A DNA stretch of 26,025 bases. It comes from a virus. The stretch spans positions 1 through 26,025 of IMG/VR virus record IMGVR_UViG_3300026078_000993; one strand, given 5' to 3'. How positions within the stretch are numbered: the first letter of the stretch is position 1; each line of letters starts with the position of its first letter. The notes under the pieces were generated by a model. The model saw only the letters and a program-made list of their open reading frames with translations. It was not told the DNA's origin and did not search any database. Positions 1 through 26,025 of the stretch are shown here, piece after piece. A program made the translations under genes and the position numbers.

Positions 1-264
1 TCGGGCGTCGCCCAGGTCTGGAAACCGGGCCTGTCCTGGCGCCAGCGCTTCGTCCAGTGGATCGTCGGTTCCACGGTCAGCTTCTACGCGACCCAGGCCA
101 TCATCGAATTCACCGGCTGGAATGATTTCATCTCGCAGTCGATCGGCTTCGGCATCGCCCTGATCGCCTTCGACGCCACCCCCCGCTTGATCGGCGCGAC
201 GTCCGACGCGCTCGCCCGCATCCCCGCCGATCTGGCTGACCGCTTCACCAAAAAGAGGCCCTAA
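1..264 (+). CDS. Phage holin, 3' part (5' end outside window)
   Basis: The frame starting at base 1 is open to a TAA at 262-264 and gives 87 residues. Two hydrophobic stretches are visible, around residues 21-36 and 45-58 (the latter reading SIGFGIALIAF), followed by a polar, basic tail ending FTKKRP. The gene lies five bases before an endolysin and two spanin genes, the usual place for a holin, the inner-membrane pore protein that times lysis. The segment resembles LydA-type or superfamily III holins, but that family call comes from memory and context. The start codon and N-terminal membrane segment lie before the window, so total length and topology cannot be judged. Confidence 0.6.
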   Translation, partial: SGVAQVWKPGLSWRQRFVQWIVGSTVSFYATQAIIEFTGWNDFISQSIGFGIALIAFDATPRLIGATSDALARIPADLADRFTKKRP

Positions 265-269
265 GACCC

Positions 270-752
270 ATGCGCATCATCAACCGCATCAACATCCATT
301 GCACCGCGTCCCGCGTCGGCCGCGCCTACACGATCGAGGATATCGACCGCGATCACAAGGCGCGGGGCTTCGGCGCCGGCGCGTCGCGCCCCTGCGGCTA
401 TCATTATGTCATCTATGCTGATGGCACCGTGCATATGGGGCGCCGCGAAGACGAGATCGGCGCCAATGCCGCCGGCTATAACAGCAACTCGATCGGCATC
501 GTCTATGTCGGCGGCCTCGACGCCGCCGGCAAGCCGCAAGACACTCGCACCCCGGCCCAGAAAGCCGCTCTGGCCGCGCTGGTCCACGATGTTGCTGGCC
601 GGCATAAGGTGCCGCCCTTGCGCATCCTCGGCCACCGCGATCTGTCGCCCGACAAGAACGGCAATGGCAGGGTCGATCCGTTCGAATGGACCAAGCAATG
701 CCCCTGTTTCGACGTCCAGCCCGAAGTCGCGGGCTGGCTTGCTGGAGGCTGA
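270..752 (+). CDS. Endolysin, zinc-dependent N-acetylmuramoyl-L-alanine amidase
   Basis: A 160-aa protein of the T7-lysozyme/amidase_2 (PGRP-like) family, which cuts the amide bond between N-acetylmuramic acid and L-alanine in peptidoglycan. Candidate zinc ligands are in the expected order: H10 in INIHCTAS, H122 in LGHRDLSP and C144 in KQCPCFDV. Y46 in GYHYVIY is in the position of the catalytic tyrosine, and K142 lies two residues before the cysteine, as in T7 lysozyme. The protein is about the length of a single catalytic domain, with no added cell-wall binding domain and no signal peptide, so it should need the upstream holin to reach the wall. The spanin gene starts four bases after its stop. 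Confidence 0.92.
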   Translation: MRIINRINIHCTASRVGRAYTIEDIDRDHKARGFGAGASRPCGYHYVIYADGTVHMGRREDEIGANAAGYNSNSIGIVYVGGLDAAGKPQDTRTPAQKAALAALVHDVAGRHKVPPLRILGHRDLSPDKNGNGRVDPFEWTKQCPCFDVQPEVAGWLAGG

Positions 753-755
753 TCC

Positions 756-1235
756 ATGACGAAGCTGATCGCGATTGCAAAAACCGCATGGGGGCTGCTG
801 ACAGGCTCCCGCGAAACCGTCCTGCTGATCGCCATCGCGGGCGCGGCGGCGGCGCTCTACGCCTGGGGCGCCACCGCGCGCAAGGATCGCGATCAGCTTC
901 AGGCCTGGGCGGAAAAGGCCTGCCTCTCCGCCGGCGCGCAATTTCCCGGCGCCGGGAAGAAGGTCGATGCCTGCGCCCAGCGCATTGTCGACCTGGCCGC
1001 CTATGAACGCCAATCACAGGCCGCGACCAACACCATTCTTACGAGGGCGGTCCAGCGCCAGGCCACGAAATCGGCCGCCGACACCGCCCTTGCCGAAACC
1101 CAAGCCGCGCGCCGCACCGATGCCGCCGCGCAGATGGAGAAAGCCGATGCCCAGATTGCCCCGGATAATCGCGTTGGGCCTGATTGGTTCGATAGCGTCA
1201 ATCGCCTTGCAGGGCTGCGCGCACCAGGCAGTTGA
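756..1235 (+). CDS. Rz: Rz-like inner-membrane spanin
   Basis: A 159-aa protein with a short cytoplasmic N-terminus and one membrane helix around residues 21-38 (TVLLIAIAGAAAALYAWG). A long polar, alanine- and glutamine-rich periplasmic region follows, likely helical and coiled. This is the layout of i-spanins, which link the inner membrane to an outer-membrane lipoprotein and disrupt the outer membrane in the last step of lysis. The identity rests on architecture and on the overlapping lipoprotein ORF in the +1 frame, not on sequence similarity I can recall. Start is the ATG four bases after the amidase stop. Confidence 0.75.
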   Translation: MTKLIAIAKTAWGLLTGSRETVLLIAIAGAAAALYAWGATARKDRDQLQAWAEKACLSAGAQFPGAGKKVDACAQRIVDLAAYERQSQAATNTILTRAVQRQATKSAADTALAETQAARRTDAAAQMEKADAQIAPDNRVGPDWFDSVNRLAGLRAPGS

Positions 1236-1464
1236 ACGCCCCGCGCCGCCCGTCGTCGCGATCGAGGTCAAGGATACACCCCCGGCGGACCTGCTGACCT
1301 GTCCCGCCGCGACCGCTGGCTTCCCCGCCGACGCCCAGGCAGAAATCCCGCCCATTGTTCGCGCCGCCATCGTCCGCATCGCAACGGCGCTCGCAGCCAC
1401 GCGCGACCAGCTGGTGCGCCTGGTGCGCTGGCATAGCCCCGGCGCCTGCGAGGATGTCGGCTGA
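1147..1464 (+). CDS. Rz1: Rz1-like outer-membrane spanin lipoprotein, overlapping Rz
   Basis: The ATG at 1147 lies inside Rz in the +1 frame and gives 105 aa. The N-terminus MPRLPRIIALGLIGSI is a basic, then hydrophobic signal sequence ending in ALQGC, a lipobox-like site whose cysteine (about residue 23) would be lipidated. After it comes a proline-rich stretch (VERPAPPVVAIEV...TPPADL), typical of o-spanins. The gene starts within Rz and runs past its end, overlapping by 89 bp, a known arrangement for Rz/Rz1 pairs. The frame is open further upstream to 967, but that stretch has no signal sequence, so 1147 is the better start. The stop overlaps the next ATG (TGATG). Confidence 0.8.
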   Translation: MPRLPRIIALGLIGSIASIALQGCAHQAVERPAPPVVAIEVKDTPPADLLTCPAATAGFPADAQAEIPPIVRAAIVRIATALAATRDQLVRLVRWHSPGACEDVG

Positions 1465-1979
1465 TGCGCAAGGCCGATAGCCTGCGGCGTTGGCTGACCG
1501 CGTTCCTGCCCGAACTGGCGACCCATGCCGACCGCCTCCAGATCTATGTCGAGGGCGGCAACATCATGACGCGCAAGTCCGCGACGCTGTCCTTCGTCTA
1601 TGCTTACACGCTGAAGGCCCTCTTCACCGATTTCGCCGGCGACAGCGATCGGCTGATGGTGCCGGTCCTGGCATGGATCGAGAAGGAACAACCCCAGCTG
1701 CTCGCCCGCACCGACAGCCAGCCCTTTTCCTTCGAAGCCGAACTGCTCGACGGCGATCTGTCCGACGTCGAATTGTCGATCGACCTGACCGAAACCGTCC
1801 TGGTCATTCCCCGCGCCGATGGCAGCGGCTACGACGTCTCGCACCCTGAAGAACCGATTTACGACCAGTTCGCCGGCGTGACGGCGTCCTTCCTCCAGGG
1901 CTTCGGTAACACCGAACTGATGGTGGAAACCGCCAATCCTGACGCCGTGCTGACCCCGGCGGTGCCGCCGGCGGTATGA
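1464..1979 (+). CDS. R: Tail completion protein gpR
   Basis: A 171-aa protein matching P2 gpR (P2 phage tail completion protein family). The opening MRKADSLRRWLTAFLPELA and the central part, which pairs TLSFVYAYTLKALFTDFAG with a stretch on tail-end interactions, are characteristic. In P2, gpR and gpS finish the head-proximal end of the tail so that it can join the head. Start and stop overlap the neighbours by one and four bases (TGATG with Rz1, ATGA with gpS), which points to one translationally coupled late operon. The C-terminal residues (PAVPPAV) are low complexity. Confidence 0.85.
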   Translation: MRKADSLRRWLTAFLPELATHADRLQIYVEGGNIMTRKSATLSFVYAYTLKALFTDFAGDSDRLMVPVLAWIEKEQPQLLARTDSQPFSFEAELLDGDLSDVELSIDLTETVLVIPRADGSGYDVSHPEEPIYDQFAGVTASFLQGFGNTELMVETANPDAVLTPAVPPAV

Positions 1980-2662
1980 GCGACGACCTGGCCGAAATCG
2001 AACAGGTCGCGGGAAGCCTGTTGCGCGGCCTGTCGTCAGGCCAGCGCCGCGCCCTGATGCGCCGCATGGCCCGCGAACTGGCGATCAGCCAGCGCGAGCG
2101 AATCGCCGCCCAGCGACAGCCCGACGGATCGGCCTTCGAAGCGCGCAAGAAGAAGGAACCGCCAGTGTCGGGCCGGGGCGCGGCCTGTTTCCTCTATCCC
2201 GCCGGCGGCGGCGGGCCGCCGCGCCGCGTCATCATGAAGAGTTTCACCTGGGGCGGGTCATCTGGGGGTGGGGGCCAGATGATGACCGGCTTCGATATCG
2301 AGGCCGGCGCGATCCGCTCATTCGAATTCGGCAAGGTCGCCCAATGGCTCCCGGTGCCAGAAGAATATCGCAACGCCGGCGGCGGCAAGCTGCGCCGGCG
2401 CGGTGGCCTGCGTCGCAAGGCAATGTTCCGCCGCCTCGCCAGTTCGCGGTTCATGAAGATCGGCACGGATGACCAAGGCTTTTGGGTCGGCTTTTCCGGC
2501 AAGGTGTCCCAGATCGCCGGCGTCCATCAATATGGCCTGCGCGACAAGCCGTCGCTGCGAGCGAAAGCCGTATCCTATCCCCGGCGCGAATTGCTCGGCG
2601 CCACGCCGGCGGACCGGGAACGGCTGCTGGACCTGCTCTATAAGCAGATTGCGCAAGGATAA
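1976..2662 (+). CDS. S: Tail completion / virion morphogenesis protein gpS
   Basis: A 228-aa protein of the phage virion morphogenesis family (P2 gpS). The N-terminus (LLRGLSSGQRRALMRRMAREL, then ISQRERIAAQRQPDGSAFEARKKK) carries the typical arginine-rich helix and the QPDG-F-RKKK motif. It is longer than P2 gpS (about 150 aa). The extra central part is glycine- and arginine-rich (GGGGPPRR, SSGGGGQMM, GGGKLRRRGGLRRKAMFR), as in the longer members of this family. The VHQYG motif (residues about 182-186) lies near the C-terminus. It begins inside the last codons of R (ATGA) and is the last gene of this stretch before an opposite-strand insertion. Confidence 0.85.
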   Translation: MSDDLAEIEQVAGSLLRGLSSGQRRALMRRMARELAISQRERIAAQRQPDGSAFEARKKKEPPVSGRGAACFLYPAGGGGPPRRVIMKSFTWGGSSGGGGQMMTGFDIEAGAIRSFEFGKVAQWLPVPEEYRNAGGGKLRRRGGLRRKAMFRRLASSRFMKIGTDDQGFWVGFSGKVSQIAGVHQYGLRDKPSLRAKAVSYPRRELLGATPADRERLLDLLYKQIAQG

Positions 2663-2684
2663 GGCGGGACGCGTACCGCCGTTT
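2663..2684 (+). terminator. Weak stem-loop after gpS
   Basis: GGCGG (2663-2667) pairs with CCGCC (2676-2680) around an 8-nt loop and is followed by GTTT. It sits directly after the S stop codon and before an opposite-strand gene, where a terminator would be expected. The stem is only five base pairs and the T-run is short, so this is tentative. Confidence 0.3.
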
Positions 2685-2701
2685 CCCACCAAACGTTGCT
2701 T

Positions 2702-3109
2702 CTAAAACGTTCTCTCAAGATATATTGAACGAACATCTACCGTTGCCAAGAGATTCTTTTCTTTGACAATAAACCGCACATTTTTCCCATTCAAGTAATT
2801 ATAATATTTATCTTGAATGAATGTGAAGTTATAATTTACAAATTTATTATCATGAAATTCTCTAAGATCGAATTTTTGTCCATTTATTTCAAGGATGCAA
2901 AATGCATCGGCGGTTGATCGATCCGGATTTAAGCAATGCCCTGTAACTATACTAACGAGCTTTATGTCTTTTGTATTTTGTTCAGGTACAAGAGTTATAC
3001 CCCAAACGTTGTAACCGCCTTCGCTAATGTCCTTTTTTGGATAGAACACCTCGGTTGAACGGACATTGCCTAATTCGTCGACGCTTTCGACAATGTTTAG
3101 ATCCGACAT
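2702..3109 (-). CDS. AT-rich unknown protein on the opposite strand (moron-like)
   Basis: A 135-aa soluble protein that I do not recognise. It has no signal peptide or membrane helix, and much of it alternates hydrophobic and polar residues (KLVSIVTGH, FCILEINGQ, VRFIVKEKNLLATVDV), suggesting a small beta-rich domain. The gene is strikingly AT-rich beside its GC-rich neighbours and runs against the late operon between S and J. Both traits suggest recent acquisition as an independently transcribed moron. A good ribosome-binding site (AGAGGGG) lies 8-10 bases before the ATG (minus strand, 3109). Possible roles such as superinfection exclusion or lysogenic conversion are inference from location only. 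Confidence 0.7.
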   Translation of the reverse strand: MSDLNIVESVDELGNVRSTEVFYPKKDISEGGYNVWGITLVPEQNTKDIKLVSIVTGHCLNPDRSTADAFCILEINGQKFDLREFHDNKFVNYNFTFIQDKYYNYLNGKNVRFIVKEKNLLATVDVRSIYLERTF

Positions 3110-3219
3110 CGCTATTCACCCCTCTTGGTTGAGCGGCGCCATCTTATGGGCGCTTCCCGGCGGTTCATAATTCCAAATCGGATTAGACCGCATTCACCAT
3201 TGAACCCATGATCTAATTC

Positions 3220-3246
3220 CATTTGTAGAGGCCGCCTCTACAAATG
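3220..3246. promoter_or_regulatory. 27-bp palindrome, copy 1, upstream of gpJ (candidate late-activator site)
   Basis: Two 13-base arms, CATTTGTAGAGGC and its exact reverse complement, flank a single central C. The same 27 bp plus CAG on the right recur once, at 9095-9124. The arms hold TGT (3224-3226) and ACA (3240-3242) separated by 13 bases, close to the TGT-N12-ACA dyad bound by P2 Ogr-family late activators. The palindrome ends 43 bases before the preferred J start at 3290. No T-run follows, so a rho-independent terminator is unlikely. Confidence 0.55.
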
Positions 3247-3289
3247 CAGCCCGTAGCGCGTCCCACGACCCCCGCCCGACATGGGCGCC

Positions 3290-4183
3290 ATGGCCGATGC
3301 AACCTATACCGCCGTTGATCTGTCGCGCCTTCCCGCGCCGGATATCATTGAGGCTTTGGATTTCGAGACGATCCAGGCCGACGCGGTCGCGCGCATGCTC
3401 GAACTTATGCCCGATTTCGAAAACCGCGACAGCGATCCGGTCACGAAGCTGTTGCAGGTCGTTTCCTACATCGTCCAGCTGGTCCGCCAGCGCGTCAACG
3501 ATGCCGCCCGCGCAGTCATGCCGGCCTATGCCGTGGGTGCCGACCTCGACAATATCGGCGCGCTGTTCGGCATCATCCGCCTAACGATCACGCCAGCGGA
3601 TATCGTGCTGGGCCTCCCGGCGGTCATGGAAAGCGACGCGGATTTTCGGCGCCGCATGGTGCTGGCGCCCGAAGGCTATTCGGTCGCGGGACCGGAAGGC
3701 GCCTATATCTTTCACGCGCTGTCCGCCGATGGCGACGTGCTGGATGCCAGCGCGACCAGCCCCGACCCCGGCGAAGTCCTGGTTTCGATCCTATCCCGCA
3801 CCGGCTCCGGTGCCGCTTCCCCGGAACTGATCGCGACGATCGCCGCCTATGTGTCGGACGAAACGCGCCGCCCGTTGACCGACTTCGTCACCGTTCAGTC
3901 CGCTGAAATCGTGAACTATGCAGTCGTCGCCACGCTGACGACCTTCAGCGGTCCAGATGGCGGCGTTGTGCTGGCAGCCGCGCAGGCAAGCCTTGATGCC
4001 TATGTCGAGTCCAGCCACCGCCTGGGCCGCGACATCACCCGATCGGCTCTCTTTGCTGCCCTGCATGTCGAGGGCGTCCAGAATGTCGTCCTGACGTCGC
4101 CGGCGGCCGACATCGTCATTTCGCGGACCCAGGCACCCTACTGCACCGGCACGACGGTCAATTACGCGGGGACGGCCGAATGA
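3290..4183 (+). CDS. J: Baseplate wedge protein gpJ
   Basis: A 297-aa protein (300 if translation starts at the in-frame ATG at 3281) of the baseplate J family, homologous to T4 gp6. It forms the wedge ring of the contractile-tail baseplate. The N-terminal segment (LSRLPAPDIIEALDFETIQADAVARM) and the middle region (VMESDADFRRRMVLAPEGYSVAGPEGAYIFHAL) are typical of P2 gpJ. The mid-region matches the conserved ESDxxFRRR...APEGYSVAGP core. The start at 3290 keeps the MADATYT N-terminus and the same distance to the upstream palindrome as gpV has. Neither start has a clear Shine-Dalgarno sequence. The stop overlaps the gpI start by four bases. Confidence 0.92.
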   Translation: MADATYTAVDLSRLPAPDIIEALDFETIQADAVARMLELMPDFENRDSDPVTKLLQVVSYIVQLVRQRVNDAARAVMPAYAVGADLDNIGALFGIIRLTITPADIVLGLPAVMESDADFRRRMVLAPEGYSVAGPEGAYIFHALSADGDVLDASATSPDPGEVLVSILSRTGSGAASPELIATIAAYVSDETRRPLTDFVTVQSAEIVNYAVVATLTTFSGPDGGVVLAAAQASLDAYVESSHRLGRDITRSALFAALHVEGVQNVVLTSPAADIVISRTQAPYCTGTTVNYAGTAE

Positions 4184-4731
4184 CTTATCCGTCGCTGCTG
4201 CCCCCCGGCTCTACCGCGCTGGAAAAGGCCGTGGAACAGGTCGCCGCCGGCCTGCTCGATATCCCGACGCCGATCCGCGACGTCTGGTCGCCCGGCACCT
4301 GCCCCATCGGACTGCTGCCCTGGCTCGCCTGGGGCCTGTCCCTTGACAACTGGTCGTCCGATTGGGCCGACGCCATCAAGCGCGAGCGCGTGCGCAAGGC
4401 GATTCCGATCGCGCGACAGAAGGGCACCGCCGCATCCGTTCGCGCTGTCGTGCAGAGTTTCGGGGGATCGGTTGCGATCCGCGAATGGTGGCAGGTGGTG
4501 CCGAAGGCCGATCCGCACACCTTCAGCCTGGTCCTCAACCTTGACCAGAATGGCGCACCGGCATCGGCGGCCTTTGTCGATCAGGTCATCGCCGAAGTCG
4601 GCCGCGCCAAGCCGGTGCGCAGCCACTTCACCTTCACCCAGGGCATCACCGCCAAGGCCAGCGTCGGCCTTGTCGCTGCGGTGCGCCCGACCATCTATGC
4701 CCGCCTGTCCTGCACGGCGCCGGCGGCCTGA
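4180..4731 (+). CDS. I: Baseplate protein gpI (tail protein I)
   Basis: A 183-aa protein of the P2 tail protein I family. The N-terminal TYPSLLPPGSTALEKAVEQ and the block CPIGLLPWLAWGLSLDNWS (residues about 46-64) are diagnostic. They are followed by KRERVRKAIPIARQKGTAASV, the usual helix before the domain end. gpI joins the wedge protein J and anchors the tail fibre in the baseplate. Its ATG overlaps the J stop (ATGA), so translation is likely coupled, and the fibre gene follows after 11 bases containing GGAGGA. Confidence 0.92.
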   Translation: MTYPSLLPPGSTALEKAVEQVAAGLLDIPTPIRDVWSPGTCPIGLLPWLAWGLSLDNWSSDWADAIKRERVRKAIPIARQKGTAASVRAVVQSFGGSVAIREWWQVVPKADPHTFSLVLNLDQNGAPASAAFVDQVIAEVGRAKPVRSHFTFTQGITAKASVGLVAAVRPTIYARLSCTAPAA

Positions 4732-4742
4732 CCGGAGGAACC

Positions 4743-6869
4743 ATGGCCCTTACCGCTATCGTCACCAATGCTGGCCGCGCCGCGCTGGTAAATGCCAGCA
4801 ACACCGGCACAGCGCCCGTAACCATCGCGCAGGTCGGCCTGACCGCAACCGCCGTCGTTCCCGGCGTGGGCATCACGGCCCTGCCCGGTGAATATAAGCG
4901 CGTTGCCACGATCTCCGGCGATGTCGTGGCGGACGACACCATCCACCTGATCGTCCGCGACGAAAGCGCCGACCTTTTCACCGTCCGCAGCTTCGCGCTC
5001 TATCTGGCCGACGGCACCCTGTTTGCCATTTACGGGCAGGCGGACGTTATCTTGGAGAAGTCGGCGCAGGCCATCATGCTGCTCGCGATCGACGTGCAGT
5101 TCGCGGACGTCACTGCCGCCATGCTGACCTTCGGCGACACCAATTTCCTCAACCCGCCCGCCACGACGGAACGGCAGGGCGTTGTGGAACTGGTGACCGT
5201 CGCGGAGGCGCAGGCCGGTATCGATGCCCTGCGCGCTCTCACGCCCGTAGCTGCCAAGGCCGCAATCCTGGGTTGGCTGCTGGCGCAGGACGGTTCCGGC
5301 AGCGGCCTCGATGCCGATCTGCTCGACGGGCAGGACGGCAGCTATTATTCCAACATCCCGCAGCGTCTCGGCTACACGCCCGCAAATCGGGCGGGCGACA
5401 CCTTCACCGGCAACGTGGCGATCTCCAAAACCGGCAGTCAGGAACTGCATTTTTCGGGTACCGGCAACTATAAGTGGCGGGCCATCGGGACCAATCTCGC
5501 GGGAAGTGGCGGCAATTTTCACCTTCAATATACGACGGACAATTTCGGTTCTTCGTTCGTCAGTGGGTTGATGCTGACCCCTGCTGGCATGGCGTCATCG
5601 CAGGGGCAGGGCGTCTTTTGGGGCCCGAACAATGATGGCGCGGGTTCGGGCCTCGACGCCGATCTGCTCGATGGGCAGGACGGGAGCTTTTACACGAATA
5701 TCCCGGGGCGGCTCGGCTTCACCCCTGTCCAGCAAGGCGGCGGCGTCGGGCAGATGGTGAACACCGTCAAGATCGGATGGAGCGGCACGCGCCTCAAAGC
5801 GACCGTGGACGTCAGCGATCAGGGGAACTTCGTTTTCGACACGCACATCGCCGACGTCTGGCGCGCGTCCAATGATGGCGCTGGGTCGGGTCTGGACGCG
5901 GACCTTCTCGATGGTTTGCAAGCCTCGCAATTTCTGCGGAACTACAACGGCACCTGGGTCAGTTCGGAAGAGGGCACCCCCCGCTTCCACTTCATCAATG
6001 CTGGCGCAACTTACATGCGCGTCACAGCCGCCTTCATTTGGCAAAATTCGGCAAACGGCAACATCATGTCGCTGGATGAGAGTGGCAACGGCTGGCTGAA
6101 CGGGCAAGTCGATGCCGTTCGTTTCCTGGCCCGCGCGAATGGCGATGGACAAGCCGTCAAGATTGGCGACGACGCATGGATCGGGGATATCAACAAGCCG
6201 AACGGGTTCGGAATTCGCGGCGTGCAGGATTCACGCGCGGGCTTCCTCTATTTCGGTAATGCGCAGTTCCCGCTTGGTTGTAATCCCGACGATGGCACCC
6301 TGCGATATAATGGCGCTGTGATTTGGAACGCCGGCAACGATGGTGCTGGCTCAGGTCTGGACGCCGACCTTGTCGACGGCTGGCATCGCGATAGCATCCG
6401 CGACTGGAACAACCTGCTGAACAAGCCTTTCAACTGGTCCGGTCAGGGCGGCCAGCCGCAATGGCTGTGGGGCAGCAACGACGGCAACGCCTACTATGTC
6501 TGGAATCCCGCAAATTTCAGCGTCAATTATGCCAATTCGGCGGGTAATGCCGACACGGTCGACGGCTATCACGCGTCCGCGCTGCTGCCGACCGGCAATC
6601 TTGAAGCCTCCGGCTATTGCCGCCTCCCCAATGGCCTTATCCTCCAGTGGGGAACCGTCACCTGCAACCCGGACTCCTATGGATCGGTGACGTTCCCGAT
6701 CCAGTTCCCAACGGCTTGCTTCCACATTCATTCGGGCGTGGCAACCGAGGTAGGCAACGGGAACGCGCAGGCGAACTGCCCCCTTCCCTATGCCGTGACC
6801 CAAAGCGGCGCCAACTTTTGGAATGCCGCTCCGCAGGCCACCGCCTGGTGGATGGCTGTCGGCAAATAA
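4743..6869 (+). CDS. H: Tail fibre protein (gpH-like, receptor binding)
   Basis: A 708-aa fibre. The first 170 residues or so form the conserved baseplate-attachment domain found at the start of sphingomonad and P2-type fibres (MALTAIVTNAGRAALVNA; SFALYLADGTLFAIYGQ). Then come four copies of a shaft motif, (N/Q)DG(A/S)GSGLDADL(L/V)DG, separated by variable beta-rich sections. A fifth degenerate copy (SAGNADTVDGYHA) precedes the tip. The last 85 or so residues (GYCRLPNGLILQWGTV to TAWWMAVGK) resemble the gp53-like C-terminal tip domain of many tail fibres, the likely receptor-binding end. RBS GGAGGA lies just before the ATG. The next gene probably encodes its assembly helper. Confidence 0.9.
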   Translation: MALTAIVTNAGRAALVNASNTGTAPVTIAQVGLTATAVVPGVGITALPGEYKRVATISGDVVADDTIHLIVRDESADLFTVRSFALYLADGTLFAIYGQADVILEKSAQAIMLLAIDVQFADVTAAMLTFGDTNFLNPPATTERQGVVELVTVAEAQAGIDALRALTPVAAKAAILGWLLAQDGSGSGLDADLLDGQDGSYYSNIPQRLGYTPANRAGDTFTGNVAISKTGSQELHFSGTGNYKWRAIGTNLAGSGGNFHLQYTTDNFGSSFVSGLMLTPAGMASSQGQGVFWGPNNDGAGSGLDADLLDGQDGSFYTNIPGRLGFTPVQQGGGVGQMVNTVKIGWSGTRLKATVDVSDQGNFVFDTHIADVWRASNDGAGSGLDADLLDGLQASQFLRNYNGTWVSSEEGTPRFHFINAGATYMRVTAAFIWQNSANGNIMSLDESGNGWLNGQVDAVRFLARANGDGQAVKIGDDAWIGDINKPNGFGIRGVQDSRAGFLYFGNAQFPLGCNPDDGTLRYNGAVIWNAGNDGAGSGLDADLVDGWHRDSIRDWNNLLNKPFNWSGQGGQPQWLWGSNDGNAYYVWNPANFSVNYANSAGNADTVDGYHASALLPTGNLEASGYCRLPNGLILQWGTVTCNPDSYGSVTFPIQFPTACFHIHSGVATEVGNGNAQANCPLPYAVTQSGANFWNAAPQATAWWMAVGK
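5286..6380 (+). repeat. Four dispersed in-frame 45-bp repeats in the fibre gene
   Basis: Copies lie at 5286-5330, 5631-5675, 5871-5915 and 6336-6380. Each encodes (N/Q)DG(A/S)GSGLDADL(L/V)DG. Copies 1 and 2 extend further into a similar QDGS(Y/F)Y(S/T)NIP-RLG(Y/F)TP block. They are protein shaft repeats rather than mobile DNA, but they offer homology for recombination and module exchange between fibres. Confidence 0.85.
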
Positions 6870-6879
6870 GGAGAGTATC

Positions 6880-7266
6880 GTGCCCCTCTTTTACAGCGCA
6901 TCCGCTGGTGGATTTCTCGACGATGAGGTCCATGTCAGCATCCCCGAAGATGCACGGCCCGTCGCGGTCGAGGTCCATCGTGACCTGATCGCTGCCGCCT
7001 CTAGCGGTTCGATCATAGTGCCGGACAGCAATGGCGATCCGATGGCGGTGCCCCTTCCACCGCCAAGGGCTTCCGAATTGCTGCGCCAGATGCGCACCAG
7101 GCGCGACCGTTTGCTGAGTGAGTCCGACTTCACGCAGATGCCCGATAGCCCGCTGACCGCTTCGGCGCGCGAGGAATGGCGGGTTTACCGGCAAGCCCTG
7201 CGTGACCTTCCCGAAACCGTGGCGGACCTGTCCGCCATCGAGTGGCCTTCCACCCCCTCCAACTGA
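6880..7266 (+). CDS. Tail fibre assembly protein
   Basis: A 128-aa protein starting at GTG 6880, chosen because AAGGAGAG lies five bases before it. An earlier in-frame ATG at 6823 would lie inside the fibre gene. The opening PLFYSASAGGFLDDEVHVSIPEDA is the pattern of caudoviral tail-fibre assembly chaperones: YSA-x-GGF-x-D, then a short -DA-V-V-x-x-x-x- segment. The middle proline run (PLPPPRASELL) and the helical end (MRTRRDRLLSESDFTQMPDSPLT) also fit. Such proteins help fold or trimerise the preceding fibre. Position directly after H agrees. The family assignment is good; the functional pairing is inferred. Confidence 0.8.
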   Translation: MPLFYSASAGGFLDDEVHVSIPEDARPVAVEVHRDLIAAASSGSIIVPDSNGDPMAVPLPPPRASELLRQMRTRRDRLLSESDFTQMPDSPLTASAREEWRVYRQALRDLPETVADLSAIEWPSTPSN

Positions 7267-7278
7267 TCGAGGATCATT

Positions 7279-7536
7279 ATGACCGAACTGACGACCAAAA
7301 TCGGGGCCTTCGAGGCGGAAACGCGCTCGGTGCCTGTCACCTTCGCCAGCGGCGAAATCAAGCACGAACGGCGGGTCAATGCCGTCCTGAAGGACGACGG
7401 CAGCTATGATCGGGCCGCTACCAAAGAACGCGTTGCAGAAGTGGCGCTTGGCGTCGCGCAAAAGATCGGCCTTGGCGTCATCTCCGTGCCGCCGCCGGAC
7501 CCGGAAATGCCCGCTGTCGAATCGACAGCCGAATAA
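7279..7536 (+). CDS. Small unknown phage protein after the fibre genes
   Basis: An 85-aa acidic protein, MTELTTKIGAFEAETRSVPV at its start and a Pro/Glu-rich C-terminus. I do not recognise a family. It starts 12 bases after the fibre assembly stop, with GAGGA about 8 bases before the ATG, and codon use matches the tail genes, so it is probably a genuine member of this operon. The sequence TFASGEIKHERRVNAVLKDDGSYD suggests a small beta-hairpin domain, followed by a helix (KERVAEVALGVAQKI). Hairpins and a terminator follow, making it the last gene of the unit. Confidence 0.65.
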   Translation: MTELTTKIGAFEAETRSVPVTFASGEIKHERRVNAVLKDDGSYDRAATKERVAEVALGVAQKIGLGVISVPPPDPEMPAVESTAE

Positions 7537-7542
7537 AGACCG

Positions 7543-7565
7543 GCGGCGGCTATGAACGCCGCCGC
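7543..7565 (+). terminator. GC-rich hairpin after the fibre unit
   Basis: GCGGCGGC (7543-7550) pairs perfectly with GCCGCCGC (7558-7565) around a 7-nt loop. A second small hairpin (CCCCCT with AGGGGG) follows at about 7567-7585. No T-run follows the first stem, so it may stabilise the mRNA or act together with the terminator at 7635. Confidence 0.45.
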
Positions 7566-7634
7566 TCCCCCTTTGCGGAGGGGGCTTGGGATGTCCCCAC
7601 ATCTCCAAACCGCGAGCCTGCACTCGCACTCTCA

Positions 7635-7657
7635 GGGCGGCGCGCCCGCCCGTTTTT
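7635..7657 (+). terminator. Rho-independent terminator before the adenine methylase gene
   Basis: GGGCGG (7635-7640) pairs with CCGCCC (7646-7651) around CGCGC, followed by G and five T (7653-7657). It would end the J-I-H transcript and leave the adenine methylase, whose ATG is at 7709, to readthrough or its own promoter. Confidence 0.65.
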
Positions 7658-7708
7658 GAGTTCCCTCCGTGGCCTAGCCGCGTCGGGACATCTTGCAGGA
7701 TTTCCTAC

Positions 7709-8527
7709 ATGTCTACCCCTTTTGTTCCCGTTCGCCCGGTTTCTCCCGTCGCCGGATATATCGGCGGAAAACGCAACCTTTCCCGGCGGATATGCGCCAT
7801 CATCGATAGCATCCCGCACAGCAGCTATGCCGAACCCTTCGTGGGCATGGGCGGCATCTTCCTGCGCCGCACGCGTCGCCCGCGCGCCGAAGCGATCAAC
7901 GATATTTCCGGCGACGTCGTGACGCTGTTCCGCTGCCTTGCGGAGCATTATCCCTATCTGGTCGACATGCTGCGGTTCCGCGTGGCGAGCCGCGCCGAGT
8001 TCGAACGCCTGCTGGGGCAGGATCCCGATCACCTGACCGACCTTCAGCGCGCCGTGCGCTTCCTCTATGTCCAGCGCCTCGCATTCGGCGGCAAAGTGTC
8101 GGGCCGGGGTTTTGGAGTCGATGCCGCCGCACCTGCCCGTTTCGACGTCGGCAAGATCGAGCCTATGCTTGCTGATGTCCATGAACGGCTGCAGTCCGTC
8201 GTGATCGAGCGGCTTCCATATGCCGACTTCATCCGGCGCTATGATCGCGATGGCGCGCTATTCTATCTCGACCCGCCTTATTGGGCATGCGAGCGCGACT
8301 ATGGTGCCGATGTCTTCAACCGCAGCGATTTCGCTGCGCTGGCCGAGCAGCTGGCAGGGATCGAAGGCAAGTTCCTGATGTCGCTGAACGACACCCCCGG
8401 CGTCCGAGAGACCTTCGCGCGCTTCGCCATAGCCTCGATCGACACCACCTACAGCATCGGCGGCAAGCCGAAGAAGGCAGGCGAAGTGCTGATCAGCAAC
8501 TTCGCGCTGCCTGCTAACGATCTTTGA
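7709..8527 (+). CDS. DNA adenine methyltransferase, D12 (Dam) class
   Basis: A 272-aa N6-adenine DNA methyltransferase. The AdoMet-binding motif AEPFVGMGGIFLRR is at about residues 41-54, preceded by the GYIGGKRNL block (17-24) typical of D12 enzymes. The catalytic DPPY is at residues 188-191 (FYLDPPYWACERDYG). The order of motifs (F-G-G first, DPPY last) is that of Dam/DpnM-type enzymes. Recognition sequence cannot be read from the protein. The frame is open further upstream to 7586, but that part crosses the terminator and has no methylase-like sequence. The ATG at 7709 has GCAGGA eight bases before it. In a phage it most likely protects phage DNA from host restriction or affects gene expression. 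No matching endonuclease gene is nearby. Confidence 0.92.
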   Translation: MSTPFVPVRPVSPVAGYIGGKRNLSRRICAIIDSIPHSSYAEPFVGMGGIFLRRTRRPRAEAINDISGDVVTLFRCLAEHYPYLVDMLRFRVASRAEFERLLGQDPDHLTDLQRAVRFLYVQRLAFGGKVSGRGFGVDAAAPARFDVGKIEPMLADVHERLQSVVIERLPYADFIRRYDRDGALFYLDPPYWACERDYGADVFNRSDFAALAEQLAGIEGKFLMSLNDTPGVRETFARFAIASIDTTYSIGGKPKKAGEVLISNFALPANDL

Positions 8528-8534
8528 CGTTCAG

Positions 8535-8560
8535 CCTCTGCGCCCTCTTCGGCGCAGGGG
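8535..8560 (+). terminator. Stem-loop after the adenine methylase
   Basis: CCTCTGCGCC (8535-8544) pairs with GGCGCAGGGG (8551-8560) with one G-U pair and a 6-nt loop, eight bases after the stop codon. No T-run follows. It is probably a weak terminator or an mRNA-stabilising hairpin. Confidence 0.45.
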
Positions 8561-8623
8561 CAAAAGCGGTCGGCCCTCTATCGACCATTTGCGGTCATTC
8601 GCTTTAGCTGACACATTGCACCC

Positions 8624-9022
8624 ATGACGATCAAGCCGTGGCTGTCCGACGTTGTTGTCGTGAATGAGAGTAGCGCCGAGGCATTCGCTGGCGATATCTC
8701 AATCTTTCGGAGCGTAGGGGAGGCTTGCAGCTATCTTGAACATTGGTGGGTGGAGGAGGGCCATGGCTTTGCTTACACTGCGACGGGAGAGCGTATCAGC
8801 CTGGACACCCAAGGTGGAGCGGTGATCGCTATAAAATGCGAGGCCGTTCCCGGAGGCCAAGCGATCGTCCTGAATTGGCTTCGTCACTCGGCGGCAGCGG
8901 TTCTTGATGACCGAAAAATCAAAGCGGCAAAGCGGAAAGCAACCCTCGGCAACAGCGAACAAGACGGCATACTACCGGATTCTGTTGAAGGCCTGATTGC
9001 CTACATCGGCTTCATGAACTGA
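8624..9022 (+). CDS. Unknown protein between the methylase and the V operon
   Basis: A 132-aa soluble protein that I cannot assign. It reads MTIKPWLSDVVVVNESSAEA at the start, has an aromatic stretch EACSYLEHWWVEEGHGFAYTATGERISLD and ends DSVEGLIAYIGFMN. The pattern of YLE-WW-EEG-GFA-TATGER looks like a conserved small domain. Composition is less GC-rich than the tail genes, and no Shine-Dalgarno sequence is evident before the ATG at 8624. It lies alone between a hairpin and the second copy of the palindrome, so it looks like a late moron. A role as immunity or regulatory protein is possible but unsupported. Confidence 0.6.
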   Translation: MTIKPWLSDVVVVNESSAEAFAGDISIFRSVGEACSYLEHWWVEEGHGFAYTATGERISLDTQGGAVIAIKCEAVPGGQAIVLNWLRHSAAAVLDDRKIKAAKRKATLGNSEQDGILPDSVEGLIAYIGFMN

Positions 9023-9094
9023 CGACTGCTTTCCACCCATCTTTGACATTGCGGCGTAAAGGCGAGCCAACAAAGGGCAGCAAACAATCACCCG

Positions 9095-9121
9095 CATTTG
9101 TAGAGGCCGCCTCTACAAATG
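9095..9121. promoter_or_regulatory. 27-bp palindrome, copy 2, upstream of gpV (candidate late-activator site)
   Basis: Identical to the element at 3220-3246, including the CAG on its right. It ends 42 bases before the preferred gpV ATG at 9164. It contains TGT-N13-ACA. The first in-frame ATG of the gpV frame (9119) lies within its right arm, which is a reason to prefer 9164. No other copy was found in the window by eye. Confidence 0.55.
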
Positions 9122-9163
9122 CAGGCCAGCGAAACACAGGAAGCTGCACGCCATGGTCCGCCC

Positions 9164-9718
9164 ATGGCGCAATCTCAAGATCATGAACAGCTGACCGGGC
9201 AGGTCATCCAGCTAGGCACCATCGCATCGGTCGACCATGCCAACGCGACCTGCACCGTCGAAACGGGCGACATCACGACCGGCGATCTGCCATGGATCGC
9301 CCAACGCGCCGGCGGTGTCCGCAGCTGGTCGCCCCCGACTATCGGGGAACAGTGCGTCATCCTCTCCCCCGAAGGCGACATGGCAAGCGCCTTTGTCGTG
9401 CTGGGCCTCTATTCCGACGCCTGCCCGCCGCCGTCCACCAATCCGGACATCGTCCATCTGGAATTCGCAGACGGCGCGGTCGTCGCCTATGATCAGGCCG
9501 CGCATGCGCTGGCCGTCACCCTGCCTGATGGTGGGACCGCGACGATCGACGCCCCCGGCGGCGCCACCATCAACGGCGATGTGACGATCAACGGCAACGT
9601 CAATGTCGCGGGCACCGTGGATGCGTCTGACGACGTCCTGGGCGGCGGCAAGAGCCTCAAGAGCCACAAGCATAGTGGCGTCCAGGCTGGCGGAGCGCAG
9701 ACGGGAGCGCCCGTCTGA
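9164..9718 (+). CDS. V: Baseplate spike protein gpV
   Basis: A 184-aa protein of the phage baseplate assembly protein V family. It has an N-terminal OB-fold domain (GQVIQLGTIASVDHANATCTV... to GDLPWIAQRAGGVRSWSPPTIGEQCVILSPEGD, about 11-72). A repetitive beta-helix follows (GGATINGDVTINGNVNVAGTVDA, about 132-154). The tip SHKH (H168 and H170) is the HxH motif that coordinates an iron ion at the point of the P2 spike. The trimeric spike pierces the outer membrane. The start at 9164 is preferred over 9119, which falls in the palindrome. There is no strong Shine-Dalgarno site near 9164; AGGAAG lies about 20 bases upstream. Confidence 0.92.
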   Translation: MAQSQDHEQLTGQVIQLGTIASVDHANATCTVETGDITTGDLPWIAQRAGGVRSWSPPTIGEQCVILSPEGDMASAFVVLGLYSDACPPPSTNPDIVHLEFADGAVVAYDQAAHALAVTLPDGGTATIDAPGGATINGDVTINGNVNVAGTVDASDDVLGGGKSLKSHKHSGVQAGGAQTGAPV

Positions 9719-10068
9719 TGGCTGGCATGGCGCGCATCAGCGGGGCGGTTCTCGACGGCCTCGACCATATCAGGCAATCGGTGGCCGACATCCTGGGCAC
9801 GCCGATGGGATCGCGCGTCGGTCGCCGTGAATATGGCTCGCTGCTGCCTGAACTGATCGACCAGCCCATGACGCAGGCGAACATCCTGCGCCTTTACGCT
9901 GCGACCGCTGTCGCGCTCTCGCGTTGGGAAAACCGCATCCGCCTGCGCCGCGTCGGCCTGGTCACGGGCGCTCGCCCAGGCTCCGCCACCATCACGATCG
10001 ATGCGACCCGCACCGACGCCGGCGTCTCCAACGCCCTCGTCCGCCTCTCCATTCCCCTTTCCGTCTAG
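9718..10068 (+). CDS. W: Baseplate protein gpW (gp25-like)
   Basis: A 116-aa protein of the GPW/gp25 family, the baseplate sheath-initiator with a lysozyme-like fold lacking activity. The signature is DHIRQSVADILGTPMGSRVGRREYGSLLPELIDQPM (residues about 15-50), followed by the short helical WENRIRLRRV and a C-terminal beta segment. The ATG overlaps the gpV stop (TGATG). In P2, W follows V and precedes J; here the sheath gene follows W instead. Confidence 0.93.
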   Translation: MAGMARISGAVLDGLDHIRQSVADILGTPMGSRVGRREYGSLLPELIDQPMTQANILRLYAATAVALSRWENRIRLRRVGLVTGARPGSATITIDATRTDAGVSNALVRLSIPLSV

Positions 10069-10096
10069 CCCCCTCTTTCCAACCAAGGAGCCGATC

Positions 10097-11272
10097 ATGG
10101 CCTTCAAACATGGGATCACGCTTACCGAAATCAGCGAGGGCGCCCGTACCCTGACCGCTGTTTCCACCTCTATCATCGGCCTGGTCGCAACGGCGGCCGA
10201 CGCCGACGCCGACACCTTCCCGCTGAACCGCGCTGTCCGCATCACCGATATCGAAACGGCGATCGGCAAGGCCGGCGTCGATGGCACCCTTGCCATCGCC
10301 CTGCGCGCTATTGCGGACCAGGCCCGCCCCATCGTTGTGGTCGTCCGCGTCGAGGAAGGTGCTGACGCTGCCGGCACCACCGCCAATGTCATCGGTACCA
10401 CTGACGCCGATGGGCAGAAGACTGGCATGCAGGCGTTGCTGGCCGCGCAGGCGCAGCTGGGCGTGAAGCCGAAGATCATCGGTGCCCCCGGTCTGGAGAC
10501 GCAGGCGGTAATCGCCGCCCTGATCGTCATCGCCCAGAAGCTGCGCGGCTTCGCCTATGCCCGCCTTGTCGGCGAGACAACGGCCGACGCGATCCTGTTC
10601 CGCGCCAATTTCAGCGCGCGCGAACTGATGCTGCTCTATCCCGACTTCCTGGCATTCGATACCGCATCGGCCGCCAACATCGCCAGCTTTGCCGCTGCGC
10701 GCGCTATGGGCCTCCGCGCCCGGATCGATGAGGAAGTGGGGCCGCACAAAACCCTATCCAATTACGAGGTCCAGGGCGTCGTCGGTCTGACCAAGGACAT
10801 CTATTGGGATATCGAGGACGCGAGCAGCGAGGCGGGCCAGCTGAATGCCAAGGAAATCACGGCACTGATCCGCACCGACAGCGGCTATCGCTTCTGGGGC
10901 AACCGGACCACGGCGCCGGCGGAAAGCCAGTTCGTCTTCGAAAGCACGACCCGCGTCGCCCAGCTGATCGCGGACACCGTCGTCAACGGTATGATCTGGG
11001 CGATCGACAAGCCGATCACGCCGGCGCTTGCCCGCGACATTGTAGAGACGATCAACGGCTTCTTCCTTCAGCTGAAGGCCGCAGGCGTGATCCTGGGCGC
11101 CAATGCCCGCTTTGACGAAGCCGGCAACAGCACCGCTAGCCTGAAGGCCGGCAAGCTGCGGATCGACTATGACTTTACGGTCCCGCCGCCGCTGGAAGAG
11201 CTCGGTTTCAACCAGCGCATCACCGACAGCTATTTCGCGGACTTCGCGAGCCTGCTGACCGGCAACGCCTGA
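10097..11272 (+). CDS. FI: Contractile tail sheath protein gpFI
   Basis: A 391-aa sheath protein. The N-terminus MAFKHGITLTEISEGARTLTAVSTSIIGLVATA and the block PLNRAVRITDIETAIGKAG are characteristic of P2 FI. The C-terminal half carries the conserved (Y)RFWGNRTT segment and the final FTVPPPLEELGFNQRITDSYFADFA. It forms the outer contractile cylinder. Start ATG 10097 has AAGGAG eight bases before it; the frame is open further upstream but without similarity. The length fits the family (about 390-400 aa). Confidence 0.96.
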   Translation: MAFKHGITLTEISEGARTLTAVSTSIIGLVATAADADADTFPLNRAVRITDIETAIGKAGVDGTLAIALRAIADQARPIVVVVRVEEGADAAGTTANVIGTTDADGQKTGMQALLAAQAQLGVKPKIIGAPGLETQAVIAALIVIAQKLRGFAYARLVGETTADAILFRANFSARELMLLYPDFLAFDTASAANIASFAAARAMGLRARIDEEVGPHKTLSNYEVQGVVGLTKDIYWDIEDASSEAGQLNAKEITALIRTDSGYRFWGNRTTAPAESQFVFESTTRVAQLIADTVVNGMIWAIDKPITPALARDIVETINGFFLQLKAAGVILGANARFDEAGNSTASLKAGKLRIDYDFTVPPPLEELGFNQRITDSYFADFASLLTGNA

Positions 11273-11311
11273 CCGGCCCGCCTCTCCCCCTCATTTGCAT
11301 AGGAGCAAGCC

Positions 11312-11827
11312 ATGGGACTGCCCAGCATCCTCAAGAACATGATGCTTTTTAACGAAGGCCAGAATTACATGGGGGAGGTCAAGACCGTGACCCTGCCCCC
11401 GCTCACCCGCAAGATCGAGGAATGGCGCGGCGGCGGCATGCCTGGTGCCATCGGCATCGACATGGGCATGGACGGCCTGCTGGAAATGGCCTCCACCTTC
11501 GGCGGCCCGATGCGCGACATGCTGCGCCAGTTCGGCATCCTGGCGGTCAACGGCGTCTATCTGCGCTGGGTCGGCTTCCACCAGAAGGACGACACCGGCG
11601 CGACCGACAGCGTCGAGGTCGTCGCGCGCGGGCGTCACAATGAAATCGACATGGGCGACCAGGAAGTCGGCGAGGTCGGCGAATTCAAGGTCACGACCAC
11701 GCTCGCCTATTTCAAGCTGGTTTGGAATGGCCGAACCGAGATCGAATATGATCCGCTGAACGGCGTCTTCATCGTCAATGGCGTCGACCTGATGGCGCAG
11801 CAGCGCGCTTCTCTCGGCATGTTCTGA
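11312..11827 (+). CDS. FII: Tail tube protein gpFII
   Basis: A 171-aa tail tube protein of the P2 FII family, the inner tube through which DNA passes. It begins GLPSILKNMMLFNEGQNYMGEVKTVTLP and contains the typical MGMDGLLEMASTFGG block. The central RGRHNEIDMGDQEVGEVGEFKVTTTLAYFKLVWNG is strongly conserved in the family. AGGAG lies about 8 bases before the ATG. It is followed by a strong hairpin and then the damaged gene E. Confidence 0.96.
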   Translation: MGLPSILKNMMLFNEGQNYMGEVKTVTLPPLTRKIEEWRGGGMPGAIGIDMGMDGLLEMASTFGGPMRDMLRQFGILAVNGVYLRWVGFHQKDDTGATDSVEVVARGRHNEIDMGDQEVGEVGEFKVTTTLAYFKLVWNGRTEIEYDPLNGVFIVNGVDLMAQQRASLGMF

Positions 11828-11834
11828 TCCTTCC

Positions 11835-11857
11835 TGCCCGGCGCGGCGCGTCGGGCA
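11835..11857 (+). terminator. Strong hairpin between tube gene and gene E
   Basis: TGCCCGGCGC (11835-11844) pairs with GCGTCGGGCA (11848-11857) over ten pairs, one of them G-U, around a 3-nt loop. It begins seven bases after the FII stop. No T-run follows. It could lower readthrough from the highly expressed sheath and tube genes into E-T, or stabilise the upstream mRNA. Confidence 0.5.
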
Positions 11858-11868
11858 ACCTCTCCCCC

Positions 11869-11954
11869 CTTCATCACCGGGAATTTCTCATGAGCGACAC
11901 CAATGCCCCCCTGTTCCGCACCGTCACGCTCATGAGAAATTCCCGGTGATGAAG
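11869..11954. repeat. Perfect 28-bp inverted repeat across the start of gene E
   Basis: Bases 11869-11896 are the exact reverse complement of 11927-11954, with a 30-base loop (11897-11926). The left arm holds the sequence before gene E, its ATG (11890) and the next four bases. The right arm lies within what should be coding sequence and brings in two consecutive TGA codons (11947-11952). Pairing stops exactly at both ends of the arms. In RNA the stem would bury the gene E start site. Confidence 0.95.
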
Positions 11955-12198
11955 ACAGACGATCGCCACCCTCCAGCTGCGCAAGCCCAAGTCGGGCGAA
12001 CTGCGCGGCCTCTCCCTGGTCGATCTGGGCCAGCTGAAGGTCGACAGCCTGACCAAGCTGCTGCCCCGCATCTCGACCCCGCCCATTTCCGAAGTCGAAG
12101 CCGGCAATCTCGACCCGGCGGACCTGCTCGCATGCGGCGCGGAAATCGGCGGTTTTTTGTTGCAGAAGTCGCAGCGCATGGATGCCCTCGATCAGTAG
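11890..12198 (+). pseudogene. E: Tail assembly chaperone gpE, interrupted by in-frame stops
   Basis: The frame begins ATG 11890 (MSDTNAPLFRTVTL), meets TGA TGA at 11947-11952, then continues in the same frame as RQTIATLQLRKPKSGELRGL and LVDLGQLKVDSLTKLLPRIS down to LQKSQRMDALDQ and TAG at 12196. The part after the stops is clearly the P2-type tail assembly chaperone, in which a T-(I/V)-x-LRKP-SGELRG motif is conserved. The reading frame is kept across the lesion, so about eight to nine codons between VTL and QTIATL look replaced by an inverted copy of the start region. In P2, gpE and the frameshift product E+E' chaperone the tape measure, so loss should block tail assembly. A sequencing or assembly artefact is possible. 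Confidence 0.85.
12153..12159 (+). other. -1 programmed frameshift site T-TTT-TTG in gene E
   Basis: In the E frame the codons are GGT TTT TTG, giving the classic slippery heptamer T TTT TTG, as used between P2 E and E'. After a -1 slip the frame is open without a stop through 12344 and enters E' directly. The feature remains intact although E is broken upstream. Confidence 0.85.
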
Positions 12199-12206
12199 AT
12201 GACGCG

Positions 12207-12344
12207 ATGGCGGACGTGGCGGTCATCTTTCATTGGCCGCCGCAATCCATGGACGACATGCATCTGTCCGAACTCATGGCCTGGCGCGATCAGGCCGCGA
12301 AACGCTCCAAGCCCCCCGAAACACCGAAAACGAAGAAGCGCTGA
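12207..12344 (+). CDS. E': GpE' (GpE-family tail protein), made by frameshift from E
   Basis: Forty-five codons from ATG 12207, reading MADVAVIFHWPPQSMDDMHL and SELMAWRDQAAKR. The FHWPP and M-x-x-M-x-L-x-EL-x-x-W(R) pattern is the P2 GpE' signature. It lies in the -1 frame relative to E, which stays open back through the slippery site, so the natural product is most likely an E-E' fusion with this segment at its C-terminus. The annotated ATG marks only the conserved part and may not be used. Its TGA overlaps the tape measure ATG (TGATG). Confidence 0.85.
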   Translation: MADVAVIFHWPPQSMDDMHLSELMAWRDQAAKRSKPPETPKTKKR

Positions 12345-14797
12345 TGGCTGACAAGAACCTTCGATTGCAGGTCATCCTTGAAGGGCTGGACCGCGTTACC
12401 GCGCCGTTGAAACAGATCACCGGCGCGTCGGCCGCCGCGCGCCGCGACCTGGCGGAGACGCAAAAGCAGCTGAAATCCCTCGACGCCCTGCAAAAGCACG
12501 TCAGCAGCTACAAGGCGAAGGAAAGCCGGTTCGCGGACGATACCCGCAACTATGAGGCGGCCCAGCAGCGCGTCGCCGCCCTGCGCGACCAGATCGCCGC
12601 GACCGAAGGTCCGACGAAGAAGCTACGCATGGAATTCGATAAGGCCGAACGCCACACCGCCCAGCTGGCGGCGCTGCTCGATGCCGGCGGCGCCGAACTC
12701 CAGCAGCTGTCCGCCAAGCTGTCGGCCGCCGGCATCGACGTCGCGGACCTGGCTGGGCATGAAGGCAGGCTGGCGAACCGCGTCCATGATGCCAACCAGG
12801 CCTTGCGCCAGCAGACGGCCCAGCTGAAGAAGGTCGAGCAGGCGAAGCGCAATTCAGAAAAGCTGAACGACATCAGCGGCAAGGCGACGGGCGTTGGCCT
12901 GGGCATGATCGCCGCCGGCACCGCCGCCGCTGTCCCGGTCGTCGCCGCGACCAAACAGGCCATGTCCCTCGAAAGCGCGATGGCGGACGTCTCCAAGGTC
13001 ACGAACATGGCCGCGCCCGCGATCGAGCGCATGTCGACCGACTTCCTCGACATGAGCGAACGCATCCCCATGGCGGCGAACGAACTCGCCACCATCGCCG
13101 CCGCTGCGGGCGCCGCTGGCGTCGGCATGGACAAATTCGGCAAGCCCATGCGCGACCAGCGCGAACAGCTGTTGGAGTTCACCAACGACGCGGCCGAAAT
13201 GGGCGTGGCTTTCGACATGACAGCCGATATCGCCAGCGAGACGATGGCGAAGTGGCGCACCGCCTTCGAACTGCCCCAGGCCGGCGTGGTCGCCCTGGGC
13301 GACCGCGTCAACGCCCTGACCAACACCTTCGGCGGCAAGGCGGCGAACGTCACCGACATCATCACCCGCATCGGCCCGCTGGGGAAGGTTGCCGGCCTCG
13401 CCGCGCCCCAGATCGCCGCCCTCGGATCGACGCTGGACAGCATCGGCGTCCCCAGCGAGGTCGCCGCCACCGGCATCAAGAACACGATGCTGGCACTGAC
13501 CAAGGGCGACGCCGCCACCAAATCGCAGATCGCCGCCTATAAGCAGCTGGGCCTTGAAGCCACCGACGTCGGCAAACGGATGCAGACGGACGCCGCCGGC
13601 ACGATTATCGACGTGATGGAGCGGATCGGCAAGCTGGACGCGGACAAGCAATCGGGCATCCTGACCCAGCTGTTCGGTTCAGAAAGCGTCGCGGCGATCG
13701 CGCCGATGCTGACCAACCTCGATGGGCTGAAGCGGCGCCTAGAACTGGTGGGCAACGCCGACGCCGTCGCGGGATCGATGCACGGCGAATTCCTGAACCG
13801 CATCGCGACGACCGAAGGTGCGACGGGCCTCGCCACCAACGCCCTGTCCGGCCTCAACATCACCATGGGCAAGGCGTTGCTGCCCACCGTCGTCCAGCTG
13901 GCCGGCTATGTGAAGTCGGTCGCCAGTTCGATGCGCGGATGGGCGCAGGAACATCCCGTCCTCGCGAAAGGCATCATGATCTTCATGGGCGCTGGCGCGG
14001 CGCTGCTGATCCTGCTCGGCGGCCTAGCATTGGGCTTCGCAGCCCTGACCGCCGCCGCCGCGCCGCTGGGCATCGCTCTGGGACCGTTGCTGCTGATCGT
14101 TGCCGCCGTGGCGGCCGTCGCGGCTGCGGCCTATCTGATCTATGACAATTGGGGCGCGATCACGGCCTGGTTCTCCGCCCTGTGGGAAAACATCAAGGCC
14201 ATGGTTGGCGGCGCGATCAATTTCCTGATCGCAGCCTTCCTGAAATTCACGCCATTGGGCCTACTGATCAGCGCCTTCGCACCGGCGCTGGCCTTCCTGC
14301 GGTCACTGAATTTCACCGAAATCGGCCGCAATTTGATCCAGGGCCTCATCAACGGCTTCGTTGGCATGCTCGGCGCGCTCAAATCTACCGTCGTCGGCGC
14401 CGCCAGTTCGGTAGCCAATTGGTTCAAGGCGAAGCTGGGCATCCATTCGCCCTCGCGCGTCTTCGAAGGTCTGGGCGGCTTCGTCATGGCGGGGCTGGAC
14501 CAGGGCCTGGCGAACAATACGTCCGGCCCGCTCTCCCGTATCACGCAGCTGTCCGGCCAGATGACCAGCGCGCTCGCCGCCGGAGCCGTCGCGCCCGTCC
14601 TGGCCGCCGCTTCCCCCGCCATGGCACAATCCGCCGCGGCTTCCCCCGCGACGGCCGCCGCCGCCGCGCCGGCGACCTACAATATCAACATCACCGCCGG
14701 CCCCGGCGCATCCGCCACCGATATCGCCGGAGAGGTTCGCAAGGCCCTCGAAGCGATCGAGCGCGAGCGGCGCGGGCGCGGCTTTGGGGACGACTGA
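12344..14797 (+). CDS. T: Tail tape measure protein gpT
   Basis: An 817-aa tape measure protein, which sets tail length and is released into the cell during infection. It has an N-terminal coiled-coil region (residues about 20-160, rich in Gln, Lys and Glu), then the phage minor tail/tape measure domain (AMSLESAMADVSKVTNM... to RIGPLGKVAGLAAPQIAALG, about 205-370). A strongly hydrophobic stretch lies at about 540-600 (GAALLILLGGLALGFAALTA and LLLIVAAVAAVAAAAYLIY). The end carries the common KLGIHSPSRVFEGLGGFVMAGL motif and an Ala-rich linker. ATG 12344 is chosen because it overlaps the E' stop; an open extension to 12233 is only the E' region in another frame. Confidence 0.93.
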   Translation: MADKNLRLQVILEGLDRVTAPLKQITGASAAARRDLAETQKQLKSLDALQKHVSSYKAKESRFADDTRNYEAAQQRVAALRDQIAATEGPTKKLRMEFDKAERHTAQLAALLDAGGAELQQLSAKLSAAGIDVADLAGHEGRLANRVHDANQALRQQTAQLKKVEQAKRNSEKLNDISGKATGVGLGMIAAGTAAAVPVVAATKQAMSLESAMADVSKVTNMAAPAIERMSTDFLDMSERIPMAANELATIAAAAGAAGVGMDKFGKPMRDQREQLLEFTNDAAEMGVAFDMTADIASETMAKWRTAFELPQAGVVALGDRVNALTNTFGGKAANVTDIITRIGPLGKVAGLAAPQIAALGSTLDSIGVPSEVAATGIKNTMLALTKGDAATKSQIAAYKQLGLEATDVGKRMQTDAAGTIIDVMERIGKLDADKQSGILTQLFGSESVAAIAPMLTNLDGLKRRLELVGNADAVAGSMHGEFLNRIATTEGATGLATNALSGLNITMGKALLPTVVQLAGYVKSVASSMRGWAQEHPVLAKGIMIFMGAGAALLILLGGLALGFAALTAAAAPLGIALGPLLLIVAAVAAVAAAAYLIYDNWGAITAWFSALWENIKAMVGGAINFLIAAFLKFTPLGLLISAFAPALAFLRSLNFTEIGRNLIQGLINGFVGMLGALKSTVVGAASSVANWFKAKLGIHSPSRVFEGLGGFVMAGLDQGLANNTSGPLSRITQLSGQMTSALAAGAVAPVLAAASPAMAQSAAASPATAAAAAPATYNINITAGPGASATDIAGEVRKALEAIERERRGRGFGDD

Positions 14798-15201
14798 TGC
14801 ACCTGATGGCCCTTGGCATGTTCCTTTTTCAGATCCCGACGCTGGCCTATGATGAACTCCAACGAAAGACGGACTGGCGCTTTGCGATGGCAAGCCGGGT
14901 CGGGACGCGCGATGCAGCGCAGTTCCTGGGCGTGGGGGACGAGACGGTCAGCCTGTCCGGTTCGGTCTATGCGGAAATCACCGATGGCACTGTGTCGCTC
15001 GACACCCTGCGCGAGATGGGCGACGCTGGCGAAGCCTTGCCCCTGGTCAGCGGCGCCGGCATCGTCTTCGGCAATTTCATCATCCGTTCGATCGATGAGC
15101 GCCATGCCGTGCTGATGGCAGATGGCCGCCCCCTGCGCATCGACTTCGGCATCGACCTCTGGCGGGTGGATGACCCGGCCACCGCCCAGGCCGCCGAATG
15201 A
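14797..15201 (+). CDS. U: Tail protein gpU
   Basis: A 134-aa protein of the P2 gpU family, a tail tip or hub-associated structural protein acting with T and D. The signature MALGMFLFQIPTLAYDELQRKTDWRFA is at the N-terminus. The family block Y-x-E-T-G-x-L-x-L-R-M-G-x-A-LPLV-G-G-I-G-I-S is represented by YAEITDGTVSLDTLREMGDA and GEALPLVSGAG. ATG 14797 overlaps the T stop (TGATG); the second Met (14806) is an alternative. A long open extension upstream is a shadow of T. Confidence 0.93.
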   Translation: MHLMALGMFLFQIPTLAYDELQRKTDWRFAMASRVGTRDAAQFLGVGDETVSLSGSVYAEITDGTVSLDTLREMGDAGEALPLVSGAGIVFGNFIIRSIDERHAVLMADGRPLRIDFGIDLWRVDDPATAQAAE

Positions 15202-16208
15202 CCGACCGGATCATCAATATCCCCGATTGGCGCGTGACGCTCGACGGCAAGGATTTGACCGACAAGATGCGCCCGCGCCTGGTGTCGCTCAGCCTTTCGG
15301 AAAAGCGTGGCGACGAAGCCGACCAGCTGGATATCGTGCTGGACGACAGCGACGGCATGCTGGCAATCCCGAAGGAAGGTGCGACCCTGCAAGTCCAGCT
15401 GGGCTGGAAACAGGGCCGGGACGTCACTGTGGGCCTGGTCGACAAGGGCAGTTTCAAGGTGGACGATGTCACCCATAGCGGCCCGCCCGATCAGATCAGG
15501 ATACGCGCCCGGGCGGCTGACTTCACCAGCGCGATCCGCAACCGCCGGGAACAGAGCTGGAAGAACACGACGCTGGGTGCCGTGCTGACGGACGTCGCGG
15601 GCAGGAACAGCCTGACGCTGAAGGTAGCGGCCGACCTGGCATCGATCGCGCTGCCATCGGTCATACAGAACCGGGAAAGCGATATCGCCTTCCTGAAGCG
15701 CCTGGGCAGCGAAAACGACGCGGTCGCCACCATCAAGGACAAGCATCTGATCTTCGCGCGTAAGGGCGCCGGCACGACTACCAGCGGCAAGGCGCTCCCC
15801 ACCCTCACCATCACCCGCCGCGATGGCGACGGCCATAGCTGGTCGCGCCAGAAGCGGGACGGGCAGGAAGGCGTGACGGCCAGTTGGCACGACAAGAAGG
15901 GCGCGAAGCGCAAAACCTTCACCGTGGGCAAGGACGACGGCGCGAAGAAGCTGCGGAAGGTCTATCCCGACGAGGCGTCCGCGAAGCGCGCCGCCGTGGC
16001 GGAGCGGGACCGGCTGAAACGGGCGCCCGCCACGCTGGATATGAAACTGGCGCTGGGCCGGCCCGAGGCTTTCCCTGAAATGCGTGTGAAAGCATCTGGC
16101 TTCAAGGATGAAATCGACGCGACGACCTGGTTGATCGCGGAAGTCACGCACCGCCTCGATAATGGCGGCGGCTATGGCTCCGATCTGCGGATGGAACTGG
16201 GAGGCTGA
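15198..16208 (+). CDS. D: Tail hub protein gpD (late control D family)
   Basis: A 336-aa protein of the P2 gpD / late control gene D family, homologous to the T4 gp27 hub, on which the spike gpV sits. The pattern RPRLVSLSLSEKRGDEADQLDI at about residues 25-46, the SIALPSVIQNRESDIAFLKRLG block and the ITRRDGDGHSW-x-R section are typical. The C-terminus (WLIAEVTHRLDNGGGYGSDLRMELGG) is a classic end. The name 'late control' is historical; the role is structural. It overlaps U by four bases and is the last tail gene, followed by a terminator-like hairpin and the cargo island. Confidence 0.95.
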   Translation: MTDRIINIPDWRVTLDGKDLTDKMRPRLVSLSLSEKRGDEADQLDIVLDDSDGMLAIPKEGATLQVQLGWKQGRDVTVGLVDKGSFKVDDVTHSGPPDQIRIRARAADFTSAIRNRREQSWKNTTLGAVLTDVAGRNSLTLKVAADLASIALPSVIQNRESDIAFLKRLGSENDAVATIKDKHLIFARKGAGTTTSGKALPTLTITRRDGDGHSWSRQKRDGQEGVTASWHDKKGAKRKTFTVGKDDGAKKLRKVYPDEASAKRAAVAERDRLKRAPATLDMKLALGRPEAFPEMRVKASGFKDEIDATTWLIAEVTHRLDNGGGYGSDLRMELGG

Positions 16209-16210
16209 AT

Positions 16211-16247
16211 AAGGCTGCCGATCGATACAGTTTTCATCGACAGCCTT
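16211..16247 (+). terminator. Stem-loop at the end of the tail operon
   Basis: AAGGCTGCCGAT (16211-16222) pairs with ATCGACAGCCTT (16236-16247) with one mismatch, around a 13-nt loop. It starts two bases after the gpD stop, and a single T follows the TT that ends the stem. It probably ends late transcription at the border of the cargo. Confidence 0.55.
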
Positions 16248-16274
16248 TCCATCGCAAATAGACCTTCATATACG
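16246..16274 (+). promoter_or_regulatory. Candidate promoter for the cytosine methylase
   Basis: TTTCCA (16246-16251), a 17-bp spacer and TATACG (16269-16274) resemble a sigma-70 promoter with moderate matches. The start of transcription would fall about 20 bases before the methylase ribosome-binding site AAAGGGG (16287-16293). A separate promoter would let the methylase be made in the lysogen. Confidence 0.4.
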
Positions 16275-16300
16275 GGTGCAAACTGCAAAGGGGCGTCCGA

Positions 16301-17377
16301 TTGATTTTGAGCTTGTTCTGTGGCGCGGGGGGGTTGGATCGGGGCTTCGAAGATGCTGGCTTCGATGTGGGTCTCGCATTCGATCGCAATGCCGATAGCG
16401 TGCTATCGTATAACAAAAACCGACCTAAAGCACCAAAGGGACACATTGCGGATGTCTCGACACTAACCCTTACGGACCTAGATAATCTGCATGGAGGCGT
16501 ATTCGCTCCCTCAGGGGTCATAGGTGGCCCACCCTGTCAGAGCTTCAGTCAGGCGAACGTACATCAGCGAATTGACGATCCGCGACACACCCTACCTGTC
16601 TCCTATGCACGCCTAATCCAGTCATTGAACGAGCGAAACCCCGTCGACTTCTTTGTAATGGAAAACGTAGTTGGTCTTACGATGAAGAAGCACCGTGAGA
16701 CATTGAATGAAACTTTACGCACGCTTGAATCGGCAGGCTTCCACGTGGAGCAGGAAATTCTAGACGCACAAAATTTCGGCACTCCCCAAGTTCGGCGACG
16801 GGTTTTTCTTGTCGGATTCAACAGAGAAAAATATCCCGGTCTGCGATGGAAGGCCCCTACTCCTGAGAGAAAGCCCTCTCTAACTGTGCGCGACGTAATA
16901 GAGAATCTTCCAGAACCGGTATATTTTAAAAAGGGCTTGAACTGCGAGGAATTTGACAAACATCCAAATCACTGGTGCATGCAACCCAAATCGGCGAAAT
17001 TCTTTCGCCACGCGGTGCTTACACCTTCCGCTGCGAAGGGCCGAAGCTTCAAAACTCTTGCTTGGGAGAAGCCCAGCTTTGCTGTTGCTTACGGCCATCG
17101 CGAAGTACATGTACACCCGGAAGGTAAACGCCGCCTGAGCGTCTATGAAGCAATGCTCTTACAAGGCTTCCCTCACACTTATCGATTGTATGGAAATTTG
17201 TCGTCTCAGTTTCGTCAGGTAAGTGAGGCGGTCCCCGTTCCGCTCGCGCGGGCGGTCGCACAATCAGTTGCAGATCAACTATTTGAGGCATGTTCAGCTG
17301 CCGACGTTGAGGTCAAGCGGCCTAATCCTATGCTCCCCCAGCCATCGCTGCCATCCCGGGATATCGAAGCCTGCTGA
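16301..17377 (+). CDS. DNA (cytosine-5) methyltransferase
   Basis: A 358-aa C5-cytosine methyltransferase with motifs in canonical order: I (LSLFCGAGGLDRGF, residues 3-16), IV with catalytic C79 (GGPPCQSFSQAN), VI (FFVMENVVGL, E121-N-V), VIII (QVRRRVFLVGF, 163-173), then the recognition region and motif X (QVSEAVPVPLARAV). The start is TTG 16301, since AAAGGGG precedes it by seven bases and the protein would lack motif I if it began later. The last 27 or so codons overlap the 3' end of the opposite-strand partner gene. Codon use is less GC-rich than the phage genes. Neighbours suggest a defence or modification cassette rather than a lone methylase. The target sequence is unknown. Confidence 0.94.
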   Translation: MILSLFCGAGGLDRGFEDAGFDVGLAFDRNADSVLSYNKNRPKAPKGHIADVSTLTLTDLDNLHGGVFAPSGVIGGPPCQSFSQANVHQRIDDPRHTLPVSYARLIQSLNERNPVDFFVMENVVGLTMKKHRETLNETLRTLESAGFHVEQEILDAQNFGTPQVRRRVFLVGFNREKYPGLRWKAPTPERKPSLTVRDVIENLPEPVYFKKGLNCEEFDKHPNHWCMQPKSAKFFRHAVLTPSAAKGRSFKTLAWEKPSFAVAYGHREVHVHPEGKRRLSVYEAMLLQGFPHTYRLYGNLSSQFRQVSEAVPVPLARAVAQSVADQLFEACSAADVEVKRPNPMLPQPSLPSRDIEAC

Positions 17378-18634
17378 ACGCAAAAGTTTTTCGGTCCCGG
17401 TAACAACTTCATTACGCAAATCCGTTTGATCTTCGATTGCCTGGTCCAAATTCCAGAGTTTCTTTGCTCGCGCAACAATCGCGACTGCATCTTGCAATTC
17501 CACATTTGGGACTACAATTGCGCCCCCTGTATTGGGGGCCTGAGCTTGAATTCCTTTCGGCGTGATACGAAATGCTAAGGAAAGCATATCTGGCTCATCC
17601 CGATGAACTTTATAAGCATATGCACTAACCAGCTCGACGCCGGCCGGAAGATTGATTTGAGCATGATAGAAATGTAATAAGTATTTACCAAGTCCTATAC
17701 AAAACAATCTTAAGAAATTTATATCCTGATTCGACCAACATCCATTCATTGCCGACGTAAGGTTATGCAACTGCGCATCGATACATTCAGAAAGCGGTTT
17801 CGCGAAAGCATCGTTGTGCTGATCAATGTTCTTACCTATCGCTGTTTGAAACTTCCGAGCAGGAACTCCGAGCAGATCAACGTCGGCGCGAGTAGTTACA
17901 AACAGTAACCACGGTTCTTTGGCAATCATCTGATGCTTTAATAATTTTTCCAGTGCATCAAACATCGAAGCTTTTCGATTCTTAGGCACGTAGCCAAGAT
18001 GATCACAAGCATCCATGTTGATTATATCAAAAACGCCCTGCCGATCCAGCATCGTTGCAGCAAGACTTTCATCCTGCGCTATATCTTCCAATCGATCCTT
18101 AAGGATCACCGCATCTTCTGTAATCCTGTCAGCTTGTCGCAGGGCTGACTCAGCAGCCAAGTATGCGCTCTTCGCTCCATTGGCCGCAACTTCCCCGTCG
18201 CCTTCGTAACCAGAATCAAAACCGAAATATTCTATCCGCGTTCCCGCTTCGACAAGAGAGTCCGCGAGCACACGAACGTCGAACAAATCCGCACCAGGCA
18301 GCGTAAAATAACGCAATTTATCTCGGCGTTCAGCCGAGCGATGGCTCTCAATCAGCCGTTTTGCACTCTCCACCCACTGCCTTTGACGCACAATTTGCTT
18401 AATAGGATGGTGCCACGGCTTGTAGTCGGTACGCAACGGCGCCATGACGAATTCATCGGAGCCATCATCTCCATGAACGATCCCGACGTAATCATCTTCC
18501 GCGATGTCGTCTGGCAATTTCTGCGATGTATCAGGCACCTGATGCAAATGGCTCTCCACCGCTGCTTTTGAAGGCTGCGCCATTTCGCCACGCAAATGTT
18601 CTGGAAGGTTATCACCCATTGAACCGCCGCTCAT
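17294..18634 (-). CDS. Partner protein of the GHKL ATPase (unknown, possible methyltransferase-like fold)
   Basis: A 446-aa soluble protein without signal peptide or membrane helix. I see no PD-(D/E)xK, HNH, GIY-YIG or PLD motif. Four blocks are spaced like strands of a Rossmann-type methyltransferase: RYFTLPGADLFDVRVLADSL (about 108-127), IEYFGFDSG (134-142), FDIINMDACDHLG (202-214) and PWLLFVTTRADVDLLG (243-258). The glycine-rich AdoMet loop is not convincing, so it may be degenerate; this fold is inference. Its ATG shares one base with the ATPase stop (TGATG), so the two are translationally coupled and probably act together. Its last 84 bases are antisense to the end of the methylase gene. 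Composition is AT-richer than the phage genes. Confidence 0.8.
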   Translation of the reverse strand: MSGGSMGDNLPEHLRGEMAQPSKAAVESHLHQVPDTSQKLPDDIAEDDYVGIVHGDDGSDEFVMAPLRTDYKPWHHPIKQIVRQRQWVESAKRLIESHRSAERRDKLRYFTLPGADLFDVRVLADSLVEAGTRIEYFGFDSGYEGDGEVAANGAKSAYLAAESALRQADRITEDAVILKDRLEDIAQDESLAATMLDRQGVFDIINMDACDHLGYVPKNRKASMFDALEKLLKHQMIAKEPWLLFVTTRADVDLLGVPARKFQTAIGKNIDQHNDAFAKPLSECIDAQLHNLTSAMNGCWSNQDINFLRLFCIGLGKYLLHFYHAQINLPAGVELVSAYAYKVHRDEPDMLSLAFRITPKGIQAQAPNTGGAIVVPNVELQDAVAIVARAKKLWNLDQAIEDQTDLRNEVVTGTEKLLRSAGFDIPGWQRWLGEHRIRPLDLNVGS

Positions 18635-20619
18635 CAGGCTTCCCCCAAGAAAACTGCAAAAATTGCTGCAATCAATTCTTGCTGCTCATCATATGTCCTT
18701 CCTTCAAGCACGTCATATGCGGCAAGGACTTGAACGAGCGCTTCCATTTGGCTGTCGCGCACGACTTGATCAACACTGCGATTTGCCCTGGGAATTTGAG
18801 CTTTTAATATCGCGAAAGAGCCAGATTCCCGAGCTTCCAGAGCTTGCATCGGCGTTTCAGCGATGACCACTTTTGGCACTGGCTCCGAACCTTTACGGCG
18901 TTCCCATATGCCACTCACTTGCCTGGATAGCTGCGTTCGCTCTTCCGTGGAGTTCGCGTCATTGCGAGCATCGCGCGCCTCTTTTGCTTCAGCTTTCAGG
19001 CGGTTAGTCAATTGCCGAATCGCACCGTGCAACCACAGACTAACCAACTGGAGGTGGGGATGAGCGAAATTAAATGACTCACGATCGATGTTAAGGGCAG
19101 CATCCAAGCCCCGATCAACAAATAATTCGGACGTTATCTGCCTAAGACGCGTTTGCTCCGAAACCTGATATTTAAAAAATGAGGGATCAAACAATGCCCC
19201 ACTGGCTTCTCTTATTCTTACAAGAACGCCATTATTTTCTTTTGGAATTATGCGACCACCCCACCAAAGATAGCCGTCCAATGACAGATCGCCTCCCCTC
19301 TTAGAGGTGGGTACGCGGCTTAGATCGGGTTCAAAGCGACCAACAAACATAACCGCTTTTTCCAAGCTACGCGCATCGGCCTTTCTGTAGGTGAACTTGA
19401 TCGGCCGCTTCAGCAAAACACCGTCTATAGTGACTTTGAACTGACCCAATGGATCACGCCCAGCTCGCAGCACTGGATTCCCAGGCGCCTGTGCCTCGAC
19501 GCCTTCTCGCACAGTTTGATTTGGTGAGAGTTCTATCGACAACCCTCTCCCACGCTCTTTTGTAACCCAGAAGAGCTGAACATCGTCGGAGCCGGTGAGG
19601 TCAAATGGATGCTTATCGACGTAGTCAACAGGCGCCGATAATCCAAGACTCCAAATCAATTCCAAATAGGCGTCGAGGGTCTTTGCCAATTCTGGTCTAT
19701 CGATCACGCTAGATTCAGCTTCAACCTTCTCCACCAGCTTCGACATGCGCATGTCGGCGGGATCATCGTCTGCCCAAGGCAAGTTGGGCTGTTCCGCAAA
19801 AAGGACAGGACCTTCCTTTGGATCGATCAATTTCCCTAGATAACCGGAATGGTAGCTAGGCCTTTCGACACTCATACTGGCCCAAGTATCGATATCGCCT
19901 TGCTGTTGCGCCGCTTCACGTTCCAGGACGCCTTCCCAGCGCTCTGAACTTCTCAAGATATCGCGAACTCGCGGTTTAACGTCATCTAAGATGATGTCGG
20001 TCCCATGAGCTTGCAAGTCATCGGAATGTTCACGCCGTATATATACGTCGCCGGTTACATAGTCGTCATCATCTTCAGCCTCGATTGCATTTTCACCGTC
20101 TTCATGATACGCTCTGAGCCTGATTTCAGCGATCAAACGATAACTTTCTCCGTACCGCTTTGTAATTATTTGGAAGCGACGTGAGAGCTGACTAATGGAG
20201 AAAAGACCAATACCGATTTTACCGATAATTGGTCGACCCGACGGTGTGCATTCAAGATTGTCTGCATCTGTAATACCAAGTTCGGCACCATCTTTCCGGC
20301 GCTTCGCGCTTCCACCGATGTTTTTGAGCATCCGAGACAGGCTTCGATGATCCATCCCAATGCCATTGTCGCGGACGTAAATTCGAGAAAAGCGCGGAGC
20401 ATCTGTCAAGATCGTAACAGACGTCGCGTCGGCATCCCAGGCATTGGAAATTAGTTCGCGTAAAGCAGACGCCGGCTGACGATAGATTCCATCGGTAACT
20501 CGCGCAATAACTCTGTCGCTAGTTCCGAGTTTCGTCTTCACCACCTCTCCATCGTGAGCGGGATCGCCCAGCCAGGATATAAGCTCTTCTTGCTTGTTAA
20601 TTTGCCGGGTATCAGTCAA
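18634..20619 (-). CDS. GHKL (Hsp90/MutL/MORC-type) ATPase
   Basis: A 661-aa protein with an N-terminal GHKL ATPase domain. The N box is RELISNAWDADA (E55 catalytic, N59 for magnesium), G1 is DNGIGM (84-89) and G2 is GKIGIGLFS (133-141). An Hsp90-like second domain probably follows (about 220-450) and a charged helical C-terminus at about 550-600 (KAEAKEARDARNDAN). The proximal ATP-site sequence is closest to Hsp90- or MORC-like proteins rather than histidine kinases, since no kinase or receiver parts are present. Start is TTG 20619, with GGAG seven bases before it. GHKL ATPases are known partners of restriction-modification and antiviral loci; a clamp or DNA-sensing role here is inferred from the methylase and coupled partner. 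Confidence 0.9.
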   Translation of the reverse strand: MTDTRQINKQEELISWLGDPAHDGEVVKTKLGTSDRVIARVTDGIYRQPASALRELISNAWDADATSVTILTDAPRFSRIYVRDNGIGMDHRSLSRMLKNIGGSAKRRKDGAELGITDADNLECTPSGRPIIGKIGIGLFSISQLSRRFQIITKRYGESYRLIAEIRLRAYHEDGENAIEAEDDDDYVTGDVYIRREHSDDLQAHGTDIILDDVKPRVRDILRSSERWEGVLEREAAQQQGDIDTWASMSVERPSYHSGYLGKLIDPKEGPVLFAEQPNLPWADDDPADMRMSKLVEKVEAESSVIDRPELAKTLDAYLELIWSLGLSAPVDYVDKHPFDLTGSDDVQLFWVTKERGRGLSIELSPNQTVREGVEAQAPGNPVLRAGRDPLGQFKVTIDGVLLKRPIKFTYRKADARSLEKAVMFVGRFEPDLSRVPTSKRGGDLSLDGYLWWGGRIIPKENNGVLVRIREASGALFDPSFFKYQVSEQTRLRQITSELFVDRGLDAALNIDRESFNFAHPHLQLVSLWLHGAIRQLTNRLKAEAKEARDARNDANSTEERTQLSRQVSGIWERRKGSEPVPKVVIAETPMQALEARESGSFAILKAQIPRANRSVDQVVRDSQMEALVQVLAAYDVLEGRTYDEQQELIAAIFAVFLGEA

Positions 20620-20736
20620 AGAAGTTCTCCAAGCAGAGAGCTATGGCTAATCGGAAAAAATACGGATGTTGTCAGCTTATCTTTATTGAAGATCGGTCCG
20701 CAACTTCAGTAAATGGACCATTGGGGCGGACGATCC

Positions 20737-21252
20737 TTATGACTGTCCGGCAAACCGAATGTCAGTCAGATGCCAACTCAGACCATCGCGTTTGAAGATC
20801 AGCGACGCCCCCGTCTCGTCCTCCTTGTTCACCAGACGGAACTCTGACAGCCCTACCCGCTCCATCTCCAAATTCTTCAGCCGCACGCCGATCTTCCCCT
20901 CTCCAGGCTTCGGTTCTGGCGCGTTGGCGAACACCTCGCGCATGGCCGCAGGCGTCACCAACGCCTCCACCATGCCCTCGACCATGTTCACGGCGAAGGC
21001 AGCACCCAGGGCAGCAAATGGATTATCGTCTTTGGCCTTGATCATTTCGGCGGCCATCTTCGCTTTCATCTGATCTTTCAGAGAAGCGCGTAAGGCAGGA
21101 AAGTCGATATATCCGGCCAGCTTGTCGGCATCTTTCGCCTCGGCCGCAGCCTGCATTTCATGAAGCGTCCAGCGCGGTGATCCGAAATACCATCCCGCAC
21201 CAATCGCAACCGCCGCCACCAGAGCGAGCGCCGCATAAAATCTCGACTTCAT
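20737..21252 (-). CDS. DUF2939-family membrane-anchored protein
   Basis: A 171-aa protein with one N-terminal membrane or signal helix (FYAALALVAAVAIGAGWYF, residues 5-23). The exported part opens SPRWTLHEMQAAAEAKDADKLAGYIDFPALRASLKDQM, the pattern of DUF2939. The C-terminal part (LKNLEMERVGLSEFRLVNKE, then DGLSWHLTDIRF) fits the same family. The molecular role of the family is unknown. GC-rich composition matches the phage or host, unlike the adjacent ATPase. It lies between repressor and ATPase on the same strand, so it may be expressed in the lysogen as a surface-modifying or exclusion protein; that role is inference. Confidence 0.75.
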   Translation of the reverse strand: MKSRFYAALALVAAVAIGAGWYFGSPRWTLHEMQAAAEAKDADKLAGYIDFPALRASLKDQMKAKMAAEMIKAKDDNPFAALGAAFAVNMVEGMVEALVTPAAMREVFANAPEPKPGEGKIGVRLKNLEMERVGLSEFRLVNKEDETGASLIFKRDGLSWHLTDIRFAGQS

Positions 21253-21470
21253 CTTCCGTCCCCCCGTTCGGAATTCTCGTACAAGGCCTATTCTCCGTCA
21301 CGGCCTGCTGTCCACAAGATATTGTTCCAGCTTGGCATTTACCGCTTTCCTACACGCCTCTCTCTGGCCCAAATGAGAACGAATCATGAACATTCAGGGG
21401 AACATGAAATTGAGTGGGCGAGCGATCAGACTGAAGCCGGGGTGTGAATTTGCCTGTCTGAAGTGCCGGA
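21253..21470. other. Intergenic stretch between repressor and DUF2939 genes
   Basis: I see no RNA gene, repeat or convincing terminator here. The first part would hold the 5' leader of the minus-strand DUF2939 gene. A + strand ORF (21386-21700) begins here but runs into the repressor and is judged a shadow. Confidence 0.4.
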
Positions 21471-22019
21471 TCAGGTGCGCGACGGCGGTACGGGTGCGGG
21501 ATGACCTGTGGCGGGAGATTGAGACGCTGTTGCGGCTCCAGTCGAGTAACCCAACCCCTGATCGATCGCGAACGGTCCAATTGCTGCAAAACCAGATGGA
21601 AGCCGCTGAGCAAGAATTCGAGCGGCTTCGGCCCGCGTTGCGTCCGCTGGCACCAATGCCAGTAGGCTTTCGAACATATCGGCCAGCGCGGCTTCACTAG
21701 GCAACGCGACAGGCAGACTGATGAACTGAACCGGTGGCTGCTCGGCCTCGATCTTGCGCGCCTCTGGTTCAGCCTCGCTTCCCACCAATCCGGCCAATTT
21801 CATGACCTCTGAGGGATCAACCTTGTGACGCGCCAATACGGAAGCGACTTTACGAGCAAAATCGATAGGCAGATATTGCTTCTTGTAACCGCCATGGCCT
21901 TCATAACGAGCGTATGAGCCTAACGGCATATCCAATGCCTCCGCCATGGCTCGCACCGTCAAGCGCGGAATCGCCGACTTCCTTAGATCCTTGAGCTTTG
22001 CGGTCGCGCTATTTTCCAT
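21471..22019 (-). CDS. Phage repressor, HTH (Xre-like) transcription regulator
   Basis: A 182-aa protein with an N-terminal helix-turn-helix: LTVRAMAEALDMPLGSYARYEG (residues about 19-40), the pattern of Xre/C1-type regulators. It carries no LexA/S24 peptidase core that I can see, and the C-terminus is short and Pro/Ala/Ser-rich. It is read divergently from a Cro-like gene, the normal lysogeny switch layout. Start ATG 22019 (MENSATAKLKDL) is preferred; the frame is open to 22055, but the extra codons would run into the operator region. How it is inactivated cannot be seen. Confidence 0.8.
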   Translation of the reverse strand: MENSATAKLKDLRKSAIPRLTVRAMAEALDMPLGSYARYEGHGGYKKQYLPIDFARKVASVLARHKVDPSEVMKLAGLVGSEAEPEARKIEAEQPPVQFISLPVALPSEAALADMFESLLALVPADATRAEAARILAQRLPSGFAAIGPFAIDQGLGYSTGAATASQSPATGHPAPVPPSRT

Positions 22020-22102
22020 ACGATCAATGTGCGTAAAAGTGGAACAATGTCTCACCCAAGATGAGGGTTGACTGGTGTTCGCGTTTGTGGAACATCACCC
22101 TA
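22020..22102. promoter_or_regulatory. Divergent operator/promoter region of the lysogeny switch
   Basis: The 83 bp between repressor and Cro-like gene hold a direct repeat GTGGAACA at 22039-22046 and 22087-22094. An inverted half-site, TGTTC, is at 22076-22080, so TGTTC-N9-GAACA forms a dyad (22076-22094). TTGACT at 22068-22073 could be the -35 of the early promoter, with a poor -10. These are likely binding sites of the repressor and/or Cro-like protein. Confidence 0.5.
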
Positions 22103-22390
22103 ATGGAAAACGATACTCTGTTCGCATTATTTAGTGGAACTCGCCCGATGGCGCGAGCCATAGCCGAATCACCTTCGACCGTTGCTGGTTGGAAGCGCAA
22201 AGGTCGCATCCCCGCCGAAAAGCAGCCCCATGTGCTTGAGGTTGGCCAGGCGCTCGGACTTCCCGTTACCGCTGAACATGTCGTGTTCCCTCTGGGTCGG
22301 CCCATCGCCGCCCCTGTTGAAATATCGCCTCGCCCGAACGCCGTCGCTTGCGATCGGACCCCGGAAACGCAACGGAAGGATGTGCATTGA
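22103..22390 (+). CDS. Cro/YdaS-like HTH regulator
   Basis: A 95-aa protein opening MENDTLFALFSGTRPMARAI. The helix-turn-helix is PMARAIAESPSTVAGWKRKGRIPAEKQPHVLEVGQALGL (about 15-53), the Cro/YdaS style with a W-x-x-x-G-x-IP motif after the recognition helix. It is the first gene of the early operon, divergent from the repressor, so it probably represses the repressor gene and early transcription. ATG 22103 is chosen over 22061, whose extra codons lie in the operator region. Its stop overlaps the next start (TGATG). Confidence 0.8.
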   Translation: MENDTLFALFSGTRPMARAIAESPSTVAGWKRKGRIPAEKQPHVLEVGQALGLPVTAEHVVFPLGRPIAAPVEISPRPNAVACDRTPETQRKDVH

Positions 22391-22587
22391 TGCGCGGCCA
22401 GGAATATCGCCTGCGGGGGCGTCACGCCTCGCGCCGAAGCTTCATCGTGCCAGACGAATTGATGGCGCAGCACACCGAACCAAGCGACACGCCGCAACCG
22501 CCACGCTGGTATAGCATCGTCGCCTTTCTCATCCTGAGCAGCGCCACCGTCTTTGCCATGTGCGCAATGGGGCGACCCGGCGCATGA
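22390..22587 (+). CDS. Small membrane protein
   Basis: A 65-aa protein from ATG 22390, with a basic start (MRGQEYRLRGRHASRRSF) and one membrane helix near the end (WYSIVAFLILSSATVFAMCAM, about 40-60). The function is unknown. The overlap with Cro (TGATG) and with the next ORF (ATGA) supports translation. Upstream in-frame codons to 22348 lie inside the Cro gene. Confidence 0.6.
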   Translation: MRGQEYRLRGRHASRRSFIVPDELMAQHTEPSDTPQPPRWYSIVAFLILSSATVFAMCAMGRPGA

Positions 22588-22754
22588 CGAAACTGCGCGC
22601 GCCTCTATCCTTCTCCCTCGCCATCACTACGGCCGTCGGCCTGATTGGTTGGGAACTGGCCGCAAAGATCACGACGGTCGAAGCGGGCGGTTCGCTATTG
22701 GAGCGAGAGCGACAAGACCAGCCTACCGACACTGGATCAGGCGATCGCGCTTGA
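22584..22754 (+). CDS. Tiny membrane-associated ORF
   Basis: A 56-aa ORF from ATG 22584, overlapping the previous stop (ATGA). A hydrophobic stretch (LSFSLAITTAVGLIGWELAAK, about 8-28) is followed by a polar tail. The latter part overlaps the next ORF in another frame by 110 bases. It is supported by coupling and the membrane segment; no function is known. Confidence 0.5.
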   Translation: MTKLRAPLSFSLAITTAVGLIGWELAAKITTVEAGGSLLERERQDQPTDTGSGDRA

Positions 22755-23070
22755 TCGCGAATTTCTTGTGGCAGGAGGCGGCTTCGCTCCAATCCTCGAA
22801 AGCTATGCGCGGCAGTTGGACATATCGCTGGTGGATACGCTGGCATGCCGGGCGGCGCTGGCCGACGACATCGCCCAGGCTACGCAGGAATCGGCGGACG
22901 CGATCAGCAGCAGCATCCATGTGACGCTACCCGGCGCCTCGCCGACCGAGATCTATCACGCCATCAAAGAGACTGAGGAAGCCAGTGGGGCGATGAACCG
23001 GCTGCTGACCCGTCTCAGATCCTTTCTGCCCGGCAATGGCGCCGGTCGGCGAGCAACAGGGGAAGCATGA
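22645..23070 (+). CDS. Unknown early protein
   Basis: Up to 141 aa from a TTG at 22645; the start is uncertain because no Shine-Dalgarno sequence is seen and a GTG at 22768 is also possible. The core (TLDQAIALDREFLVAGGGFAPI, then ESYARQLDISLVDTLACRAAL and IHVTLPGASPTEIYHAIKETEE) looks like a soluble, mostly helical domain. I recognise no family. Its stop overlaps the start of the Ogr-like gene (ATGA), suggesting co-expression with the late activator. Confidence 0.6.
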   Translation: MVGNWPQRSRRSKRAVRYWSESDKTSLPTLDQAIALDREFLVAGGGFAPILESYARQLDISLVDTLACRAALADDIAQATQESADAISSSIHVTLPGASPTEIYHAIKETEEASGAMNRLLTRLRSFLPGNGAGRRATGEA

Positions 23071-23411
23071 TGACCAATGGCCGGGGGCCGAAACTCAACA
23101 ATGGCGGGGGCGCTCCCCGCATGCCGTCGGTGCAATGCCCCGGCTGCGGTGAACGGGCCTTTGCGCGCTCGACGACCGGCAAGGCCACGCTGCTCTATCG
23201 CGAGGTCTATTATCATTGCCGCAACGTCGAGCGATGCGGATGCCAGTTCGTCGTGGGCATGGCGACGCTGCGGGCCACCGTGCCCAGCCGGATGCCGCAA
23301 CCGCTGGCCGCGCTGCCCATGACGAACTGGCGCCACGCGGCCAACGACCGCGCAGCCAACGATGATGACGGCCCGCCCAGCAAACCCGACACCGATGCCG
23401 TAAGAAGTTGA
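23067..23411 (+). CDS. ogr: Ogr/Delta-like zinc-finger late-gene activator
   Basis: A 114-aa protein. The segment from C24 to C59 (CPGCGERAFARSTTGKATLL, then YREVYYHCRNVERCGCQF) matches the Ogr/Delta family: C24-x2-C27, then C51 and C57 as the second pair, C-x2-C-x23-C-x5-C. P2 Ogr uses one such zinc finger to bind upstream of late promoters and recruit RNA polymerase. Here about 20 residues precede the finger, and the C-terminus is longer and polar. GGGGAAG lies just before the ATG. The two palindromes before J and V are its most plausible targets. Confidence 0.8.
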   Translation: MMTNGRGPKLNNGGGAPRMPSVQCPGCGERAFARSTTGKATLLYREVYYHCRNVERCGCQFVVGMATLRATVPSRMPQPLAALPMTNWRHAANDRAANDDDGPPSKPDTDAVRS

Positions 23412-23517
23412 GGCAAGGCGGCCGAAGCGGGCTGCATCCCCTACCGAACATCCCCATCCACCGGCTTCCCCATTTGCCGGAACGCCCTTTCTTTGCCCAC
23501 CATCAGGAGTATCGAAC

Positions 23518-23916
23518 ATGCGTCATGTCGATCTGTCGCGCTCCACTGTCGGAACGCCAGTCATCCAACCTTGGGAATATGTCGCCATGCGCCGCCACGC
23601 TGCGGGCCTGTCGATCGAGCAGGTCGCATCCACTCTCGGCGGCAAGGCCTATCGGCGCCATTTGCGAATGCTCGAAACGCCCGGCATCCGTATCAAGATC
23701 ATCGCCGACCTGTCGGTCGTCATGCCGTTTAGCGAAGATGTCTATCGCCAGTTGGCCGACCTCCCTGCCCATCAGCATCCGCCGCTATGCGTCCGATGCG
23801 GCTGGGACGAGCATTCGGAGGTGCCCGACAGGCTGGACGGTTTGACGACCTGGTCGCGGGAGAATCCTGCCATTTGCACCCGCTGCGAACAGCGATCCGA
23901 CGCGGTCGCCGCATGA
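23518..23916 (+). CDS. Unknown early protein with paired CxxC motifs
   Basis: A 132-aa protein with CAGGAG ten bases before the ATG. The N-terminal part (VIQPWEYVAMRRHAAGLSIEQVASTLGGKAYRRHLRMLE, about 15-53) resembles a helix-turn-helix. The C-terminal part holds C91-x2-C94 and C120-x2-C123, a likely zinc-binding pair. It could be a small DNA-binding regulator, but I recognise no family. Its stop overlaps the next ORF (ATGA). Confidence 0.65.
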   Translation: MRHVDLSRSTVGTPVIQPWEYVAMRRHAAGLSIEQVASTLGGKAYRRHLRMLETPGIRIKIIADLSVVMPFSEDVYRQLADLPAHQHPPLCVRCGWDEHSEVPDRLDGLTTWSRENPAICTRCEQRSDAVAA

Positions 23917-24014
23917 CCAACATCGCGCGCGCTCTGCTGATCGTTGCCGCCATTCTGACCGTCCCCTTCATCATCGCTGGGGCGCTCTCCAACCTGAAAG
24001 GAAATTCCCGTTGA
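23913..24014 (+). CDS. 33-aa single-helix membrane peptide
   Basis: Starts at ATG 23913, overlapping the previous stop (ATGA), and reads MTNIARALLIVAAILTVPFI with a short basic tail. Nearly the whole peptide is one membrane helix. The stop (TGA, 24012-24014) overlaps the TTG start of the gapR homologue. The function is unknown; the coupling argues for translation. Confidence 0.5.
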   Translation: MTNIARALLIVAAILTVPFIIAGALSNLKGNSR

Positions 24015-24253
24015 GCGATGGAAATGTAGCTGCCGAACAACTGCGCCTGTTTATCGAGCGCATCGAACGTCTGGAGGAAGAGAAGAAGGGCCTACAGGAA
24101 GATATCAAGGACGTCTATCTGGAGGCCAAGGCCAACGGCTATGACGTGAAAACCATGCGCTCCATCGTCCGCCTGCGCAAGCTGGAACGGAACGCGCGTC
24201 AGGAAGCCGAAGCCCTCCTTGAAACCTACAAAAACGCGCTGGGCATAGAATAA
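24011..24253 (+). CDS. gapR: GapR-like nucleoid-associated protein (DUF2312)
   Basis: An 80-aa protein that is almost wholly the GapR/DUF2312 domain: NVAAEQLRLFIERIERLEEE, then KKGLQEDIKDVYLEAKANGYDVKTMRSIVRLRK. In Caulobacter, GapR clamps overtwisted DNA ahead of replication and transcription and supports topoisomerase action. Full length matches chromosomal GapR. The start is TTG 24011, overlapping the previous stop. As a phage-borne copy it may aid phage replication or alter host nucleoid structure, which is inference. Confidence 0.9.
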   Translation: MSDGNVAAEQLRLFIERIERLEEEKKGLQEDIKDVYLEAKANGYDVKTMRSIVRLRKLERNARQEAEALLETYKNALGIE

Positions 24254-24384
24254 TGCCCCTCGCCTCCGCATCCTGTCGGCGGGCTGACCAAATGGCCCGG
24301 ATTGACGGCGCGCACCTACGCGTCGTCGTTCGGCATGTCGCCTGCGGGGGATGCCTGGATCATGCCGAAGGACCGATGCCATGA
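24253..24384 (+). CDS. 43-aa coupled ORF with CGGC motif
   Basis: ATG 24253 shares one base with the gapR stop (TAATG). The peptide begins MPLASASCRRADQMARIDGA and holds CGGC near the C-terminus (RHVACGGCLDHAEG). Its stop overlaps the next ATG (ATGA). No family is recognised. The evidence is coupling only, so it could be a fortuitous frame. Confidence 0.4.
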   Translation: MPLASASCRRADQMARIDGAHLRVVVRHVACGGCLDHAEGPMP

Positions 24385-24527
24385 GACTGGTCGTTTGCAC
24401 CTGCGCCGAATGTGCGCGCCTGGATCGCGCATTTCCGAACGAAGGCAAACAGCTTGCCCTGTTGCCGCAACGACCGGCCCGTCGGCGCCATGTGCGCGCC
24501 ACCGTCGATCGGAATGGGAATCCATGA
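24381..24527 (+). CDS. 48-aa coupled ORF with cysteine-rich start
   Basis: ATG 24381 overlaps the previous stop. The N-terminus MRLVVCTCAECARLDRAFPN has the C-x-C-x2-C pattern of a small metal-binding peptide. The rest is basic (RPARRRHVRATVDRNG). The stop overlaps the next start (ATGA). The clear cysteine motif and two overlaps make it more likely real than the preceding ORF. Confidence 0.45.
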   Translation: MRLVVCTCAECARLDRAFPNEGKQLALLPQRPARRRHVRATVDRNGNP

Positions 24528-24880
24528 CCACCGCCATCGTGAAACTGGACACCCGCGTCAGCAGAGCGGTCGGCATCGGCAAGGGCATCCGCCTCGAACC
24601 CGCCGACCTCGATCTGTTGGTCAGCCTGGGACTGATCGACCTCCTCCACGACGCCAAAACGCAAGCACTTAAGGAACAGGCAGCATGTCGGCAAAATCGG
24701 CGCCAATCTATCGGCGCGGCAAATACTGGCTCGATTGGGACGTCAAGGCCGACGGATCACGCCGTTCCCCCAACCTCACCATCTTCTGGTACGATCCCGA
24801 CACGCGACGCGTCCGCAGCGCTTCGACGGGCACAGCGGACGAGGATGCCGGGATCGTTGCACTCGACCGCCGCTACCTAG
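24524..24880 (+). CDS. Unknown early protein overlapping the integrase start
   Basis: ATG 24524 gives 118 aa. The first 55 or so residues (TTAIVKLDTRVSRAVGIGKG, then IRLEPADLDLLVSLGLIDLLHDAKTQALKEQAA) look like a small folded domain. The remaining low-complexity part runs in another frame inside the integrase gene for 196 bases and may be only a tail. An excisionase-like function is possible from its place just before int but is unsupported. I recognise no family. Confidence 0.5.
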   Translation: MTTAIVKLDTRVSRAVGIGKGIRLEPADLDLLVSLGLIDLLHDAKTQALKEQAACRQNRRQSIGAANTGSIGTSRPTDHAVPPTSPSSGTIPTRDASAALRRAQRTRMPGSLHSTAAT

Positions 24881-26025
24881 CGGACGCGAGCGAAGCGCCT
24901 GCATTCTGCCATGCCTGCGGCCAGCCGCTCGCACTTGCTCAGGCCTATCTCCTCACCGATGCGGTCGCGGATTATCGCCTCGAATGGGGCGACGCCCGCC
25001 TGTCGGGCGCCACCATCGAAGGCCGCCTGAAGCACGTCACCGAATTCCTCGAAGCGCAGGAGGCCGAACCCGCCGGTAAATTCGGCGTGGCCACGACCTG
25101 CGCCGCCGCCTGCACCAAAGTCTTCGTCAACGCTTTCCGCGCCTGGTTGAGCGAGCGCCCGGTGGAATGGAAGAACAAGGACGGCGAAGTCACCGTTTCC
25201 CGTCCGCGCTCCCCGGCCGCCGTGGAAGCCGCCATCGCGCAGCTGATCGCCGTCCTCAACCATGCAGCCAACGCCGACCCGCCACGTTCGGACAAGCGCC
25301 CGACCTATCGCCCGCTACCTGCCGCCCAGGTGCAGCGTAAACGCCGTACCCGCATCGGCGTCCCGGAACTGGCGGAAATGCTCAAATATGCGGCCGAAGC
25401 AGAAAAGCCGCGTGGATCGCTGCATGCCTTCCTGATCGGCACGCTCTGCACGATTGCACGCCCCAGCTCCGTGGTGGACATCTCGGTCCAACCGGCCCGC
25501 CAGCAATGGTGGCCCGGCTCCGCGACGATCGATCTCAACCCCGCCGGCCGCCGCCAGACGAAGAAATTCCGCCCGATGCTCCCGGTCCTGCCTTTACTGG
25601 ATCAATGGCTCTGCGCTGAATATGCCGATTGGCTTGCCGTGGAAGATGGCCTGAAACCGTCACGTGGCTGGCTGGTCAACTATTACGGCCGGGGTATTCA
25701 GGACGTCGACCGCGCCTGGGACACAATGCTGCACGCGCTCGACTATCCCACCGGCCGCGAATGGCGCTCCTATGTCCTGCGCCACAGCCTGGCCACCCTC
25801 TGCCGCAATCGCGGCGCCGAGCGCTGGGATCTGGAAGGCTTCATGGGCCACCGCGCCCCGTCGCAGACCGAAGTCTATGCGATGGGCGAATTTCCGTCGG
25901 TTCAGAAGGCTTTGCAGGGAATCATCGACGAAATCGACCAACGGGCACCCGGCACCCTGCGCCGGGTTCACACCGGAACGCAAAAAGCGCTCGAAAGCGC
26001 AAAGGAGCCAAAAATGTCAGGATAA
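24685..26025 (+). CDS. int: Tyrosine-recombinase integrase
   Basis: A 446-aa phage integrase. The core-domain residues are R259 (TIARPSSVVDI), K293/K294 (TKKFRPML), R366-H367 (SYVLRHSLATLC), H389 (FMGHR) and the nucleophile Y398 (EVYAMGE). The first position of the HxxR motif is Y363 instead of His, a tolerated but less usual variant. An N-terminal domain (to about residue 230) includes the core-binding helices and a C-x2-C pair (CHACGQ). It is read in the lytic direction at the end of the early operon, with GGAACAG about ten bases before the ATG. The attachment site should lie just beyond 26025. Confidence 0.92.
   Translation: MSAKSAPIYRRGKYWLDWDVKADGSRRSPNLTIFWYDPDTRRVRSASTGTADEDAGIVALDRRYLADASEAPAFCHACGQPLALAQAYLLTDAVADYRLEWGDARLSGATIEGRLKHVTEFLEAQEAEPAGKFGVATTCAAACTKVFVNAFRAWLSERPVEWKNKDGEVTVSRPRSPAAVEAAIAQLIAVLNHAANADPPRSDKRPTYRPLPAAQVQRKRRTRIGVPELAEMLKYAAEAEKPRGSLHAFLIGTLCTIARPSSVVDISVQPARQQWWPGSATIDLNPAGRRQTKKFRPMLPVLPLLDQWLCAEYADWLAVEDGLKPSRGWLVNYYGRGIQDVDRAWDTMLHALDYPTGREWRSYVLRHSLATLCRNRGAERWDLEGFMGHRAPSQTEVYAMGEFPSVQKALQGIIDEIDQRAPGTLRRVHTGTQKALESAKEPKMSG

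Follow-up and report, generated by a model that had tools for sequence, protein, structure and literature searches.

The window analyzed here, a stretch of 26,025 bases, is an IMG/VR virus record that holds a fragment of a P2-like prophage, with its nearest relatives found in Sphingobium and allied genera. Its tail module is complete and conventionally arranged (baseplate V and W, sheath FI, tube FII, E, E', tape measure T, U, and D), with J, I, and the fiber genes sitting elsewhere in the record. The last base of the record closes the stop codon of an integrase-family gene (26023 to 26025), and the left end is cut within a gene. The coincidence of the right end with the integrase stop codon suggests that an integrated provirus was trimmed from a longer contig of host DNA.

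Two regions of the window carry DNA methyltransferase-like genes. A block of cargo (16301 to 20619), with the late tail gene D on one side and the early region on the other, holds a cytosine DNA methyltransferase-like gene on the plus strand and two genes on the minus strand, namely, a 446-aa ORF with no match in PHROGs or PADLOC and one for a 661-aa protein that weakly matches type II restriction enzymes (PADLOC) and an RIIA-type family. The cargo looks like a prophage-borne restriction-modification system. It is adjoined by a gene for a DUF2939 protein (20737 to 21252, minus strand) that matches the PADLOC candidate defense family PDC-S55 (E value, 2.5e-39). The other methyltransferase-like gene (7586 to 8527; phrog_56) is found in the tail module, between the fiber genes and V, and is also present in the related locus L083.

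Within the tail module, the region of gene E is organized as follows:

11312 to 11827, plus strand: FII tail tube gene, intact, directly upstream of E
11869 to 11896, plus strand: left arm of an inverted repeat, consisting of the native E leader and start (ATG at 11890) and source of the copy; homologous sequence in L005 and L006
11890 to 12198, plus strand: gene E, tail assembly chaperone (Pfam PF10109, Phage_TAC_7), a pseudogene here
11892 to 11896, plus strand: native 5-nt seed GAGCG, pairing with CGCTC at 11927 to 11931 (from alignment to relatives)
11897 to 11926, plus strand: loop, 30 nt, native coding sequence of E
11927 to 11954, plus strand: right arm, exact reverse complement of 11869 to 11896
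11932 to 11954, plus strand: 23 new nt, in place of 23 nt kept by relatives (from alignment to relatives)
11947 to 11952, plus strand: tandem in-frame stops TGA TGA in E
12153 to 12159, plus strand: TTTTTTG slippery site for the E-to-E' -1 frameshift, intact; a feature of the family (PMC3931495)
12160 to 12344, plus strand: E' in the -1 frame (PF06528, Phage_P2_GpE), read after the frameshift; start approximate
12344 to 14797, plus strand: tape measure gene T, intact, downstream

E thus has the marks of a P2-like chaperone gene, with a Phage_TAC_7 domain encoded between FII and T, a slippery site, and E' in the -1 frame, but the ORF that should run unbroken from the start codon to the slippery site is interrupted by the TGA TGA pair. 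Every other tail gene checked is intact and open.

The first-pass annotation described a 28-bp stretch inside E as a perfect inverted copy of the E start region, and its coordinates, complementarity, and loop hold up. The two 28-nt arms are 100% reverse complementary, the left one spanning the E leader and first codons and the right one codons 13 to 22. In 60 dinucleotide-preserving shuffles of the whole 26,025-base window, the longest perfect inverted repeat within 200 bp measured 10 to 15 bp, and no other gene-internal repeat of comparable size and type was found among 310 related-phage loci (3.4 Mb, partly redundant). The repeat is therefore far beyond chance expectation. A second candidate inverted repeat, at 289 to 412 of locus L305, was discarded: the sequence there is repetitive and has stops in every one of the six frames, and the repeat is not gene internal.

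The relatives reveal what has changed. The four closest loci (L003, L004, L005, and L006), approximately 94 to 97% identical in DNA over kilobases, all have a normal E and no repeat, and E is likewise normal in the top viral relatives. The relatives have ACGCTC-GACACGCCGATCGAGCGCGGCGA-ACAGACG or something close to it; in the window, the stretch is ACGCTC-ATGAGAAATTCCCGGTGATGAAG-ACAGACG. The 23 nt at 11932 to 11954 are the reverse complement of 11869 to 11891 and substitute for exactly 23 nt that are conserved among ten relatives (83 to 100% alike). Identity to relatives is only 17 to 22% inside this segment, versus 90 to 98% to L003 through L006 in the left coding stretch and 93 to 100% in the 100 nt to the right. 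The left arm is the sole source of the 23-mer within the window, matching at 23 of 23 positions (the runner-up reaches 15). The right arm had been read in its entirety as an inverted copy; it is indeed an exact reverse complement, but only 23 of its 28 bases are new, CGCTC at 11927 to 11931 being native. These outermost five bases of the right arm are complementary to the native GAGCG and make up the seed junction. At the return junction (11954/11955), no base is shared with the sequence of the relatives.

When viral_contigs was searched for exact matches to the junction and to flanking alleles, no second record with or without the lesion emerged, although such searches may leave out records that are very near; megablast against plasmids gave no match. 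With blastn against phages, only relatives at 66 to 73% were recovered, and a genus-wide genome search of the Sphingobium relative reached at best 89% over the 651-nt query. It had been reasoned beforehand that conservation of the repeat in related phages would show it not to be a lesion; none of the relatives compared has it. As judged from these alignments, the repeat is a singleton and a derived state, an inverted copy within E that breaks the gene by replacing the conserved codons for LDTPIERGE and adding two stops.

The consequences for E follow the description given in the first-pass annotation: about eight codons are replaced, the frame is kept, and TGA TGA is brought in. The swap, 23 nt for 23 nt, leaves the length unchanged. 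Only 19 codons of E precede the stops, and its conserved LDTPIERGE stretch has been lost. Downstream of them, the E frame contains no ATG, GTG, or TTG before the TTG of the slippery site. The loss of E implies that of E+E', which needs translation of E up to the TTTTTTG; by analogy with P2, from which this need is taken (PMC3931495), neither product should be made. Since E is destroyed and LDTPIERGE removed, no functional tail should be expected from this prophage, which we infer to be defective.

The hairpin had also been proposed to hide the E start when transcribed. The folding prediction agrees, giving -54.6 kcal/mol for a 102-nt stretch, compared with about -27.4 kcal/mol for the same stretch in relatives, with a stem that covers the E start codon. 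Such a stable predicted stem would suit a functional hairpin or programmed switch that silences tail production by hiding the E start or reroutes translation into E' through the -1 frame. We regard this reading as very improbable, however, because the structure is absent from all relatives seen and E itself is destroyed by TGA TGA and by the loss of conserved residues. The rerouting variant, put forward as a bypass without frameshifting, relied on an ATG ATG at 11946 to 11951 that does not exist; the codons are GTG ATG, and the ORF from 11946 to 12344 begins with GTG. Moreover, of the relatives examined, nearly all (L003, L005, L006, L007, L010, L011, L016, L018, L083, L085, and L086, but not L004) likewise have an open -1 frame running through E into E', which makes it an ordinary property of this GC-rich gene. 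A bypass product would join out-of-frame E to the tail of E' and would include no E protein; it is not E+E'. Neither an inversion enzyme nor another copy of the arm was in evidence. That a real inverted copy was kept as a benefit to the lysogen, one-step silencing of E locking a prophage with restriction-modification-like cargo in a tail-less, non-killing state, seems to us just as far-fetched.

Over 80 codons outside the lesion, E differs from that of L003 by 2 synonymous and 0 nonsynonymous changes, a pattern indicating that the rest of the gene is under purifying selection, and the arms have not diverged from each other at all. For these two reasons, the event is either very recent or absent from the organism. 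The coding sequences show one further lesion: near 22671, 2 bp are missing (ACGCGACGG in L155, ACGACGG here), which frameshifts a 170-aa gene (22560 to 23067; phrog_38866, unknown function). L155 and the other relatives compared have this gene intact. The loss is either another recent lesion or an error of sequencing, and it suggests a prophage beginning to decay.

At about even odds (a probability of roughly 0.5), we favor a single, very recent, local inverted-copy mutation, caused by a short-range template switch in the P2-like prophage; the event would then have taken place in the cell, not in the tube or the assembler. A growing strand ending in CGCTC at 11931 would fold back onto the complementary GAGCG at the E start, copy 23 nt of the E leader in reverse (from 11891 back to 11869), and switch back to the usual template at 11955; the mirror version would have the other strand entering at 11955 and returning via the 5-nt match. 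Switch points 1 to 4 would thus lie at 11931, 11891, 11869, and 11955, in the order 3-2-1-4 (1-4-3-2 on the other strand), and intrastrand fold-back is allowed because point 2 precedes point 1 in 3-2-1-4. These two orders are among the majority patterns of short-range template switches and generate single inverted repeats (Walker et al. 2021, PMC7954356). The locus has the anatomy of a four-point template switch, for which the source of the copy is sought within about 100 to 200 nt: the cluster of differences is one reverse-complement copy from nearby (23/23), the ancestral state is given by the relatives, and the return to collinearity is clean on both sides of 11932 to 11954.

In favor of a template switch, there is a 5-nt inverted seed at one junction, and the change is confined to 11932 to 11954, with flanks 90 to 100% identical to the four closest relatives; the second lesion, near 22671, and the provirus-like right end of the record also speak for it. 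The zero net length change, the absence of homology at the return, and the occurrence in one record only weigh against it. Among great-ape template switches, only 5.5% are length neutral and the copied fragment has a median of 12 (PMC7954356).

Preservation of length would equally be expected from classical quasipalindrome correction, in which a preexisting imperfect hairpin is perfected. In relatives, however, the arm regions pair at only 9 to 11 of 28 positions, five of which are the CGCTC seed where it is present. Therefore, no quasipalindrome existed to correct, and, barring a lost intermediate, we reject this mechanism as scarcely credible here.

A template switch and a snap-back artifact had been named from the outset as candidate origins, and the anatomy fits both. 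We give the artifact slightly less than an even chance. The end of a fragment would have snapped back on the 5-nt seed during library preparation or assembly, been extended by 23 nt up to an arbitrary end of the read or contig, and then overwritten the consensus column by column as reads or contigs were merged, the E gene of the real phage being normal. The short complementarity typical of a fold-back junction is present (GAGCG/CGCTC, 5 nt), and this origin predicts all three features of the junctions: a short homology at the start of the copy, no homology at its end, and an unchanged length. Indeed, the conserved length and the homology-free return would result from the column-by-column merging of a snap-back tail, and the junction features fit such a read-end or consensus artifact as well as, or better than, a template switch. 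The fully selected appearance of E beyond the lesion and the intact state of the remaining tail genes also speak for an artifact. Inverted-repeat chimeric reads with misaligned ends are documented, both from library preparation (PMC10908179) and from MDA (PMC1855051).

A related metagenome contig, IMGVR_UViG_3300046507_000326 (L146), carries positions 7743 to 7764 copied in inverted orientation as 7851 to 7872. This 22-nt tail is flush with the contig end, with its source 86 nt upstream (loop of 86), and relatives continue normally at that point; it is likely a snap-back tail and lends weight to the artifact. Such a tail was found, however, at only 1 of 57 contig ends, and the 3.4 Mb of related loci offered no other gene-internal case. 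In addition, de Bruijn assembly needs reads that span a junction, in this instance the return junction GATGAAG/ACAGACG, and long contigs are usually adequately covered, so that in one of more than 26 kb a single chimeric read would generally be outvoted.

If the template switch is real, the locus provides a clean bacterial example of a perfect hairpin made in one step, with no prior quasipalindrome and caught before decay, and it explains the loss of an otherwise complete tail module. If the copy is an artifact, it warns that viral contigs can take up snap-back tails in their interior, where these mimic pseudogenes and regulatory hairpins; virus collections could then usefully be screened for length-neutral inverted copies as a check on quality.

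Under either origin, mutation or artifact, the event is of a known kind. The locus itself resembles the P2 FETUD tail operon, which encodes the tail assembly chaperones E and E+E' (Christie et al. 2002, as cited in PMC3931495), in its gene order FI-FII-E-E'-T-U-D, its T6G slippery site, and its Pfam TAC_7 and P2 GpE domains; it differs in that E is broken, in this record only. As in snap-back or fold-back chimeric reads (PMC10908179 and PMC1855051), an inverted tail is attached by way of a few complementary bases at a distance of tens of bases from its source, but such tails usually lie at read or contig ends, whereas here the sequence reverts to normal inside the contig. The quasipalindrome-associated template switches of E. 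coli and phage (Ripley model), the E. coli class of which is described in PMC7202029, are likewise proposed to involve intrastrand fold-back copying within one replication fork; they make near-perfect repeats perfect, whereas only a 5-nt seed was available here. The four-point template-switch class (Loytynoja and Goldman; PMC7954356; Monttinen and Loytynoja 2022, PMC8794818) shares with this locus a cluster of differences from one nearby reverse-complement copy, the order 3-2-1-4/1-4-3-2, and the perfect inverted repeat and new hairpin left behind. The present case departs from it in its zero length change and its 23-nt copy, and it comes from a bacterial prophage known from an assembled record.

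Follow-up and report, generated by a model that had tools for sequence, protein, structure and literature searches.

The window analysed here (the whole 26,025-base stretch of an IMG/VR virus record) carries P2-like tail genes as far as gpD and a weak integrase match at its far end, and the prophage that harbors the genes described below is P2-like. Next to gpD lie a C5-cytosine DNA methyltransferase gene (16301..17377, plus strand; 358 amino acids, TTG start; PF00145, TIGR00675) and, on the opposite strand, genes for a GHKL ATPase (18634..20619, minus strand; 661 amino acids, TTG start; HATPase_c_3) and a partner protein (17294..18634, minus strand; 446 amino acids, ATG start; NCBIfam NF047698). 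The ATPase stop codon and the partner ATG have one base in common, within the sequence TGATG (18632..18636, minus strand), an overlap of the kind that mediates translational coupling; it measures 1–4 nt in most homologous loci (geometry compared in 20 loci). The methylase gene is convergent to this pair and overlaps the 3' end of the partner gene by 84 bp, so that translational coupling is limited to the ATPase and its partner. An earlier note on this DNA had described the three reading frames, their coordinates, the two TTG starts and the coupling of ATPase to partner, all of which the sequence bears out.

The same note had called the island AT-richer than its surroundings. GC content is indeed 0.500 in the trio region versus 0.626 in the 4-kb flanks, a difference that has the same sign in all 20 full trios measured. 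To the left lies the gene for the phage tail/baseplate hub gpD (15198..16208, plus strand; PF05954, 63.5 bits), conserved in related viral loci, and to the right a conserved phage gene of unknown function (21471..22055, minus strand; found by tblastn in related viral loci); these genes form the boundaries of an insertion hotspot. A DUF2939 gene that separates the trio from the right boundary (20737..21252, minus strand; PF11159, 100 bits) occurs in only three related loci, and is an optional hotspot gene outside the module. Promoter and terminator scans returned no more matches than did shuffled sequences, and no claim on regulation is therefore made.

The methylase matches the Pfam DNA_methylase model (PF00145) over residues 2–323 with 200.6 bits, above the gathering cut-off, and TIGR00675 with 166 bits. 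The GGPPCQ, ENV and QxRRR motifs are all present, in agreement with its initial description as a C5-methyltransferase with all key motifs, and the nearest solved relative by sequence is M.HaeIII (1dct; phmmer E = 2.4e-36).

Distribution of the trio and its insertion site

Searches with the partner alone or the ATPase alone, in which neighboring genes were ignored, recovered 21 loci with the full trio, the window among them. An alphaproteobacterial MAG (L065) encodes a methylase, ATPase and partner that are 58%, 58% and 50% identical, respectively, to those of the window; the remaining trios lie in the genomes L068 and L172 and in 17 further IMG/VR contigs. In addition, L173 contains the partner and methylase, its ATPase having been lost to the contig end, and L174 contains distant homologs of ATPase and partner, with an N6/N4-type DNA methylase ahead of both. 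Leaving aside two loci that start inside or at the partner (L154, L159), a DNA methylase adjoins the pair in every locus that could be judged (23/23: the 21 trios, L173 and L174). The earlier note had proposed such a neighborhood survey with the prospect that the pair might prove to occur mostly without the methylase; adjacency in 23 of 23 loci shows the reverse. Several of the trio loci are near-identical, leaving fewer independent cases (perhaps a dozen), and many derive from viral contigs, which favors mobile contexts.

Gene order is convergent in the window, L065, L068, L069, L172 and L173, and colinear in other loci, so that the linkage is not one frozen ancestral arrangement. With 21 full trios in two orders, the three genes constitute one conserved, mobile module, in support of the earlier note's reading of them as one system. 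Within it the ATPase and its partner form the stable core: their pairwise identity matrices correlate with r = 0.974, as against 0.84–0.87 for the methylase with either of them.

The methylase is exchangeable, and has been replaced at least once, in L069. The ATPase tree unites the window, L065 and L069 in a fully supported clade, which the methylase data reject (AU p = 1.5e-25) in favor of a placement of L069 with L074; identity values known in advance had suggested this group, and L077 has a long branch, but the effect is very large. Since the target-recognition region (NHWxMxPKS...RSF) is kept in all methylases shown other than that of L077, a swap inside the main family may leave the target unchanged. 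The L077 methylase differs in this region and L174 has an N6/N4-type enzyme in place of the C5 enzyme, implying that other methylases, too, can function with the pair; presumably, either the methylase confers specificity on the pair or the two diverge together. In L077 and L172 the trio is adjoined by Vsr, a known companion of C5-methylases.

The trio family is rare, occurring in two of 398 sampled Pseudomonadota genomes, and in four of 297 from one order (centre genomes included). Viral contigs yielded nothing when scanned with single proteins (the window partner, P0002, and P0003), whereas alignment-based scans succeeded. The window partner had no match in plasmid or phage collections, the partner from L070 none among plasmids and that from L160 none among phages (one collection each), and the trio DNA of L070 had no near match among Escherichia coli genomes.

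In 26 related prophages, the interval between gpD and the gene at 21471 spans 0.9–7.5 kb and is occupied by mostly unrelated cargo, including LmuB, PtuA, PDC-S06, NsnA/GmrSD, a HEPN/Toprim protein and a C5-methylase with a type II restriction enzyme. The insertion site is thus a defence-cargo hotspot in related prophages, and the suggestion in the earlier note of a prophage-borne defence system gains support as far as its location is concerned. Hotspots of this kind have been described in P2-like phages, at different sites (PMC9122126).

At the same site, a closely related prophage (L002; 91% identity with a gpU-region protein as query) harbors a C5-methylase, Vsr, a GHKL ATPase and a PF20553 methyltransferase. 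Homologs of the L002 ATPase (37% identity) and PF20553 protein (24%) lie side by side in a DISARM-type operon (L179), and a Microvirga plasmid (L181) encodes a PF20553 protein 92% identical to that of L002, within the series vsr, drmD, MmeI-like, ATPase, O-methyltransferase, drmA, DUF1998, drmC. Profile comparison did not support homology of the window partner to PF20553, nor was the L002 ATPase joined to the window ATPase family, in comparisons of low power, with one or two sequences on the PF20553 and L002 side; the likeness to the L002 and L179 pairs is accordingly claimed as a parallel in composition only. The sole short stretch that aligned between partner and PF20553 falls on an LPGxDLLDVR motif.

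The ATPase and its partner

HATPase_c_3 matches the ATPase with 57.7 bits, and E55, N59, D84, G86, G88 and G133/136/138 (the ExxxN, DxGxG and GxxGxG motifs) are invariant in 11/11 alignment rows, upholding the first identification of this 661-residue protein as a GHKL ATPase and indicating, to judge from these residues, that its ATP site is intact. In the AlphaFold (AF2) model (pLDDT 80.8), residues 32–549, comprising ATPase and transducer domains, match Hsp90, MORC3, MutL and topoisomerase VI (VIA Z scores: Hsc82 17.1, MORC3 16.0, MutL 14.6). A long helix (521–576) and a small C-terminal domain follow; the latter is barely covered by the structure searches.

This ATPase fits none of the described subfamilies that could be tested. 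The MORC signature GhXhhpXXRhl of the S5 domain is found in 0/20 ATPases of the family. The model for BbrUII/HgiDII restriction enzymes (NF050001) scores 64.7 against a cut-off of 550, with the ATPase domain alone aligning, and PADLOC yields just two REase_II models, which match weakly and again across the ATPase domain. Membership in Shedu/VcSduA was likewise rejected, there being no DUF4263 PD-(D/E)xK domain; the Pfam matches of the ATPase are HATPase and Sacsin-domain models only (E ≤ 0.1). Among the C-terminal features of paraMORC1–5 (nuclease, TIR, HxH, ExxxH), no nuclease or TIR Pfam match and no ExxxH motif common to the ATPase family were found.

The partner, which the earlier note had listed as unrecognised, is a member of NF047698, the PP_RS20740 family (287.7 bits versus a curated cut-off of 200, residues 64–432), a family without an assigned function. 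Its namesake is a hypothetical protein from an evolution experiment on furfural tolerance in Pseudomonas putida (PMC9630843), the only study in which our literature search found PP_RS20740 in the text. Neither a comparison of the partner sequence with solved structures nor PADLOC gave a credible or model match, respectively.

An AlphaFold (AF2) model of the partner built from 20 members (pLDDT 81, pTM 0.80) adopts a class-I methyltransferase fold. By VIA-align, the solved structure that it matches best is that of Trm1, a tRNA methyltransferase (Z 13.7, rmsd 4.2, 232 residues aligned); nearly all of the 50 VIA matches listed (Z 10.1–13.7) are methyltransferases, many with Z scores of 10–12, and the best Foldseek matches are histamine methyltransferases. 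In this model-based comparison the likeness to Trm1 and other methyltransferases is one of fold, and says nothing of function. The SAM-binding motif I ([DE]xGxGxG, also in a loose form) and a DPPY-type motif IV are each found in 0/18 of the members compared. Thirteen positions are invariant across partners including that of the distant L174: W74, K79, R83, W87, Y109, L112, D119, G138, N206, D208, C210, Q235 and T247. As read from the predicted secondary structure, these residues appear to occupy an N-terminal helix and the ends of strands 1, 2, 4 and 5; in class-I methyltransferases, cofactor and substrate are located at those strand ends. The model thus suggests that the fold has been retained and the pocket rebuilt, and conservation of this alternative pocket indicates a repurposed rather than a decaying protein. 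The earlier note had proposed structure prediction of the partner and had suspected a degraded methyltransferase fold: the matches are to methyltransferase folds and the canonical SAM and catalytic motifs are missing, as it supposed, but decay is contradicted by the strict conservation of a different pocket.

Searches of the three trio proteins against Pfam, NCBIfam and PADLOC detected no nuclease domain, and the conserved partner columns contain no (D/E)xK, HNH, GIY-YIG or PLD motif, consistent with the absence of a nuclease motif in the earlier note. The predicted folds (methyltransferase; ATPase-transducer) account for the partner and the ATPase save for the ATPase C-terminus. This lack of a recognised catalyst for a restriction step weighs against the R-M-like reading proposed below. 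By the criteria of type II restriction-modification (R-M), a DNA methylase is present and an endonuclease domain was not detected, though the proteins may contain an unrecognised active site. Response_reg_2 (PF19192), the criterion of two-component-like R-M elements (PMC8011034), has no match in the three proteins, nor do the DrmA and DrmB models of PADLOC, in a scan of the trio proteins alone.

Possible roles: restriction, silencing or marking

Taken together, the trio is probably a mobile, R-M-like defence module, in which a complex of ATPase and partner would serve as a methylation-gated restriction unit. Judging by its family, the C5-methylase would mark resident DNA. The ATPase and its partner, made from one translationally coupled message, would form the restriction unit, as their coupling and strict co-evolution suggest. 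The partner would most likely bind DNA at or near the methylase target site, its conserved pocket reading a base or a cofactor. MutL, Hsp90 and MORC proteins act as ATP-gated clamps, and the ATPase dimer may, like them, close on unmodified DNA, blocking or destroying it as it enters the cell. The DNA would end up either cut by an active site that is not recognised or silenced without a nuclease. Complex formation, methylation sensing and defence are proposed here by analogy with MutL, MORC and R-M-associated GHKL proteins (PMC2292703).

The strongest alternative, which we rate somewhat below an even chance, is R-M in the strict sense, with a nuclease active site that would lie unrecognised in the pocket of the partner or in the ATPase C-terminus, and with a MutL-like ATPase that would loop or clamp DNA and license cleavage. 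Since the preferred explanation includes this case, the likelihoods we attach to the two overlap. The invariant polar residues of the partner (K79, R83, D119, N206, D208, C210 and Q235) would be enough for an active site, and in BbrUII/HgiDII-type systems a C5-methylase accompanies a GHKL protein of about 660 amino acids that is annotated as the restriction enzyme. However, the trio ATPase aligns with those proteins over the ATPase domain only, no nuclease family matches beyond that domain (Pfam, NCBIfam, PADLOC), the conserved partner columns lack the nuclease motifs sought, and the structure matches comprise methyltransferases and ATPase-transducers only.

Silencing without a nuclease is the other end point, and we consider it rather unlikely: the partner would sense that 5-methylcytosine is missing from the sites of the methylase and would load the MORC/Hsp90-like ATPase, which as a topological clamp would compact unmodified DNA or block it. 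If true, MORC-based silencing that is driven by DNA methylation would have a counterpart in bacteria.

About equally improbable is that a second methyltransferase activity, of an unusual kind, resides in the partner and has DNA, RNA or protein as its substrate, making the module one of modification or self-marking rather than restriction. The class-I fold of the partner, with Trm1 as the best solved match, and the strong conservation of residues at the expected strand ends speak for such an activity; motif I and a DPPY-type motif IV are nevertheless missing in 18/18 members, and a modification-only system leaves the coupled clamp-type ATPase and the defence hotspot unexplained. Finally, that an orphan methylase merely lies beside an unrelated two-gene cargo, as its position on the opposite strand in the window, where it is not co-transcribed with the pair, might suggest, is rejected as highly implausible, being contradicted by the preservation of the trio in 21 loci and two orientations and by an adjacent DNA methylase in 23/23.

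Comparison with known systems

That R-M operons can encode GHKL ATPases is well established (Iyer, Abhiman and Aravind 2008, PMC2292703). Like the trio, the paraMORC/MORC R-M operons described there combine a GHKL domain and transducer (S5) with an adjoining cytosine methylase, are laterally mobile and often include Vsr. In contrast to those operons, the trio has ATPases that lack the MORC signature (20/20), no helicase or RE-fold genes, and a methyltransferase-fold protein as the partner. BbrUII/HgiDII-type two-gene systems (NF050001) share with it a C5-methylase, a GHKL protein of similar length (about 660 amino acids) and occurrence in prophages (L080–L151), where the two genes are convergent or colinear; they differ in that only the ATPase domain is held in common, and no NF047698-type partner gene was found at these loci.

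DISARM variants (L181, L179) resemble the trio in having adjacent genes for a GHKL ATPase and a methyltransferase-family protein, linked to a DNA methylase and also, in the case of L181, to Vsr, but there they belong to a full helicase/DUF1998/PLD system; as noted, homology of the L002/L179 ATPase and partner to the window pair was not detected in a low-power comparison. In VcSduA/Shedu, a paraMORC3 protein (PMC12137116), a GHKL domain and transducer likewise occur, and control anti-phage activity; VcSduA is, however, a single protein with a fused PD-(D/E)xK DUF4263 nuclease, a domain without a match in the trio.

Our search of the open-access literature found no paper describing the three-gene module. 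It is best read as a new variant of the paraMORC R-M type, because its ATPase fits none of the testable subfamilies, its partner has a methyltransferase fold but lacks the canonical motifs, and the module has no helicase gene and no recognisable nuclease gene. NF047698, to which the partner belongs, is thereby placed within a system: a conserved set of three genes, linked to methylation and probably defensive, in which a clamp-type ATPase accompanies a methyltransferase-fold protein without canonical motifs, and no nuclease is recognisable. Another set with these parts, apparently not homologous to the trio, is found at this hotspot in a related prophage, and its ATPase-methyltransferase pair recurs inside DISARM. 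For eukaryotic MORC proteins, the coupling of DNA methylation to silencing or cutting has been proposed as the ancestral role; if these pairs are methylation readers, how bacterial GHKL proteins link the two becomes testable.

Cargo at the hotspot and the end of the record

The closely related prophage L002 carries, in the same interval between gpD and a conserved phage gene (L002:7371-11432), a C5-methylase, a Vsr gene, a GHKL ATPase of 481 aa and a PF20553 methyltransferase of 338 aa, a set which is a separate system from the trio of the window (C5-methylase, GHKL ATPase and partner), built from like kinds of parts. Hotspot cargo in another locus, L008 (7949-12125), includes a protein with a HEPN/Toprim N-terminal domain (10818-12125), near which is encoded a 798-aa protein with no matches in Pfam or PADLOC. 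At the extreme end of the window record, a 446-aa ORF (24685-26025) has a weak integrase match (21 bits, below the cut-off) and a homolog in the locus L042 (88% identical).

Variant trio loci and their neighbors

A Vsr mismatch endonuclease gene immediately adjoins the trio at two loci (L077:11245-11856 and L172:11042-11482), and in L069 Vsr lies ∼1.3 kb upstream, beside a gene for an Eco29kI-like restriction enzyme and a second methylase. At L174:3990-8108, an N6/N4 DNA methylase replaces the C5-methylase, accompanied by distant homologs of the ATPase and partner. The trio ATPase gene of L156:2246-4227 is divided between two reading frames and is probably broken.

GHKL ATPases in known systems

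Dozens of viral loci (L080-L151) encode a BbrUII/HgiDII-like GHKL protein of ∼660 aa close to a C5-methylase, with both relative orientations of the two genes represented. Within DISARM operons of a Microvirga plasmid (L181:333-16592) and of L179:23-12707, a GHKL ATPase adjoins a PF20553 ‘O-methyltransferase’, the pair being located between the methylase and drmA.
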